Origin: Mollicutes bacterium | GTDB taxonomy: Bacteria; Bacillota_I; Bacilli_A; Izemoplasmatales; Izemoplasmataceae | Reading direction: 5' to 3' | Length of the DNA: 64,000 bases | Assembly: GCA_003568315.1 (NCBI GenBank) | Contig: PWYL01000036.1 | Coordinates: 1-64,000 of the forward strand | In this document: one piece after another, positions 1 through 64,000 of the stretch | Numbering within the stretch: position 1 is the stretch's first letter | How the letters are laid out: each line of letters starts with the position of its first letter | Program-made: the position numbers and the translations under genes | Notes under the pieces: generated by a model | Database searches by the model: none | Seen by the model: only the letters and a program-made list of their open reading frames with translations | What the model was told of the DNA's origin: nothing

Positions 1-414
1 ATCGTCTGGTTCTCTGTCATACTCATAGCGGCTTTCATCGAAGTCGTGACGCTGGACCTCACCAGCCTCTGGTTCAGCATCGGTGCCGTGTTCTCGTTCA
101 TCCTCGCCATCTTCGGCGTGGGAGCGGGCGTCCAAGTCGGTGTCTTCATCGGTGCGAGCCTGTTTTTGATCCTGAGTGTCCGCCCCCTGGCCAAGAAGTA
201 TTTCCGCACCAACATCGTCGGCACGAACGTCGACAGACTCGTCGGGAAAATCGCCATCTGCACAAAGGAGATTCCCCCGGGTGAACGTGGCGAGGTCCGT
301 GTCGAAGGGAAATACTGGACCGCCATCTCTTCGGGGACCGAGACCGTCCAGGTCGATGACAAGGTGGAGATTCTCGCCATCGAGGGAGCCAAGCTCATCG
401 TGGTGAAAGTATGA
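1..414 (+). CDS. NfeD-like membrane protein, 5' end cut by window
   Basis: The reading frame is open from base 1, so the ORF-track start at 46 (a GTG) is internal and the true start lies before the window. The visible part begins with hydrophobic segments (IVWFSVILIAAFIEV, then LWFSIGAVFSFILAIFGVG) and ends in a soluble beta-rich region of about 60 residues (VGKIAICTKEIPPGERGEVRVEGKYW), the usual NfeD layout of membrane helices followed by an OB-fold domain. NfeD proteins are typically encoded next to SPFH/stomatin proteins and are thought to act with them in membrane microdomains. An SPFH gene lies two genes downstream. The stop overlaps the next start by 4 bases (ATGA), so the two genes are probably translationally coupled. 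Confidence 0.75.
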   Translation: MVWFSVILIAAFIEVVTLDLTSLWFSIGAVFSFILAIFGVGAGVQVGVFIGASLFLILSVRPLAKKYFRTNIVGTNVDRLVGKIAICTKEIPPGERGEVRVEGKYWTAISSGTETVQVDDKVEILAIEGAKLIVVKV

Positions 415-1007
415 CTGCAGGCACTTTCCGCCGTATCGCCAGTTTCATAGTCGACTTCATGATCATCATCTCTTTGGTCTTCACCGTGTTCCGGATATTC
501 GTCGACGGTACCATCCGTGAATTCACAGGCTACGACGAGACCCTGAGCGATTGGCCGTATGCGGCCGCGGAGCTCAATGAGGAACGAGATACCCTCAGAA
601 CACGCCTCGAGGAGGACGACACCTACACCCGAGAGGACTTCGACAGGGACGTGCAGGAACTCGAAGACCACTACAACGAGGTCTATGCTCCCGTCATCCC
701 CTACCTCATGTCCACCTTCCTCTATTTCTATTTCGGCTGGATCGCGGGAAACTATATCTATCAAGGATTGATGAAAGGCCGCACCTTCGGCCGAAAATGG
801 CTGAAGATCGAACTCGGAGGACGGGTGACCTGGTGGACGCTCTTCATGCGTGAAGTCCTCTGGAAAGGGTTTTTCTGGTTCTTCACGGTGTCCTTCGGTA
901 TCTGGCTCGATTTCGTCCTCATCTCCTTCACGCAAGAACGAAAGACCCTCCGGGACCGCATCTCCGGAAACCGGGTGATTCTGGAGGATGTGCCCTACCC
1001 CATCTGA
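411..1007 (+). CDS. RDD family membrane protein
   Basis: 198 residues. The N-terminus FRRIASFIVDFMIIISLVF carries the R and D of the first RDD helix, and the C-terminus RKTLRDRISGNRVI holds the last conserved D. About three membrane segments are visible (near residues 12-30, 95-115 and 140-168). Helices 1 and 2 are separated by an unusually long charged stretch of about 55 residues, rich in E, D and R, probably outside or at the membrane surface. Other members work in transport or in membrane-protein regulation, but no function can be assigned here. It sits between the NfeD-like and SPFH genes and overlaps the former by 4 bases, so it may be part of the same membrane-domain module. Confidence 0.7.
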   Translation: MTAGTFRRIASFIVDFMIIISLVFTVFRIFVDGTIREFTGYDETLSDWPYAAAELNEERDTLRTRLEEDDTYTREDFDRDVQELEDHYNEVYAPVIPYLMSTFLYFYFGWIAGNYIYQGLMKGRTFGRKWLKIELGGRVTWWTLFMREVLWKGFFWFFTVSFGIWLDFVLISFTQERKTLRDRISGNRVILEDVPYPI

Positions 1008-1082
1008 TTCCCCGGATCGTCTTCTTCCGGGATAAACCTATATATCCATAGAAGATAATCCCATTCCAAAAGGAGGATTCCC

Positions 1083-2054
1083 ATGGGAGGCACCATCGGC
1101 ATCATACTGGTCATTGCTGTTGTCGTCATCTTGCTCATCTATGTCGCCACCCGCTTCACCATCGTCACACAGGCCAACCGTTTCATCGTCGAGCGGCTCG
1201 GCGGATACTACACCACTTGGGACGTCGGTATCCATTTCCTCATCCCCTTCATCGACCGGCTGAAACTGAAGGTCTCGATCAAGGAGCAGGTCGTCGACTT
1301 CGACCCGCAACCCGTCATCACCAAGGACAACGTCACCATGCAAATCGATACCGTCGTCTTTTTCCAGATCACCGACCCGAAACTCTACACCTACGGGGTG
1401 AACTATCCGATCAAGGCGATCGAGAACATCACCTCGACCACACTCCGGAACATCATCGGTGATCTCGAACTCGATGAATCGTTGACTTCTCGCGACTACA
1501 TCAACGAGAAAATCCGCACGATCCTCGACGAAGCGACCGACCCCTGGGGCATCAAGATCAACCGTGTCGAAGTCAAGAACATCATCCCGCCCAAGGACAT
1601 CCGCGAAGCGATGGAGAAGCAGATGCGCGCCGAACGTGAGAAGCGCCAGTCCATCCTCATCGCCGAAGGTAACAAGCGCTCGGCCATCCTGAACGCGGAA
1701 GGTGAGAAGGAGGCACGCATCCTCCACGCCGACGGTGAGAAACAGACCCGCATCCTCGAAGCCGAAGGTCAGGGGGAAGCGATCCTCACGGTCCAAAAAG
1801 CGACCGCGAAAGGTATCGAGCTCATCAAGGCCGCCGATGCCGACGAAGCGTTCCTGCGCCTCGAAGCCTACAAAGCCATGGAGAAAGTCGCCGAGGGCCA
1901 AGCCACGAAACTTGTCATCCCCTCCGACATGCAAGGCATGGTCGGCATGGCATCCACGCTCGCCGAAGCCTTCGAGACCACCCCGAAACCCAAGCTTTCC
2001 GACAAGACCAAGAAGTCGCTCGAAGAGAAGAAAGAGAGCGCGAAAAAGCAATGA
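1083..2054 (+). CDS. SPFH/Band 7 (stomatin-like, QmcA type) membrane scaffold protein
   Basis: 323 residues. One N-terminal membrane anchor (IGIILVIAVVVILLIYV, residues 5-21) is followed by the Band 7/SPFH domain (residues about 25-190: ANRFIVERLGGYYTTWDVGIHFLIPFIDRL, then SIKEQVVDFDPQPVITKDNVTMQID). A long helical region follows with a recurring AEGEK/ADGEK pattern (about 195-245), which is typical coiled coil of this family. The C-terminal tail is rich in K and E. Family members oligomerise into membrane scaffolds and often pair with NfeD, as seen upstream. The start has a strong Shine-Dalgarno (AAAGGAGG) 6 bases away. A hairpin terminator follows the stop directly. Confidence 0.9.
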   Translation: MGGTIGIILVIAVVVILLIYVATRFTIVTQANRFIVERLGGYYTTWDVGIHFLIPFIDRLKLKVSIKEQVVDFDPQPVITKDNVTMQIDTVVFFQITDPKLYTYGVNYPIKAIENITSTTLRNIIGDLELDESLTSRDYINEKIRTILDEATDPWGIKINRVEVKNIIPPKDIREAMEKQMRAEREKRQSILIAEGNKRSAILNAEGEKEARILHADGEKQTRILEAEGQGEAILTVQKATAKGIELIKAADADEAFLRLEAYKAMEKVAEGQATKLVIPSDMQGMVGMASTLAEAFETTPKPKLSDKTKKSLEEKKESAKKQ

Positions 2055-2055
2055 G

Positions 2056-2088
2056 AAAAAGTGCCCTGGAAGCCCCAGGGCACTTTTT
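2056..2088. terminator. Bidirectional hairpin terminator between SPFH gene and asnS
   Basis: Inverted repeat AAAAAGTGCCCTGG / CCAGGGCACTTTTT with a 5-base loop. A-tract and T-tract flank both sides, so it can end both the rightward SPFH transcript and the leftward asnS transcript. It overlaps the asnS stop codon. Confidence 0.9.
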
Positions 2089-3472
2089 AGAATTCGCAGT
2101 TCTTCGGTGTCCGCGGAAACGGGATCACATCGCGGATGTTCTTGACGCCGGTGATATACATGAGCATCCGGTCGAATCCGAGGCCGAAACCGGAATGCGG
2201 CACGCTGCCGTAACGGCGCAACTCCAGATACCATCCGAGTTCGTCCTCGTCCACGCCCATCTCTCGCATCCTTCTTTTCAGGACGTCATGACGCTCTTCG
2301 CGTTGCGATGCGCCGACAATCTCGCCGGCACCCGGCACGAGGAGGTCGCAGGCGGCGACGGTCTCTTCGTCATCGTTCAACCGCATGTAGAAGGCTTTGA
2401 TGTCTTTCGGCCAGTCCGTCACGAAGACGGGGCCCCCGAAATGTTCCACCAGCGCTTTCTCATGCTCGGTGGCGAGATCCGCCCCTTGCTCGGGAGGGGT
2501 GTCGAAGGAGTGGTCCGCATCGGTGAGAATCGTGACCGCCTCCTTGTGGGTGACCTTATGGAATTCGCTTCCGACGATGTTCTCGAGTTTCTTGATGAGT
2601 CCCTTCTCGACGAAACGGTCGAGGAAAGCCATTTCTTTTTCGGCATGTGCGAGCACATAACGGATGATTGCCTTGACCATGTCCTCGGAGAGGTCCATGA
2701 TGTCGTCGAGGTCCGCGAAAGCGACTTCGGGCTCCACCATCCAGAACTCGGAGGCATGCGTCGGTGTGTGGGATTTTTCCGCCCGGAAGGTGGGACCGAA
2801 TGTGTAGACGGCACGGAAGGCCTGGGCGAAGGCCTCGGCCTGCAGTTGTCCCGAAACCGTCAAATTGGTCTTCTTGCCGAAGAAGTCTTCCTCGTGGTCG
2901 ATGTTTCCACCCTTTTTCCCGACTGTCTCCGGTGTGAGCGTCGTCACCCGGAACATCTCTCCCGCTCCTTCGGCATCGCTCGCGGTGATGATGGGGCTTG
3001 CCAGATGGAGGAAGTCGCGGCTGTGGAAGAATTCATGGATGGCATGCGTGAGCAGGCTCCGGATCCTGAATACCGCGGTGAAAAGGTTCGTCCTTCCCCT
3101 TAGATGGGCATGCTTGCGCAAGAACTCCCTCGAATGGCGTTTCGGCTGCAAGGGATAGTCCTCGGGCGAATCACCGATGATACGGATGGTGCGCGCTTTG
3201 ATTTCGAAGGGTTGGGACCTCTCCGGGGTCAGAACGACCTCGCCCGCGACCTCGATGGCGGCGCCGGTGCGTATCTTGCGCAGCAAAGCGAAATTCTCGG
3301 TCAAACCTTCTTCATACACGACCTGGATGGTATCGAAACAGGTCCCGTCGTTCACGTTGATGAAACCGAAGGCCTTCTGGGCGCGATGATTGCGTACCCA
3401 TCCCTTCATTACGACCTCTTCTCGGGCATGTTCATCATGGGTTTCGATCAGGTCTCGCACGGTCATGTCCAT
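2087..3472 (-). CDS. asnS: Asparagine-tRNA ligase
   Basis: 461 residues, class IIb aminoacyl-tRNA synthetase charging tRNA-Asn. The N-terminal OB-fold anticodon-binding domain (about residues 10-110: VVMKGWVRNHRAQKAFGFINVNDG) precedes the catalytic core. Motif 2 is visible as TFRAEKSHTPTHASEFWMVEPE, and motif 3 as GFGLGFDRMLMYITGVKNIRDVIPFPRTP at the C-terminus. The ATG at 3472 is chosen over the upstream ATG at 3478 because AAAGGAGG is 7 bases from it but only 1 base from the other. A T-box leader with an AAC specifier precedes the gene, so expression should rise when tRNA-Asn is uncharged. Confidence 0.95.
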   Translation of the reverse strand: MDMTVRDLIETHDEHAREEVVMKGWVRNHRAQKAFGFINVNDGTCFDTIQVVYEEGLTENFALLRKIRTGAAIEVAGEVVLTPERSQPFEIKARTIRIIGDSPEDYPLQPKRHSREFLRKHAHLRGRTNLFTAVFRIRSLLTHAIHEFFHSRDFLHLASPIITASDAEGAGEMFRVTTLTPETVGKKGGNIDHEEDFFGKKTNLTVSGQLQAEAFAQAFRAVYTFGPTFRAEKSHTPTHASEFWMVEPEVAFADLDDIMDLSEDMVKAIIRYVLAHAEKEMAFLDRFVEKGLIKKLENIVGSEFHKVTHKEAVTILTDADHSFDTPPEQGADLATEHEKALVEHFGGPVFVTDWPKDIKAFYMRLNDDEETVAACDLLVPGAGEIVGASQREERHDVLKRRMREMGVDEDELGWYLELRRYGSVPHSGFGLGFDRMLMYITGVKNIRDVIPFPRTPKNCEF

Positions 3473-3493
3473 GGTCATTCCTCCTTTTTTTAC

Positions 3494-3714
3494 AAAAAAA
3501 CGCCCTTGCGCTCAAGGACGAAAGATTTCCGCGGTACCACCTTGTTTCAAAGAGCACTCTCGCTTTTAACGCAAGCTTACGGATGGGTCTACTCGATTCT
3601 TCCATCTCTCCCGGTGTTTCCCGCCCGGCTTTCATTTTCCGGCTCGCACCGTCCCGGAATCGCTTGAAAGAGGGAGCCGGACGAGGTGTCCGATCATCGA
3701 TTTGTATCTGTCAT
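3494..3714 (-). promoter_or_regulatory. T-box riboswitch leader of asnS (specifier AAC)
   Basis: On the minus strand the leader contains the T-box sequence AGGTGGTACCGCGG (3529-3542), followed by the terminator hairpin CGTCCTTGAGCGCAAGGGCG and a T-run (3494-3500). In the Stem I 3' side the triplet before ACC is AAC (complement at 3616-3618, context GGAAACACC). This is an Asn codon and matches the downstream gene. The T-box presumably binds uncharged tRNA-Asn and forms an antiterminator. Confidence 0.92.
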
Positions 3715-3720
3715 ATCTAA

Positions 3721-3748
3721 ATTATAAAGCATAAATGCCTTTTGTCAA
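3721..3748 (-). promoter_or_regulatory. Sigma-A-type promoter of asnS
   Basis: TTGACA (3743-3748 on the complement), 16-base spacer, TATAAT (3721-3726). Transcription would start about base 3714 and read into the T-box leader. The rest of the 322-base gap up to 3794 shows only the Shine-Dalgarno of the rightward RDD gene. Confidence 0.9.
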
Positions 3749-3794
3749 CTCATAACGTCCCTTCAGTACTCTCCGAAAAAGGAGGAGGCTTACC

Positions 3795-4475
3795 ATGGAA
3801 AACAATCAGACCATCGTGTTCAGACGTCTTTTCGCCGCTTTCTTCGACCTTGTCGTTTTCCAGACGCTCTGGTCGTTGAGTCTGCAACTCACGATTCCCA
3901 TCATCGGCTGGGAGGCGTTCATCGATTGGATCGTTGCGGGAGAAATCGGCATCGAGGACGAGATCACCGCCGCATTTGCCGCCTACACGATCGTCTCCGC
4001 GCTTCTCGGCGTGATCATCGGCATCCTCTATTACGCCTACGTCCCCTGGATCAAAGACGGCAAGACCCTCGGGAAATCACTCATGGGTGTGAAAGTGGTG
4101 GACAGCCGCGGGAGGAACCCTTCCGTGTTGAAACACATGGCAAGGGCGATCATGCTCTGGGGAGTGTATATCGTCACTCCGCTTTCGTTCACCATCCTCA
4201 TCGACCCCTATATCTACACCATGCTGACGAGTGCGGCGGGCATGCTTTTTTACACAATCGCCTTTGCCGGCCTGTTCATGGTGCTCTTCCGGGGTGACTC
4301 CCGGGGGCCGCACGACCTCTTCGCCGAAACCCGGATCGTCGATGAGAATTTCGAACCTTCCTGGGAGATGGTCGAACCGGAACTCCGCAAAGAGGACTGG
4401 GCCGCCAAGGAGACCATCAACAGGGAGGACGACTTCCTTTACGAATACGACCAGCGCGATCCTTGGAAAAAATGA
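3795..4475 (+). CDS. RDD family membrane protein (second copy)
   Basis: 226 residues. The first helix FRRLFAAFFDLVVFQTLWSL has the R and D of the RDD motif. Further hydrophobic segments lie near residues 55-80 and 115-165. The motif KDGKTLGKSLMGVKVVD follows the second helix, as usual in the family, and GPHDLFAETRIVD carries the last D. The tail of about 40 residues after the last helix is charged (E, D, K, W). It shares little obvious identity with the RDD protein at 411-1007, so the two are distant paralogues. Strong Shine-Dalgarno AAAAAGGAGG. It stands alone between divergent asnS and convergent prs; function unknown. Confidence 0.75.
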   Translation: MENNQTIVFRRLFAAFFDLVVFQTLWSLSLQLTIPIIGWEAFIDWIVAGEIGIEDEITAAFAAYTIVSALLGVIIGILYYAYVPWIKDGKTLGKSLMGVKVVDSRGRNPSVLKHMARAIMLWGVYIVTPLSFTILIDPYIYTMLTSAAGMLFYTIAFAGLFMVLFRGDSRGPHDLFAETRIVDENFEPSWEMVEPELRKEDWAAKETINREDDFLYEYDQRDPWKK

Positions 4476-4476
4476 A

Positions 4477-4510
4477 AATGTCCGCGGACGTCATATGGTC
4501 CGCGGACATT
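4477..4510. terminator. Hairpin terminator of prs
   Basis: Perfect 13-base inverted repeat AATGTCCGCGGAC / GTCCGCGGACATT with an 8-base loop. On the minus strand it is followed by a T-rich tract (TTCATTTTTT), so it mainly serves prs. It may also block read-through from the rightward RDD gene. Confidence 0.85.
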
Positions 4511-4538
4511 GATGTGCATCGGTGTCGAGCCGCTCTCT

Positions 4539-5498
4539 TCAATGCGGTTCGAAAAGGTCGGAAAGAGGTTTGTCCTGCAAAATGTTCAGGATACCCTGTC
4601 CCAGCAAGGGCGCGACGGAAAGTTGCACGACCTTGTCGGATTGCTGGTCTTCCCGGAGTTGGATGGTGTTCGTGCAGATGATCTTCTTGATACCGCTGCG
4701 ATTGATCCGTTCGATGGCCGGATGGGAGAAGACCGGATGCGTGCAGGCGGCATAGACCTGGACGGCGCCGGCGTCTTTCAAGGCCTCCGCGGCAATGCCG
4801 ATGGTTCCCGCGGTGTCAATCAGGTCGTCGATGATGATGGCGGTCTTTCCCGCCACATCCCCGACGATGTTCATGACCTCGGCCCGGTTCGGGCTCGGAC
4901 GGCTCTTGTCGATGATGGCGATGGGTGCATGCATGGCGTTGCCGAGGAGTCGTGCTCTGGCGGCGCCGCCGTGGTCGGGGGACACGATGACGATGTTATT
5001 CTCGTCTAGGGTCTCCCGGAGATAATCGACAAGGATGGGCATTCCGAAGAAGTTGTCGATCGGGATGTCGAAGAAACCCTGGATCTGTCCGGCGTGAAGA
5101 TCCATCGATATGACCCGGTCGGCGCCCGCGACCTCGATCAGATTGGCCACGAGCTTGGCGGATATGGGTTGTCTGGCCGCGGATTTCCTGTCTTGGCGGG
5201 AGTAACCGTAATAGGGCATCACCACATTGACGGTCTTGGCGGAAGCTCTGCGCACGGCATCGATCATGACCAGAAGTTCCATGATGTGTTCGTTGACCGG
5301 CGGCTGGGTGGATTGGATGATGAAGACTTGGTGTCCGCGGACCGTCTCCTCGATGTCCACGCCGATCTCCCCGTCCGCGAAACGTTTGAGGTCGCATTTG
5401 CTCAAAGGGATTTTCGTGTAATCGGAAATTTCCTGTGCGAGTTTCGGATTGGCACTCAGGGTGAACAGTTTCACTTTTTCGCTACTATACGTTGCCAT
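4539..5498 (-). CDS. prs: Ribose-phosphate pyrophosphokinase (PRPP synthetase)
   Basis: 319 residues, the usual length. The enzyme makes PRPP from ribose-5-phosphate and ATP for nucleotide, His and Trp synthesis in the cytoplasm. Visible motifs include the PRPP loop [17 protein letters not shown], the flexible-loop/active-site region [29 protein letters not shown], and the metal-binding stretch [17 protein letters not shown]. The ATG at 5498 sits 5 bases after GGAGG; the ORF track uses a TTG four codons upstream. It lies downstream of spoVG as in Bacillus, but glmU, which is normally between them, is absent. Confidence 0.96.
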
Positions 5499-5589
5499 GT
5501 TCCCCTCCAAATCAAAGATTTATATCACGCGGGAAGGGTGCCGCTCGGACACCCCCTCGCTATCATCCACATGCATCGCGTATCGCAAA

Positions 5590-5618
5590 GAAAATGCAAC
5601 TTCCGGGAAAGTTGCATC
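5590..5618 (-). terminator. Terminator after spoVG
   Basis: Inverted repeat ATGCAACTT / AAGTTGCAT around TCCCGG, with a T-rich run (TTTTCTTT) on the minus strand. It separates spoVG from prs. Whether prs has its own promoter in 5499-5589 could not be decided; no clear hexamers were seen. Confidence 0.75.
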
Positions 5619-5628
5619 TCTTGTTGTT

Positions 5629-5994
5629 TCATTCTTCTTCGGTTTCTTCGGTTTTTTCAGTTTCTTCGGTTGTTTCGGCTTCTTCGGTCGTTTCGCTCTC
5701 GGAAGCTTCTGTTTCCTCGGCTTTTTTCTCTTCTTCATCTTTCTTGAGTTTCTCGTAAGCCTCGATCACGATACCTTCGATGTAGTCGCGGGTCTCTTGG
5801 TTGATGGGATGTGCGACGTCCTTGAACTCGCCGTTCGGCATCTTCCGACTCGGCATCGCCACGAACAACCCTTCCTTGCCGTCGATTACACGAAGCTCGT
5901 GCACAACGAAACAATCGTCAATGGTGATGGCGGCGATCGCCTTCAAGCGGTTCTCGCTGTCGAATATTTTCACCCTGACATCAGTAATTTCCAT
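5629..5994 (-). CDS. spoVG: SpoVG-family RNA/DNA-binding regulator with acidic tail
   Basis: 121 residues. Residues 1-90 match the SpoVG core (MEITDVRVKIFDSENRLKAIAAITIDDCFVVHELRVIDG, then MPSRKMPNGEFKDVAHPIN). SpoVG proteins bind nucleic acid and regulate cell division, surface and stress genes; they are widespread in non-sporulating Bacillota. The last 35 residues are a low-complexity run of E, T, S and A (TEETEKTEETEEE), much longer than the usual tail. ATG 5994 is chosen because AGGGGTGG lies just upstream; the track's TTG start at 6009 would lie within that ribosome site. A clear promoter precedes it. Confidence 0.93.
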   Translation of the reverse strand: MEITDVRVKIFDSENRLKAIAAITIDDCFVVHELRVIDGKEGLFVAMPSRKMPNGEFKDVAHPINQETRDYIEGIVIEAYEKLKKDEEEKKAEETEASESETTEEAETTEETEKTEETEEE

Positions 5995-6038
5995 CGTTCC
6001 ACCCCACAAATTATTGTGTCTTCCCTCTGATACCGTGA

Positions 6039-6067
6039 ATTATACCACAGAACATGTGCCTTTTCAA
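6039..6067 (-). promoter_or_regulatory. Promoter of spoVG
   Basis: TTGAAA (6062-6067), 17-base spacer, TATAAT (6039-6044) on the minus strand, with TGG before the -10 (extended -10). It resembles a vegetative sigma-A promoter, unlike the sigma-H promoter known for Bacillus subtilis spoVG. Confidence 0.88.
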
Positions 6068-6092
6068 ATACTTTCGGCAACATTAAGCCGTC

Positions 6093-6944
6093 TCAGAGGA
6101 TTTTTGTCATTTTGGTGAAATGGCTGTGTCGATAATCGTCTTGGACCCGCTGCAGAAGTTCCGTGTTTTTGTCCATGATGAAGAAGGTGGGACCCGAACC
6201 GCTCATGAGATAACCGTCCGCATTGTAGGCTTTGAGTTCTTCGTGCAGCTTCGCGGCTTCCTCGTACACGGAGAAACAAAACGGTTGCAAGGCGTTGTGG
6301 AGTTCCTTCACGATCAACGGGTAGTTTCTGTTGTAGATGGCGTTCGTCATGCCGGTGATCTTGACATTCTCCACCTTCCGCATGTCCAATGCCTCGAACA
6401 CCTTCTTCGTGCTCACCCGCACAGGCGGGGTCACGAGGAGAACGGGGATGTTTAGTTTCCTTTTCAGGAAGAAAAGCTCTTCACCTTTGCCTCGAGCGAT
6501 GCAGAGACGGTTGTGGATGCAATAGGGGACATCGGCGCCGAAACGCTCACCGAGCTTCTCCAGTTCCTCGGGCTTTTTCTTCAGCCGGAAGAGTCTATCC
6601 AATCCTCGGAGTGTCGCGGCACAATCCGCGCTTCCACCGCCCATACCGGCAGCCAGCGGAATGTTCTTCTCGATATGGATTCTCACACCGTGGGAGATGT
6701 TTTCTTCCTTCATCACATATTCCGCCGCTTGATAGACGAGATTGTCCTCGACCCGACCGGTGATGGACTCTGATGTGGTGATATGGATGCCCGGTTCATC
6801 CATCTTGGTGATAGTGAGAACATCATGGATCTCCAACGGAGCCATGACCATCTCCAGATTATGGTATTGGTCCTCTCTCTTTCCCAACACATCCAAAAAC
6901 AGATTGACTTTCGCGTACGCCTTCTCCTTGATCGTCTTGCCCAT
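6093..6944 (-). CDS. ispE: 4-diphosphocytidyl-2-C-methyl-D-erythritol kinase
   Basis: 283 residues, GHMP kinase family, fourth step of the MEP isoprenoid pathway: ATP-dependent phosphorylation of CDP-methylerythritol. Motifs: KAYAKVNLFLDVLGKR at the N-terminus, the ATP loop IPLAAGMGGGSADCAATLRGL (about 90-110), and the C-terminal SGSGPTFFI. ATG 6944 follows GAGAAGGTG at good distance. The track's longer form (6980) would run through rsmA and one parS-like site. It is five bases from rsmA, in a probable rsmA-ispE operon. IspD and IspF are encoded at 51.9-53.1 kb, so the window supports an MEP pathway. Confidence 0.95.
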   Translation of the reverse strand: MGKTIKEKAYAKVNLFLDVLGKREDQYHNLEMVMAPLEIHDVLTITKMDEPGIHITTSESITGRVEDNLVYQAAEYVMKEENISHGVRIHIEKNIPLAAGMGGGSADCAATLRGLDRLFRLKKKPEELEKLGERFGADVPYCIHNRLCIARGKGEELFFLKRKLNIPVLLVTPPVRVSTKKVFEALDMRKVENVKITGMTNAIYNRNYPLIVKELHNALQPFCFSVYEEAAKLHEELKAYNADGYLMSGSGPTFFIMDKNTELLQRVQDDYRHSHFTKMTKIL

Positions 6945-6948
6945 CGGT

Positions 6949-7839
6949 TCACCTTCTCCCTTTGTTTTCACGTGGAACATCGGTGTTCATGGCAAAGAAC
7001 TCTCTCGCCAGGTCCACCAACCCATCGGGCTCGATCCGTTCGGCGCGGATGTTCCTGTCATAGCCCATTTTCTCGAGGAAATCACCGGTTTCCACCTTGT
7101 CCACCCCATAAGCGCTATGCAGATTGTTCACCAGAGTCTTCCTTCTTTGGGCGAACGCGTTCCTGATAAAAGCATGAAATCCTGATGTTTCACGTGGAAC
7201 ATCATGTCTATCTTTCACCTTCAAATTGATAACGGCGCTGCCGACCTCGGGTTTGGGAATGAATACCTCCCGCGGTACCCGGAAACAGAATTCCGCCTCG
7301 GTGTGATAGTGGATGAAGACGCTCAACGCGTTGTAATCCTTGGTGCTCGGACGTGCCGTGAGTCTTCTGGCGACCTCGAGTTGGACCATGAGGACATACC
7401 GGTCTATCCGTTCACTCTTCTCTAGGCAGTTCGTGATGAAGGGTGTGGTTATATAATACGGCAAGTTCGCCACAACGACAACTTTTCCGTAGGATTTGTC
7501 CAATTTTTCAATCTCTTCGTCCAAATCGACCTTCAACACATCCTCGTGCAGAAGGGTGAGATTCTTCACGTCACCGAAGGTCTCTTCCAGTACTTCGACC
7601 AGGTTGTCGTCAATTTCGATCGCCAAGACATGCCCCGCCGCATCGAAAAGGTAACGGGTCAGACTCCCGAGTCCCGGTCCGATTTCGATGACGAGTGTAT
7701 CCTCATCCAATGCGGCCGTCCGCATGATCTTTTTGAGAATCCCGTCGTCGATGAGGAAATTCTGCCCGAACCTCTTTTTTAGGCGGAGACCGTGTCCCAC
7801 GAGGAGTTCCTTGACGGCTTTCGGAGTCGATTTCTCCAC
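6949..7839 (-). CDS. rsmA: 16S rRNA (adenine1518/1519-N6) dimethyltransferase
   Basis: 296 residues (KsgA). It dimethylates two adjacent adenines in the 3' terminal hairpin of 16S rRNA late in 30S assembly. Motifs: KKRFGQNFLIDDGILKKI, the SAM-binding VIEIGPGLGSLTRYLF, and the catalytic NLPYYITTPFI. The start is GTG at 7839; its Shine-Dalgarno AAGGAG overlaps the end of the upstream lipid-kinase gene (4-base gap), which suggests coupling. Two parS-like sites (6964 and 7186) lie within this coding sequence. Confidence 0.96.
   Translation of the reverse strand: MEKSTPKAVKELLVGHGLRLKKRFGQNFLIDDGILKKIMRTAALDEDTLVIEIGPGLGSLTRYLFDAAGHVLAIEIDDNLVEVLEETFGDVKNLTLLHEDVLKVDLDEEIEKLDKSYGKVVVVANLPYYITTPFITNCLEKSERIDRYVLMVQLEVARRLTARPSTKDYNALSVFIHYHTEAEFCFRVPREVFIPKPEVGSAVINLKVKDRHDVPRETSGFHAFIRNAFAQRRKTLVNNLHSAYGVDKVETGDFLEKMGYDRNIRAERIEPDGLVDLAREFFAMNTDVPRENKGRR
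6964..6979. other. parS-like site 1 (degenerate)
   Basis: GTTTTCACGTGGAACA, 14 of 16 matches to the ParB/Spo0J target TGTTTCACGTGGAACA, with an intact CACGTG core. It lies at the 3' end of rsmA, just before the ispE start. Confidence 0.6.
7186..7201. other. parS site 2 (perfect)
   Basis: TGTTTCACGTGGAACA, an exact match to the known Bacillus-type parS 16-mer. It lies inside rsmA, about 15 kb from the putative origin. Confidence 0.92.
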
Positions 7840-7843
7840 GATT

Positions 7844-8767
7844 TCACCACTCCTTCCGCAAAGACTGGTTCGGAAAGAGGTTTCGTCTCTTTCCGCTGAT
7901 GAGAATCCTCAGGGCTTGTTTCTCCACTTCGAAATCGAGGAGCCCGATTGCGCCCTTCTCTCCGTCGAGGGTCCACCGGTGCGAATCCTCCGAGAGGATC
8001 CGGGCCTTTTTGACGGTCTGACGGCGTATGCCCGGCAGGCTCGCGGGATCGAAGAGGAACGAGAGGCCGTAGAGGATGTTGTTCAAAAAGGGGATGTGGC
8101 GATAGGTGACAAGATCGATGCGACCGTCGTCGAGGACGGGCGCATCGATAATCTTGAACCCGGCCACATGACGCGAATTGACGACAAGAACAAGTGAATA
8201 TGTTCCTTCAATGCTCTCTTGTCCGTCATCGATCTTCATCCGGATTTTCCTGATACGGAAAAACCGTTTCACACCGGTAAGGACATAGGCCAGATATCCG
8301 AGTCTATCTTTCTTGTCGTCCGGCGTCTTGAAACTGATGTCCACATAGTTCCCCAAGGCCGCGACATAGGTGAAATATCCCTGATTGGTCCGGACGATGT
8401 CCATATCCGCGGAAAAACCCTCACGAATCGTATCCAGGCTTTTAGTGATCTTCTTGCTTATACCTAGGGTGCGGGCGATGTCGCATGATGTGCCGGCGGG
8501 CACATAACCGACCAGGGGTCGTTTGTCGGTAAGGAAAATCCCGTTCAAGCATTCGTTGAACGTCCCGTCTCCGCCCACGATGACGAGGAGGTCGGTATTC
8601 TCTTCGCAAGCTTCCTTTGTCAAGTCCACAGCATGGGAAGGACGTTCGGTCCGCTTGATGTTACACGTGAAACCTAATGTTTCCACCCCGTCACGAATCA
8701 ACGGGACCTCTTTCTCCGTTTGACCGCGGCCGCTGATCGGATTATAGATGACTGTGCATTTTTTCAT
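7844..8767 (-). CDS. Diacylglycerol kinase-family lipid kinase (DgkB/YegS-like)
   Basis: 307 residues. The catalytic DAGK domain shows VIYNPISGRGQTEKEVP at the N-terminus and the nucleotide-binding IVGGDGTFNECLNGIF (about 58-75), followed by the beta-sandwich C-terminal domain (LDDGRIDLVTYRHIPF). Such enzymes phosphorylate diacylglycerol, sphingoid bases or similar lipids at the inner membrane face; the substrate cannot be told from sequence. ATG 8767 is chosen because GGTGGT sits just upstream; the track's 8791 start lacks one. It is probably the first gene of an operon with rsmA and ispE. A second family member is at 56118-56990. Confidence 0.85.
   Translation of the reverse strand: MKKCTVIYNPISGRGQTEKEVPLIRDGVETLGFTCNIKRTERPSHAVDLTKEACEENTDLLVIVGGDGTFNECLNGIFLTDKRPLVGYVPAGTSCDIARTLGISKKITKSLDTIREGFSADMDIVRTNQGYFTYVAALGNYVDISFKTPDDKKDRLGYLAYVLTGVKRFFRIRKIRMKIDDGQESIEGTYSLVLVVNSRHVAGFKIIDAPVLDDGRIDLVTYRHIPFLNNILYGLSFLFDPASLPGIRRQTVKKARILSEDSHRWTLDGEKGAIGLLDFEVEKQALRILISGKRRNLFPNQSLRKEW
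8659..8674. other. parS-like site 3
   Basis: TGTTACACGTGAAACC matches TGTTNCACGTGAAACA at all but the last base. It lies inside the lipid-kinase gene. Confidence 0.75.
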
Positions 8768-8818
8768 ATGACCACCAACATGTCGAGGCATTGCCGTTCC
8801 GGAATCGAATCCTTTGTA

Positions 8819-8834
8819 TGTTCCACGTGGAACT
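8819..8834. other. parS-like site 4
   Basis: TGTTCCACGTGGAACT is near-palindromic and differs from the parS consensus only in the last base. It lies in the gap between the lipid kinase and pta. Confidence 0.8.
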
Positions 8835-8871
8835 GCAACGTCTTATCAGGAAAAACTTTCCGGCAATATGG

Positions 8872-8898
8872 AAAGAGCCCGCGGAAGCGAGCTCTTTT
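8872..8898. terminator. Hairpin after pta
   Basis: AAAGAGC..GC / GC..GCTCTTT stem around GGAA, just beyond the pta stop. On the minus strand the following T-run is short (TTT), so its strength as an intrinsic terminator for pta is uncertain. Confidence 0.5.
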
Positions 8899-8899
8899 T

Positions 8900-9847
8900 T
8901 CAGTCCTGAAGGCTTTGTGCGGCCGTGATGATGGCCGTGTTATAGACATCCTCGATTGAACAGCCACGCGAAAGGTCGTTCACGGGCTTGTTCAATCCGG
9001 CGAGGATTGGGCCCATCGCTTCGAACTTTCCGAGCCGTTGGGCGATCTTGTAGCCGATGTTGCCGGAGTTCAAGTCGGGGAAGATGAACGTGTTCGCTTT
9101 TCCGGCGACTTGGCTTTCGGGGAATTTCTTCTCCGCGACGGCCGGGACGATGGCCGTGTCGAACTGCATCTCGCCGTCGATTGCGAGCTCCGGTGCCTTC
9201 TTTTTGGCGATGCGCACGGCTTCGGCGACTTTCTTCGTTTCTTCGGTCACCGCGCTTTTGTTCGTGGAATACGAGAGCATGGCGACTCTCGGTTCGATAT
9301 CGAACATCACTGCGGCGCGAGCGGCTTCTATGGCGAATACCGCCAAATCCTTGGCTCCGGGGTCGGGGTTGATTGCACAATCGCCCATGATGTACTTCTC
9401 ATCGCCTCTCACCATGAGGAAATAGCCGAATGTCAAGGAGAGATGCGGTTTCGTCTTGATGATCTGCAAGGCCGGCCGTACCGTGTCGGCCGTCGAATGG
9501 GCGGCTCCGGCCACTAGACCGTCCGCATGGCCCATATAGACCATCATGGTCGCGAAATAGTTGGGTCGTTTCAAGAGTTCTTGCGCCTCTTCATAGGTGC
9601 ATTTACCGCTGCGTCTTTCCACGAGCGCCTGGACGAACTCATTGTAGAACTCCGATGTTTCGGGATGCACAATCCCTTCCCCGCCTTCCGACGCCTTGTC
9701 GGGCTCACCGACGAGGATGGGTTCGACGATGTCCTCTTCGGCTAATTTGTTGGTCGCCTTGATGATCCTTTCGTCTTCGGGCTCGGGAAAAACGATGCGG
9801 ATTCCCTTCCCCTTGATACGGTTTTTCAATTCGTCGATGACTGTCAT
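8900..9847 (-). CDS. pta: Phosphate acetyltransferase
   Basis: 315 residues, PTA/PTB family, class I short form. It interconverts acetyl-CoA plus phosphate with acetyl-phosphate plus CoA; with acetate kinase (not in the window) this gives ATP from acetyl-CoA in fermentative metabolism. Motifs: GIRIVFPEPEDERIIKA, AGAAHSTADTVRPALQIIKTKP, GDCAINPDPGAKDLAVFAIEAA and FPDLNSGNIGYKIAQRLG. ATG 9847 has GGAG seven bases away. It is monocistronic with a strong promoter. Confidence 0.95.
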   Translation of the reverse strand: MTVIDELKNRIKGKGIRIVFPEPEDERIIKATNKLAEEDIVEPILVGEPDKASEGGEGIVHPETSEFYNEFVQALVERRSGKCTYEEAQELLKRPNYFATMMVYMGHADGLVAGAAHSTADTVRPALQIIKTKPHLSLTFGYFLMVRGDEKYIMGDCAINPDPGAKDLAVFAIEAARAAVMFDIEPRVAMLSYSTNKSAVTEETKKVAEAVRIAKKKAPELAIDGEMQFDTAIVPAVAEKKFPESQVAGKANTFIFPDLNSGNIGYKIAQRLGKFEAMGPILAGLNKPVNDLSRGCSIEDVYNTAIITAAQSLQD

Positions 9848-9871
9848 ATGACCACTCCTTTACCAAGCCCC

Positions 9872-9900
9872 ATTATAGTGGATTTTATCCGTTTTTACAA
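9872..9900 (-). promoter_or_regulatory. Promoter of pta
   Basis: TTGTAA (9895-9900), 17-base spacer, TATAAT (9872-9877) on the minus strand, about 25 bases before the start codon. Confidence 0.85.
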
Positions 9901-9931
9901 TCGGATTCGTGTGTCGGACGGACGCTTTTCG

Positions 9932-9940
9932 TGTTAGAAT
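9932..9940 (+). promoter_or_regulatory. Extended -10 element before ppaX
   Basis: TGTTAGAAT has the extended -10 form TGnTAnAAT, but no good -35 hexamer is visible. It lies 19 bases upstream of the ppaX start codon. Confidence 0.5.
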
Positions 9941-9958
9941 GGAATAGGGGGAACAACC

Positions 9959-10609
9959 ATGACCAAACTGAACACCGTTCTATTCGACTTGGACGGCACA
10001 CTCGTCGATTCCAACGAAATCATCATCGCAAGCTACATCCACGCTTACAAATCCCACCTTCCCGGCCGTGTTCCCGCAAGAGAGACCATCATCGAGCAAA
10101 TCGGCCCCCCTTTGAAGGAAACCTTCTCCAAACACACCACCGACGCGGAAACCCTCAAGAAGCTCATCGCTACCTATCTCGACCACTACCGCGCGAACGA
10201 GCATGCATATTTTTGTCTTTATGACGGCGTCGTGGACGTGCTCGAACGTCTCAAAACACGGGGCGTCAACCTCGGCATCGTTACCAGCAAGTTCAAAGAA
10301 GCGGCCATGCCGAGCATCAGGCATTTCGGATTGGACGAATATCTCGACTGCATTGTGACACTCGATGACGTGGACGAGCCGAAACCTTCCGCTGAAGGTG
10401 TCCAAAGGGCGCTGGAACATTTCGACAATGTCCGGGGGGCGCTCTTTGTCGGCGACAACGAAAGCGACATCCTCGCCGGGAGGCGCGCCGGTGTCCTCAC
10501 GGCCGGTGTCCGTTGGAGCATCAAGGGTGAAGCCACCCTCCAAGCCGCGAAGCCCGATTACATGATCGCGAGGATGGAAGACATTCTCGCCATCCTAGAA
10601 AACGAGTAA
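9959..10609 (+). CDS. ppaX: PpaX-like HAD hydrolase (pyrophosphatase / phosphoglycolate phosphatase type)
   Basis: 216 residues, the same length as Bacillus PpaX. The HAD motifs are LFDLDGTLVDSNE (nucleophile Asp, residue 11), IVTSKFK (motif II) and KPSAEGV...VGDNESDILAGRRAG (motifs III and IV). The N-terminus TVLFDLDGTLVDSNEIIIASY and the cap sequence IGPPLKETFS closely follow PpaX, which hydrolyses pyrophosphate produced by HPr-Ser-P dephosphorylation. If the role is the same, an HPr kinase/phosphorylase should be encoded elsewhere. A general phosphoglycolate phosphatase is the alternative. It is followed after 13 bases by the HIT gene. Confidence 0.8.
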   Translation: MTKLNTVLFDLDGTLVDSNEIIIASYIHAYKSHLPGRVPARETIIEQIGPPLKETFSKHTTDAETLKKLIATYLDHYRANEHAYFCLYDGVVDVLERLKTRGVNLGIVTSKFKEAAMPSIRHFGLDEYLDCIVTLDDVDEPKPSAEGVQRALEHFDNVRGALFVGDNESDILAGRRAGVLTAGVRWSIKGEATLQAAKPDYMIARMEDILAILENE

Positions 10610-10622
10610 GGAGGCCGTAACC

Positions 10623-11045
10623 ATGAACGAAGACTGTATCTTCTGCAAGATCGTCAACGGGGACATTCCCGCTTTCAGGGTCTATGAGGACGAACATGTG
10701 TTGGCTTTTCTCGATATCACCCAGGGAACCCGCGGGCACACCCTGCTCGTGCCGAAGAAACATGTCGAGAATGCCTATGGGTTGAGCGAAGAAGATGCCG
10801 CCATGTTGTTCAAGCGGGTTCCGAAGATCGCCCGGGCCATCAAACACGCGTTCGACCCGATCGGACTGAATATCATCAACAACAACGACCAACCCCTGCA
10901 GAGCGTCTTCCACGTCCACATCCACCTGATTCCCCGTTATGCGTCCGACGGCATGGTCCTCTCGATGAAAGACCGCCAGGACGAATACGGGAAGGAAGAT
11001 TACGAAGCCGTCCGGAAGGCCATCAAGGAGAGCCTCGGCCATTGA
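10623..11045 (+). CDS. HIT family (Hint-like) nucleotide-binding protein
   Basis: 140 residues. The N-terminus CIFCKIVNGDIPAFRVYEDEHVLAFLDI and the histidine triad HVHIHLIP (about residue 98) place it in the Hint branch, which hydrolyses AMP-linked phosphoramidates and acyl adenylates. The family is ubiquitous and its physiological role in bacteria is poorly defined. It has an AAGGAGG ribosome site and lies in a two-gene operon with ppaX. Confidence 0.92.
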   Translation: MNEDCIFCKIVNGDIPAFRVYEDEHVLAFLDITQGTRGHTLLVPKKHVENAYGLSEEDAAMLFKRVPKIARAIKHAFDPIGLNIINNNDQPLQSVFHVHIHLIPRYASDGMVLSMKDRQDEYGKEDYEAVRKAIKESLGH

Positions 11046-11066
11046 GGTGATCCGCCCCGACGAAGA

Positions 11067-11100
11067 AAGCGCCCGCGAACCGTTCGCGGGCGCTTGTTTT
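11067..11100. terminator. Bidirectional terminator between HIT gene and aminopeptidase
   Basis: Stem AAGCGCCCGCGAA / TTCGCGGGCGCTT with a 3-base loop and GTTTTT on the plus strand. On the minus strand TTTCTTC follows, so it can also serve the convergent aminopeptidase gene. Confidence 0.92.
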
Positions 11101-11114
11101 TGCATGGTGTGTGT

Positions 11115-12503
11115 TCAGACACCGAGATGGCGGGCAATGGTCCTCACCATGGATCCTTTGGCACCGGTCTCGCTCTCATAGGCGGTGCCGGCGATGTCGA
11201 GATGGATCCAGGGGGTGTCATCATCAACGAACTTCTCCAAGAAGGCCCCGGCGATGCTGGCTCCGGCTCCGACCCTTCCGCCGCTGTTTTTCATGTCGGC
11301 GACTTTGCTTTTCAAATCTTCGTGGTGCCCTGCACTGACAGGAAGTCTCCAAAGACCCTCCTTGGTTTCCTCCGCGGCTTTCGCGAACTCCCCGAAGAAA
11401 TCGTCGTTGTTGGAAAAGGCCCCCGTGTGATGTTTTCCGAGGGCGCCGACGACGGCGCCTGTCAAAGTCGCAACATCGATCAGACGTCGAGCCTTTCTTT
11501 TTTGCGCATACCAGAGAGCGTCAGCCAGCGTCAGCCTTCCTTCGGCATCGGTGGAGATGATCTCGATGGTCTTGCCGGCGGCCGAGGTGATGATGTCGTC
11601 GGGCACATGGGCGTCGTCGCCGATCTTGTTGTCGGTGGCGGCGATGGTCACACTGACATTCTTCTCGATGTCGCTACGGACAACCGCCTCGAAAGCACCG
11701 AGGACTGTCGCCGCACCGCCCATGTCCATCTTCATCGAAGGCATGCCGGTGGCGGATTTGAGCGAATATCCGCCCGTGTCATACATGATGCCTTTGCCGA
11801 CGAGACCGGTCATCTCTTCTCCTTTGGCCCCCTCGTATTCGAGATGGATGAGTTTGAGCGGATCCTTGCTGCCGGCGTTCACAGCCAGAAAGGCGCCCAT
11901 GCCGAGCTTTTCGCAGTCCTCTTTCTCGAGGATTTCCAGTTTCACATTGTCGTATTGTTTGAACTTCTCGACATATTCGGCGAGTTTCTCGGCGTTCAGA
12001 TGGTTGTAGGGGGTGTTGACGAGATCGCGGGTGTTGTTGACGGCTTCGCCGAGGATGATGCCGCGTGTGATCTCTCTTTCATCCGCCGCTTTCGCATGAT
12101 AGTGGATCGCTTTCTCGCCTTTTTCGTCTTTCGTCGTCGGCTTGAACCGTTCAAACCGGTAGGCGGCCATGAGCGTTTGTTCCATCACTTCTTTCACGCT
12201 TTCGGCGGGGAAGGTGTCGACGAGAAGTAGTGCGTCGTTCTCCAGTTCTCCCACGGCCTTTCTGAACGCCTTTTCTTGTTTTTTGGCGCTTTGGAACGTG
12301 TCCTCGGGAAGAATGTGGACACTCGGTGCGGGGATGAGCCCCAGTGTGACAACCGTTTTGTAACGTTCGCCGTCCAATTCCCTCAGCTTGCCGTTCAATT
12401 TCTTGTCAAGCTCTTGGAAAAGGGGCTTCTTGTCATCATAGAAGATGATGAGCGATTTCTTCTCGCTCTCTGGGTGGAAATCCTGTTGTTCTTGCAAGTG
12501 CAT
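11115..12503 (-). CDS. M17 family leucyl aminopeptidase
   Basis: 462 residues. The C-terminal two-metal catalytic domain shows GKGIMYDTGGYSLKSATGMPSMKMDMGGAATVLG and STDAEGRLTLADALWYA, with the active-site K, D and E residues of the M17 family; NNTRDLVNTPYNHL marks the domain junction. The N-terminal half is the divergent substrate-control domain. It cleaves N-terminal residues from peptides in the cytoplasm and usually forms hexamers. With the M32 carboxypeptidase at 38.4 kb it suggests use of peptides. The gene is 10 bases downstream of serS with its own TAGGAGG, so the two may be co-transcribed under the T-box. Confidence 0.93.
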   Translation of the reverse strand: MHLQEQQDFHPESEKKSLIIFYDDKKPLFQELDKKLNGKLRELDGERYKTVVTLGLIPAPSVHILPEDTFQSAKKQEKAFRKAVGELENDALLLVDTFPAESVKEVMEQTLMAAYRFERFKPTTKDEKGEKAIHYHAKAADEREITRGIILGEAVNNTRDLVNTPYNHLNAEKLAEYVEKFKQYDNVKLEILEKEDCEKLGMGAFLAVNAGSKDPLKLIHLEYEGAKGEEMTGLVGKGIMYDTGGYSLKSATGMPSMKMDMGGAATVLGAFEAVVRSDIEKNVSVTIAATDNKIGDDAHVPDDIITSAAGKTIEIISTDAEGRLTLADALWYAQKRKARRLIDVATLTGAVVGALGKHHTGAFSNNDDFFGEFAKAAEETKEGLWRLPVSAGHHEDLKSKVADMKNSGGRVGAGASIAGAFLEKFVDDDTPWIHLDIAGTAYESETGAKGSMVRTIARHLGV

Positions 12504-12513
12504 CGAATCCCTC

Positions 12514-13788
12514 CTATTTTATGATGTCGGTGCCGATGTAAGGGCGGAGCGCTTCGGGAACCACGACACTTCCGTCCTCTTGTTGATTGTTTTCAAGAAT
12601 CGCGACGACGGTCCTGCCGACGGCGAGGCCCGACCCGTTCAGGGTGTGGGCATATTCCGGTTTCGCGTTCTTGTCTCTCCTAAACCGGATGCCGCCGCGG
12701 CGGGCTTGGAAATCCTCGGCGTTGGAGATGCTGCCGATTTCACGATAACCGCCGTACGAAGGGACATAGACCTCGATGTCATACGTTTTCGCCATGGCGA
12801 ACCCGAGATCGCCCGAACAGATCTCGACGACGCGGTAGGGGAGATCGAGTTTCTGCAAGACCTTCTCGCTGTGTCTGAGCATCTTCTCAAGTTCGTCATA
12901 GGAAGTCTCGGGGGTCGTGAACTTGATGAGTTCGACCTTGTTGAACTGGTGTTGGCGGATGATGCCGCGGGTGTCTCGGCCGGCGCTGCCGATCTCTTGG
13001 CGGAAGGCCGTCGTGAAGGCGACATAATTGATGGGAAGGTCGGCGGCCGCGAGAATCTCGTCCCGGTGCATGTTGATGCCGGGAACTTCGGCCGTCGGGT
13101 TGAGATAGAGTCCGCGCTCGTCCGTGAGCTTGAAAGCGTCGTCTTTGAATTTGGGAAATTGTCCCGTCGCGGTCATCGCCGCTTCATTGACGATATAGGG
13201 GAGAAGGACCTCTCTGTAACCATGTTCTTCGGCATGCAGATCCATCATGAAATTGATCAGTGCGCGTTCGAGTCTGGCCCCCATCCCCTTGTAGATGACG
13301 AAACGGCTGGCCGAGATTTTCGCCGCCCGTTCGAAATCGAGGATGTCGAGGTTTCGGGCCACGTCCCAGTGCGGTTTCGGCTCGAAGGAAAAATCGGGGA
13401 TCCTGCCGACTTTCCGCAACTCGACATTCTCGGTGTCGTCCTTGCCGAGTGGGATATCCTCGTGGGGTACGTTCGGAATCCCGAGCATGGTGTCTTTGAT
13501 CTCTTGTTCGATCCCTTTGAGTTCATCTTCCATGTCGGCGATCCGCTGCTTGTCCTTCTCGACCTCTTCCAACAACGCAGCGACATCCTTGCCTTCGCGT
13601 TTTTTGATGCCGATGTTCTTGCTGATCTCGTTCCTTTTCGCTTTGAGGGACTCGATCTCTTGCAAGAGTTCCCGGCGTCTTGTGTCCTTGGTGACGATGT
13701 CGCGGAGATGTCCGTGGTCTTCTCCGCGCTTGTTCAATCGCTCCACGATGTTATCCAAATCATCCCGCAACCTTTTCATGTCGAGCAT
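12514..13788 (-). CDS. serS: Serine-tRNA ligase
   Basis: 424 residues, class IIa synthetase. The N-terminal coiled-coil arm (about residues 25-105, [21 protein letters not shown]) reaches the long variable arm of tRNA-Ser. The core shows motif 2, [28 protein letters not shown], and motif 3, [23 protein letters not shown] 13788 lies 6 bases from AAGGAGG; the track's longer start at 13830 falls in the T-box terminator. Gene order gyrB-gyrA-serS is common around Bacillota origins. It is regulated by the upstream T-box. Confidence 0.96.
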
Positions 13789-13821
13789 GTCTTTTCCTCC
13801 TTCGTCCTTGGGATTGAGAAT

Positions 13822-14039
13822 AAAAAACACCCGTCCCCTTGACAGGGACGAGTGTGTATCACCCGTGTTGCCACCCTAGTTGGCGCTTGCGCGCCCGCTC
13901 TAGCCGGTGTAACGGCCGGTCCCGGGAAGTTTTCCTTCCGCTCCGAGGTGGATTTCGCCCCTGCACACTGCCGGTTTTCAGCACCACCGGCTCTCTTTGA
14001 GAGCGCATGGAGGCTACTTCGCCTCATCGTCGCTTTGAT
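13822..14039 (-). promoter_or_regulatory. T-box riboswitch leader of serS (specifier TCC)
   Basis: The minus strand reads GATGAGGCGAAGTAG, then AGAGAGCCGGTGGTGCTGAAAACCGG (Stem I apical part), then GAAATCCACC with TCC as specifier (13950-13952), then the T-box AGGGTGGCAACACGGG (13862-13877), and ends with the terminator ACTCGTCCC / GGGACGGGT and a T-run. TCC is a Ser codon, matching serS. Confidence 0.96.
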
Positions 14040-14045
14040 ACTTGG

Positions 14046-14074
14046 ATTTTAGCAAACTCCCCCGTCGTTGTCAA
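14046..14074 (-). promoter_or_regulatory. Promoter of serS
   Basis: TTGACA (14069-14074), 17-base spacer, TAAAAT (14046-14051), with TGC before the -10. Transcription enters the T-box leader directly. Confidence 0.9.
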
Positions 14075-14107
14075 TCGCTGTCGCGAAGGTTCGTTGTCCC
14101 TTCTCCA

Positions 14108-14148
14108 CAACACCCGCCCCTTACCAAAAAAGTAAGGGGCGGGTGTTG
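14108..14148. terminator. Strong hairpin downstream of gyrA
   Basis: CAACACCCGCCCCTTAC / GTAAGGGGCGGGTGTTG with a 7-base loop. The stem is 17 base pairs long and G+C-rich but is not followed by a T-run on the minus strand, so it may end transcription imperfectly or protect the mRNA end. The serS promoter region lies just beyond. Confidence 0.7.
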
Positions 14149-14151
14149 GCT

Positions 14152-16638
14152 TCATTTTGCAAGGGGGGCCGTATCGAGAATTTCCACCTCATCGACGTCT
14201 TCGTCCTGGGGTGGGACGATGGCGATATTGGCGACGGTATGGGCCTCGTCAAGACGCATGAGACGCACACCCTGGGTCACCCGTGAACTGCAGGAAATCT
14301 GGGCCACGGGCATCCGGATCATCGTGCCCCGGTCGGAAAAGAGGATGGCATCCTCATCACCCCGGACACCCCGGAGTTTCTGCAGCGGGCCGTTCTTGTC
14401 GGTGATGTTCAACGTCTTCACGCCTTTCCCGCCGCGGTTTTGACTTCTGTACTCGCTGATCCGCGTCCGTTTCCCGTAGCCTTTCTCCGTAACGATGAGG
14501 ATCTCTTTGCGGTCTTCGTCGACTATGGCCGCCCCGACAACCTCCTCGTGATCCGCGAGACGGATTCCCCGGACACCTGTGGCGACGCGTCCCATGGGGC
14601 GGACGGTCTCTTCATTGAAACGGATGGCCTTCCCGTTCGAAGCGCCGATGATGATGTCCATGTCGCCGCGCGTGAGTTTGACGTCCAGGAGTTCGTCGTC
14701 TTCGCGGAGATTGATCGCCCGGATGCCCGTTGTGCGGATATTTTGGAAATCCTTGACGGGAGTCCGTTTGACAAGTCCCCTCTTCGTGACGAAGAAAAGG
14801 TTCTCGGGGCGCTGGAAGTCCTTGATGGGGGTCACGGCTTGGAGGCGTTCCCCCTTTTCGAGTTCAAGCAGGTTCACGAGCGGAAGGCCTTTCGATGTGC
14901 GTCCGAACACGGGAATCCTGTATCCTTTGATTTTGTAGACGCGGCCGTAGTTCGTGAAAAAGAGCAGCCAATCATGGGTGGAAGTGTAGAGGATGTGCTC
15001 CACGGCGTCGTCCTCATGCATCTTGATTCCGGTCATGCCTTTCCCGCCGCGATGCTGCGTCCGATAGCCCTCGATGGACATGCGTTTGCAGTAGCCGGCT
15101 TGGGTGATGGTGACGATGACATCTTCTTGGGGGATGAGATCCTCGTCCTCGAGATCGAGGTCGATCGCGAGGGATATCTCCGTGCGTCTCTCATCGCCAT
15201 AACGCGCTTTCAGTCCGAGAAGGTCCTCCCGGATGACTTCCCGCTTTTTGTCTTCGCTTGCGAGGATGGCCCGGTATTCTTCGATTCTTTGCTTCAAGTT
15301 TTCCAACTCTTCGCCGATCTTTTCACGTTCGAGTCCGGAGAGTCTCCTCAGACGCATCTCGAGGATGGCCTGGGCCTGTTCGGGGGAGAGGCCGAACTTC
15401 TCGACGAGTTGTTGGTCGGCATCGTCATAGGCGTTCTTGATGACCTCGATGACGGCGTCGATGTCGGCAAGCGCCTTGAGGAGCCCCTCGAGGATGTGGG
15501 CGCGGGCCAAGGCCTTGTCGAGGTCGTAACGGGTCTTCTTCGTGAGGACCTCGATCTGATGGGAGAAATAATGCCGGATGGCCCCCTGCAGTGAGAGGAC
15601 TTCGGGTTTCCCATCGACCAAAGCGAGCATGTTCACACCGAACGAGGTCTGCAAGGGGGTGTGTTTGTAGAGGTTGTTCAATGTGACCTCGGCGTTCACG
15701 CCCTTGCGGAGTTCGATGATGATCTTTATACCGTCGCGGTTCGACTCGTCGCGAAGGTCGGTGATGCCTTCGATGCGTTTCTCCTTGGCCAGTTCGGCAA
15801 TCTTCTCGATGAGCCGGGTCTTGTTGACCATGTAGGGGATCTCGGTCACCGTGATCGTCTGTTTGCCGCTTGGAGAGCCGGTGATCTCCGTCCGGGCCCG
15901 GACTTTGAAAGAGCCGCTGCCCGTTTCATAGGCCTGACGCAGTCCGGAAAGGCCCATGATGGTCCCTCCGGTCGGGAAATCCGGACCTTTGACGATGCCC
16001 ATGAGATTGTCGAGTCCGATGTCGGGATCCTCCATGTAGGCGAGGACGCCGTCCACGACTTCGTTCAGATTGTGCGGCGGGATGTTCGTCGCCATGCCGA
16101 CAGCAATCCCGGTGGAGCCGTTCACGAGCAGGTTGGGGAACTTCGCGGGGAGCACCGAAGGTTCTCTTTCGGTGCCGTCGTAGTTCTCTTCGAACCGCAC
16201 CGTGTCCTTCTTGATGTCCTTCAACATCTCGACGGAGATCTTGCCCATCCTGGCTTCGGTATAACGCATGGCCGCGGCCCCGTCCCCGTCGATGGAGCCG
16301 AAATTGCCGTGGCCGTCGACTAACGGGTAGCGATAGCTGAAAGGCTGCGCCATGCGGACCATGGCGTCATAGATCGCCGAATCGCCGTGCGGATGGTATT
16401 TACCCATGACATCCCCGACGATTCGGGCGGATTTCTTGTAGGCTCTGTCGGGATGGACGCCCAATTCGTCCATGCCGTAGAGGATGCGCCTGTGGACGGG
16501 CTTCATGCCGTCACGCACGTCGGGAAGGGCGCGGGAGACGATGACGCTCATCGCATAGTCCATAAAGGAGTTCTTCATCTCGTGGTTGATGTTGATGTTG
16601 TTGATCTTGTCGAAATTGTTCGGTTTCATTGCATCCAT
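14152..16638 (-). CDS. gyrA: DNA gyrase subunit A
   Basis: 828 residues. The breakage-reunion domain begins with [37 protein letters not shown] and holds the catalytic Tyr in [11 protein letters not shown]. The C-terminal beta-pinwheel carries the GyrA-box form QNRGGKG ([14 protein letters not shown]) and a second blade with QHRGGKG, so it is gyrase and not topoisomerase IV. With GyrB it introduces negative supercoils. It starts 12 bases after gyrB and is co-transcribed with it. Confidence 0.97.
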
Positions 16639-16650
16639 GGCTATCCGCTC

Positions 16651-19643
<2,993 letters not shown>

Positions 19644-19663
<20 letters not shown>

Positions 19664-19874
19664 TCTCGTAGATCCCTTCTTTTGGGATTTCCACCACCGA
19701 ACCCGGATAGAGTTTCCGGCCGCGACGGTGTTCTCTTTCTCCGTCTACACGGATCTCCTCCTCCGCGAGGGTGATCTTGGCTTCGCCTCCCGTGCCCACA
19801 TGGTCGACATATTTCAACAACTGACCCAGAGTGATGAATTCGGTCGAGATCGGAACTTTTTTCATTTTTTGCAC
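19644..19874 (-). CDS. yaaA: S4-domain protein YaaA
   Basis: 76 residues, small S4 RNA-binding protein regularly found between dnaN and recF. EFITLGQLLKYVDHVGTGGEAKITLAEEEIRVDGEREHRRGRKLYPGSVVEI matches the S4 fold; related proteins act in ribosome assembly. Two starts are possible: GTG 19874 (GAGG only 4 bases away) or ATG 19865 (GAGG 13 bases away), which gives MKKVPISTEF. Neither spacing is ideal, so the N-terminus is uncertain by three residues. Confidence 0.9.
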
Positions 19875-19961
19875 ACTTCCTCGGTCGTCTTTCTTATATA
19901 GTACTCTATTATTATATCATAAACATAGTATTAGAAGAAGGCGGAGACCCGATCAGAGCAA

Positions 19962-19988
19962 AAAAAAACCACGAATCGTGGTTTTTTT
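19962..19988. terminator. Terminator between dnaN and yaaA
   Basis: AAAAAAACCACGA / TCGTGGTTTTTTT, an almost continuous inverted repeat with A- and T-tracts on both sides. It ends dnaA-dnaN transcription and implies a separate promoter for yaaA-recF-gyrBA in 19875-19960, which is A+T-rich but shows no clear hexamer pair. Confidence 0.9.
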
Positions 19989-19993
19989 GACGT

Positions 19994-21118
19994 CTAATCG
20001 GTTTTTACGGGCAACACGAGTTGTAACATGTCCTCGTCGTATTCGCCGGTTATGACGAAAGGACGTATCTCTCCGGTGAACTTGACAATCACCTCGCTGG
20101 AGTTGAACACGCGCAAAGCTTCGAGGAGGTATTTCGAACTGAAGGCGATTTTCAAAGGTGAACCGACGATCTCATCGACGGGATGGACCTCTTCGAGCAC
20201 TCGCCCGATTTCGGGAGAGTTCGAAGAAATCTCGACCACATTGTCCTGCCGGACATCGAGCTTCACGATGGCATTCTTGCCGTCGCGGCTCGAAAGGAGG
20301 CTCGCCCGTTCGATGGCGGTGATGAGCTGCTCTTTGTTGAATTTGATTTGCACGGGATATTCCTCGGGAATGAGTTTCCCGGTCTCGGGATAGTTTCCTT
20401 CGAGGAGCCTCGAGAGGAAAAGGACGTTGTCGTACTCGAAAAGGACGCGGTTCTGGTCGAAATGTATGCGGACGTTTTCCTGGTTGTTCTCAAGGATTTT
20501 CATGAGTTCTTCCAGGCTTTTGCCGGGGATGATGACGTTCATGGGATCATAGGTGTTCTCGAGTTGGATCTTCTTCTGGCTGAGTCCATAGCTGTCCGTG
20601 GCGATACCGGTCAGTTGTTCGCCGTCGATGGTGAAGTTCACGCCGGTGAGGATGGGCCGGTTCTCGATGGTCGAGGTGGCGAATGCCGTCTGGCGGATGA
20701 TGGTCTTCAACGTACGGACGTTGACTTCGACGACCCCGGATTGTTTTTTGAAGACGATGTTGGGATAGTCTTCGAGGTCGAGGAGGTTGAGGGTGATGTC
20801 GGAATGGTCGGCTTCGATCCGCAGGAGATTGTCTTCGCCTTCCGTGAGGGAGACCATCTGTCCGTCGAGTCTCCTCACAATCTCGATGAAATATTTGCCG
20901 GGAACGAGAACGGAGCCCTCTTTTTCCACATCGAGTCCGTTTCCTTCCATCAAGACTTTGATGGATATGTCGGAATTGCTGGTGGTGATGGCGAGGGACT
21001 TCCCCTCCACATCGATCTTGATTCCTTGCAACGCCGGATTGGGGGTTTTGCTGGAAAGGGCTTTTTGAGCTATAAGAAGATGGTAGAGCAAACGGTCCTT
21101 GTTCACTTGGATGCGCAT
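19994..21118 (-). CDS. dnaN: DNA polymerase III beta subunit (sliding clamp)
   Basis: 374 residues with the three-fold clamp architecture. MRIQVNKDRLLYHLLIAQKALSSKTPNPALQGIKIDVEG is the standard N-terminus, and the end KFTGEIRPFVITGEYDEDMLQLVLPVKTD matches the C-terminal peptide-binding pocket region (usual ...LPVR). The dimeric ring tethers polymerase to DNA. The Shine-Dalgarno is GAGGTG. It follows dnaA across a 134-base gap with its own -10 element. Confidence 0.96.
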   Translation of the reverse strand: MRIQVNKDRLLYHLLIAQKALSSKTPNPALQGIKIDVEGKSLAITTSNSDISIKVLMEGNGLDVEKEGSVLVPGKYFIEIVRRLDGQMVSLTEGEDNLLRIEADHSDITLNLLDLEDYPNIVFKKQSGVVEVNVRTLKTIIRQTAFATSTIENRPILTGVNFTIDGEQLTGIATDSYGLSQKKIQLENTYDPMNVIIPGKSLEELMKILENNQENVRIHFDQNRVLFEYDNVLFLSRLLEGNYPETGKLIPEEYPVQIKFNKEQLITAIERASLLSSRDGKNAIVKLDVRQDNVVEISSNSPEIGRVLEEVHPVDEIVGSPLKIAFSSKYLLEALRVFNSSEVIVKFTGEIRPFVITGEYDEDMLQLVLPVKTD

Positions 21119-21216
21119 GTCATCACCTCGGTTTCATTTGTACATTCATTCTCTTTTTCTTTGTTATTGATTATTGGTGTCGTGTGGAAATGGGGAAATC
21201 TCTGTATTTCATATCT

Positions 21217-21225
21217 ATTATACCA
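21217..21225 (-). promoter_or_regulatory. Extended -10 element of dnaN
   Basis: TGGTATAAT on the minus strand with no convincing -35. The same gap has one DnaA-box-like TGTGGAAAT (21184-21192), so DnaA could influence dnaN expression. Confidence 0.55.
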
Positions 21226-21252
21226 CAAAAGGGGCTGTCCATGTGGGGTTTT

Positions 21253-22632
21253 TCAAGAGTTTTCTCCACACTTGTGTTTGAGTTTTTCAACATCATTCTT
21301 CACATTGTGGTCGAGCTGCAATTCATTGTTGATTTTCTTGATGGAATGCATGACGGTGGAGTGGTCGCGGTTGTTGAAATAGGTGCCGATCCGCTTGTAG
21401 GGGAGGTCATAGAGGTCTTTGATGAGATGCATGGCGATCTGGCGGGGATAGACATATTGACGGGCCCTTTTCTTGGAGATGAGATCGCTTGTGGTGATGT
21501 TGTAGTAGTCGCTCACGACGGAAAGGAGGTTGCGGATCTTGTTGCGGAGGAAGTCGTGTTCACCACGACGTGGACGGACAAGATTCTCGAGGGCGATCTC
21601 GGCGTTCTTCACTGTGAAATCGTAATCGAATGCGGTACAATAGAAAAGGACGCGTTTCAAGGCGCCTTCGAGTTCGCGGACGTTGTTGTCGAAGACACTC
21701 GCGATGTATTCGATGACTTTGTCGGGGATCATGTCGGTCTCGCTCGTCTCCGCGAGGAGTTTCTTTTGCAGAATCTTGATGCGATGGTCCAGATCCGGAC
21801 GGTTGATATCGACGGTGACCCCCCAGGAAAAGCGGGAAGTCAGGCGGTTCATGATGTCGCTGAGGTCGCTCGCTTTGCGGTCCGAGGTGATGACGATCTG
21901 CTTTTGCTGGTTGTGGAGTTGTTCGAAAAGCTTGAAGAACTCCTCTTGCGATTTTTCTTTTTTCGCCAGGAACTGGATGTCGTCGACGAGCAGGACATCG
22001 ACGGCACGATAGATGTTGTTGAATTCGTTGTATTTCTTTTTGCTCGCATAGCGGACATAGTCCTCGACGAACTGGTCGGCTTTGACATAGAGGACCCTCG
22101 TGTTGATTTCGCCTTCCAGGATGTAGTTGCCGATACATTGCATGAGATGGGTCTTGCCGAGACCCACATCACCGAAAATGTATAGCGGGTTGGCGACGAT
22201 GCCCGGTTGGTCGGCGATCTTGATCGCGGAGGTGTAGGCGAGCCGGTTGGAATGGCCCACGACGAAATTGCCGAACGTGTAGGAAGGGTTCAGGTTCGCG
22301 TTCAAGTGAGCTTCCTCGCATCTTTGGTGGTCGGGAACGTTGACACCGAACGACTTGTCGTTGCTCATTTCCTTTTCGGCCTGGTTTTTGGTGATGAGGC
22401 GGTATTCATAGCGCTCATCGACATAGTTTTCCAAAAGCCGGTTCATTTTCTGGAGATAGACGAGCTCGATCCTTTTCTTGATGAACTCGTTGTCGACCAT
22501 GAGGTAGACATAATTGTTTTTCACTTTGTAGACAGAGTCGACGGACGCGAAGATCTCTTCAAAAGTGCTGTCTTCGAGCTGCATCTCGAGCTGGCCCTTG
22601 ACTTCTTGCCATATGTCGATGTGTTGGTCCAT
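21253..22632 (-). CDS. dnaA: Chromosomal replication initiator DnaA
   Basis: 459 residues. Domain I (about 1-85: IWQEVKGQLEMQLEDSTFEEIF) is followed by a short linker, the AAA+ domain III with Walker A GDVGLGKTHLMQCIG, Walker B DVLLVDDIQFL and the arginine-finger region, then domain IV with the helix-turn-helix signature DHSTVMHSIKKINNEL that contacts the DnaA box. The ribosome site is GGGAGGTG. The upstream gap carries a cluster of DnaA-box-like repeats. It is the first gene of the leftward arm from the origin. Confidence 0.98.
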   Translation of the reverse strand: MDQHIDIWQEVKGQLEMQLEDSTFEEIFASVDSVYKVKNNYVYLMVDNEFIKKRIELVYLQKMNRLLENYVDERYEYRLITKNQAEKEMSNDKSFGVNVPDHQRCEEAHLNANLNPSYTFGNFVVGHSNRLAYTSAIKIADQPGIVANPLYIFGDVGLGKTHLMQCIGNYILEGEINTRVLYVKADQFVEDYVRYASKKKYNEFNNIYRAVDVLLVDDIQFLAKKEKSQEEFFKLFEQLHNQQKQIVITSDRKASDLSDIMNRLTSRFSWGVTVDINRPDLDHRIKILQKKLLAETSETDMIPDKVIEYIASVFDNNVRELEGALKRVLFYCTAFDYDFTVKNAEIALENLVRPRRGEHDFLRNKIRNLLSVVSDYYNITTSDLISKKRARQYVYPRQIAMHLIKDLYDLPYKRIGTYFNNRDHSTVMHSIKKINNELQLDHNVKNDVEKLKHKCGENS

Positions 22633-22655
22633 GTTTTCACCTCCCGGGCGGTTCT

Positions 22656-22664
22656 ATTCTAGCA
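22656..22664 (-). promoter_or_regulatory. Extended -10 promoter element of dnaA
   Basis: TGCTAGAAT on the minus strand, about 24 bases before the dnaA start. The extended TG compensates for the lack of a good -35. DnaA-box-like repeats lie upstream, so autoregulation is possible. Confidence 0.6.
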
Positions 22665-22927
22665 CAACACATTGGCAAAAAAAACTCTAAATTATCGACG
22701 AAAAATGTGGAAAACATTTCTTTCCATAACCATTCCACACAAGTAGCATAATGCCCACAACCTCTTAAAAAGGCCAAAAAACACACTTTCCACTTTTCCA
22801 CACCACCCGTGTTTCCCCATTTCCTCTTTTCCACATACCCGGGTGCGGAAACATTGACACCATGCAGTTTTTGTATGTGGAAAACTTGTTTGGAATATTT
22901 ACAAACACAACGTTTTCCTGTTATCAG

Positions 22928-22956
22928 TTGACAGAGAGCCACGGATTGTATATAAT
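22928..22956 (+). promoter_or_regulatory. Promoter of rpmH
   Basis: TTGACA (22928-22933), 17-base spacer, TATAAT (22951-22956): a consensus sigma-A promoter, 42 bases before the rpmH start codon. Confidence 0.93.
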
Positions 22957-22998
22957 TTATAAACGCGCGGTTTCGCCGCAGTGTTGGAGGTGCGACCC

Positions 22999-23133
22999 AT
23001 GAAAAGGACTTATCAGCCCAACCGGAAGAAGAAAGCGCGGAAACAGGGTTTTCGCAAACGCATGTCTTCGCCCTCGGGGCGGAGGATACTCGCCAGAAGG
23101 CGTGCGAAGAAACGAAGCCGCCTTTCGGCTTGA
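22999..23133 (+). CDS. rpmH: 50S ribosomal protein L34
   Basis: 44 residues, too short for the ORF track. The translation [20 protein letters not shown]...[17 protein letters not shown] is the classic highly basic L34 sequence. ATG follows GGAGGTG at 8 bases. It is the first gene of the rightward arm and lies directly next to the origin, the conserved position. A hairpin terminator separates it from rnpA, so most transcripts may stop after rpmH. Confidence 0.97.
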
Positions 23134-23170
23134 CAACCGAAAAGAAAAAAACGAATCTTTGTACCTGTGA

Positions 23171-23201
23171 ACACCTGAAAAGATTTATTTCAGGTGTTTT
23201 T
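23171..23201 (+). terminator. Terminator/attenuator between rpmH and rnpA
   Basis: ACACCTGAA / TTCAGGTGT with a 9-base loop, followed by TTTTC. No promoter is obvious before rnpA, so partial read-through would set a high rpmH to rnpA ratio. Confidence 0.75.
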
Positions 23202-23244
23202 CATTGTAAAAGCCGAGACAGCACGAACTACCGGAGGTGGACGG

Positions 23245-23595
23245 GTGATAAAGAAATTCCGCATCAAGAAACCGGATGAGATCAAGGAACTCCTTGAAGC
23301 GCGAAATGTCAAAAGGAACGCTTATTTCAGCGTTTACAAAGGCCCGGGGAAAAAGGGGAATTTCCGTTACGCGATCAGTGTTCCGCAGAAATTCGGCAAA
23401 GCTGTGCGCCGCAACAAAGTGAAACGTCAACTGCGCATGATCATCAAGGACTTGGACATCCACGAGAACATCGACCTTTTCGTCATCGTCCACGCCCGTT
23501 CCGCGAAGTTGCGTTTTCGGGAATTGGAAAGGGAGTTCGTGAAACTCGTGAAAAGACACCATATCAAATTTTGCAACCCAGAGGTGAGAAGATGA
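23245..23595 (+). CDS. rnpA: Ribonuclease P protein component
   Basis: 116 residues. It is the basic protein cofactor of RNase P, which matures tRNA 5' ends. The start chosen is GTG 23245, seven bases after GGAGG; the track start at 23194 lies within the terminator hairpin. Motifs: FRIKKPDEIKELLEARNVKRNAYFSVYK and the RNR-type signature KFGKAVRRNKVKRQLRMII, which contacts P RNA. The stop overlaps the yidC start by 4 bases. Confidence 0.95.
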   Translation: MIKKFRIKKPDEIKELLEARNVKRNAYFSVYKGPGKKGNFRYAISVPQKFGKAVRRNKVKRQLRMIIKDLDIHENIDLFVIVHARSAKLRFRELEREFVKLVKRHHIKFCNPEVRR

Positions 23596-24881
23596 GACGA
23601 AAGACCATCATGAAGACGCTCATGCTCCTGCTAATCATCGGCAGTGTGTTTCTCTTGAGCGGCTGCAACACGGAACACTATACAAGACCCGTCGGCTACG
23701 TCGGCGCGGAGACGGATTATACAGACGGTTTCTTCGAAGGCGTGGAAGAATACGAATGGACATACCGGAGTGCGATCCGCGACGCTCACCGCGCCCGGCT
23801 CGGAGAGAACGGATATCTCGAAGTGATATTCGACAAAGGCCTTGATGAGCTCGAAATCGAATTCACAAGACATGAATTCGACTCGTTCGTCACCATCGAG
23901 GTGCTCATAGACGGCAATCCGGTAGCCGACAGGGAATATGACGGTCCGGTGAGGGAGCTTCACACCATGACCCTCGCGGATCTCGAGATGTCGGGAGATG
24001 TCACCCTCAGGATCCGAAACGTCGAAGGCCAACCCCTCATCGAATCCGTGACCTGGACCGAATATGAGGAGGACCCGGCCACCCACACCCAGACCTTCAC
24101 GGATTTCACCGACGAGACCGGTGACATCAGCGGTTTCGGCTGGGTGCAATGGATCGTCGGGCAACTCGCGAACCTGATCTACAATATCAGCCATGCTCTC
24201 GGCGGCCTCTACATCGCGGGGCTTCTCATCATGACGCTCATCATCCGGGTCGTCGGTTGGCCGATCTATTCCAAGAGCACCGCGATGAGCGCGAACATGC
24301 AAATCGCGCAACCGGAGCTCGAGAAACTCAAGGAGAGATACCAGGACAAGAAGGACCAGGCGAGCCAACAGAAGATGCAACAGGAGATGCTCCAGATCTA
24401 TCGCAAATACAACATCAATCCGTTGGGCTGCCTCTTCCCCCTCCTGCAGATGCCGATCTTCATCGCGATGTATCAGGTCGTGAGAAGGCTTCCGTTGACC
24501 GAGCGTTATCAGGACTTGGACTTCCAGTTCCTCTGGTTCGATTTCCAAGCGGAACCTGTCGGATACGGCATCGCCGCGAACTGGCAATTCTATCTTCTCG
24601 CCGCGATTGTCGGGACCACCATGTTCCTCTATCAGCGTTACGCGATGAAACGCCCCGACTACATGCGGAACAAGAAATACGAGACCACCCAGCAACAACA
24701 GACCCAGAAGACGATGAAGTACATGATGTATTTCATGGTCATCATGCTGACGGCAATCGCGTTCACGAACCTCGGCATCGCCTTCTATTGGATTGTCGGT
24801 AACCTCTTCCAGTTCATCCAGACCTATGTGAACCGCAAACGCATGCACCAGAAATTCTTCGCGAACAAAGAAAGCGCGTGA
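23592..24881 (+). CDS. yidC: YidC/OxaA-type membrane protein insertase with extra extracytoplasmic domain
   Basis: 429 residues. The N-terminal signal ends in a lipobox, LLSGC (Cys 25), as in Gram-positive YidC. The insertase core starts near residue 185 (WVQWIVGQLANLIYNISHALGG) and has the usual helices, a cytoplasmic hairpin (PELEKLKERYQDKKDQASQQKMQQEMLQIYRKYNINPLGCLFPLLQMPIF), the groove Arg in LIIRVVGWPIY, and a basic C-terminus. Between lipobox and core lie about 155 residues that look beta-rich (LEVIFDKGLDELEIEF, FVTIEVLIDGN, GDVTLRIRNVEG); SpoIIIJ-type proteins normally lack such a domain. It is coupled to rnpA and followed by jag. Confidence 0.93.
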   Translation: MRRKTIMKTLMLLLIIGSVFLLSGCNTEHYTRPVGYVGAETDYTDGFFEGVEEYEWTYRSAIRDAHRARLGENGYLEVIFDKGLDELEIEFTRHEFDSFVTIEVLIDGNPVADREYDGPVRELHTMTLADLEMSGDVTLRIRNVEGQPLIESVTWTEYEEDPATHTQTFTDFTDETGDISGFGWVQWIVGQLANLIYNISHALGGLYIAGLLIMTLIIRVVGWPIYSKSTAMSANMQIAQPELEKLKERYQDKKDQASQQKMQQEMLQIYRKYNINPLGCLFPLLQMPIFIAMYQVVRRLPLTERYQDLDFQFLWFDFQAEPVGYGIAANWQFYLLAAIVGTTMFLYQRYAMKRPDYMRNKKYETTQQQQTQKTMKYMMYFMVIMLTAIAFTNLGIAFYWIVGNLFQFIQTYVNRKRMHQKFFANKESA

Positions 24882-24892
24882 GGGTGAGAATC

Positions 24893-25507
24893 ATGAAAAG
24901 AGCCACGTTTGAAGCCAAAACTCTTGAAGATGCGAAGGAAATCGCTGAAGAGAAGCTCCGGGTCAACCGTCGTTTCATCAAGCTCGATGCCAGAGAGAGA
25001 AAAGGATTTCTCAGCCTGAGAAAGGGCTATGAAGTCGAAGCCTCGATCGATGTCGACCCCGCCGAACTCGGGAGGAAGACCTTGGCGACCCTTTTCGAGG
25101 ATATGCGCGTCAAAGCCGAGATCAGGGTCGATGAGCCCGCGGACAGAGAAATCGTCTATGATTGCGATACGAACGCCAATCCTGTTCTCATCGGCAAGAA
25201 CGGCAAGACACTCGAGGGGATACAGGTGTATCTCCGGAACCTGTTGAACGTCTACACTGACGAGCATCTCCTTGTCGTCGTCGACATCGGGGGCTACAGG
25301 AAGAATCGCAAGAAGAAACTCGAGATTCTCGCCACCCAGACGGCCAAGGAAGTCGCACGAACGAAAACCGAGGTGAAGCTGAGCCCGATGAACGCCTATG
25401 AGAGGCGTATCGTCCATACCAAGCTCGCCGACTGGAATGACGTCTACACCAAATCCGAGGGCGAAAAGGACAAACGCCACCTCGTCATCAAGCCGAAAAA
25501 GAAATGA
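24893..25507 (+). CDS. jag: Jag/KhpB, SpoIIIJ-associated RNA-binding protein
   Basis: 204 residues. The N-terminal Jag domain (MKRATFEAKTLEDAKEIAEEKL) precedes a KH domain (NANPVLIGKNGKTLEGIQVYLRNLLNVY) and a C-terminal R3H domain (LSPMNAYERRIVHTKLADW). It binds RNA, with KhpA in other Bacillota, and influences cell elongation and division. ATG 24893 is chosen over the track's GTG because GAGGGTGAG lies at better distance. It is followed by pth with 4-base overlap. The usual mnmE, mnmG, rsmG and parAB neighbours are missing. Confidence 0.94.
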   Translation: MKRATFEAKTLEDAKEIAEEKLRVNRRFIKLDARERKGFLSLRKGYEVEASIDVDPAELGRKTLATLFEDMRVKAEIRVDEPADREIVYDCDTNANPVLIGKNGKTLEGIQVYLRNLLNVYTDEHLLVVVDIGGYRKNRKKKLEILATQTAKEVARTKTEVKLSPMNAYERRIVHTKLADWNDVYTKSEGEKDKRHLVIKPKKK

Positions 25508-26085
25508 GACTCATCGCAGGGCTCGGCAATCCCGGCAGGAAATATTCCCGCACCCGCCACAATATCGGTTTTCTCTGTCTGGAAGCCTTCGCGTCGAAAA
25601 AAGGGCTCGCTTTCAAGCACCAGAAGAAAGTCAAGGGAAAAATCGCCCGCCACAAGGACATGCTCCTTTTGCGACCCTCGACCTACATGAACCTCTCGGG
25701 AGAGAGTGTGAAAGCGGCGTTGGACTATTATCGGATCCCGCTTTCCGAACTCGTCGTCATCCATGACGATCTGGACCTCGAGACGGGGCGGCTCCGCTTG
25801 CGGGAAAAAGGGGGAACGGGCGGCCACAAGGGTCTTTCCTCCATCCTCGCCCATGTCGGTGATGAATCCTTCAAACGCATCCGGTTCGGCATCGGCGAAA
25901 GCGGCCCCCTCGACGCGAGCGACTATGTCCTCTCCCGCTTCGCCGAGGAAGAGGGGGATGCGGTCATCGAAAGTATCCGTGCGGTCACGGAAATCATCGA
26001 TGCCCTCGCGGATGGCGAGGATTTCACCACGCTCATGAATAAGCACAATGTGCGCCGATATGAAGATGATAATGACGACGATTGA
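25504..26085 (+). CDS. pth: Peptidyl-tRNA hydrolase
   Basis: 193 residues. GLGNPGRKYSRTRHNIGFLCLE carries the catalytic His of the family, LLRPSTYMNLSGESVKAALDYY is the second motif, and HDDLDLETGRLRLREKGGTGGHKGLSSI holds the conserved Asp and the GGxGGHxGL loop. It recycles peptidyl-tRNAs released from stalled ribosomes. It overlaps jag by 4 bases (ATGA). The acidic tail EDDNDDD is unusual but short. Pth next to mfd is the Bacillus arrangement, although there prs and ctc precede it. Confidence 0.96.
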   Translation: MRLIAGLGNPGRKYSRTRHNIGFLCLEAFASKKGLAFKHQKKVKGKIARHKDMLLLRPSTYMNLSGESVKAALDYYRIPLSELVVIHDDLDLETGRLRLREKGGTGGHKGLSSILAHVGDESFKRIRFGIGESGPLDASDYVLSRFAEEEGDAVIESIRAVTEIIDALADGEDFTTLMNKHNVRRYEDDNDDD

Positions 26086-26160
26086 GAAACGAACAGGAAA
26101 AATGCGGATGAACACGGGCGTCCAACGCCGGACGTCCGCTTGTCTGCATGGAGGTTCCCC

Positions 26161-29100
26161 ATGAGGAGACTTCTCTCACTATTGGAAGACGCGGAGATTT
26201 TCCGGAGGTTTTCCGAAGCGTTGAAAACGAAACGCACCATCGAAATCACAAACACCACGGAAGATTTCGCCGTGTTTTTCGTCATCGCCCTGTATCATAT
26301 GACCGACCGGGACATTCTGGTCGTCAACCACAACCTCTATCACGCCCAGAAGACCTATGACAGCCTCAGCGCCCTGCTCGATGGAGATGTGGACTTCTTC
26401 CCGCAGGATGAATTTCTGACCACCGAGATGCTCGCGATGAGCGAGGAGCTGAAATTCCAACGGCTCGAGACGGTCACGAACCTTTTCGGAAAGAAAAAGA
26501 ATCTTGTGGTCACACACACGACCGGCCTGGTGAAACACCTTCTTCCCCGGAAACGGTTCGAAGGTGTGTATGCGACGTTCAAGGTCGGTGACGATGTCGA
26601 CCTCGAAAAATTCTTCGCAAGACTCGTCGAACTCGGCTATCAAGCCACACCGACGGTGGAGAAGGTGGGCGAATTCGCACGTCGGGGCAGTATCGTGGAC
26701 ATCTATCTTCCCGACCACGACGACCCGGTGCGGATCGATTTCTTCGACACGGAAATCGACTCGCTCCGTCACTTCGATGTCAAGACCCAACGCTCGAAAA
26801 AGCGGCTCGACGCTTTCACATTGACGCCCCGGGCCGAATTCTTCTATACGGCCGGAGAGGGCGCCTCCATCGAGAAGAATGTCCGGGAAAGACTCGAACG
26901 GGAGGATTTCTCCGAAGACACGGTTGAAAGGGTCGCCGAAGAGCTTGAAGCCTTGAAGAACCATGAGAAGAAAGACCAGCTCGCCCGCTACATGGCCTTT
27001 TTGGACGAAGATCCGGAGACCATCACCGACTATCTCGACGATCCTTTGCTGGTAACAATCGACCATGAACGGATCAAGAGCGCCTACGTCCACATCCGTG
27101 ACGACCTCGCCGAATGGATGATGGAATCGGGCGACTATCCCAAGTTGGGCTTTTCTTTCCTCAAAGACCCCGATAAGATATCCTACGCGAAACGGATAGC
27201 CTTGAACCCCCTCCCGATGGAGGAGCCATCCGCCGTCCGCATCCCCTTGCGCGTCAAAGAAGGGATCCGCTACAACAACAACATCCACATGTTCATGAAG
27301 GACCTCAAACGCTATGAGGGGCATGTGACAGTCCTCGTGACGCTCACCGACGAGAAACGTCTCGACCGTCTCACGGACATCCTCGAGGGAAAGGTCCCCT
27401 ATAGGATCCTGGGAAGCGACGATCCGCCGTTCAAGAAGAGTCTGAACCTCGTCGTCCAGGACAACCCCCTCTCGTTCGAATGGTTCGACGCCTCGTTCGT
27501 CCTCCTTTCGGACGCGGACATCTTCAAAGAGGTCTCGCCGAAGAAATCCAAACGTCGTCGCCGGGTGTTCAAGGACACCGAAAGGGTCCCCACGGCCGAA
27601 TCCCTGCAAAAAGGCGACTACATCGTCCACTACGACCACGGGATCGGGAGATTCCTGGGGATCGAGACCATGGAGGTGCAGGACAAAACGAACGACTATA
27701 TCGTCATCGCCTACAAGGGTGACGACAAGCTCTACATCCCGGTCGAGAGTATCCATCTCATCCAGCGCTATGTGGCAAGCGAAGGGACCGTTCCCAAACT
27801 CAACAAACTCGGCAGTGCCGAATGGGCGAAGACGAAGCGAAGGGTCCGGAAGAAGGCCGCGGACATCGCCGCGGGACTCATCGAGCTCTATGCGGCGAGA
27901 AAACGGGTCAAGGGACACGCTTTCAGCGAAGACACGGATTTGATGACGGAATTCGAGGCGGAGTTCCTCTATGAAGAGACCGAGGACCAAAAGAGAGCGA
28001 TCGAAGCGGTCAAGGCCGACATGGAGGAAGAGACCCCCATGGACCGCCTCATCTGCGGCGATGTGGGCTACGGCAAGACGGAAGTCGCTCTCCGCGCCGC
28101 CTTCAAAGCCGTCCTCGACAACAAGCAGGTCGTCTATCTCGCACCGACGACGGTGCTCTCGAGGCAGCACTACTACACCTTCAAGGACCGTCTCGAGCGC
28201 CACGGGGTGAAAGTGGCCCTCTTGAACCGTTTCGTCAGAAGAAAACGGCAAAAAGAATTCATCAAGGGCATCGAAGAAGGCACGGTCGATGTCGTCATCG
28301 GCACTCACCGGCTGCTTTCCCGAGACATCCGCTACAAGAACCTCGGACTTCTCATCGTCGACGAGGAGCAGCGATTCGGCGTTGAACACAAAGAGAAAAT
28401 CAAACAGCTGAAACTGAACATCGACGTGCTCTCGCTGTCGGCCACGCCGATTCCGAGGACGCTGCAGATGGCGATGACCGACGTGAAACAGATGAGTCTC
28501 ATCGAGACACCGCCGAAGGACCGTTTCCCCGTGCAGACCTATGTCCTCCGGAGGAACGATCACGTCATCAAGGACGCCATCGAGCGTGAACTGGGGCGTA
28601 AAGGCCAAATCTTCTACCTCCACAACCGCATCGAGACCATCGAGGAGGTGGCCCACAATTTGCGCAAGCTCGTCCCCGACGCCCGCATCGGTGTCGCCCA
28701 CGGCCGGATGGACAGGTTCAAGTTAGAGAACGTTATGCGAGGCTTCCTGGACCACCGTTTCGACGTGCTTGTGTCCACGACCATCATCGAGACCGGTCTC
28801 GACATCCCCAACGCCAACACGTTGATCGTGCACGAAGCCGACCGGCTGGGCCTCGCCCAACTCTACCAGATCCGCGGCCGCGTCGGCAGAAGCAACCGTA
28901 TCGCCTACAGCTATCTCATGTACGACAAAGAAAAGAAACTCAACGAGGAAGCGGCCAAGCGTCTGCAGGCCATCAAGGAGTTCACCGAACTCGGAAGCGG
29001 CTACAAGATCGCCCAGAGGGATCTGGCCATCCGCGGGGCGGGTGACCTCCTCGGCACCGAACAGTCCGGTTTCATCGACAGCGTCGGCATCGACCTCTTC

Positions 29101-29619
29101 ATGGAGATTCTGAAAGAGGAAATCGACAAGGCCAAGGATGAAACCGGGACCGAAGACACCCAGGTGACAGAAGAGCGAAGGAAGACCCTGAAACTCGCGG
29201 TCAGCCGCTCCATCCCCGAAGACTACATTCCCGATGACGACCAACGGGTGGCAATCCATCGCCGTATCGCCGCCTTGCGGGATCGCGAAGAGTTGAAAGC
29301 CCTGCAAGAGGAATGCGAAGACCGTTTCGGTCCGCTTCCCGAAGACATGCGCATCTACATGTACGCGAAACTGTATGAGAATCTCGCCTTGGCGAAGGAT
29401 GTGGAGAAAGTCCGGGAAGATGCCCGCAGGATTGTTTTCACCCTCTCGAAAGAGGCCAGCCAGAACATCCACGGCGACCTCCTCTTCGGGAAGGCGAACG
29501 AACTCTCCCGGTTCATCCATCTCAATTACAAACAAGGAAGACTCTCGATCATGATCGAGAAGGGGAAGGTGTCAAGACACCCGCTCGAGTTCATCGTCCC
29601 GTTGTTGGAGAGCATATGA
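26161..29619 (+). CDS. mfd: Transcription-repair coupling factor
   Basis: 1152 residues. The N-terminal UvrB-like module has degenerate ATPase motifs; the RNA polymerase-interaction domain lies near residues 480-545 ([22 protein letters not shown]). The translocase has Walker A [16 protein letters not shown], the DEEQ box [18 protein letters not shown], and [13 protein letters not shown]. RecG-like motif: [19 protein letters not shown]. The C-terminal TRCF domain ends the protein. It removes RNA polymerase stalled at lesions and recruits UvrA. ATG 26161 follows GGAGG at 5 bases; the track's TTG start is rejected. Confidence 0.97.
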   Translation: [1152 protein letters not shown]

Positions 29620-29651
29620 AAAACCCCGACCTTTTCGAGGCCGGGGTTTTT
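29619..29651. terminator. Bidirectional terminator after mfd
   Basis: AAAAACCCCG / CGGGGTTTTT with a 13-base loop, A- and T-tracts on both sides. It ends mfd and also the convergent membrane-protein gene. Confidence 0.88.
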
Positions 29652-29655
29652 GGAT

Positions 29656-30174
29656 TCAGATGTTCGTGATGAGCAGCGTCGAGATCAATGTCAGCCGGAC
29701 GAAATAGAAATAGATGAGCGTTCCGAAAAGGTAGTGGTGGATGGATATCAGATCGCGGTTGATGATGATGCCCTTCACGTAACGCCGGAGATAATAGCCG
29801 AAGACGTAAATCCCGGCAAGAAGCGCCGCCGACTCGAAAACGATGAAGACGATGTCCATCGCGGTGACGGCGGGAAGGTCTCCGGCCCATTCGAGCGCGT
29901 TGACGGTGATGACATAGGTCGTCGGAATCAGGGGAAGAACCAGAAGCAGGACCAAAAGAGATATCGGCACGCTGTCGGCTGTGCTCAGTTTGACCATCTT
30001 CCTGCCGATGAGAAAAAAGACCAGGGGATGGAGGATGAACGTGTAGAAGAAGACGCTCGTCGAGAAGATTTCGGCCCAACGGTCGCCGACGAAGACATGA
30101 GCATAGATGCCGGTGAAATAGACGGCGAATGTCGCCACTATGACAAGGCGGGCGATCAGGATGATGTTGCGCAT
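29656..30174 (-). CDS. Hypothetical multi-pass membrane protein
   Basis: 172 residues, not recognised. About five hydrophobic segments are visible: IILIARLVIVATFAVYFTGIY, IFSTSVFFYTFILHPLVFFLI, VPISLLVLLLVLPLIPTTYVITV, AMDIVFIVFESAALLAGIYVFGYY and YLFGTLIYFYFVRLTLISTLL. No charged catalytic motif or known domain is apparent. ATG 30174 follows AAGGAGG closely; the track start 18 codons upstream has none. It lies alone between mfd and the end of the aro operon, with its own -10 element, and is convergent with mfd. Confidence 0.7.
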   Translation of the reverse strand: MRNIILIARLVIVATFAVYFTGIYAHVFVGDRWAEIFSTSVFFYTFILHPLVFFLIGRKMVKLSTADSVPISLLVLLLVLPLIPTTYVITVNALEWAGDLPAVTAMDIVFIVFESAALLAGIYVFGYYLRRYVKGIIINRDLISIHHYLFGTLIYFYFVRLTLISTLLITNI

Positions 30175-30242
30175 GGGCTCCTCCTTGTGTGTCCGGGGAT
30201 GAAAATCACGGATGGCGGGATTTTTCATGCATGTCCAAACGA

Positions 30243-30251
30243 ATTATATCA
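30243..30251 (-). promoter_or_regulatory. Extended -10 element for the membrane-protein gene
   Basis: TGATATAAT on the minus strand, 69 bases before the start at 30174, without a good -35. It lies just beyond the end of the aro operon. Confidence 0.5.
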
Positions 30252-30280
30252 TATATCCGTTTATTGCGAAACCGCCCCCT

Positions 30281-31264
30281 TCATTCCGTGTAGACGGCGA
30301 TGGCCTTCATGAGTTTTTCGAAACGCTTCGGTTTCAAGGATTGAGCGCCGTCGCTGAAAGCCTGGAAGGGGTTGTTGTGGACCTCGATCATGAGTCCGTC
30401 CGCTCCGGCGGCGATGGAAGCCTTGGAGAGACCTTCGACGAGTCGATAGTCGCCGGCTGCGTGCGAGGGATCGACAATCACCGGGAGCTCGGTGATCTGT
30501 TTGGCATAGAGCATACCGTTCAAATCCAGGGTGTGGCGTGTGGCGGAATCGAATGTCCGGATTCCGCGCTCACAGAGGATGACATCGCGGTTTCCGTGCA
30601 TGATGAGGTATTCGGCGCTCAAAAGCCATTCTTCGACGGTGTTGGCGAATCCGCGTTTCAAGAGGATGGGCTTTTTCGCTTTACCCAAAGCCTTGAGCAA
30701 ATCATGGTTTTGCATGTTCCTCGCACCCACCTGGATGATGTCGACGTGTTCTTCGAAAAACGGGAGGTCTTCCTTGTCCATGATCTCACTCACGGCGAAA
30801 AGGTCGAACGCATCCGCGGCCTTTCGCAGATGCATGAGGCCCTCCCGTTCGAGACCCTGGAAGGCGTGTGGGCTCGTCCGCGGCTTGAAAGCCCCGCCTC
30901 GCAGCGCATGGGCGCCAGCACTCGCGACTTTTTCCGCGATTTTGACGATCTGTTCACGGCTTTCGACGGCGCAGGGACCGGCGATGATGAACGGTTTCAT
31001 CTCGGAGAACGGTTTTTTGCCGATGCGAAGGGGACGATCCGCGAAGAGAGAGCGGTTCACATAGCGGTAGGGGTCCTTGGTGCGAAGTACGTTTTTCACA
31101 CCGTCGTAGGCGTTCAAGGCCCGGGATTCGAGTTCCGTCGTGTCTCCCATGACGTAAAGGAGGATGTGGTCGTCCCCTTTTAGGATGTGGACGACATACC
31201 CTCTGTCATGGAGGTCCCTTTCCAGTTCTTCGGTGGCGGCATCGATATCGAGGACGATGATCAA
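30281..31264 (-). CDS. aroF: 3-deoxy-7-phosphoheptulonate (DAHP) synthase, type I-beta
   Basis: 327 residues. It condenses PEP and erythrose-4-phosphate, the first step of the shikimate pathway. A small N-terminal regulatory domain (residues 1-70, MIIVLDIDAATEELERDL) resembles that of Thermotoga DAHP synthase, where it mediates feedback by Tyr or Phe. The barrel has the substrate motif FIIAGPCAVESREQ, LRGGAFKPRTSPHAFQGL, and the metal/PEP residues in ILLKRGF, ILCERGIRTF and VIVDPSHAAGD. The start is TTG 31264, which overlaps the aroQ stop as TTGA; the track's ATG 31273 has no spacing to the AAAGGA site. It is the last gene of the aro operon. Confidence 0.93.
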   Translation of the reverse strand: MIIVLDIDAATEELERDLHDRGYVVHILKGDDHILLYVMGDTTELESRALNAYDGVKNVLRTKDPYRYVNRSLFADRPLRIGKKPFSEMKPFIIAGPCAVESREQIVKIAEKVASAGAHALRGGAFKPRTSPHAFQGLEREGLMHLRKAADAFDLFAVSEIMDKEDLPFFEEHVDIIQVGARNMQNHDLLKALGKAKKPILLKRGFANTVEEWLLSAEYLIMHGNRDVILCERGIRTFDSATRHTLDLNGMLYAKQITELPVIVDPSHAAGDYRLVEGLSKASIAAGADGLMIEVHNNPFQAFSDGAQSLKPKRFEKLMKAIAVYTE

Positions 31265-31701
31265 GGCGACCATTCCTTTCGTACATGTTCCAAAGCCTTT
31301 TTGTAGCTCTCGGCCTCTTCTCCGGCGAACGTGCCGGCACAGGCATTCTTGATGACAGAATGATGACGGAAGGTCTCCTTCCGTTTTCGGGGATCACTGA
31401 GATGGATCTCATAGACAGTCGTATTCACACTCATGATGGCGTCATGGAGGGCATAGGAGTAGTGGGTGAGGGCCCCGGCGTTCAGAAGGGCGGCTTGAAC
31501 CCCTTCGGAATCGGCTTCATGGAGCCAATCGATGAGTGTGCCCTCGTGGTTCGTCTGCCGGATATCGGCGGAAAAACCCAAACTCGCGGCATACTCGCCG
31601 ATGGCGCGCATCGTTTCTTCGTAATCTCTTTCGCCATAGATTTCCGTCTCTCTTTGGCCCAAAAGATTGAGATTGGGTCCGTTAAGAATCAAAATACGCA
31701 T
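31261..31701 (-). CDS. aroQ: 3-dehydroquinate dehydratase, type II
   Basis: 146 residues, dodecameric type II family. MRILILNGPNLNLLGQRETEIYG includes the catalytic Tyr, LLNAGALTHYSYALHDAI the substrate loop (NAGA in place of the usual NPGA), and YEIHLSDPRKRKETFRHHSV the catalytic His region. It converts 3-dehydroquinate to 3-dehydroshikimate. ATG 31701 has GGAGG at 6 bases, located within the last codons of the aroE-aroK gene (20-base overlap). Confidence 0.95.
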   Translation of the reverse strand: MRILILNGPNLNLLGQRETEIYGERDYEETMRAIGEYAASLGFSADIRQTNHEGTLIDWLHEADSEGVQAALLNAGALTHYSYALHDAIMSVNTTVYEIHLSDPRKRKETFRHHSVIKNACAGTFAGEEAESYKKALEHVRKEWSP

Positions 31702-32926
31702 CAAGGGCCTCCTTGATCCGCCCGATGATCGTCAATTCGTCCCAAGTGTCCTTGGCGACGGTGACATCGGCGTATTTCTCGTAGAGACATTGGCGCTTGT
31801 GTTTCAGTTCTTTGAGATCCGCCATGTCTTCGATGAGCGGGCGGTTCTTCAGATTCTTTGCGGTGAGGATGCTCTCATCGAGGTCGAGAAACACCAACAC
31901 GCCGTTTTGTTTCAAAGCGAGCATCGCTTTTTCATCTTCGACGATGCCGCCGCCGGGGGCGATCCATTGGCCGTGTCCCTTCGCGATTTCAATAACCTTT
32001 TCCCTTTCAAGTTTCCGGAAGGCCTTTTCCCCTTTCATGCGAAAGATGTTCTCGACGGATGTCCCTTGCTGTTTCTCGATCGTTTTGTCGATGTCGATGA
32101 AGGGTTTTTCCGTCTCTTTGGCCAACCGGAGGCCGTAATGGGTCTTTCCCGCGAAAGGCAGTCCGATGAGTGCGATGTTTTGGAAACGTTTCTCGAACTC
32201 TTTCAGAGCGCTCAGGATATCCGACTCATCGAGTATTTCACCGAAGAAGAGCGCTTGGCTCTCTGCCGCCTGGCGGACAAGCATCTCCAATCCGTTGTGA
32301 ATTCGTTTTCCGGCGGCTTCGGCTTTTTGGAGGAGACGGGTTTTCAAGGGATTGTAGACGACATCGAAGACGAGCGTCAGTTCCGGGAGACGTTCAAAGT
32401 CGACGGGAAGGACGGCTTCGTTATCCGGATACATGCCGACAGGTGTCGTGTTGATGAGAACGCCGTAAGAACCCTCGAGTTCGTCAAGGGGGTATTCTCC
32501 GGCTTGCGGTCTCCTTGCGAAAACATCCACTCCGGCGTACCCGCACGTCTCGAGAGCGCATTTTGTCGATCGCATGGTGGCGCCGTTTCCCATGATTGCC
32601 ACTTTGGTCGGATCCCGGGGGAAATGGCGACGGATGAGAGATTCCAAGGCGAGATAATCGGTGTTATACCCCTTGAGTTTGCCGTTTTCCCGGATGACGG
32701 TGTTGACGATTCCGGTTTTCTTCGCCGTTTCATCGAGTTCGTCGAGGGAGGACATCACGTTTTTCTTGTAGGGGTGTGTCACGTTTAGGCCCCGGAAGGA
32801 TTTCACTTGCAAGAAGGATTTCACATCAGCTGTTTCATAGAGGTGATAGGTCATGCCTTCTCGGAAATGCTCGTGAATGGTCTTGGAGAAACTGTGGGAA
32901 AGCGATTTTCCCAATAATCCATACAT
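31682..32926 (-). CDS. Fused shikimate dehydrogenase - shikimate kinase
   Basis: 414 residues joining two enzymes in one frame. Residues 1-245 are shikimate dehydrogenase: YGLLGKSLSHSFSKTIH, GLNVTHPYKK with the catalytic Lys, GYNTDYLAL with the catalytic Asp, a nucleotide loop MGNGATMRS, and INTTPVGMYP. Residues about 250-414 are shikimate kinase: P-loop ALIGLPFAGKTHYG, FIDIDKTIEKQQGTSVENIF, IAPGGGIV and NRPLIEDM. It would carry out steps 4 and 5 in sequence. Both halves keep key residues, so both should be active. ATG 32926 has GAGGTG seven bases away, within the end of the mutase gene. I see no stop or frameshift between the halves. Confidence 0.93.
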   Translation of the reverse strand: MYGLLGKSLSHSFSKTIHEHFREGMTYHLYETADVKSFLQVKSFRGLNVTHPYKKNVMSSLDELDETAKKTGIVNTVIRENGKLKGYNTDYLALESLIRRHFPRDPTKVAIMGNGATMRSTKCALETCGYAGVDVFARRPQAGEYPLDELEGSYGVLINTTPVGMYPDNEAVLPVDFERLPELTLVFDVVYNPLKTRLLQKAEAAGKRIHNGLEMLVRQAAESQALFFGEILDESDILSALKEFEKRFQNIALIGLPFAGKTHYGLRLAKETEKPFIDIDKTIEKQQGTSVENIFRMKGEKAFRKLEREKVIEIAKGHGQWIAPGGGIVEDEKAMLALKQNGVLVFLDLDESILTAKNLKNRPLIEDMADLKELKHKRQCLYEKYADVTVAKDTWDELTIIGRIKEALDAYFDS

Positions 32927-32937
32927 CCTGGGACACC

Positions 32938-33183
32938 TCACTTTTGCAAACGACGGCTCTGGGCGAAAACCTCGGAATAGACCTCTCTCAGACCATCACT
33001 GTAACGGTATGCGCCTATTCTATCATAGATTTCCCTTTCGCGCTTCACATCCCGCACGGGCATGTTTCTCTCCCGTTTCCCAGCGCCGATCTCTTCAGCA
33101 ATCGCGAAACGTTCTTCCAAAGCGGAAAGGATGGTATCGTCCAACTTGTCGATGCGAGTGCGGAGTCCGTTCATCTTGTCCAT
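32938..33183 (-). CDS. Chorismate mutase (AroQ-class, monofunctional)
   Basis: 81 residues, all-helical CM type 2. MDKMNGLRTRIDKLDDTILSALEERFAIAEEIGAGK has the active-site Arg and Lys of the family, and MPVRDVKREREIYDRI the second helix. It converts chorismate to prephenate for Phe and Tyr synthesis. No prephenate dehydratase or dehydrogenase domain is attached, and none is found in the window. ATG 33183 follows GGAAGGAGG; the track's 33222 start lies upstream of that site. It overlaps aroC by 13 bases. Confidence 0.88.
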   Translation of the reverse strand: MDKMNGLRTRIDKLDDTILSALEERFAIAEEIGAGKRERNMPVRDVKREREIYDRIGAYRYSDGLREVYSEVFAQSRRLQK

Positions 33184-34259
33184 TCCCGACCCTCCTTCCG
33201 GATGGTGAATTCCAGCACGCAATAATAAGCGAGCGCGTTCACGACGGGTAGTGCCCGGGGCAGCAGGCAGGCATCGTGCCGTTTCGAGCTCTTGATAATC
33301 GTGTTTTTGCCATTCTCCATGTTGATGGAGTGTTGTTCCATGGTGATGGAAGGCGTCGGTTTGAAGGCCGTTTGGAAGATGACAGGCGCACCGGTCGAAA
33401 GACCGCCGAGAATGCCGCCGGCATCGTTCTTTGTGAATGTGACGCGAGAACCCTTGTACCGCAAGGGGTCGTTCACCTCGCTGCCCGTGCGCCGGGCGGC
33501 GGTGAACCCCAATCCGAAAGAGACCCCCTTGACACCGGGGATGGCAAAGAGCAGATGCGAAAGGAGACTTTCGAACGAATCGAAGAACGGTTCACCGAGA
33601 GCGGTGTCGTGACCGATGATGGCGGTCTCGGCGATACCGCCGACACTGTCGCCCGCTTCATGCGCTTTGCGGATTTGTTCTCGGAAACGGTCGGCATCAT
33701 CCGGATTGATAACCGGGAAATCGCTTGACAAAAGCCTATGTAATGTCTCGCTATCCGGAGGAGAATCGAGGAATGATCCCCCCTCGAGGGTATGGATCCC
33801 CTTGATGTGGGAGGCCACGGTGACACCCCGCTTGGCGAGGATCGTTTCCGAGACGGCACCCAATAGCACCAACGGGGCCGTCAACCGGCCGGAGAAATGA
33901 CCGCCGCCGCGGTGATCGGGGTTTCCCCGGGCCTTGAGATAAGCGGTGTAGTCCGCATGAGACGGACGTATGCGTCCTTTGACATATTCGGTTGCATCGG
34001 CGGCGCTGTTCTCGATGAAGAATGTGAGTGGCGCTCCCGTGGTGATGCCTTCATGGAGTCCGCTCAGGATGTCGTAGCGGTCCTTTTCCCGCCTCTTTGT
34101 GGCAAAGGGCTGCTTCGGGCGCCTTGTTTCGAGCAATTCATCGAGCCTGTCCTTCTCAATCGTGATTCCCGGGGGGAGATTGTGGATTGTGACACCCACC
34201 CCGGGACCGTGGCTCTCGCCGAAAAGACTCACTTCTATAGCTTTCCCGAATGTACTCAT
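33171..34259 (-). CDS. aroC: Chorismate synthase
   Basis: 362 residues. It makes chorismate from EPSP using reduced FMN. MSTFGKAIEVSLFGESHGPGVGVTI is the first family signature, GRIRPSHADYTAYLKARGNPDHRGGGHFSGRLTAPLVLLGA the second (FMN and substrate binding), and an SKRHDACLLPRALPVVNA stretch near the end the third. It has 4-base overlaps with aroB upstream. Confidence 0.95.
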   Translation of the reverse strand: MSTFGKAIEVSLFGESHGPGVGVTIHNLPPGITIEKDRLDELLETRRPKQPFATKRREKDRYDILSGLHEGITTGAPLTFFIENSAADATEYVKGRIRPSHADYTAYLKARGNPDHRGGGHFSGRLTAPLVLLGAVSETILAKRGVTVASHIKGIHTLEGGSFLDSPPDSETLHRLLSSDFPVINPDDADRFREQIRKAHEAGDSVGGIAETAIIGHDTALGEPFFDSFESLLSHLLFAIPGVKGVSFGLGFTAARRTGSEVNDPLRYKGSRVTFTKNDAGGILGGLSTGAPVIFQTAFKPTPSITMEQHSINMENGKNTIIKSSKRHDACLLPRALPVVNALAYYCVLEFTIRKEGREWTR

Positions 34260-35272
34260 GAGGGGCCTCCTTTGGGAATCCTTTTCAAGAAATCATTGAA
34301 ACTCAACCGCTTCAAAAAGCCATTTCCCGGTTCTTCGACGTCGGCTAGCACATAGATATCATCTTTGCGACGTTTCTTGTCCTGGCGGAGGAAAGGTGCC
34401 AACTCTTCTTTATCGTAGGGAATGTCCTTGTCCAGACCGAAAGAGGCCAACACCTTTTCCAGATCTTTCCAAAAAGGCTTGTCTTTGGCCATGAGGCGCA
34501 TCCCGAAGGCGACACACTCCCCATGGAGGAAAGCCCCCGCATGAAGGTGTTCGAGGGCGTGAGCGATGGTGTGGCCGTAATTCAAGAGAGCGCGTCCCCC
34601 TCGGTCGCAAGGGTCATTTTCCACGATATCGCGCTTCAGTTCCACAGCTTTCTTGATCAGATGCGCATCGCGCAGCGAGACGGTTTCTCGTTTCAAACGG
34701 TCGAAAAGCCCCGCGTCTTTCAAGAGGGCGATTTTCACAATCTCCGCCATACCGCTGGCAAGTTCCCTTTCCGGGAGGCTTTCCAGGGTAGATGTATCGG
34801 CAACGACAGCCTCCGGGGTGTAGAAGGTCCCGATGGCGTTTTTAGACCGGCTCGTGTTCAAAGCGAATTTGCCCCCGACAGAGGCGTCCGCCATGGCGAT
34901 AAGACTCGTGGGCAGAAGCAACAACCGCACTCCCCGCTTGTAGGTCGCCGCCACAAAACCGGCAAGGTCGTTCACCATGCCGCCGCCCAAAGCCACGATT
35001 CTTCCCTCGCGCGGCATTTTTTCTTCTTGGAGGGCATCGATGATAAGCTCATACGTGTGAATCGTTTTGGAGGCTTCGCCGGCGGTGACCGTGAAACGGC
35101 CGCTGGACGAAAGATTTTTCTCAACGGAACGGATGAAGGAAGAGGGAATGTTCCCATCGACGATTAGGAAGGAAGGAACGTCGCTGTCCACGAGTTCATC
35201 CAGTTTGGCGAGGAGTCCTTCGCCGATATGATACGCATAGTCGCTTTGAAGTCCCTTTATGGTCGTTTTCAA
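34256..35272 (-). CDS. aroB: 3-dehydroquinate synthase
   Basis: 338 residues, NAD- and metal-dependent cyclase for the second shikimate step. GGGMVNDLAGFVAATYKRGVRLLLLPTSLIAMADASVGGKFALNTSRSKNAIGTFYTPEAV contains the NAD loop and active-site Lys/Asp residues. The metal-binding His appear in NYGHTIAHALEH and HGECVAFGM. It overlaps aroA and aroC by 4 bases each. Confidence 0.95.
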   Translation of the reverse strand: MKTTIKGLQSDYAYHIGEGLLAKLDELVDSDVPSFLIVDGNIPSSFIRSVEKNLSSSGRFTVTAGEASKTIHTYELIIDALQEEKMPREGRIVALGGGMVNDLAGFVAATYKRGVRLLLLPTSLIAMADASVGGKFALNTSRSKNAIGTFYTPEAVVADTSTLESLPERELASGMAEIVKIALLKDAGLFDRLKRETVSLRDAHLIKKAVELKRDIVENDPCDRGGRALLNYGHTIAHALEHLHAGAFLHGECVAFGMRLMAKDKPFWKDLEKVLASFGLDKDIPYDKEELAPFLRQDKKRRKDDIYVLADVEEPGNGFLKRLSFNDFLKRIPKGGPS

Positions 35273-36540
35273 GCGATATCACCTCTCTTCACGATAGAAA
35301 GGTTCGCGCCCAAAGACGCGAGGTCGCGGAAAAAGGCGGGGTAGGACTTGTGCACCGCTTCCGCATGAAGTATGTGCACGGGGCCTTTCGCCATGGTTCC
35401 CGCTATGGCCGCCAACATGACGAGACGGTGGTCGTCATGGCTCTCCACGGACGTCCCCGAAAACCTAGACACGGGTCCTCGGATACGGATGGAATCTTCT
35501 TCGACCACGATATCGACATGCAGGCTTCTCATGAGCTCCAAAATGCTTGCGACACGGTCGCTTTCCTTGTATCGCAGTCTTTTCGCGTTTTGGAGGATGC
35601 TCTCTCCTTCCGAGAACGAGGCAAGGAGCGCGAAAGCGAAAGCGAGATCGGGGTTGTCTTCGATATCGGCGATAAAAGCGGATGGGCGGGATGAACTGCT
35701 CCGGTAGCCTTCTTCCGTGTGGATGATCTTGCCCCCCGCGTCTCTGATGGTATCGATGATGCTTTTGTCCGCCTGCAAGGAGTCGCTCGCGAGCGGATGG
35801 ACTTCAACACCTGCGCTACGCAGTCCGGCGACGAGAAAGAGCGAAGCCAGCGAGTAGTCACCCTCGATGGTTGTATCACGGGGTCGGAAGACTTGTGACG
35901 GCGGTACACGGAATCCGCCGTTCTGTTTGATGATTTTGACACCGGCATCTTCGAGCGTCTTGAGGGTGAGGTTGATGTAGGGTCGGGATGTGGGGTTTTC
36001 GATGCGGAGGGTGGATGTCTTGTCTAAAAAGGGGAGAACGAATAGGAGGCCGCTTGCGAATTGGGAGCCGAAACTGCCGTCGATCACGATGTCTCCCCCC
36101 GAGAGACCCGGACGGACGACGAGCATCCGGCCATCCCTCTCCAGGGATTCCGGGAAGAGCTCGACATAAGGTTTAAGAGGTCTATTGGCCAATGATTCGT
36201 CCATTTGGAAGGTGACATCGCCCCCCGTCAGCATCGCCAGGGGAATGGCGAAGCGCAAGGAAGAAGCCGAGGCTTTGACATCTATGGGTCTTTTCGGGGG
36301 TCGCGGGCGACCGACACCCTTCACACGCAGTCGGCCGTCCTTGATTTTCCATGAGGCGCCGAAGGCCTTCAAGACGTTGAGGGTGGCCAGGATGTCGTCG
36401 CTTTCCACAAACGGGAAGATGACACTCGTCCCACGGGACAACAATGCCGAAAAGAGCGCCCGGTGCAACAGGCTTTTCGAGGGAGGGACACGGACGCGTC
36501 CCTGGAGTCTGGATGGGTGGACGAACACATCGTACGCCAT
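35269..36540 (-). CDS. aroA: 3-phosphoshikimate 1-carboxyvinyltransferase (EPSP synthase)
   Basis: 423 residues. It transfers enolpyruvyl from PEP to shikimate-3-phosphate. RVPPSKSLLHRALFSALLSRGTS carries the active-site Lys and Arg; the loop corresponding to the common LGNAGTA motif reads VKASASSLRFAIPLAM, a divergent form; RYKESDRVASILELMRSLHVDI and ESHDDHRLVMLAAIAGTMAKGPVHI are the C-terminal signatures. It is the first gene of the seven-gene aro operon. Confidence 0.93.
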   Translation of the reverse strand: MAYDVFVHPSRLQGRVRVPPSKSLLHRALFSALLSRGTSVIFPFVESDDILATLNVLKAFGASWKIKDGRLRVKGVGRPRPPKRPIDVKASASSLRFAIPLAMLTGGDVTFQMDESLANRPLKPYVELFPESLERDGRMLVVRPGLSGGDIVIDGSFGSQFASGLLFVLPFLDKTSTLRIENPTSRPYINLTLKTLEDAGVKIIKQNGGFRVPPSQVFRPRDTTIEGDYSLASLFLVAGLRSAGVEVHPLASDSLQADKSIIDTIRDAGGKIIHTEEGYRSSSSRPSAFIADIEDNPDLAFAFALLASFSEGESILQNAKRLRYKESDRVASILELMRSLHVDIVVEEDSIRIRGPVSRFSGTSVESHDDHRLVMLAAIAGTMAKGPVHILHAEAVHKSYPAFFRDLASLGANLSIVKRGDIA

Positions 36541-36569
36541 GGATGATCCCTTCTTTCACCAGCCGTCTT

Positions 36570-36592
36570 CTTGGTTTCATTATACACCAAGG
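36570..36592 (-). promoter_or_regulatory. Putative aro operon -10 within a short inverted repeat
   Basis: TATAAT on the minus strand (36579-36584), 39 bases before aroA. CTTGGT and ACCAAG flank it as an inverted repeat and could form an operator over the promoter. No clear -35 was seen. This is a weak inference from a short repeat. Confidence 0.4.
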
Positions 36593-36629
36593 GAACCTTG
36601 AGAGATAGGGGCGGGACGGCAACGAGTTG

Positions 36630-36658
36630 TTGAATTTGCACATCTTTTGTGTGATAAT
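36630..36658 (+). promoter_or_regulatory. Promoter of fhs
   Basis: TTGAAT (36630-36635), 17-base spacer, GATAAT (36653-36658), preceding fhs by 57 bases and divergent from the aro promoter. Confidence 0.7.
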
Positions 36659-36714
36659 AGAAAAAGAGTGATTTAGAAAGCGTATACATATTCTCATTAA
36701 TGGAGGTACGACCC

Positions 36715-38388
36715 ATGGTCAACAATGATTTGAAAATCGCACAACAAGCCTCGATGAAAGACATCGGCGAAATCGCCGAACAGATCGGTCTTGAAGAGAA
36801 GGACATCGAGCGTTACGGCAACTACAAGGCCAAAGTCAAACTCGAGGCGCTGGAACGCCACAAGCACAAAAAGGACGGGAAAGTGATACTGGTCTCGGCC
36901 ATCACCCCGACCCCCGCCGGCGAAGGGAAGTCCACGACGACCGTCGGATTGGGGCAAGCCTTCGGCAAACTGGGAAAAAACGCCATCATCGCCCTCAGAG
37001 AACCCTCTTTCGGCCCTGTCATGGGCGTAAAGGGCGGTGCCGCCGGCGGCGGCCACGCCCAAGTCGTGCCGATGGAAGACATCAATCTGCATTTCACCGG
37101 TGACATCCACGCCGTGACCACGGCCACGAACGCTATTGCAGCCATGATTGACAACCACATCCATCAAGGGAACGATTTGAACATCGACCCCCGCCGCATC
37201 ACATGGAAACGCGCCCTCGACATGAACGACCGCGCCTTGCGCCAAGTCGTCGTGGGTCTCGGTGGTGTGGGCAACTCCATTCCCCGCGAAGACGGCTTCA
37301 ACATCAGCGTCGCTTCCGAAATCATGGCGGTGCTCTGTCTCGCCCGCGACATCCATGACTTGAAAGAGCGCATCCGTCGCATCGTCATCGCCAACACCTA
37401 CGACCGCAAGGTCGTCACCGTCGGCGATCTCGGTGCCGAAGGCGCCGTCACCCTCATTCTCCGCGATGCCGTCAAACCGAATCTCGTACAGACTCTAGAA
37501 AACACTCCGGCCCTCATGCATGGTGGACCGTTCGCCAACATCGCCCACGGATGCAACAGCATCATCGCCACCAACATGGGACGGAAGCTCGCCGACTACT
37601 GCATCACCGAAGCGGGCTTCGGGGTGGACCTCGGTGCTGAGAAGTTCTGCAATATCAAGAGTCGCCAGGCCGGCTTCGAGCCGAGCGCCGTGGTAATCGT
37701 CGCCACGATCCGCGCTTTGAAAATGCATGGCGGCGTGAAGAAGGCCAGCCTCGGCGAAGAGAACGTCGAAGCCCTGAAAAAGGGCATAGAGAACCTCGAG
37801 AAACACATCGAGACCATGCAAGCCTTCAACCTTCCCCATGTCGTCGCCATCAACCCCTTCGTCAACGACACCGATGAAGAAATCAAGGCTCTCACCGAAT
37901 GGCTCGAAGAGAACGACCATCCCTATTCGCTCAGCGAAGTCTGGGCGAAAGGCGGCGAAGGAGCCGTCGATCTCGCCGAAAAGGTCCTCGCCCGTATCGA
38001 AGGGAACACCCGGAAATTCAAACGCTTCTATGAAGATGACGACTCGCTCGAAAAGAAGATCGAATCCATCGCCAAGACGGCCTATGGCGCCAAAGATGTC
38101 AACTATACCAAGAAAGCGAAAAACCAGCTGCGCCGCTACAAGCGTGAAGGTTGGGACAATCTTCAGGTGTGCATGGCGAAGACCCAGCTTTCGTTGTCGG
38201 ATGATCCCAAGGAGCAGGGACGTCCCCGTGACTTCACCATCACCGTCCGCGAATTGAGCCCCTCCATCGGTGCCGGCTTCATTGTCGCGCTCACCGGTGA
38301 CATGATGACCATGCCCGGCCTACCCAAGCGGCCGGCGGCCATGGACATGGATATCGACGACGAAGGGAACGCCAAAGGTCTCTTCTGA
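36715..38388 (+). CDS. fhs: Formate-tetrahydrofolate ligase
   Basis: 557 residues, the usual length. ATP-dependent formation of 10-formyl-THF from formate. The P-loop-like ATP site is [28 protein letters not shown] (about residues 64-90), followed by [40 protein letters not shown], both family signatures. ATG 36715 follows GGAGGT; the track start five codons upstream overlaps that site. With FolD and GlyA nearby it supplies one-carbon units for purines, fMet and thymidylate, and could work in reverse for formate release. Confidence 0.96.
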
Positions 38389-38408
38389 GTCTTATGGGAG
38401 ATGATACC

Positions 38409-39902
38409 ATGAACGGATTCGACCGTTTCAAAGAACTCCAGAAGAAACAGAAGGCATATCAACTCGTCTTGGGAATCGCCTCGTGGGATTCGAACACCGA
38501 AGCCCCCAAGGCGTGCTTCCCCTATCGTTCGGAGATGCTTTCTCTCATCAGCGGTGAATACTACGCCCTTTCGACTTCCGAGGAGTACCAAGAGATCGTC
38601 AACGCACTCCATCAAGACCCGGAAGATCTGAGTGAGATCCAAAAGAAGGAAATCCGCAAGGCGAAAAAAGATATAGACAAGATCCTCCCTATTCCCCGGG
38701 AAGACTATGTGGAATACTCCCGACTCGTGAACCTCTCCCAGCGGGAGTGGGAAGAAGCGAAAGCGAAAGATGATTACGACCACTTCAAGCCGTATCTCGA
38801 AAAAATCATCGGTTTCCGGAAGAAGATGGCACACCAAAGGGACCCCGACGCACATCCCTACAATGTGTTCCTCGACGACTTCGAGGAAGGGATGGACATG
38901 GAAAAATACGACGGGTTCTTCCGCATCGTGAAGGAAGAAATCGCTCCTTTCGCGAAAGAGGTTCTCGCCGTGAAGGACGAAAAACCCCCTGAATTCATGG
39001 TGGCGACATACCCGCGAGACAAGCAGAAACAGTTCGTCGAATACCTCATGGATGTTCTCGCTTTCGACAAGAACCGGGGTCTTCTCAAGGAGAGTGTCCA
39101 CCCCTTCACCTGGAACACCCACTCGAAGGATGTCCGTTTCACGGTCCGTTACCTCGAGAACTATCTCTTCTCATCGGTCTTCGCGGCCATTCACGAACTC
39201 GGCCACGCCCTCTACGAACAACAAGTCGACGAGATGTTCGACATGACGAACCTGAAGAGCGGTGCTTCCATGGGTATGCACGAATCGCAGTCGCGTTTCT
39301 ACGAGAACGTCGTCGGAAGGAGTCTTCCCTTCTGGGAGGCCCATCTTCCCAAACTGAAGAAGTTGTTCCCGCGCCAGCTCAAAGGGGTGGATGCGGAAGA
39401 GTTCTTCCGCGCCGCCAATCGTGTCGACGAGACCTTCATCCGGGTCGAGGCCGATGAACTGACCTATCCCTTGCACATTCTCATCCGCTATGAGATTGAA
39501 CGGATGATCTTCGAGGGGCAAATCGATGTCGATGACCTTCCCGCCATCTGGAACAAGAAGATGAAACAGTACTTGAACCTCGATGTCGAAAAGCCGAGCC
39601 AAGGCATCCTCCAGGATGTGCACTGGAGCACGGGCATGTTCGGCTATTTTCCGACCTATGCGCTCGGAAGCGCCTATGCGGCCCAGATCTACTACACGAT
39701 CAAAGAGGAGCTCGATTTCGAAAGACTCGTCCGCGAGGACGATATCGCCGAAATCAACCGCTTCCTCAAGGAGAAAGTGCATTGTTACGGGAAATCGAAG
39801 ACACCGGAAGAAATTCTCGTCGCCTTGACGGGAGAACCTTTCAATCCGCAATATTATGCACGTTATCTCAAAGAGAAATACCGCGATATCTATTTGAAAT
39901 GA
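38409..39902 (+). CDS. M32 family metallo-carboxypeptidase (Taq type)
   Basis: 497 residues. The zinc site is HELGHALYEQQVD (HExxH, about residue 265), followed by the downstream Glu in SGASMGMHESQSRFYENVVGRS (HESQSR is a family signature). The N-terminus VLGIASWDSNTEAPKACFPYRSEMLSLISG is also characteristic, as is DEITYPLHIL-like DELTYPLHILIRYEIER. It removes C-terminal residues from peptides in the cytoplasm. It lies 20 bases after fhs and before a flavin reductase gene, probably in one transcript. The ATG at 38409 has GGGAGA upstream. Confidence 0.92.
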   Translation: MNGFDRFKELQKKQKAYQLVLGIASWDSNTEAPKACFPYRSEMLSLISGEYYALSTSEEYQEIVNALHQDPEDLSEIQKKEIRKAKKDIDKILPIPREDYVEYSRLVNLSQREWEEAKAKDDYDHFKPYLEKIIGFRKKMAHQRDPDAHPYNVFLDDFEEGMDMEKYDGFFRIVKEEIAPFAKEVLAVKDEKPPEFMVATYPRDKQKQFVEYLMDVLAFDKNRGLLKESVHPFTWNTHSKDVRFTVRYLENYLFSSVFAAIHELGHALYEQQVDEMFDMTNLKSGASMGMHESQSRFYENVVGRSLPFWEAHLPKLKKLFPRQLKGVDAEEFFRAANRVDETFIRVEADELTYPLHILIRYEIERMIFEGQIDVDDLPAIWNKKMKQYLNLDVEKPSQGILQDVHWSTGMFGYFPTYALGSAYAAQIYYTIKEELDFERLVREDDIAEINRFLKEKVHCYGKSKTPEEILVALTGEPFNPQYYARYLKEKYRDIYLK

Positions 39903-39914
39903 GGAGGTTTCTTC

Positions 39915-40436
39915 ATGGTTGACGAATATCACGAAGGTTTTCATGAACATGCCGAAGATTTCCTGCGCCAGCTTCCCAAAGGTGTGTTCATCACCACCAA
40001 GGACGCTGACGGCAGGGTGAACACGATGACCATCGCCTGGGGACACATCGGTGTCATCTGGGGGCGGCCCGTCTTCATCGCCTATGTCCGGTATTCACGT
40101 TATACCTATGACCTTTTGGTCAATGCCGAGGACTACACGATCAACGTTCCGAAGGAAGGCACCATGAAAAAGGAACTCGCCCTTTGCGGAACGAAGTCCG
40201 GACGTGACATCGACAAGTTCGAAAAGGCTTCACTGAAGCTCGCTCCGGCACGGAAGGTCCAAAGTCCCATCATCGCCGAGTGCGCTCTGCAGTATGAATG
40301 CAAGATGCTCTACACCCAGACACAGGAACCGGCACTGATTGACGACAAAGTCAAAGAACGCTACTATCCCACACACGACACCCACATCATGTTCTTCGGG
40401 GAGATCGTGGATTCGTATCTGACGGAAGGAGATTGA
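39915..40436 (+). CDS. Flavin reductase-like domain protein (FMN-binding)
   Basis: 173 residues, single domain with split-barrel flavin reductase features: LPKGVFITTKDADGRVNTMTIAWGHIGVIWGRPVFIAYVRYSRYTYDLL, then INVPKEGTMKKELALCGTKSGRDIDKFEKASL and a C-terminal THIMFFGEIVDSYL. Members bind FMN and pass electrons from NAD(P)H, or serve as small flavoproteins of unknown role; the substrate cannot be told. Shine-Dalgarno GAGGAGG. It sits between the M32 gene and folD (1-base gap), so it is part of the one-carbon transcript. Confidence 0.82.
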   Translation: MVDEYHEGFHEHAEDFLRQLPKGVFITTKDADGRVNTMTIAWGHIGVIWGRPVFIAYVRYSRYTYDLLVNAEDYTINVPKEGTMKKELALCGTKSGRDIDKFEKASLKLAPARKVQSPIIAECALQYECKMLYTQTQEPALIDDKVKERYYPTHDTHIMFFGEIVDSYLTEGD

Positions 40437-40437
40437 A

Positions 40438-41298
40438 ATGGCAGCCAACATCATCGACGGAAAAAAACTCTCAAAAGACATCCGCAACAACGTGAAAGAA
40501 CGTGTCGCTTCTTACAAGGAGAAATACGACAAGGTGCCCCACCTCGTCGTGGTTCTCGTCGGCGACAATCCCGCGAGCGTTTCCTATGTGACAAGAAAGA
40601 AACGTGATTGCGAGCGCGCCGGCATGAAAAGCACCATCATCCGCAAAGACACCTCGATCACCGAAGAGGAACTCGTCGCCCTGATCGAGGAATTGAACGA
40701 CGATAAGGACGTCCACGGCCTGCTCGTGCAGCTTCCGCTTCCCGACCACATCGACAAGAACCTCGTGATCAGGACCATAAGGAAAGACAAGGATGTGGAC
40801 GGTTTCCACCCCTTGAACATCGCCGCAATCCATACCGGGGAGAAAGGCATCGTGCCCGCGACCCCGAAAGGTGTCATGACCATGATCGAGAACGCCGGTA
40901 TCGATGTCACGGGTATGGACGCGCTTGTCATCGGTACCAGCAACATCGCCGGAAAACCCATCGGCATGCTGCTTGTGGATGCGAAAGCGACCGTGACCTA
41001 TGCACATTCGAAAACACGCGATCTGAAAAAACACGCACAAGAAGCGGACCTCATCGTCAGCGCCGCCGGTGTCGTCAACCTCGTCACAGCCGACATGGTC
41101 AAAGACGGCGTCATCATCATCGATGTCGGCATCAACCGCGTCGAGGGCAAACTGGTCGGTGATGTGGACTATGAGGGCCTTTTGGATAAAGCCTCCCACA
41201 TCACCCCCGTACCCGGGGGTGTGGGTCCGATGACCATCGCTTCGCTACTCGAGAACACCCTGGAATGTTTCGAGGATCTCGAAGGCATACGGGAATGA
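40438..41298 (+). CDS. folD: Methylenetetrahydrofolate dehydrogenase / methenyl-THF cyclohydrolase
   Basis: 286 residues, bifunctional. It interconverts 5,10-methylene-THF, methenyl-THF and 10-formyl-THF. The catalytic region is VLVGDNPASVSYVTRKKRDCERAGM with the active-site Tyr and Lys, VQLPLPDHID is a second signature, the NADP loop is VIGTSNIAGKPIGMLL, and PVPGGVGPMTIASLLENT closes the family pattern. It is followed by a terminator hairpin, so the fhs-M32-flavin reductase-folD run may be one operon. Confidence 0.96.
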   Translation: MAANIIDGKKLSKDIRNNVKERVASYKEKYDKVPHLVVVLVGDNPASVSYVTRKKRDCERAGMKSTIIRKDTSITEEELVALIEELNDDKDVHGLLVQLPLPDHIDKNLVIRTIRKDKDVDGFHPLNIAAIHTGEKGIVPATPKGVMTMIENAGIDVTGMDALVIGTSNIAGKPIGMLLVDAKATVTYAHSKTRDLKKHAQEADLIVSAAGVVNLVTADMVKDGVIIIDVGINRVEGKLVGDVDYEGLLDKASHITPVPGGVGPMTIASLLENTLECFEDLEGIRE

Positions 41299-41324
41299 AG
41301 TGAGTCGGCAGCGACTCGCTTTTC
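41298..41324 (+). terminator. Terminator after folD
   Basis: AAGTGAGTCG / CGACTCGCTT around a 4-base loop (one G-U pair), followed by a T-rich run (TTTTCCTCTTTT). Confidence 0.8.
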
Positions 41325-41378
41325 CTCTTTTGGACCCGGTAGATGCCATAATGAAGGTGAGAGGGGAGGATTTCGCCC

Positions 41379-42044
41379 ATGCGGGTATGCAAATGGCTGA
41401 TCTGGATCACCGCGCCGATCGTCATCATCATGATCGGAGCCTCTCTCCTCACGAGTCACACCTACATGTGGATTTCCGAAGGTCGCTATGCGACTCATGA
41501 GGATATCGATTACGATTACACCCATGTCAGCCGGAAATTGATCGATTATCTCAACTACCGCCACGACGATTTGACCTTCGGCGCTCATGAGGATGACGAG
41601 CATCCGATCATGAGCGAGGCGGAAATCCACCATATGGAGGATGTACGCGATGTCTACACCCTTCTCCGGATTATCGCGGGTGTGAGTCTTGTCATCCTCT
41701 TGACAGCGAGCATCTTCCTCTATCAAAAAGACAAGAGAACGTTCTATGAGGCCTATCGCGACATCTTCTATTTTCCTGCCTTCTTCGGCGCTTTCGTCGG
41801 TGGTTGGTTCTTGATCGATTTCAATCGCGCATTCGATGTCTTCCACCGCATATTCTTCGAAGAAGGGACTTGGAGATTCGGTGGCGAAGGTGAAGAGACG
41901 CTCATCACCTTGGTTCCCGAGAGTTTCTGGCTCATGAGCGGACTGCTCGTGATCGGATTCTTGATTCTCGTCATCTCATTTTCTATGTTTATGAACCATC
42001 GTTTCATGAAACCACGCATTCCAAACGAAGGAGGACCATCATGA
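41379..42044 (+). CDS. DUF1461 (TIGR01906-type) integral membrane protein
   Basis: 221 residues. The pattern of an N-terminal helix ([18 protein letters not shown]), an extracytoplasmic loop with [26 protein letters not shown] and [16 protein letters not shown], then three further helices ([61 protein letters not shown]) fits DUF1461. The family has no established function. The loop is rich in His, Asp and Glu and might bind metal, but this is only a guess. It overlaps glyA by 4 bases and has its Shine-Dalgarno in a short gap after the folD terminator. Confidence 0.75.
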
Positions 42045-43288
42045 TGAAGTCATTGCAAGAGCAAGACCGGGAGCTCTATGATGCCATTCATGCCGAGAAG
42101 GAAAGGCAAGAGGGGCATCTCGAGCTCATCGCCAGCGAGAATTTCGTCTCGGAAGCCGTACTCGAAGCTGACGGCAGCATCCTCACCAACAAATACGCCG
42201 AAGGCTACCCGAAGAAACGCTACTACGGAGGATGCGAACATGTCGACACGGTCGAGAACCTCGCCCGCGACAGGCTGAAAGAACTTTTCCACGTCAAATA
42301 CGTGAATGTCCAGGCGCATTCGGGATCCACCGCCAACATGGGGGCCTATCGTGCCGTCTTGAAACATGGAGCGAAAGTCCTCGGCATGAGCCTAGACCAT
42401 GGTGGGCATCTCACCCACGGACACCCCTTGAATTTCAGCGGCATCGACTACGAGTTTCAAAGCTACGGTGTCAGTGACGAAAACGAGACCATCGACTACG
42501 ACGATGTTTTACGCAAAGCCGAGTCGTTCAAGCCCGACCTCATCGTTGCCGGTGCGAGCGCCTATCCCCGGGAGATCGATTTCAAGCGGTTCAAGGAGAT
42601 CGCCGACCGAGTCGGTGCCCGGCTCATGGTCGACATGGCGCATATCGCCGGTCTTGTGGCCGCGGACTTACATCAGAATCCCTGCGAGTATGCCGATATC
42701 GTGACCTCGACGACGCACAAGACGTTGCGCGGACCGCGAGGCGGCATCATCATGACGAACGACAAAGAAATCTACAAAGAAATCAACAAGACCGTCTTCC
42801 CCGGCATCCAGGGTGGTCCCCTCATGCATATCATCGCCGCCAAGGCGGCCGCGTTCAAGGAAGCTCTGACTCCGGGTTTCAAAGACTACCAGCGACGTGT
42901 GATTGAAAACGCCAAAGCGTTGGCCGACGAATTGCAACGACTCGGCTTCAAAGTCATAAGCGGCGGCACGGACACCCACCTCGTCCTCGTCGAGGTCAAG
43001 AGTCTGACGGGACTCACTGGCAAGAAGGCCGAACAGGTCCTCGAACACGTGAACATAACCTGCAACAAGAACACGGTGCCGAACGACCCGGAAAAGCCCT
43101 TCATCACAAGCGGCATCCGCCTCGGCAGCCCGGCTCTCACCACCCGCGGATTCACCAAGGACGCCATGCGTATCGTCGCGGGACTCATCAAGAAAACGCT
43201 CATGAACCCTGAAGACGAAGAGGCGCTGGACGAAGTGCGCGATGAGGTCGCCAAGCTGACCGGGACCTATCCCTTGTACAAAGCATGA
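42041..43288 (+). CDS. glyA: Serine hydroxymethyltransferase
   Basis: 415 residues, PLP fold type I. It converts serine plus THF to glycine plus methylene-THF. [39 protein letters not shown] is the N-terminal signature; the PLP Lys lies in [33 protein letters not shown] is the C-terminal signature. Shine-Dalgarno GGAGG is seven bases from the ATG pair (42041 or 42044). Together with FolD, Fhs and 5-FCL it completes the folate one-carbon set in this window. Confidence 0.97.
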
Positions 43289-43297
43289 CGATTACCC

Positions 43298-43340
43298 CGC
43301 ACAAAAACACCTCCGGCCGGTCCGGAGGTGTTTTGTGCGG
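43298..43340. terminator. Bidirectional terminator between glyA and hslO
   Basis: CCGCACAAAA..CACCTCCGG / CCGGAGGTG..TTTTGTGCGG, a stem of about 19 base pairs with a small loop, carrying A- and T-tracts near the base. Confidence 0.9.
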
Positions 43341-43354
43341 GAGGTTTCAAAGAA

Positions 43355-44230
43355 TCACTTCTTCTGCGCAGTATCGATGAGTCTTTGCACGTCGTTCTCA
43401 CCGAAATGGTATTTGGTCTTGCAAAAGTGACAGACGGTCTCGATGCCCTTGTCCTTCTCGAGGAGGTCTCGCAGTTGTTCGTCGCCGAGCGATATCAAGC
43501 CCCGTTCGAATTTTTCCCTGTCGCAATCGCAATGGTATCTGAGCGGCATGGTGTGGAGGAGTTCGTGGTCTTTTCCGGCGATGCGGGCGATGATATCTTC
43601 GGGCTTGTAGCCTTCCTCGAGAAGTTCCGTCATCGGCGGCAGGCTCTCCAGCCGCTTCTCGATCCGGTTCACCGTCTCTTCTTTGCATCCGGGCATGCGT
43701 TGAAGGATGAAACCGCCGGCGTTCAGGACGGAATTGTCTTCGTCAATCCGCACACCCAAGGCGACGGCCGAAGGAATCTGCTCGCTCGCGCTGAAGTAAT
43801 AGGCGAAATCGGTGGCGATCTCTCCCGTTTGCAGTTCGACACTGCCGGTGAAGATGTCGCGGACCTTCAAATCCTTGGTCACATGCAGTTTGCCTTGACC
43901 GACCGCTTGGCTGACGGGAAGATTGCCCGAAGAATGCTGCATGAACACATGGGGATTCCCGACGTAACCCCGCACTTCCCCCTTGGCGTTCGTGGTGGCG
44001 ACCATACCTTCGAGGGGACCGTCCGCATCGATCCGGACGGTCAGTTCATGGTCATGTTGGTACATCGCCCCCATGATGATACTGCCGGTGAGGAACCTTC
44101 CGAGCGCCACGGCGCTCGTCGGCCAGAGGTCGTGGGTTTTTTGCGCTTCATAGACGAGTTTCGTCGTGTCCGCCGCATAGAGACGGACCGTGCCGTCGAA
44201 GGCGTAGGCCTTCGCGAGATAGTCCTTCAT
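43355..44230 (-). CDS. hslO: Redox-regulated chaperone Hsp33
   Basis: 291 residues. The N-terminal substrate domain (MKDYLAKAYAFDGTVRLYAADTTKLV) and GNPHVFMQHSSGNLPVSQAVGQGKLHVTKDL are typical. The C-terminal redox switch has the four zinc-binding cysteines as CDCD and CHFC. Oxidation releases zinc and activates the holdase. ATG 44230 is chosen because the track's ATG at 44248 overlaps the TATAAT -10 element and could not be in the mRNA. Confidence 0.94.
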   Translation of the reverse strand: MKDYLAKAYAFDGTVRLYAADTTKLVYEAQKTHDLWPTSAVALGRFLTGSIIMGAMYQHDHELTVRIDADGPLEGMVATTNAKGEVRGYVGNPHVFMQHSSGNLPVSQAVGQGKLHVTKDLKVRDIFTGSVELQTGEIATDFAYYFSASEQIPSAVALGVRIDEDNSVLNAGGFILQRMPGCKEETVNRIEKRLESLPPMTELLEEGYKPEDIIARIAGKDHELLHTMPLRYHCDCDREKFERGLISLGDEQLRDLLEKDKGIETVCHFCKTKYHFGENDVQRLIDTAQKK

Positions 44231-44246
44231 CGTGATCACCCGGCTC

Positions 44247-44255
44247 ATTATAACA
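44247..44255 (-). promoter_or_regulatory. Extended -10 promoter of hslO
   Basis: TGTTATAAT on the minus strand, 17 bases before the chosen start. The spacing implies a very short 5' UTR. Confidence 0.65.
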
Positions 44256-44279
44256 TGTGGAGATGGAAATAGAAATGTG

Positions 44280-44308
44280 TTGCGGTATGGGGGATTCTAT
44301 GGCAGAAT
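44280..44308 (+). promoter_or_regulatory. Putative promoter of dusB
   Basis: TTGCGG (44280-44285), 17-base spacer, CAGAAT (44303-44308). It matches moderately and lies just before the start. Confidence 0.45.
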
Positions 44309-44334
44309 ATCCGTGATTCCGGAGAGTGATCGAG

Positions 44335-45312
44335 ATGGATTTCAAAAGACGTCTGCAAGAGAACCCCGTTGTCGTGGCCCCGATGGCGGGCGTCACGAAC
44401 AAGGCCTTCCGACTGATCGCCAAGGAGATGGGCGCGGGGCTCATCTACACCGAGATGATAAGCGACAAGGGGCTGAAATACGGAAGCCGCCGCACCCGCA
44501 AGATGACCGAAATCCTTCCCGAAGAGGAGCATGTCGTCTTGCAGCTCTTCGGCGCGGATGAAGAAGCTCTGGCCTTCGCGACCGAATATGTCGACAAGCA
44601 CACAAGGGCGGCAGCAGTCGACTTGAATCTCGGATGTCCCGTTCCCAAGGTCGTCAAGAACAACGGCGGGGCGAGTCTGATGAGACATCCCGAAAAAGTC
44701 AAAAGACTCGTCTCCTTGATGGTGGAAAGGACCCGTCTCCCCGTCACGGTGAAAATACGGAGCGGCTGGGATGAGGCCCACAAGAACGCGGTGGAGATCG
44801 CCCGGATTTGCGAAGATGCCGGCGCCTCGCTCATAGCTGTTCACGGGCGGACACGCAGCCAGATGTATGGCGGTGAGGTCGACCTCGACATCATCAAGGC
44901 TGTCAAGGATGCCGTGGGCGTTCCCGTGCTCGCCAACGGAGATGTCAAGACCCCCTTGGATGCGGCGAACATGATGGAAGCCACCGGATGTGACGGGGTG
45001 ATGGTCGGACGCGGCCTTTTGGGGAATCCCTGGCTCATCCGCCGCAGCAACGACTTCCTGCAAAACGGCCGTTGTGAAGATCCCCCCTCACCCGAGGAGC
45101 GGGTCGCGATGGCGAAACGCCATGCGGAACTCCTCGCAGCACACTATGGCGAACGTCGTGCCACCCTCGAGATGAGGAGCCAGGCACCTTGGTATCTGAA
45201 GGGTCTTTCCGACAGTTCGAAAGCGAAAAAAGCCCTTTCGCGCGCCGATTCACGCGAAAGGATGTCCGCGATCCTGGATGAATATCTTTTCCGAATGAAA
45301 ACCGCCCTTTGA
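44335..45312 (+). CDS. dusB: tRNA-dihydrouridine synthase
   Basis: 325 residues. FMN-dependent reduction of uridines in the tRNA D-loop. VVVAPMAGVTNKAFRLIAKEMGAGLIYTEM is the N-terminal barrel signature, VDLNLGCPVPKVVKNNGGASLM holds the catalytic Cys, and VHGRTRSQMYGGEVD, VLANGDVKTPLDAANMM and DGVMVGRGLLGNPWLI the later FMN contacts. These fit the bacterial DusB group. ATG 44335 lies 9 bases after GGAGA; the track's GTG is too close to it. Confidence 0.92.
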   Translation: MDFKRRLQENPVVVAPMAGVTNKAFRLIAKEMGAGLIYTEMISDKGLKYGSRRTRKMTEILPEEEHVVLQLFGADEEALAFATEYVDKHTRAAAVDLNLGCPVPKVVKNNGGASLMRHPEKVKRLVSLMVERTRLPVTVKIRSGWDEAHKNAVEIARICEDAGASLIAVHGRTRSQMYGGEVDLDIIKAVKDAVGVPVLANGDVKTPLDAANMMEATGCDGVMVGRGLLGNPWLIRRSNDFLQNGRCEDPPSPEERVAMAKRHAELLAAHYGERRATLEMRSQAPWYLKGLSDSSKAKKALSRADSRERMSAILDEYLFRMKTAL

Positions 45313-45325
45313 AAGGCGGTTTTTT
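45298..45325. terminator. Terminator between dusB and hflX
   Basis: AAAACCGCC / GGCGGTTTT with loop CTTTGAAA and TTTTT after. It overlaps the dusB stop and precedes the convergent hflX end. Confidence 0.88.
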
Positions 45326-45328
45326 GTG

Positions 45329-46573
45329 TCATATTTCGTAGTGGCGGAGATGTTCGCGTAACGGTCCGGACACGCGTGCTTTGACCCGGATGGAATCGTT
45401 GTCGTAGCGTTCTTCCAGGATTTCGGCGTGTTCGTTCAGGGTGTGGACGACATCGCCGCGGCTTTGGGGGATGGCATAGACCTTCACGGTGTCGTCCCGG
45501 AAGAGGATGTCGTTGATCTTCTCGATGAGGGTGTCGATGTTTTGGTTCTCGCGGAGGCTCACTTTGACAGCCGGGTTGTAAGCCGGGGGGAGGATGTTGT
45601 TGGCGAGGTCGATCTTGTTGAAGACGTAGAGGGTCTCGATACCGTCGGCGCCGAGTTCCTTCAGCACCCCTTCGGTGGTCTGGATTTGATCCAGGTAGTA
45701 GGGATGTGAAAAATCGACCACATGCAAGAGGAGGTCGGCTTCTTTGATTTCTTCTAGCGTGGCTTTGAAGGAGTTGACGAGTTCATGCGGGAGGTTGGAG
45801 ATGAAGCCGATGGTGTCGGTGAGCGTGAAACGTTTTTTATCCTTGAAACGGATGAGACGTGTCGAGGTCTCCAATGTGGCGAAAAGACGGTCTTCGACAT
45901 GAGCGCTCTTTTCTTCACGTCCGTTCTTGGAATGTTGCAGGAGAGTGTTCAGCAGGGTGCTCTTTCCGGTATTGGTGTAACCGACAACAGCGACATTCTT
46001 GACAAGCGACCTACGACGTTTCCGACGGTTGTTCTGGCGGGTGCGGACGATATTCTTCAAGGCTGTTTCAGCATTTCTTATGTCTCTTTCGATTCTGCGA
46101 CGGTCGAGTTCGAGTTTCTTTTCACCGGGGCCTCGCGAACCGATGCCGCCTTGTTGTTGTTCGAGGGAGTTCCGCATCGCGCTCAATCGCGGTTTCAGAT
46201 ATTTCAACTGGGCGATTTCCACTTGCAACATGGCCTCTTTCGTCTTGGCCCGCTTGGCGAAGATTTCGAGGATGAGGAGGGTCCGGTCGATGACTGCCGT
46301 GTCGAGGACGTCTTCAAGATTGCGGATCTGGCTGTTGGTGAGTTCCTCGTTGAAGATGATGTAATCGGGAGCATCCTCTCTTGTGGCCCGGAGGATCTCG
46401 TCGAGTTTCCCTTCCCCCACTTTGTAGGCCGGGGTGGTCGCCCGCGCCGGTTGGGAGAATGTCCTCACCGTCTTGATGTTCAAGGAGAGGGCGAGATTTC
46501 CGAGTTCCTCGGCATAGTAGCGGACCATTTCGTCGGGATAGCGATCGATAGCGACGAGAAAGGCCTTTTTCAT
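45329..46573 (-). CDS. hflX: GTPase HflX
   Basis: 414 residues. The N-terminal HflX domain (YKVGEGKLDEILRATREDAPDYIIFNEELTNSQIRNLEDVL and IDRTLLILEIFAKRAKTKEAMLQVEIAQLKYLKPRL) and GIGSRGPGEKKLELDRRRIERDI linker are typical. The G domain has GYTNTGKSTLLNTLL (G1), LTDTIGFISNLPHELVNSFKATLEE (G3 with switch II) and FNKIDL (G4). HflX splits stalled 70S ribosomes, especially under heat or antibiotic stress. It is monocistronic with its own promoter. Confidence 0.95.
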   Translation of the reverse strand: MKKAFLVAIDRYPDEMVRYYAEELGNLALSLNIKTVRTFSQPARATTPAYKVGEGKLDEILRATREDAPDYIIFNEELTNSQIRNLEDVLDTAVIDRTLLILEIFAKRAKTKEAMLQVEIAQLKYLKPRLSAMRNSLEQQQGGIGSRGPGEKKLELDRRRIERDIRNAETALKNIVRTRQNNRRKRRRSLVKNVAVVGYTNTGKSTLLNTLLQHSKNGREEKSAHVEDRLFATLETSTRLIRFKDKKRFTLTDTIGFISNLPHELVNSFKATLEEIKEADLLLHVVDFSHPYYLDQIQTTEGVLKELGADGIETLYVFNKIDLANNILPPAYNPAVKVSLRENQNIDTLIEKINDILFRDDTVKVYAIPQSRGDVVHTLNEHAEILEERYDNDSIRVKARVSGPLREHLRHYEI

Positions 46574-46590
46574 ACAATCACCTCACCTTC

Positions 46591-46620
46591 ATTATAACAG
46601 CAGGGACCCTTTTGGCACAA
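46591..46620 (-). promoter_or_regulatory. Promoter of hflX
   Basis: TTGTGC (46615-46620), 18-base spacer, TATAAT (46591-46596) preceded by TGT (extended -10), on the minus strand. Confidence 0.75.
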
Positions 46621-46625
46621 TCAAG

Positions 46626-46650
46626 AAAAAGAGGCGCTTCCGCACCTCTT
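46626..46650 (-). terminator. Terminator of nrdJ
   Basis: GAGGTGC / GCGCCTC stem with a GGAA loop and TTTTT run on the minus strand, just after the nrdJ stop and directly before the hflX promoter. Confidence 0.8.
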
Positions 46651-49175
46651 CAGAGTCCGCATTTCAACTGGGCGTTGCAGTTGGAACAAGTGTGGCATCC
46701 CCCGAGATTCTCCACCGTTCCCTCGAGGCAGATGGGGCAGAGGTCGCCCTCCTCGATGCCGATGTTCCTATCCTGGCGGTCGGATCTGAGTCCCTTCGTA
46801 CGGGGCTCTTTTTTCTTCTTCACGGATTTTTCCTCGACCTCGAGACCGAGGTCGGCGATTCCGACCTGCTTGGGCTTATGGTCCTTGTCGTCCTTGGTCA
46901 GGGTGAGGACTTGTGCGTCACGAGATCCGTCGACATAGACGGTGCCGCCTTTCGCGCCTCCGTAATACAGGCGGCGGTAGACCCGCTCGACCTCTTCGAC
47001 ACTGTAGCCTTTGGGCGCGTTCACGGTCTTCGATATGGAGGAATCAACCCATTTCTGGATGGTGCATTGCACATCGACATGCTCTTCGGGAGAGAGGTCC
47101 ATGGCGCTCACGAAGATGTCGGGCAGGGATTCCCGGTCGTTACCGGGGTATTTTTCCAGATAGTCGTCGACAATCGGCGCGTTCACCTCGATGAATTTGC
47201 CGAGTCGGCCGCTGCGGAAATAGCTGAAGGCGAAATAGGGCTCGAGGCCCGTCGAGACCCCGACCATGGTGCCGGTGGATCCCGTCGGGGCGATGGTGAG
47301 AAGATGGGAGTTCCGTATACCTTTTTCCAACACGTCCGAGCGGATGTGTTCAGCCATCCGTCGCATGTAGCCGCTATGAGTGAACTTCTTCCGGTTCTCC
47401 TCGGTCTCCAGGAAGGGGAAGGATCCTTTCTCTTCGGCGAGCTGGATACTGTTCTCGTAGGCTTTGGTGGCGATGAAACGGAACAGTTCGTCGATGAAGG
47501 CGAGACCCTCCGGTGAACCGTAGCGATGGTCACACCAGATGAGAAGGTCTTGCAGTCCCATGACACCGAGGCCGATGCGTCTTTCTCCGAGGGCCTGTTG
47601 CCGGTTCTCTTCGAGGAAGTAGTGCGTCTTGTCGATGACATTGTCTTGCAAGCGGATGGCGGTCGCGATGGTCCGTTCGAGTTTGTCGTAGTCGACCTTT
47701 CTCTTTTCATGATCGACCATGTTCGCGAGGTTCAAGGCCGCGAGGTTGCAGACGGAATGCGGGGCCAGGGGCTGTTCTCCGCAAGGGTTCGTGCAGACGA
47801 CCTTCTGGTCGTAGCCGACGGCGTTCGTCTCTTTGTTGGCGTTGTCGATGAAGAAGATGCCGGGCTCCGCGGAATAGGTGGCGCAGATGTTGATCAAATT
47901 CCAGAGGTCTTTGGCTTTGATCGTGTAATGGACTTTGGTGCGTTGCCCCATGGCCTCCCATTCGCGGACGTCGCCTATTTCTTGCCATTTCTCATCGTAG
48001 AAACGTTTTTCGTCGTCGTCGTAGGTGTCGATGTCCGGGAACTTGAGATCGAAGTCCTCCTCTTTTTCGAGAGCTTCCATGAAATCCTTGGAAATGGCTA
48101 CGGAGATGTTCGCGCCGGAGAGGAACTCCTCGTCGTGGACCTCGTAGTGGCCGCCTTTGTTCAACCGTTCGAAAGCCTTGTCGACGATGCGTTTTGAGAA
48201 ATTGCCGTTCTTCTTGGATTGTTCGAGGATGTATTCATTGATCTCTGTCTCTTCTTCGGAAAGGGGGATGAATTTCAGTTTCGCCTGGGCGGTCTTTTTG
48301 ACCAAAGGATCGTCGATGGTGTCGATGAGGAATTGCAGGATTTTCGGGTTCTGCATCTTGGAGACGATGAACTCGATGATGTCGGGATGCCAATCGGCAA
48401 GCATGATCATTTGCGCGCCGCGGCGGGATCCGCCCTGTTCGACGAGGTGCGTCAGCTGTGAGATGTCGTTGAGCCAGCTCACAGCGCCGCTCGATTTTCC
48501 GTTCACGCCTTTGGCCAGAGCGTTCTTCGGCCGGAGTGTCGAGCCGTTGGTGCCCACGCCGCCCCCGCGCGACATGATTTCCATGACCTGTTTCCTGTGG
48601 TCGCTGATGCCCTCGCGGGAATCATGGATGAAGGGCATGACGAAACAGTTGAAATAGGTGACTTGTGTCCGGGAGCCGGCGCCGAAGAGGATGCGCCCCG
48701 CGGGCACGAGATTGAGGTCCTTGACTTCCTGGTAGAAACGTTCTCTGACCTCTTCGCTCTCTTCTTCGCCGAGGTGGTCGGCCACCCGGCGGGCGATCTG
48801 TTCGAAATAGAGTTCGAGGGGTTTGTCGACCTGTTTCCTCGTACGCTCGACAAAGCCGTTCTCGTCGGCATCCTCCGTGTTGGCGAGATAATCGGGGGTG
48901 ACCCGGATTGTGAGTTTGTTGCCGTCGATCCTTTCCACATACCCCACACCCCGGGCGGGGAATTTCGGATCGTCGCGGACAATGGTGAGAACCAGGTCAC
49001 CCTCCTTGAGAGTCTTGAGGTTCAAATCCTTCTGACTGTAGCGGTCCAGCATGACAAGGCGGGAGACTCCGTCGAAGGATTTCTCCATGTCCGCCCGGAT
49101 CGGGCAAAGATGGGGAAAATGTTTCTCGATGTCTTCGTTGATGCTTTCAAGCAAACGTTTGTCATAGTCCGCCAT
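46650..49175 (-). CDS. nrdJ: Adenosylcobalamin-dependent (class II) ribonucleotide reductase
   Basis: 841 residues. It reduces ribonucleotides to deoxyribonucleotides with a B12-derived thiyl radical and works with or without oxygen. Visible: the barrel motif NPCGEQPLAPHSVCNLAALNLANM, TGSTGTMVGVSTGLEPYFAF, and the C-terminal redox cysteines CPICLEGTVENLGGCHTCSNCNAQLKC. GGGVGTNGSTLRPKNALAKGVNG corresponds to the conserved substrate-binding region. No ATP-cone is seen at the N-terminus, so overall activity control by dATP is probably absent. It implies cobalamin synthesis or uptake. No cobalamin riboswitch is visible upstream. Confidence 0.95.
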   Translation of the reverse strand: MADYDKRLLESINEDIEKHFPHLCPIRADMEKSFDGVSRLVMLDRYSQKDLNLKTLKEGDLVLTIVRDDPKFPARGVGYVERIDGNKLTIRVTPDYLANTEDADENGFVERTRKQVDKPLELYFEQIARRVADHLGEEESEEVRERFYQEVKDLNLVPAGRILFGAGSRTQVTYFNCFVMPFIHDSREGISDHRKQVMEIMSRGGGVGTNGSTLRPKNALAKGVNGKSSGAVSWLNDISQLTHLVEQGGSRRGAQMIMLADWHPDIIEFIVSKMQNPKILQFLIDTIDDPLVKKTAQAKLKFIPLSEEETEINEYILEQSKKNGNFSKRIVDKAFERLNKGGHYEVHDEEFLSGANISVAISKDFMEALEKEEDFDLKFPDIDTYDDDEKRFYDEKWQEIGDVREWEAMGQRTKVHYTIKAKDLWNLINICATYSAEPGIFFIDNANKETNAVGYDQKVVCTNPCGEQPLAPHSVCNLAALNLANMVDHEKRKVDYDKLERTIATAIRLQDNVIDKTHYFLEENRQQALGERRIGLGVMGLQDLLIWCDHRYGSPEGLAFIDELFRFIATKAYENSIQLAEEKGSFPFLETEENRKKFTHSGYMRRMAEHIRSDVLEKGIRNSHLLTIAPTGSTGTMVGVSTGLEPYFAFSYFRSGRLGKFIEVNAPIVDDYLEKYPGNDRESLPDIFVSAMDLSPEEHVDVQCTIQKWVDSSISKTVNAPKGYSVEEVERVYRRLYYGGAKGGTVYVDGSRDAQVLTLTKDDKDHKPKQVGIADLGLEVEEKSVKKKKEPRTKGLRSDRQDRNIGIEEGDLCPICLEGTVENLGGCHTCSNCNAQLKCGL

Positions 49176-49428
49176 AGATGGCCCCTCCCTGACAAAGGAA
49201 AAATGAATGAGTGTAACATTATATTCTAAAGTAAATCCACGGATGGTTAAAGGGTTGACATTTCCTTTTCGATGTGAAAGTCAATTGTGATGTGCCTATC
49301 TCCACATTGAAAAAATTCCAATAAGGGCGCATGGGTCGGAAGGCACATGATTTCATTACGTTCGCACCCTTTGATGTGTTATAATCTACGGTGAGATGAA
49401 TCCCTGACCGAGAAAGGTGGTGACGACA
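49176..49428. other. Divergent intergenic region nrdJ-cdaA
   Basis: 253 bases. It holds a -10 TATAAT for nrdJ on the minus strand (49218-49223), an extended -10 TGTTATAAT for cdaA (49377-49385), and an inverted repeat ATGTGCCT (49290-49297) / AGGCACAT (49341-49348) with a 43-base spacer. No known riboswitch, tRNA or short ORF was recognised. Confidence 0.5.
49377..49385 (+). promoter_or_regulatory. Extended -10 promoter of cdaA
   Basis: TGTTATAAT, 44 bases before the start, without a good -35 hexamer. Confidence 0.6.
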
Positions 49429-50169
49429 ATGGAAGATATTCTCATGATAGCCTTCTTGGTGTATCTGATGGCCATTTTCACGATTCTCGTCCGCACCATG
49501 TTGCACACGATGGTCCTCCGGTTCTTCCGTTATGCCACCGCCGCCATGGTCGTCTATTTTTTTATCAGGCTCATAAGGTTTCCCCTTCCAGGTGACTACG
49601 CCTTTCTCGTTTATTTTCAGGCCGTGGTCATGGTCGGGGTGCTGATGTTGATGTTGCGACAGGAGATTCGAACGCTCCTTGTGCAAATCGGCTTGAAGAG
49701 CGGTCTTTTGGTGACCAATGCCATCGAGGACGATGTCAAGGAGGAAATCCTCCACAGTGTCAGCTATCTCAGCCGCCACAGAATCGGCGCGCTCATCACC
49801 TTCGAACGTTCGGATTCTTTGCAGGAATACATCGACAACGCCTTCGGCATCGAAGCTGTGGTATCGAGCGAACTGGTCTCGAGCATCTTCATCCCCAACA
49901 CCCCTCTGCATGATGGGGCCGTGATCATCAAGGAGAACGTCATCAAATGCGCCGGCGCCTATTTCCCTTCGAGCGACCAGGCCAAGGTGCCGAAATACCT
50001 CGGTTCGAGACACCGGGCGGCCATCGGCATCAGCGAAGCGACGGACTCTTTGACCGTCGTCGTCAGTGAACAGACCGGAGACATCAGCGTCGCCATCGAA
50101 GGGTATCTGGACCAGGACATCAGCCAGGAATCCTTGCTTCTTTATTTAGAGAAATACCTACAGAATTGA
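49429..50169 (+). CDS. cdaA: Diadenylate cyclase CdaA (c-di-AMP synthase)
   Basis: 246 residues. Three N-terminal membrane helices (ILMIAFLVYLMAIFTILV, FRYATAAMVVYFFIRL, FLVYFQAVVMVGVLMLML) anchor a cytoplasmic DAC (DisA_N) domain with the catalytic NTPLHDGAVIIKENVIKCAGAYFP and LGSRHRAAIGISEATDSLTVVVSE (DGA and RHR motifs). It makes c-di-AMP from two ATP; the messenger controls potassium and osmolyte balance. In most Bacillota cdaA is followed by cdaR and glmM. Here neither is present, and a PAS/GGDEF-like membrane protein follows instead. ATG 49429 has AAAGGTGG at 8 bases. Confidence 0.95.
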   Translation: MEDILMIAFLVYLMAIFTILVRTMLHTMVLRFFRYATAAMVVYFFIRLIRFPLPGDYAFLVYFQAVVMVGVLMLMLRQEIRTLLVQIGLKSGLLVTNAIEDDVKEEILHSVSYLSRHRIGALITFERSDSLQEYIDNAFGIEAVVSSELVSSIFIPNTPLHDGAVIIKENVIKCAGAYFPSSDQAKVPKYLGSRHRAAIGISEATDSLTVVVSEQTGDISVAIEGYLDQDISQESLLLYLEKYLQN

Positions 50170-50213
50170 TTGTATCACATTCCCAAGACATTTCCCGGAA
50201 AGGTGCGTCCGCC

Positions 50214-51365
50214 ATGTTCGATTGGTACGAACACAAGTTCATCATCTATCTCGTCTGGCTCGTTCTTGTCGTCCTCAAGAAGTGGCGTACCAAAAAGGGC
50301 GATTTCGACATATTCCTTTTCATCCTCGCCCTGACTTCCTATGTGGTCTTCGCGAGACTCGCCGTTGTCGAGATCGACGAGGTCTACATCGATATCTTGA
50401 CCTATGGCGGTTTCCTCTATACGGTTTTCATGTTCGATGTCAAAATTCTCAGCAAGCGGGACCATTCACGAGAAAAGCTCAAGGAACTCAACAAAACCCA
50501 TGAGGATCTGAAAGACCGTTCCGAACTCTTGCGGCAACGGTTCATCACCATGCTGGACCTCATGGATGACGGTATCGTCTTCCGCACCGATGACAACACG
50601 ATATACGGAACAGAGACTTTCTTGAAACTTTCCGGCCTCTCCGAGCACCAATTCTCATTGGAGGAATTTCTCGAGAGACTCCACCCGGATGACCGTGCGG
50701 CCTACCTCGCCGTACTCGACAAGTGTTCACGTAGAAACCCGAAATACCGTACACATTACCGCATGAAGCGCGGCGCCATCTATGAATGGGTGAAAGAGAC
50801 CGGGACCATCGTCATCCATGAAGGGCGCAAGATGTATATCGCCATTGTGCGCGGCCTCGATGTCCGTCGCTATCCCAAAACCGAGGTCGACCTTCTGAAC
50901 GAGATCAACATCGGTGACGCCCTCGAAGAAGCCTTGCAGCGGTTCAACCGGCGACAAGAGCCCTACGCCCTCGTCTTCTTTGAACTTTCGAACATCAAGA
51001 ACATCAACGAACAGTACGGACGCGACATCGGCGACCTCATGATGGGAAAATTCCTCAACAAGCTCGTCTATCATTTCCTCAAAGACACCGAGGCCATCTT
51101 CCGTCTGAGCGGTATCCGTTTCGCGATGGTCATCACCGACCACCGCAAATTCGAGATGTTGCGGAGGGCCCTCGAAGAGGGAGGGGACCTCGTCAATTTC
51201 ACCATGACCTTCGGTGAATTGAAAGAGAGCGTATATCCCTATTTCGGCATCCAGAACATCGACTACTTCGATGAACCGGTGACAGAGACCATCTCCCGGG
51301 GCCACCGGGCTTTGCGGATCGCGCTCGAGGACCGCACCCCCGAGAACTATTTCATCATCAAATGA
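50214..51365 (+). CDS. Membrane PAS - degenerate GGDEF protein, GdpP-like without DHH domain
   Basis: 384 residues. Three hydrophobic segments (residues 8-22, 32-52, 57-78), a short coiled coil (80-108), a PAS domain with PAC part (111-218: LMDDGIVFRTDDNTIYG, LERLHPDDRAAYL, YEWVKETGTIVIHEGRKMYIAIVRGLD), and a GGDEF-like fold (232-345). The GGDEF loop reads SGIRF (299-303), and the first metal Asp is lost (FFELSNIKNINEQYG), so cyclase activity is unlikely. The order membrane-PAS-degenerate GGDEF is that of the c-di-AMP phosphodiesterase GdpP, but the DHH/DHHA1 domains are missing. It starts 44 bases after cdaA and occupies the position of cdaR. A role in sensing and tuning CdaA is inferred, not shown. 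Confidence 0.75.
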   Translation: MFDWYEHKFIIYLVWLVLVVLKKWRTKKGDFDIFLFILALTSYVVFARLAVVEIDEVYIDILTYGGFLYTVFMFDVKILSKRDHSREKLKELNKTHEDLKDRSELLRQRFITMLDLMDDGIVFRTDDNTIYGTETFLKLSGLSEHQFSLEEFLERLHPDDRAAYLAVLDKCSRRNPKYRTHYRMKRGAIYEWVKETGTIVIHEGRKMYIAIVRGLDVRRYPKTEVDLLNEINIGDALEEALQRFNRRQEPYALVFFELSNIKNINEQYGRDIGDLMMGKFLNKLVYHFLKDTEAIFRLSGIRFAMVITDHRKFEMLRRALEEGGDLVNFTMTFGELKESVYPYFGIQNIDYFDEPVTETISRGHRALRIALEDRTPENYFIIK

Positions 51366-51399
51366 CAAGAATCGACATATCAAGAATGAGGAGGGTATC

Positions 51400-51942
51400 A
51401 TGGACAAGAAGTCATTGCGGAAGACCTTTCTGCGCGAAAGGGAAGCGCTGGAGGATCGCATGCACAAGATGCTGAACTTCATGCTCATGGAGAATCTGAA
51501 AGAAGTGCTCGCCGAACACGAGCTGGAGAATGTGGGCGTGTATTATCCCATCAAGAACGAAGTCGACATCCGCTCCCTCAAAGAGCACTACACCCTCTAT
51601 TATCCCCGGATCGAAGGCGACCGTCTGGTCTTCTACAAAGACACCGGAGAATTCGAAAAGGGACCCTTGGGCACAAGAGAGCCCAAGAGTGATGAGGCCA
51701 TCGACAAGGACGGACTGGATGCCGTCATCGTCCCGGGATTGGTCTATGATGACGCACTCTATCGTCTGGGCTACGGCAAAGGCTATTTTGACGATTTCCT
51801 CAGGGACTACAAGGGGCTTTCCGTCGGGGTCTGTTTCGAGAAGTTCCGCATGGAGGCCCTCCCCTCCCGGAGCCATGACATCCCCGTGGACATGCTTGTG
51901 ACCGACAACCAGATTTATGAAAGCAGGCACGATGATGTATAG
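51400..51942 (+). CDS. 5-formyltetrahydrofolate cyclo-ligase
   Basis: 180 residues, MTHFS/YgfA family. ATP-dependent conversion of 5-formyl-THF to 5,10-methenyl-THF, a salvage step that prevents build-up of an inhibitor of GlyA. MDKKSLRKTFLREREAL at the N-terminus, VGVYYPIKNEVDIRSL, and the active-site signature YRLGYGKGYFDDFL are visible. It links to the fhs-folD-glyA set. The end overlaps the start of ispD by about 11 bases. Confidence 0.92.
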   Translation: MDKKSLRKTFLREREALEDRMHKMLNFMLMENLKEVLAEHELENVGVYYPIKNEVDIRSLKEHYTLYYPRIEGDRLVFYKDTGEFEKGPLGTREPKSDEAIDKDGLDAVIVPGLVYDDALYRLGYGKGYFDDFLRDYKGLSVGVCFEKFRMEALPSRSHDIPVDMLVTDNQIYESRHDDV

Positions 51943-52606
51943 CGTTGTCATTCTTGCGGCCGGAGAGGGGAGCCGCATGGAAGATATGAGTGCGAACAAG
52001 GTCCTTTTGAACCTCAACCACAAATCGATCCTCGAACGGGCGATGGAATGGTTCAAAGAGGATGGGCTCTGTGAAGAAATCATCCTCGTGGTCGCCGCCG
52101 CCGACATGGAATACATGCGTGATCATTTCAAGGCCAACGCCTATGTCGAGGGCGGCAAAACGAGAAGGGAAAGCGTCTATGCCGGACTCAAGCACGTGAG
52201 CAGTCCCTATGTCTTCATCCATGACGGAGCGCGGCCCTTCATCGGGAAAGAAGTCATCAAGACCCTTTTGGGGGCCTTGGGTGACACGGGGGCGGCGACG
52301 CCGGCGCTGATTGTCGATGAGACCTTGAAACGTGTGAAGGACGACATCGTCACCGAACATATGGACCGCGAGGGCATCCACCGGATCCAAACGCCTCAGG
52401 CGTTTGAGACGGATCTGATCAGGAAAGCCCACGACGAAGCGGAAAAGAAAGGTTTGGAAGCGACTTGTGACGTGACCATCCTGGAAGAGACGCTGGGTGT
52501 GAAGGCCCGTGTTGTCAAGGGTCATCCCTTCAACATCAAACTCACCCGTGCCGAAGACGTACCCTTGTTGGAGATGATAGCCGATGCAGAGGATTGGACA
52601 AAGTAG
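51932..52606 (+). CDS. ispD: 2-C-methyl-D-erythritol 4-phosphate cytidylyltransferase
   Basis: 224 residues. Third MEP-pathway step, forming CDP-methylerythritol. YSVVILAAGEGSRMEDMSANKVLLNLNHKSIL has the CTP-binding Gly-rich loop, Arg and Lys; FIHDGARPFI and IHRIQTPQAFETDLI are the other signatures. Two adjacent ATG codons (51932 and 51935) are possible; no strong ribosome site is visible, so translation may be coupled to the upstream gene. The C-terminus overlaps ispF by 23 bases. Confidence 0.94.
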   Translation: MMYSVVILAAGEGSRMEDMSANKVLLNLNHKSILERAMEWFKEDGLCEEIILVVAAADMEYMRDHFKANAYVEGGKTRRESVYAGLKHVSSPYVFIHDGARPFIGKEVIKTLLGALGDTGAATPALIVDETLKRVKDDIVTEHMDREGIHRIQTPQAFETDLIRKAHDEAEKKGLEATCDVTILEETLGVKARVVKGHPFNIKLTRAEDVPLLEMIADAEDWTK

Positions 52607-53108
52607 GGACACCCACCGGCTTATAACCGGGAAATCGCTTGTTTTGGGGGGAATCGATATTCCGTCCCCATATGCTGTGGATGCGCATAGCGACGGTGAT
52701 TGTCTCTTGCACGCCATTGCCGAGGCCTTTCTCGGCGCCTTGGCGCTGGGAGACCTCGGAAAACATTTCCCCGATACTCCCGGCAAGGATGAGGGGCGTG
52801 ACTCCGCCAAGATGCTCGAAGCTGTCTATCGCCTGGTGCGGGAACATGATTTCCACCTTGTCAATCTCGATGCGACCGTGCATCTCGAGCGACCGAAACT
52901 CGCTTCCCACATCGATTCCATGCGAGAACGGATCGCCGGGATCCTTGGCGTCTCTATCGACAGAGTGAGTGTGAAAGCGACACGCGGAGAGAAGGTCGGA
53001 CCAATCGGCAAGGAAGAGGCGATCACGGCCGAATGTGTCCTCCTTTTGGAAAAGAAGAGCAGAATAGAGTACCTCCGGAACCGAAAACGTGACGGAAAGC
53101 GGGTGTGA
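52584..53108 (+). CDS. ispF: 2-C-methyl-D-erythritol 2,4-cyclodiphosphate synthase
   Basis: 174 residues. Fifth MEP step, releasing CMP to form the cyclodiphosphate. The zinc ligands appear in RDTHRLITG (Asp-x-His) and AVDAHSDGDCLLHAIAEAFLGALALGDLGKHFPDT; VSVKATRGEKVGPIGKEEAITAECVLLL is the C-terminal CMP/trimer signature. The C-terminal 15 residues (basic, RNRKRDGKRV) extend beyond the usual end of about 160. It is overlapped by ispD and by the YutD-like gene. Confidence 0.94.
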   Translation: MQRIGQSRDTHRLITGKSLVLGGIDIPSPYAVDAHSDGDCLLHAIAEAFLGALALGDLGKHFPDTPGKDEGRDSAKMLEAVYRLVREHDFHLVNLDATVHLERPKLASHIDSMRERIAGILGVSIDRVSVKATRGEKVGPIGKEEAITAECVLLLEKKSRIEYLRNRKRDGKRV

Positions 53109-53392
53109 GCATGACCGAAGAGAACATGGAAAAACAAGAGGCCGTCGAGACGGATCACGGAAACTTCATCTTGGTGAAAGATTTCAAGGAAGCTTTCGAA
53201 TTGAAGACGTTCAGCGAGCGCTACGTGGACTATCTCGACCACTACATCTATATTGTCGGTGATGTGAGCGGGGAGAAACTCCGCTTGAAGGGTTTCGCCC
53301 AGAAGGACAAAGACAGGATTTTCGATTATCTGATGGAATCGACAACGCCCAACGCACCCTATTTCATTCTCAAGCGCAGGAAGGAAAACTGA
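53105..53392 (+). CDS. YutD-like protein (DUF1027)
   Basis: 95 residues. FKEAFELKTFSERYVDYLDHYIYIVGDVSGEKLRLKGF and NAPYFILKRRKE match the conserved pattern of the small YutD family (YIVGD...LRLKGF), which has no established function. The GTG start at 53105 overlaps the ispF stop; the ATG at 53111 (third codon) is an alternative. In Bacillus, yutD is near yutI (Nfu-like) and yutG, the same pair that follows here, so the neighbourhood is conserved. Confidence 0.78.
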   Translation: MSMTEENMEKQEAVETDHGNFILVKDFKEAFELKTFSERYVDYLDHYIYIVGDVSGEKLRLKGFAQKDKDRIFDYLMESTTPNAPYFILKRRKEN

Positions 53393-53434
53393 GAAATTTT
53401 GTGCGTTTTTCTCCACAGAAACACCTCCATCATG

Positions 53435-53440
53435 TATAAT
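53435..53440 (+). promoter_or_regulatory. -10 element before the Nfu-like gene
   Basis: TATAAT in context CATGTATAATGG. The track's start ATG (53439) overlaps it, so the real start must be downstream. No clear -35. Confidence 0.5.
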
Positions 53441-53468
53441 GGCCCGTAGAAAAGAGGTGTCATACAGC

Positions 53469-53702
53469 ATGGAACAAAAAGAGATGGAAGAACAAGTCAA
53501 GAAAGTCATAGAGAAGATCCGCCCCTACATCAATCGCGACGGCGGTGACATCCGTTTCGTCAAACTCGTGGACGGTATTGTCTATGTCGAACTCACGGGA
53601 GCCTGCGTCGGTTGTGCCCTCGTGGACACGACTCTCACCCAAGGTGTCGAGGCTCTCCTTCTCGAAGAAGTTCCGGGCGTCATCGGCGTCGAACACATCT
53701 GA
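53469..53702 (+). CDS. Nfu/NifU-like iron-sulfur scaffold protein (YutI type)
   Basis: 77 residues. IRPYINRDGGDIRFVKLVDGIVYVELTGACVGCALVDTTLTQGVEALL is a complete NifU C-terminal domain with the CxxC (GACVGCALV) that bridges a 4Fe-4S cluster between two subunits. It delivers clusters to target proteins. ATG 53469 lies 9 bases after AAAGAGGTG; the longer form of the track overlaps the promoter. No SUF genes are in the window. Confidence 0.9.
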   Translation: MEQKEMEEQVKKVIEKIRPYINRDGGDIRFVKLVDGIVYVELTGACVGCALVDTTLTQGVEALLLEEVPGVIGVEHI

Positions 53703-53718
53703 AGAACGGAGTGAAGAG

Positions 53719-54258
53719 ATGGCAGAAAACGAAACGGCGAAGATTCCAAAGGAATACGCTGATGATCGTGTGAATGACACGAAAACGCGCGATGTCGTCG
53801 TCAAGATGATGAAAGAACGCGGTGTGGAACTCTCCGATATCGCGGCCATCACATACGGTCTGCAAGGGAAATACATTCCCGGTCTTTCGGAAAAGACCTG
53901 TCTGGAGCATGTCGAGCGGGTCGTCATGAAACGCGAGGTCCAAAACGCCATCCTCACCGGTCTCGAACTGGACAAACTTGCCGAGAGCGGCGCCATGAGC
54001 GAGCCCTTGCGGGGGATGCTGCTGGAGGATTACGGCCTCTACGGTGTCGACGAGGTCTTGGCGCTCGCCATCGTCAACGTGTATGGTTCCATCGGCTTCA
54101 CGAATTTCGGCTACGTGGACAAGACAAAACCCGGCATCATCAAGAAACTCGATGAGATCGGCAAGAACACCGACCAGTGCCACACGTTTCTCGATGATAT
54201 TGTCGGTGCCATCGCCGCTGCGGCGGCGAGTTCCATCGCGCACCGGTATGCTGGATGA
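53719..54258 (+). CDS. YutG/PgpA-like phosphatidylglycerophosphatase A family protein
   Basis: 179 residues. GLYGVDEVLALAIVNVYGSIGFTNFGYVDKTKPGIIKKLDEIGKNTDQCHTFLDDIVGAIAAAAASSIAHR is nearly identical in pattern to Bacillus YutG, a PgpA-family protein. The N-terminal 65 residues are helical (RDVVVKMMKERGVELSDIAAITYGLQ). Family members dephosphorylate phosphatidylglycerophosphate, but the YutG subgroup is less certain. The start used is ATG 53719 after GGAGTGAAGAG; the track's 53545 start is an out-of-context extension through the Nfu-like gene. Confidence 0.85.
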   Translation: MAENETAKIPKEYADDRVNDTKTRDVVVKMMKERGVELSDIAAITYGLQGKYIPGLSEKTCLEHVERVVMKREVQNAILTGLELDKLAESGAMSEPLRGMLLEDYGLYGVDEVLALAIVNVYGSIGFTNFGYVDKTKPGIIKKLDEIGKNTDQCHTFLDDIVGAIAAAAASSIAHRYAG

Positions 54259-54281
54259 AAGCGCCCCGGGGCGCTTTTTTT
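54258..54281 (+). terminator. Terminator after the YutG-like gene
   Basis: AAAGCGCCCCGGGGCGCTTT followed by TTTT: a perfect inverted repeat with a T-run. Confidence 0.92.
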
Positions 54282-54400
54282 GTGGGCGTGAGACACCATG
54301 ATGGTGGGAAATCGCTTAACAAAGACGAAACACGATACGCGTGCATCGCCCATGGAATACACGTACCCACCCCTTCCATGTTTTCCCTGCGTCGTTTCTG

Positions 54401-54409
54401 TGCTATACT
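54401..54409 (+). promoter_or_regulatory. Extended -10 of the S1-domain gene
   Basis: TGCTATACT, 28 bases before the start, without a good -35. The remaining bases 54282-54400 contain a small palindrome (CACCATGATGGTG at 54294-54306) and nothing else recognised. Confidence 0.5.
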
Positions 54410-54436
54410 GAAAACAGTTTTCATGGAGGTGCCATC

Positions 54437-54790
54437 ATGCGAGAAGGCGATGTCGTTCAAGGCACAATCACAGCCATCAAGCCCTACGGGGCTTTTGTCG
54501 ACGTCGACGGGAGAAAAGGCCTCGTCCACATCTCCGAAGTCGTGCATGGTTATGTCTATGACATCGAGGATTTCCTCCAACAAGCGAAGACCTACAAATT
54601 CAAGGTCCTCTCTATAGACGAGGAGGGACGGCTCTCTTTGAGCAGGAAGGCTCTCAAGAGACAGCCAAGGCGAATGATAGTCACATTGAAGGAGGGGTTC
54701 GCCCCCTTGAAAAAAAGACTTCCCCATTGGATCCGTGAATGGCATGGAGGAAATCCCACAAAGGAAACGGAGGATGAAAAAGATGATTGA
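54437..54790 (+). CDS. S1 RNA-binding domain protein (general stress protein 13 / YugI type)
   Basis: 117 residues. A single S1 domain covers residues 1-72 ([46 protein letters not shown], then [23 protein letters not shown]), followed by a basic then acidic tail. Related proteins (YugI, CvfD) bind the ribosome or RNA and act in stress and virulence-gene regulation. ATG 54437 follows GGAGGTG; the track's longer start crosses the promoter. It overlaps pgi by 8 bases, as yugI is often next to pgi in Bacillota. Confidence 0.88.
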
Positions 54791-56117
54791 TGTGCGACTC
54801 GAGCATGTGCGCCCCTTTGTACAAGACAAAAAAAGCATTGCCGATCTCGAAAGAAGGATTGCCAATGCCAAGAAGGCATTGGCAGAGAAAAAAGGCCCCG
54901 GGAGCGCCTTCACCGGCTGGTTGGACCTTCCCGCAAGAATGCGCGAAGAATTGGATCGCATCCGCTCTGTGGCCGCTCGACAAAGAGAAAAGAGCGATGT
55001 GTTGCTGGTGATCGGCATCGGTGGTTCCTACCTCGGTGCCCGTGCCGCCTTGGAGGCTTTGGATGCATACTTCCCGAAAGACGATGGTCCCGAAGTCATC
55101 TTTGCCGGCCACAACATTTCGGGGGAATACTTGGAAGATTTGCGTGACTACCTTCGACACAAGCGGTTTTCCATCAATGTCATCAGCAAATCCGGTACCA
55201 CCACCGAGCCCGCTATCGCTTTCCGTTTTTTCCGGCGTCTGCTCGAGGAGACGGTCGGTGTGGGCGAGGCCCGCGAACGCATCGTCGTCACGACGGACGC
55301 CGCAAAAGGTGCTTTGCGGGAACTGGCGCAAAAAGAGGGATACGAGACGTTCGTCATCCCCGACGATGTCGGCGGCCGGTATAGCTTTTTGACCCCGGTG
55401 GGGCTTTTCCCCGTCGCTTTCGGGGGTCACGACATCGCGGCCGTCATCGCGGGAGCGGAAAACGCCCGAAAGAGATATTTCGCCAATCCCGAAAGCGAAA
55501 ATCCGCTCGATGCCTACGTCCTTCACAGGAACGCACTCTATGCGGCCGGCAAGAAGATCGAGCTCTTCGTCCATTACGAGCCGAAGTTCTCTCATCTTGC
55601 CGAATGGTGGAAACAGCTCTTCGGTGAAAGTGAGGGCAAGGATGGGAAAGGGCTGTTTGTGGCCAATGCGAGTTTCACGACGGACCTCCATTCATTGGGC
55701 CAATACATCCAGGAAGGGGAAAGACATCTCTTTGCGACGGTGTTTTCCGTCAAGAGACCAAGAAGGGATGCCGTCATCAAAGAAGAGAAAGATGACAGCG
55801 ACAATCTGAACTATCTCGCCGGGATGACCGTCGACACCGTGAACAAAAAGGCGATGGAGGGAACCCTCATCGCCCACGAAAGCGGGAATGTCCCCTCGAT
55901 CGTCATCGAGACGGAAGAGATGGACGCCCGCACGTTCGGTCATGTCATCTACTTTTTCGAACTCGCTTGCGCCTTGAGCGGCTATGTCCTCGGTGTCAAC
56001 CCCTTCGACCAGCCCGGGGTGGAAGCCTACAAACGGAACATGTTCGCCCTCCTCGGGAAGAAGGGATTCGAGGATTGCGCCCGGGAATTGGAACAACGCA
56101 TGAAAAAAACACGTTGA
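54783..56117 (+). CDS. pgi: Glucose-6-phosphate isomerase
   Basis: 444 residues, the short Gram-positive type. [20 protein letters not shown] is the sugar-phosphate-binding loop, [24 protein letters not shown] the SIS phosphate loop, and [32 protein letters not shown] the active-site region. It interconverts glucose-6-P and fructose-6-P in glycolysis. ATG 54783 is 9 bases after GGAGG; the upstream in-frame ATG at 54774 is adjacent to that site and unlikely. Confidence 0.96.
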
Positions 56118-56131
56118 TCACGTGTTTTTTT
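56103..56131. terminator. Bidirectional terminator between pgi and lipid kinase
   Basis: AAAAAAACACGT / ACGTGTTTTTTT with a 5-base loop; symmetric A/T tracts serve both convergent genes. Confidence 0.9.
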
Positions 56132-56990
56132 CAATGGTCTTCTTGTCGAAGACACGGAATTTCGCTTTTTTCCCCGTGGCCGAAACTTCGATGGTCTTCG
56201 TCTTCGCGAAACATTCGCCATCGCACTGGGCCACCTCCGGTGCGAACATCGTCGCTTTGACATGCCGCGCCTTCTTGGTGAAGATGTAGCGGCGGAGCTT
56301 GGTATGAAGACCCAGGTAGACACTGAGAAAAATCAGGAATATCAGGAACCGGCGCACCCTGTGGACCACGATGACCTGCAGTTCGTCTTCTTCGATGCGG
56401 GCGTCGGGAGTGACACGCATGCCGCCGCCGATGTATTCGCCGCTGTTGATGTTGATGAGGTAGGCTTTCTTGAACTTGTGCAATTCCCCGTCGATCTCGA
56501 CTTCCATGTATTTGGGCCGGTAGGTGAGAAACGTGCGCAACGCGGCGGTGAAATAGGAGAAAGCGCCCGAACGTGAACTCTGACTGACCCGGTGGGCGAT
56601 GGCCCCGTCCATGCCGAGACCGGAACCGTTCATGAAGAAACGGGATTTGTTGTCGTGACGCATACGGAGGATTGGTTGTGTCTTCGGTTGCTGTTTCTTC
56701 AAGGAGCGGAGGAAATCGTTGCCCGAACCCACACCCATCAGATGGATTTCTCTCGGCAGTTGCAGATTGTAGGTCTGGTTCACGAAGGTGTTGATGGTGC
56801 CGTCTCCCCCGAGCAAAAGGAGTTTGACATCATGCGGGGCCTCTTTGATATATTGTTCGACATCCTTGATTTTCAAGACACTTTTCAAACGGAAGGGGAC
56901 ATCGTTCCGTTTGAAGTGGTTGACCAGACGTTTCGTGAGCCATCTCGCTTTTCTGTTTCTCGAGAGGGGATTGTATAGTATAATATACAT
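56118..56990 (-). CDS. Diacylglycerol kinase-family lipid kinase (second copy)
   Basis: 290 residues. MYIILYNPLSRNRKARW and LLLLGGDGTINTFVNQT are the DAGK catalytic signatures; IHLMGVGSGNDFLRSL is a third, and FMNGSGLGMDGAIAHRV and GGGMRVTPDARIEEDELQVIVVH belong to the C-terminal domain. It phosphorylates an unknown lipid at the membrane. It differs clearly from the copy at 7844-8767 (IINPISG versus YNPLSRN start, different loop spacing). Start ATG 56990 has GAGG at 9 bases; the track start at 56999 touches that site. Confidence 0.85.
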   Translation of the reverse strand: MYIILYNPLSRNRKARWLTKRLVNHFKRNDVPFRLKSVLKIKDVEQYIKEAPHDVKLLLLGGDGTINTFVNQTYNLQLPREIHLMGVGSGNDFLRSLKKQQPKTQPILRMRHDNKSRFFMNGSGLGMDGAIAHRVSQSSRSGAFSYFTAALRTFLTYRPKYMEVEIDGELHKFKKAYLININSGEYIGGGMRVTPDARIEEDELQVIVVHRVRRFLIFLIFLSVYLGLHTKLRRYIFTKKARHVKATMFAPEVAQCDGECFAKTKTIEVSATGKKAKFRVFDKKTIEKNT

Positions 56991-57091
56991 CAAACTCATC
57001 CTCTGCGGGGGTTATACCCAATTATAGCATGAATGACGGCATCAATGCACTCCACGCGAAAGATTATCACTGTATGAAGGAGGTGGAGGCC

Positions 57092-57541
57092 GTGCGAATC
57101 GTACGTATCGTGAACAACCTTCAAGAGACCGAAGGACTCGCCCAAGAACTCGCCTTACATGTGGGAAAGGGCTTCGTTCTGGGGCTTGAAGGTGATTTGG
57201 GCGCCGGGAAGACGACATTCACGAAATATCTGGGCAGGGCCTTGGGCATCCAAGACACCATCAATTCGCCCACCTTCACCATCATGAAAGTCTATGAGCA
57301 CAATCCGCCACTTTATCATATCGACGCCTACCGTCTGGAAGGGGAGACTGATGATTTCGACCTCGAGGAATACATCATCGATGATGGTGTCGCGATCATC
57401 GAATGGTACAAGAACATCGAGAGTTTCCTTCCCGACTCCTTCCTTTCCATCGAGTTCGAGTGGCTCGGCGAAACCAAAAGGAGATGCATCATCGAAGGGA
57501 GGGGGGAATATGCGGAAATCGCCGCTTCGCTTGGTGATTGA
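57092..57541 (+). CDS. tsaE: tRNA threonylcarbamoyladenosine biosynthesis ATPase TsaE
   Basis: 149 residues. P-loop GLEGDLGAGKTTFTKYLGRALG, NSPTFTIMKVYEHNPPLYHIDAYRLEG and IEWYKNIESFLP are TsaE signatures. It works with TsaB and TsaD in adding threonylcarbamoyl to A37 of ANN-decoding tRNAs. The start is GTG 57092, seven bases after AAGGAGGT; the track's ATG at 57029 would put this site inside the gene. It overlaps tsaB by 32 bases. Confidence 0.93.
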   Translation: MRIVRIVNNLQETEGLAQELALHVGKGFVLGLEGDLGAGKTTFTKYLGRALGIQDTINSPTFTIMKVYEHNPPLYHIDAYRLEGETDDFDLEEYIIDDGVAIIEWYKNIESFLPDSFLSIEFEWLGETKRRCIIEGRGEYAEIAASLGD

Positions 57542-58118
57542 CACCGCCACCGACTATCTTTATGTGGGTCTTTTCGCAGAGTCTTCTCCACTGGAAGAAC
57601 ACCATAGAAAAGGGCAAAACGATCATTCGGTCCATCTCATGAAAAAGGTGGAGGATGTGTGTGCTTCCGGAGGCATCACCCCGACTGATCTCGATGACAT
57701 CGTCGTCGGTGTCGGGCCCGGCAGTTACACCGGTGTTCGCATCGGAGTGACCGTCGCGAAAGTTCTGGCCTGGAGTCTCGACAAGCCCCTGTACACAGTC
57801 AGTTCGCTTGCACTCATGGCAAGCGGGACCGAAGGGTTGGTCCTTTCCAATGTCGATGCCCGGAGAGGGAACGCCTTCCTCGGTCTTTATGAGGTCTCTG
57901 CTGCGACGATGAAAACCGTCGAGACGGATCGGCACACCGCATTCGCGGCCTTCATCGAAAGTCTCACCGCTGAACCGCGGACCATCACAGTCGGTCGTCC
58001 GGACATCCGCCGGCTGGAAAAGGGCGGTTTCTTGAAAAGGGTGGAGAACATACATACGGTGGCACCGAACTATCTTCGCAAGACCAAAGCCGAAAGGCAG
58101 AAGGCTTGCAGCGCATGA
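57510..58118 (+). CDS. tsaB: tRNA threonylcarbamoyladenosine biosynthesis protein TsaB
   Basis: 202 residues, ASKHA-fold partner of TsaD. RLVIDTATDYLYVGLF and DDIVVGVGPGSYTGVRIGVTVAKVLAWSLDKPLYTVSSLALMA are the characteristic segments. It binds TsaD and TsaE to support t6A formation but lacks catalysis itself. ATG 57510 follows GGGAGGGGGG; the track's 57294 start is an artefact of an open frame inside tsaE. The stop overlaps the start of rimI (ATGA). Confidence 0.92.
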   Translation: MRKSPLRLVIDTATDYLYVGLFAESSPLEEHHRKGQNDHSVHLMKKVEDVCASGGITPTDLDDIVVGVGPGSYTGVRIGVTVAKVLAWSLDKPLYTVSSLALMASGTEGLVLSNVDARRGNAFLGLYEVSAATMKTVETDRHTAFAAFIESLTAEPRTITVGRPDIRRLEKGGFLKRVENIHTVAPNYLRKTKAERQKACSA

Positions 58119-58544
58119 TAATCCGTCCCATCAAGGAAAAAATCTGCCGTTTGTGGAAAGCCTCGCAAAGGAGGCCCTTCCCGGCCGCACGGATTGCAAG
58201 AATCTGTTCGAGAACGAATCCGTGGCGTTTTTGTCGGTGAGAAAGATAATACCCCCGTCGGTTTCATCGCGGTGTCACTTCTTCGTCTGAATGCCGAGAT
58301 CCTCCATATCGCGATCGAAGAGACAAAGCGGAAGGAAGGCCATGGGAAAGCCTTGATGGAACACGTCCTTCGTCATTGCCGTCAACAAGGCGTGACGAAG
58401 GTCGCACAGGAGATGGAAAAGAACAACCTCGACCTCAAGCGCTTCTACGAACATTTCGGTTTCGAAGCGGTTGCGACGAGGAAGAACTACTATCAGACAG
58501 GCGAGGACGCCTTGTTGATGGTGAAAAGGATGAAAAAGGAGTAA
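58115..58544 (+). pseudogene. rimI: rimI-like N-acetyltransferase, two frameshifts
   Basis: RimI acetylates ribosomal protein S18 and normally lies between tsaB and tsaD. The reading frame here is broken twice. It starts at ATG 58115 (MIIRPIKEK), shifts at an A-run of six (58137-58142), continues as NLPFVESLAKEALPGRTDCKNLFENESVAF, shifts at a T-run of five (58228-58232), and continues as VGEKDNTPVGFIAVSLLRLNAEILHIAIEE through the GNAT core (GHGKALMEHVLRHC, FYEHFGFEAV) to the stop at 58544. One extra A and one extra T would restore a full RimI. Either sequencing indels in homopolymers or a recent pseudogene explain it. The track's TTG start at 58194 covers only the last part. Confidence 0.85.
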
Positions 58545-58549
58545 AGATC

Positions 58550-59542
58550 ATGAAAGTGTTGGCGATCGAGACGAGCTGCGATGAAACGAGCGCAAGTGTG
58601 AACATCGACGGCAAGAGGATTCTTAGCAACATCGTGCACTCCCAGATCGATTTGCATCGGGCTTTCGGCGGTGTGGTGCCGGAGATCGCATCGCGCGAAC
58701 ATATAAAGAGGATCACCGTCATCATCGAGAAGGCCCTCGAAGAGGCCGGCACAGCCAAAGAAGAGATCGACCTGGTCACCGTGACCAAGGGGCCCGGTCT
58801 CATCGGGAGTCTCTTGGTCGGCGTGAATGCCGCCAAGGCTTTCGCTTTCGCCCGGGGAATCCCCGTGGTCGGCGTGCATCATCTCGCCGGCCACATCTAT
58901 GCCAACGGCATCGATCATGAACTCCGTTTCCCCCTGCTCGCCCTCGTTGTCTCGGGCGGACATACCGAGCTCGTGCTCATGAAGGACCATTACCGGTTCG
59001 AAAAAATCGGCGAAACCGCGGATGACGCTGTCGGAGAAGCCTACGACAAGGTGGCCCGTGTGCTTTCTCTGGGCTACCCCGGCGGCCCCATCATCGACCG
59101 TTTGGCGAAAGAAGGGGAACCCACCTATCCGATGCCGCGCATCACACCTGCAGATGATTACGGTTTCAGCTACAGCGGCCTCAAGAGCCATGTCATAAAT
59201 CTCATCCACAAACTCGAAAGCCGTCATGAGAAGATCCGCCCTGCCGACATGGCGGCGAGTTTCCAAAAAGCCGCCGTCGCCCAGCTCATCGACCAAAGCC
59301 GTAAAGCCTTCCGCGACCATGATGCGAAAATGTTCGTCGTGGCGGGCGGTGTCGCCGCGAACAGCCATCTCCGCGAGAGGGTGGAAGAGACCTTCCGGGA
59401 TACGCCTCATATCATGCCCGCAATCGATTATTGCACGGACAACGCCGCCATGGTCGGAGTGGCGGGGTATCATCGCTACCGGCTTTTCGGCGAGGAAGAG
59501 GGAATGGGGATGAACGGCCATTCCCGTCTGGAACTCGTCTGA
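58550..59542 (+). CDS. tsaD: tRNA N6-adenosine threonylcarbamoyltransferase TsaD
   Basis: 330 residues. MKVLAIETSCDETSASVNIDGKRILSNIVHSQIDLHRAFGGVVPEIASREH is the family N-terminus; HHLAGHIYAN holds the metal His; VVSGGHTELVLM, DAVGEAYDKVARVLSLGYPGGPIIDRLA and AIDYCTDNAAMVGVAGYHR are the ATP/metal-binding segments. It transfers threonylcarbamoyl to tRNA A37. ATG 58550 follows AAAGGAG; the longer track form overlaps rimI. Confidence 0.96.
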   Translation: MKVLAIETSCDETSASVNIDGKRILSNIVHSQIDLHRAFGGVVPEIASREHIKRITVIIEKALEEAGTAKEEIDLVTVTKGPGLIGSLLVGVNAAKAFAFARGIPVVGVHHLAGHIYANGIDHELRFPLLALVVSGGHTELVLMKDHYRFEKIGETADDAVGEAYDKVARVLSLGYPGGPIIDRLAKEGEPTYPMPRITPADDYGFSYSGLKSHVINLIHKLESRHEKIRPADMAASFQKAAVAQLIDQSRKAFRDHDAKMFVVAGGVAANSHLRERVEETFRDTPHIMPAIDYCTDNAAMVGVAGYHRYRLFGEEEGMGMNGHSRLELV

Positions 59543-59593
59543 TTATAGTTTTGCCAATTCATTTCGGCCCATCGGCCGGAAAGTGGGGAAAAA

Positions 59594-61420
59594 ATGAAAA
59601 AGTTCCTGATAAGCATCTTCATCATCATTGTGGTCATTGTCGGCATCCCGCTCGCAATCTTGGGCATCATGTCCGACGGGAAATCCTTTGATGACATCCC
59701 GACCCATCTCTATCACGAGGATGCGGATGCCATGAAACTCCTCTACGAGGAGATCGATCGATCACTTGCCGAACTCGAGGAAGACGATGAGGCCGATCTC
59801 GTGTTCGCTTTGCACCAGGATGTCTTGAATACCGCGATTTTTGAAGCGATCCGCGGCGGGGAAGATTCCGAAGGAATAAATCCCGACTACCTCCCCGGCG
59901 ACGATTGCGACATAGACGCCTGTCGTTATGTGTTCACGGAGACGTTCGATATGGGGAATCGAACCGTGCATTTGCGGGTTCCCGGTATATGGACGACATT
60001 CGATGCCGACAAGGATGAAACGGACAAAGGCTACATCACGCTGAATCTGGCCGCTTCATTCCAGATCGGCGACGGGTTCACCTATCGCACTGTCGTGCGC
60101 ATGAAAGGCGCTTTCCGCGACACGGAGGAGGACTACATCCTCGAATTCGACCGTCTGAGCATCGGATCCCTCCCCTTCACGCAGGGATTTTTCACGACAA
60201 TCATGGGCTGGACCGGTGCCATCGATGAAGACAACGTCGAAGATAATCTCCCTTTTGGCACATTCGACCTGGATAATCTCCGCATGACCATCGAGAAGGA
60301 GGCCCTCTCCGAATGGTTGCGGGAGGATGAAGAAGCGCCCATGATGGCTCTGGTCGCTGAATTCGTGGACATCATCTATGCTAACCGCATGTTGCATGTC
60401 GGGGTTCATGACGAGGCTTTCATGGTGACCTTCGAGGTTTCGAAACTCCGGAATGATGCGGAGACCGACATCCCCGCTTACCTCTATGATTTACACGGAC
60501 CCGAAGGCTACGACCCCGAGAGGTTCGACATCAAACGACACATGGAGACACGTTTCGAAGAGTTCGTCTTCAACAAGGCACTTGCGAAACAGACGGTTTT
60601 CACCCTCGATGAGCGCACTTTCAACAAGATCCTCTATGACACTTTCGAAGGTTTTGAGGAATTCCGCAGCGAGCGGGAAGTCGACGGCAGGACGATGGGT
60701 ATCGGACTGGATGCGCTCTGGTTCGAATTCCATGATGATGAGATTGTCATCAAGGCTCTTTTTTCCATCGACCATGTCAGATCGCTCATCGAGATGCGGG
60801 CGGACCAGACCGCCTCTTCGCCGACCGTCCTCGAATACACCGTCTCTACCATCACCATCGGCAAGGACGAAGGGGAAAGCGAGGACGAGTATCTCGTCAT
60901 CGAGAATCTCGACGCCTTCAAAGCGCTTTTGGCCGATATCGGTGACGCTTATTTCGGCGAGTTTGATGAAGACGGGACCCTTGTTATCGACATCGACCGA
61001 CTGGAAGACTTGTTCGATGAAGGCATCGCCGACGGTGCCGTGAGCGTCGAAAGCTTCGATATCGTCAAGGGTGCCATCGAGTTGGAGATGGCTGTCGATT
61101 CCGATCTCGAACACCTACTAGACGGCTTCACCGACGGCATCCGCACCGCACTCAAGGACATGGATGCCGCGGGATTGCTGGCCGACAGTTTGAACGTTGA
61201 AGACGAAGGACCGGAGAAGGATGCCGTCGAGAAACTCCAACAAATCCAAGACGCCCTCATCGCCGACGAGGATGCCGAGATCGACCCCGAAGACGTCCAG
61301 TCCCTCTTCGATTCCTATGGTGAAATGTCTCCCGAAGCTCAGGAAACCTTCATGCAGACATTCGAAGGTCTCATGGACGAGAGCCTTGTGGAAAGTTTCA
61401 ACGACTCGTTCCGTGATTAG
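59594..61420 (+). CDS. Large acidic membrane-anchored protein with two YpmS/DUF2140-like repeats
   Basis: 608 residues, not assigned to a known enzyme. A single N-terminal anchor (FLISIFIIIVVIVGIPLAILGI, residues 4-25) places about 580 residues outside the cell. Two modules share a pattern. Module A (68-205) has LVFALHQDVLNTAIFEAIRG, TVHLRVPGIWTTFD, ITLNLAASFQI and YILEFDRLSIGSLPFTQGFF. Module B (334-425) has TVFTLDERTFNKILYDTFEG, TMGIGLDALWFEFHDDEIVIKALFSI and TVLEYTVSTITIGKD. The LxxxxLSIGxLP line resembles the YpmS (DUF2140) family. The C-terminal 180 residues are acidic and probably helical. No close neighbours hint at a function; it lies between tsaD and glnS. Confidence 0.6.
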   Translation: MKKFLISIFIIIVVIVGIPLAILGIMSDGKSFDDIPTHLYHEDADAMKLLYEEIDRSLAELEEDDEADLVFALHQDVLNTAIFEAIRGGEDSEGINPDYLPGDDCDIDACRYVFTETFDMGNRTVHLRVPGIWTTFDADKDETDKGYITLNLAASFQIGDGFTYRTVVRMKGAFRDTEEDYILEFDRLSIGSLPFTQGFFTTIMGWTGAIDEDNVEDNLPFGTFDLDNLRMTIEKEALSEWLREDEEAPMMALVAEFVDIIYANRMLHVGVHDEAFMVTFEVSKLRNDAETDIPAYLYDLHGPEGYDPERFDIKRHMETRFEEFVFNKALAKQTVFTLDERTFNKILYDTFEGFEEFRSEREVDGRTMGIGLDALWFEFHDDEIVIKALFSIDHVRSLIEMRADQTASSPTVLEYTVSTITIGKDEGESEDEYLVIENLDAFKALLADIGDAYFGEFDEDGTLVIDIDRLEDLFDEGIADGAVSVESFDIVKGAIELEMAVDSDLEHLLDGFTDGIRTALKDMDAAGLLADSLNVEDEGPEKDAVEKLQQIQDALIADEDAEIDPEDVQSLFDSYGEMSPEAQETFMQTFEGLMDESLVESFNDSFRD

Positions 61421-61423
61421 TTT

Positions 61424-61452
61424 TTGCGGAACCGTCCCCCTCCATGTATAAT
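61424..61452 (+). promoter_or_regulatory. Promoter of glnS
   Basis: TTGCGG (61424-61429), 17-base spacer, TATAAT (61447-61452), in the same CATGTATAATGG context as the Nfu-like promoter. Confidence 0.75.
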
Positions 61453-61475
61453 GGACGAGAAAGGCGTGAACAATC

Positions 61476-63113
61476 ATGGAAGACAAGAATTTCATTCGGA
61501 AGATCATCGAGGATGATTTGCAAAGTGGAAAGCACGAAAGACCCATAACCCGGTTTCCTCCCGAACCGAACGGCTTTTTGCATCTGGGCCATGCCCGGGC
61601 CATCATCATGAATCATGTCCTCGCCAAAGATTACGACGGCACTTTCTATCTCAGGTTCGACGATACCAACCCTTTGACCGAAGACACCCTCTATGTCGAG
61701 GCGATAAAGCGGGATATCGCTTGGCTTGGCTGTGAATGGGATGAACTCTTTTTTGCGAGCGACTATTTCGACATCATGTACGAACGGGCGATGCTCCTTG
61801 TCAAGAAGGGACTCGCCTATGTGTGCGACCTCTCCGCCGAAGCGATCAGAAAGACACGCGGAGACCTCACCACTCCCGGTGAAGAGAGCCCCTACCGCGA
61901 CCGCCCGGTGGAAGAGAATGTCCGTCTCTTCGAAGCCATGAAGAACGGCGAATTCGCCGACGGGGAGAAGGTCCTCCGGGCGAAAATCGACATGAAGAGT
62001 CCCAACATGAACATGCGGGATCCCGTGGTCTATAGGATCCAACGGGGAAGGCACCATAACACCGGCGACAAGTGGTGCATCTATCCGATGTACGATTTCG
62101 CCCATCCCTTGGAAGATGCCATCGAGGGGATCACCCATTCGCTCTGCAGTCTCGAATTCGAAGACCATCGCCCTCTTTATGACTGGTTCGTCAAACATTG
62201 CGAGATGGAGAATGTTCCCCGCCAGATCGAGTTCGGGAAACTGAAGATCGCCAATCAGATCGTGGGCAAACGCAACATCCGCCAACTCGTCGAGAAGGGA
62301 GTCGTCGACGGCTGGGACGACCCCAGGCTTGTGACGCTTTCGGCCCTCCGTCGTCGCGGCGTTCCGCCCGAGGCGATCCACAATTTCGTGCGAGCCCTCG
62401 GGCTTCCGAAATCAGAAGGCGAGACCGAACTCCACATGCTCGACGAATACATCCGCGACCATCTGAAGGTCCACGCCCGCCGCATCCATGCAGTGACGGA
62501 TCCTGTCAAAGTCGTCATCACCAACTATCCCGAAGACAAGGTGGAGAGACTGCAAGCCCCCTTCAATCGGGAGAACGAAGCACTCGGCATGCGTGAACTC
62601 ACTTTCAGCAACACCCTCTATATCGATCGTGAGGATTTTTTAGAAGAAAAACCCAACAAAAAATGGAAACGCCTCTCTTTGGGTCTTGAAGTCCGACTCA
62701 TGCACGCGTATTTCATCAAGGCGAACGAGGTCGAATACGATGCGGACGGCCGGGTGGAGACCATCTATGCGACCTATGATCCAAAAACGAAAAGCGGCAC
62801 CGGTTTCACAGAGAGAAAACCCAACGGAACCATCCATTTCGTCGATGCCTTGACTGCCGTCCCCGCGGAAATCCGCCTCTATGGAAATCTGCTCGAGGAC
62901 ACCGATTCCGACAAACCGATCGAAGCACGCGTGAACAAGCAATCCAAGATTGTGAAACAAGGGTTCATCGAAGGGAGCCTCACACCGGAAACGGGCGAAT
63001 CCTACCAGTTCGTGCGCACGGGATATTTCACCGTCGATGACGATTCCACGGAGGGATCTTTCGTTTTCAACCGCACCGTGGCACTGAAATCGTCGTTCAA
63101 ACCGAAAAAGTGA
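61476..63113 (+). CDS. glnS: Glutamine-tRNA ligase
   Basis: 545 residues, class Ib. RFPPEPNGFLHLGHARAIIMNHVLAKDYDGTFYLRFDDTNP holds the HIGH-type motif, SLCSLEFEDHRPLYDWFV the acceptor-binding region, and VGKRNIRQLVEKGVVDGWDDPRLVTLSALRRRGVPPEAI the KMSKS-equivalent loop (VGKR rather than the usual MSKR) with the GlnRS-specific GWDDPR. The C-terminal beta-barrel domains start about residue 340. Most Bacillota make Gln-tRNA indirectly through GatCAB, so a direct GlnRS is notable. No T-box was seen in front. Confidence 0.93.
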   Translation: MEDKNFIRKIIEDDLQSGKHERPITRFPPEPNGFLHLGHARAIIMNHVLAKDYDGTFYLRFDDTNPLTEDTLYVEAIKRDIAWLGCEWDELFFASDYFDIMYERAMLLVKKGLAYVCDLSAEAIRKTRGDLTTPGEESPYRDRPVEENVRLFEAMKNGEFADGEKVLRAKIDMKSPNMNMRDPVVYRIQRGRHHNTGDKWCIYPMYDFAHPLEDAIEGITHSLCSLEFEDHRPLYDWFVKHCEMENVPRQIEFGKLKIANQIVGKRNIRQLVEKGVVDGWDDPRLVTLSALRRRGVPPEAIHNFVRALGLPKSEGETELHMLDEYIRDHLKVHARRIHAVTDPVKVVITNYPEDKVERLQAPFNRENEALGMRELTFSNTLYIDREDFLEEKPNKKWKRLSLGLEVRLMHAYFIKANEVEYDADGRVETIYATYDPKTKSGTGFTERKPNGTIHFVDALTAVPAEIRLYGNLLEDTDSDKPIEARVNKQSKIVKQGFIEGSLTPETGESYQFVRTGYFTVDDDSTEGSFVFNRTVALKSSFKPKK

Positions 63114-63122
63114 ACGTTTCTC

Positions 63123-63150
63123 TTGCATTTTTCTGCAAATGATGTATTAT
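63123..63150 (+). promoter_or_regulatory. Promoter of the cold-shock gene
   Basis: TTGCAT (63123-63128), 16-base spacer, TATTAT (63145-63150). It leaves a 5' UTR of about 105 bases, the sort of long leader cold-shock mRNAs use for temperature-dependent translation. Confidence 0.65.
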
Positions 63151-63263
63151 TAATAAAGAACTTAAACGAAACATCGTACCGCAGAAATGGGAATTTGCAC
63201 CTTCCATTCTTGGGAACGACATGTAGTTTAAGGAATATATGAAAGAATGGAGGGACACAAGAC

Positions 63264-63461
63264 ATGACCGGAACAGTAAAATGGTTCGACGCCGAAAAAG
63301 GCTTCGGCTTCATCACCACTGACGAAGGTACCGACGTCTTCGCGCACTACTCGCACATCAACATGGACGGCTTCAAAACGCTCGAAGAAGGCCAAAAAGT
63401 GACATTTGACGTGGTTGAAGGCCAAAAAGGCCCCCAAGCCGAAAACATCGAAAGAGCCTAA
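63264..63461 (+). CDS. Cold-shock domain protein
   Basis: 65 residues, single OB-fold. [32 protein letters not shown] contains RNP1 (KGFGFI) and RNP2 (DVFAHYS). Proteins of this size act as RNA chaperones in cold adaptation and growth. It has GGAGG ahead of the ATG and stands alone with its own promoter and terminator. Confidence 0.97.
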
Positions 63462-63473
63462 AGTCTGACGAAA

Positions 63474-63503
63474 CAAAGCCGATCCTCCGGGGTCGGCTTT
63501 TTT
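63474..63503 (+). terminator. Terminator after the cold-shock gene
   Basis: AAAGCCGATCC / GGGTCGGCTTT around TCC, followed by TTTT. Confidence 0.9.
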
Positions 63504-63564
63504 CTTCGGCTATTTGTGTGGGAATACCGGTGTGTTTTTGATATAATTTTCATAGGTGATTTTT

Positions 63565-64000
63565 ATGGACCCCTTGTTTGATGGACTCAATGAAGCACAG
63601 ATGGAAGCGGTCAAAGCGACCGAAGGTCCGGTGATGGCCATCGCCGGCGCCGGCAGCGGTAAAACGAGCGTTTTGACGCGACGCATCGCCCATATCATTC
63701 TCAATCTCGGTGTCCCCAAGAACAACATCCTCGCCATCACGTTCACGAACAAGTCCGCCGACGAGATGAAGATGCGCATCGCCGACCTCCTCTCGACTTC
63801 CACACGTGGCATGTGGATATCCACTTTCCATGCCATGTGTTCGCGGATTCTCCGCGACCATGTCGACCGTCTGGGATATTCCCGGAATTTTTTGATTATA
63901 GACGATGACGATGTCAAACAGATGATCAAGATTGTCATGAAGGCATTGGATATCGACGTGAAGACCGTACCGCCGCGGCGGGTGAAACCCCATCTTTTGA
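63565..64000 (+). CDS. pcrA: UvrD/PcrA-family DNA helicase, 3' end cut by window
   Basis: The first 145 residues of a superfamily 1A helicase; the frame is open to the window end, so the ORF track missed it. MDPLFDGLNEAQMEAVKATEGPVMAIAGAGSGKTSVLTRRIAHII contains the Q motif and Walker A, AITFTNKSADEMKMRI motif Ia, and WISTFHAMCSRILRDHVDRLGYSRNFLIIDDDD the following segments, all as in PcrA. It unwinds 3'-5' in repair and replication. A TATAAT lies at 63542-63547 without a good -35. The ribosome site is weak (AGGTGA). The family assignment is sure; PcrA versus UvrD naming is by Gram-positive custom. Confidence 0.88.
   Translation, partial: MDPLFDGLNEAQMEAVKATEGPVMAIAGAGSGKTSVLTRRIAHIILNLGVPKNNILAITFTNKSADEMKMRIADLLSTSTRGMWISTFHAMCSRILRDHVDRLGYSRNFLIIDDDDVKQMIKIVMKALDIDVKTVPPRRVKPHLL

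Follow-up and report, generated by a model that had tools for sequence, protein, structure and literature searches.

The window, a 64,000-nucleotide stretch of contig PWYL01000036.1 from a Mollicutes bacterium, belongs to a genome of 1.41 Mb in 83 contigs (96.55% complete). It carries a cdaA gene followed on the same strand, after 44 bases (50170-50213), by an open reading frame for a 383-aa protein, which begins with ATG at 50214 and whose stop codon ends at 51365; a TTG at 50166 is an alternative start and would give 399 aa. The named loci nearest to the 383-aa protein are from Candidatus Izimaplasma/Izemoplasmatales and "Mollicutes bacterium" records, a similarity that places the organism in that group. 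The features of the locus are as follows.

49429..50169, +, cdaA, membrane diadenylate cyclase of 246 aa (DAC domain, TIGR00159, DGA/SRHR motifs)
50214..51365, +, PAS-pseudo-GGDEF membrane protein of 383 aa, proposed CdaA regulator (PF00990, PAS_3, orthologues, AF2)
50220..50432, +, three transmembrane helices, residues 3-26, 30-48 and 56-73 (AF2 helices)
50463..50561, +, coiled-coil signalling helix, residues 84-116 (AF2; alignment-conserved S-E-L-L-R-x-R-F-I)
50562..50858, +, PAS domain, residues about 117-215 (PAS_3; invariant residues in 37 orthologues)
50889..51362, +, degenerate GGDEF domain, residues about 226-383 (PF00990; Foldseek match to the DosC GGDEF domain)
51108..51122, +, SGIRF replacing GGDEF, residues 299-303 (direct reading; alignment to canonical GGDEF domains)
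51400..51942, +, fthC, 5-formyltetrahydrofolate cyclo-ligase, the next open reading frame 3' (PF01812 at 6.6e-27; TIGR02727 above cut-off)
51917..52606, +, ispD-like gene, conserved downstream (named from sequence; same-place homologue in most relatives)

The cdaA gene is intact, and the genome encodes no second DAC domain. Its product matches PF02457 (DAC) at 5.9e-39 and the NCBIfam CdaA model (TIGR00159) at 4.2e-54, with a score of 183.5 bits that lies slightly under the 188.8 cut-off; the DGA and SRHR motifs line up with solved CdaA structures, and an N-terminal membrane segment can be read from the sequence. On the opposite strand, and divergent from cdaA, is a gene for a B12-dependent ribonucleotide reductase (46650-49175; NF005991, above cut-off), whose position beside cdaA is conserved across family f1 only.

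The 383-aa protein matches PF00990 at 8.1e-13 and PAS_3 at 8.3e-07 in a Pfam search, which returned no match to DHH (PF01368), DHHA1 (PF02272) or the YbbR repeats (PF07949). An AF2 model built on a 100-row alignment has a mean pLDDT of 90 and orders the parts as three membrane helices, a long helix (84-116), PAS and GGDEF, although with a pTM of 0.51 the relative arrangement of the domains is not well fixed. The nearest solved folds are PAS-GGDEF and GGDEF structures (Foldseek best: PA0861, DosC and DgcZ), with a TM-score of 0.76 on target for the DosC GGDEF domain. The PAS-GGDEF diguanylate cyclases thus share both folds with the 383-aa protein, but their catalytic and metal residues are gone from it. 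Domain search, model and direct reading together confirm the organization described in an earlier sequence-only reading, of cdaA, a 44-base gap, and a protein with three membrane helices, a coiled coil, PAS and a GGDEF fold bearing SGIRF; its further statement that a DHH phosphodiesterase domain is missing also holds, with no DHH in frame.

We compared the locus with those of 41 related genomes in three families (f1, f2 and f3). Full-length orthologues of the 383-aa protein are present in 40/41, the one genome lacking it (G001) being 64% complete and also without a DAC hit; cdaA is present in 33/41, the genomes without it being G001 and all seven of f2. The order cdaA, 383-aa protein, fthC, ispD is found in the window genus and in genera g2, g8 and g15, while in most other f1 and f3 genomes the two genes are separated by one for a carotenoid-desaturase-like FAD protein of 700-780 aa. 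Among the named Izemoplasmatales loci cdaA lies directly upstream in 12 and one gene away in 43, counting among these one locus where two genes intervene. The FAD protein (about 780 aa in L083:7918-10260 and its orthologues), which in the window genus does not separate cdaA from the GGDEF-like gene, has a carotenoid-desaturase-like fold with C-terminal membrane helices; its best Foldseek match is 4rep, and its CrtI-type hits are weak.

The arrangement cdaA, none or one gene, GGDEF-like gene, (fthC), ispD extends from the Izemoplasmatales to families f5, f7, f12, f16, f18 and f22, and is shared by eight families of the class; the sequence-only reading would have been undercut by random neighbours of cdaA in relatives, and the order is instead conserved. 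In the class sample both genes lie close together on one contig in 62 of the 65 genomes with determinable positions. Family f7 encodes divergent 390-406-aa forms after cdaA, with gaps of about 5-17 bases there and in one f18 genome. Longer forms, mostly of 510-540 aa, are encoded in f5, f12, f16, f18 and f22, where they either follow cdaA immediately or come after a short methylglyoxal synthase-like gene inserted there, and stand before fthC/ispD. For some divergent forms Pfam gave no match, and these were recognised by the family profile and position only. We had suspected from hits of about 530 aa that CdaA and the GGDEF-like protein are fused in other families, but the genes are separate, and the extra length is partly a second PAS domain. 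In two named Acholeplasmataceae records (L168 and L169) the order is cdaA, the protein, fthC. A short methylglyoxal synthase-like gene, a name that rests solely on its start (MKIALIAHDKKK), adjoins cdaA and the GGDEF-like gene in several f18 (L224, L226, L229 and L244-L246) and f5 (L219 and L221) loci.

Departures from this arrangement bear on what the protein acts on. The seven f2 genomes keep the GGDEF-like protein next to maf-like and ispD genes and have no DAC domain, so in that family the protein must have a use that does not need CdaA. Three f18 genomes have the GGDEF-like gene with ispD and away from cdaA (G065, whose cdaA is absent from the 12-kb locus and has no listed position; G100, whose locus ends near a contig edge; and G245), and in genus g139 of f12 two examined genomes have cdaA without a GGDEF-like protein. 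Conversely, in genus g5 (G009 and G024) the protein stays with cdaA and no ispD was found at the locus. For the f2 loci L095-L098 and L306-L309 (genus g18), the named relatives include rumen sources.

One rival explanation is that the protein is a sensor for the c-di-AMP pathway, or a more general nucleotide or redox sensor, which signals to a membrane partner other than CdaA; the degenerate pocket would bind a nucleotide, and adjacency to cdaA would reflect a shared regulon. We consider this improbable but credible. Family f2 combines the protein with GdpP-like genes having intact DHH motifs (a DHH motif in each of four genomes examined) and no DAC domain, and the pocket keeps an invariant N265 and, at position 274 of the family alignment, mostly D or N; both are guanine-contacting positions in active cyclases such as PleD. 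The degenerate GGDEF domain of GdpP also has a reported weak ATPase activity (PMC10243994). Against it, wherever cdaA exists it is with few exceptions the first or second gene upstream of the GGDEF-like gene, and the co-divergence of the protein is strongest with CdaA. The partial correlation of divergence over 20 loci is 0.53 with CdaA (bootstrap 0.27-0.75) and 0.09 with each of IspD and FthC, and a three-gene test over 43 loci gives 0.56 with CdaA versus 0.35 with IspD; these correlations, from simple identity distances over overlapping taxa and few loci, are a weak test and supportive only.

The same comparisons weigh on a second explanation, which we rate a shade less probable again, in which the protein works with ispD, ispF, fthC or the carotenoid-desaturase-like protein, and cdaA is a passenger in the cluster. 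The protein does stay with ispD in f2 and in the three f18 genomes, where cdaA is absent or elsewhere, and the intervening FAD protein fits an isoprenoid cluster. The g5 loci with cdaA and no ispD speak against it, as do the near-zero partial co-divergences with IspD and FthC in the four-gene test, though the three-gene value for IspD is 0.35.

Aligned with eight canonical GGDEF domains from the same genome, the 383-aa protein shows ExS where the DxD metal motif would stand and S299 G300 I301 R302 F303 at the place of GGDEF, whereas an active diguanylate cyclase is expected to have GG[DE]EF and the metal-binding Asp; among the 13 PF00990 matches in the genome it is one of the two weakest. All of 76 Izemoplasmatales sequences have G at the second position of the motif and I at the third, and at the fourth most have R, Q or K and a few E or D. 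Among 28 sequences of other families, L or I predominates at the third position, and 14 carry E at the fourth. The catalytic residues are thus lost in every Izemoplasmatales orthologue, and an alternative set of residues is invariant: in 37 orthologues these are D160, Y182, R183, W192 and E195 in the PAS part, and N260, N265, R270, G273, R297, G300 and I301, together with G345, in the GGDEF part. Conservation is highest in the pocket, with a mean pairwise identity of 0.60 for segment 252-280 and 0.65 for segment 295-304, and lowest in the membrane part (0.21). Relative to the closest orthologue, dN/dS is about 0.08 for the 383-aa protein and 0.10 for cdaA, and this low ratio and the conservation of the pocket indicate a maintained pseudo-enzyme and not a decaying one; the ratio and the full-length orthologues in 40/41 relatives also show that the reading frame did not arise by chance. 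That the protein is still an active diguanylate cyclase, as its above-cut-off PF00990 match and the glutamate at the fourth position in half of the orthologues outside the order might suggest, is very unlikely given the isoleucine in 76/76 Izemoplasmatales sequences, the replaced second Asp of DxD, and the predominance of R, Q or K at the fourth position; the degeneracy proposed from the sequence is upheld, and the alignment reveals no active GGDEF residues.

The other familiar protein of this shape is GdpP (YybT), the c-di-AMP phosphodiesterase, which shares with the 383-aa protein the order of membrane helices, PAS and degenerate GGDEF. Unlike GdpP, the 383-aa protein has no DHH/DHHA1 and has three membrane helices where GdpP has two; its matches are to the generic PF00990 and PAS_3, and the GdpP-specific PF24898 (GGDEF) and PF21370 (PAS), both of which the genome's own GdpP matches, are absent from it at E<=1. 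The alignment also shows the two GGDEF domains to have degenerated by different routes. A DHH search of the genome found one gene, for an 811-aa GdpP with PAS_GdpP, GGDEF_GdpP, DHH and DHHA1 domains. This GdpP (L065:2725-5160, on contig C2 of the window genome, G000), in which the DHH motif can be read, carries a C-terminal ribosomal protein L9, a fusion for which an NCBIfam family exists. Descent from a GdpP that shed DHH and DHHA1, one of the two origins entertained in the sequence-only reading, has the shared part order in its favour but is largely refuted by the domain families and by the complete GdpP elsewhere in the genome, and we give it very little weight. The 41 related genomes have no 7TM-7TMR_HD domain of PgpH.

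A different relationship emerges for CdaR. CdaR (YbbR, PF07949) is absent from 41/41 relatives, and among 247 genomes of the class, in which 223 have a DAC domain, 73 have CdaR/YbbR and 80 match the profile of the 383-aa protein, none has both partners (Fisher 5e-16, a value that ignores relatedness). The count of 80 includes four f10 matches at E<=1e-15; the one f10 match examined lies away from cdaA and probably represents a different protein. In a CdaA tree of 99 rows the partner state needs few changes, and grouping the eight families as one clade is not rejected (AU p = 0.67). The exclusion may therefore reflect a single ancient split, and as perhaps one event it is weaker than its count suggests. 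DAC domains with neither partner are found in f9, f17, f20, part of f10, and f12 genus g139. In f9 loci (L234, L235 and L289-L292) cdaA is directly beside glmM with no cdaR, and in f10 loci (L242, L299 and L301) an 80-aa gene lies between cdaA and glmM, again with no cdaR.

Where CdaR is present, most of the families read have the order cdaA-cdaR-glmM, with cdaR named by position, length and YbbR hits. CdaR and GlmM are described in PMC8573169 and PMC10243994 as encoded with cdaA and forming a complex with CdaA, with CdaR contacting the membrane region of CdaA and GlmM blocking active CdaA oligomers. The 383-aa protein lies directly after cdaA and, in the families inspected, is like CdaR in being membrane-anchored and in occupying the same place in the gene order. 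The two differ in build: CdaR crosses the membrane once, carries its YbbR domains outside the cytoplasm (PMC10243994) and is followed by glmM, whereas the 383-aa protein has three helices, cytoplasmic-type PAS and GGDEF domains and no YbbR match, and is followed by fthC/ispD. GlmM, a CdaA regulator of the canonical cdaA operon (PMC8573169), is a soluble enzyme, unlike the 383-aa protein. We considered GlmM as the missing partner and rejected it: many of the genomes encode GlmM-like proteins, most of them scoring below cut-off, and in the loci read no such gene adjoins cdaA; in the window genome the GlmM-like gene is unlinked to cdaA, and its product scores 420 bits, below the NCBIfam cut-off of 447.6. 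The c-di-AMP riboswitch RF00379 was found only in G034 and G038, and is therefore of no help for the window genome.

We propose, with a probability of roughly one half, that the 383-aa protein stands in for CdaR as a PAS sensor in the membrane, with its pseudo-GGDEF domain tuning CdaA. This reading draws on the placement of known CdaA regulators next to cdaA and the contact of CdaR with the membrane region, and on the conserved neighbourhood, the non-overlap with CdaR, the loss of catalysis with an invariant pocket, the low dN/dS, and the co-divergence with CdaA; it is weakened by f2 having no DAC domain, by the unlinked f18 genomes, by g139, by the lineages (f9, f17 and f20) that have a DAC domain and neither partner, by the chance that the exclusion is a single split, and by the weakness of the correlations. 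Of the earlier suggestion of a sensor in place of CdaR, the replacement part gains support from a neighbour conserved in eight families, by CdaR in 0/41 relatives and by no overlap in 247 genomes, but action on CdaA through the membrane is something we infer. The mechanism is modelled on CdaR and GlmM, and every step beyond the two genes being encoded together is conditional. By this analogy the protein would bind CdaA and alter its activity. It would likely dimerize through the coiled coil and contact CdaA most likely by its membrane helices, its coiled coil, or both; input to the PAS domain would change the CdaA dimer assembly, shifting CdaA between inactive and active assemblies. The GGDEF domain, lacking catalytic residues, would act as an output module or a nucleotide sensor in adjusting CdaA activity, and its conserved pocket may bind a ligand.

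No description of a cdaA and PAS-pseudo-GGDEF pairing was found in the portions of the open-access literature searched, where papers on CdaR, GGDEF and degenerate GGDEF domains were judged by title and the opening of the abstract, and open-access searches for cdaA with Acholeplasma, c-di-AMP with Izemoplasma, and GGDEF and c-di-AMP with Acholeplasma found nothing. How CdaR regulates CdaA is called unclear in PMC8573169 and PMC10243994. More tentatively, and with odds that we would put below even, the protein could represent a second, non-homologous kind of CdaA regulator, which in a single large branch of the class replaced CdaR and makes c-di-AMP synthesis respond to an internal cue sensed by PAS and perhaps to a guanine nucleotide. 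If the proposal is true, a conserved partner with PAS and GGDEF domains would offer lineages that lack CdaR an input to c-di-AMP control that can be tested, and would link c-di-AMP with the protein folds of c-di-GMP.
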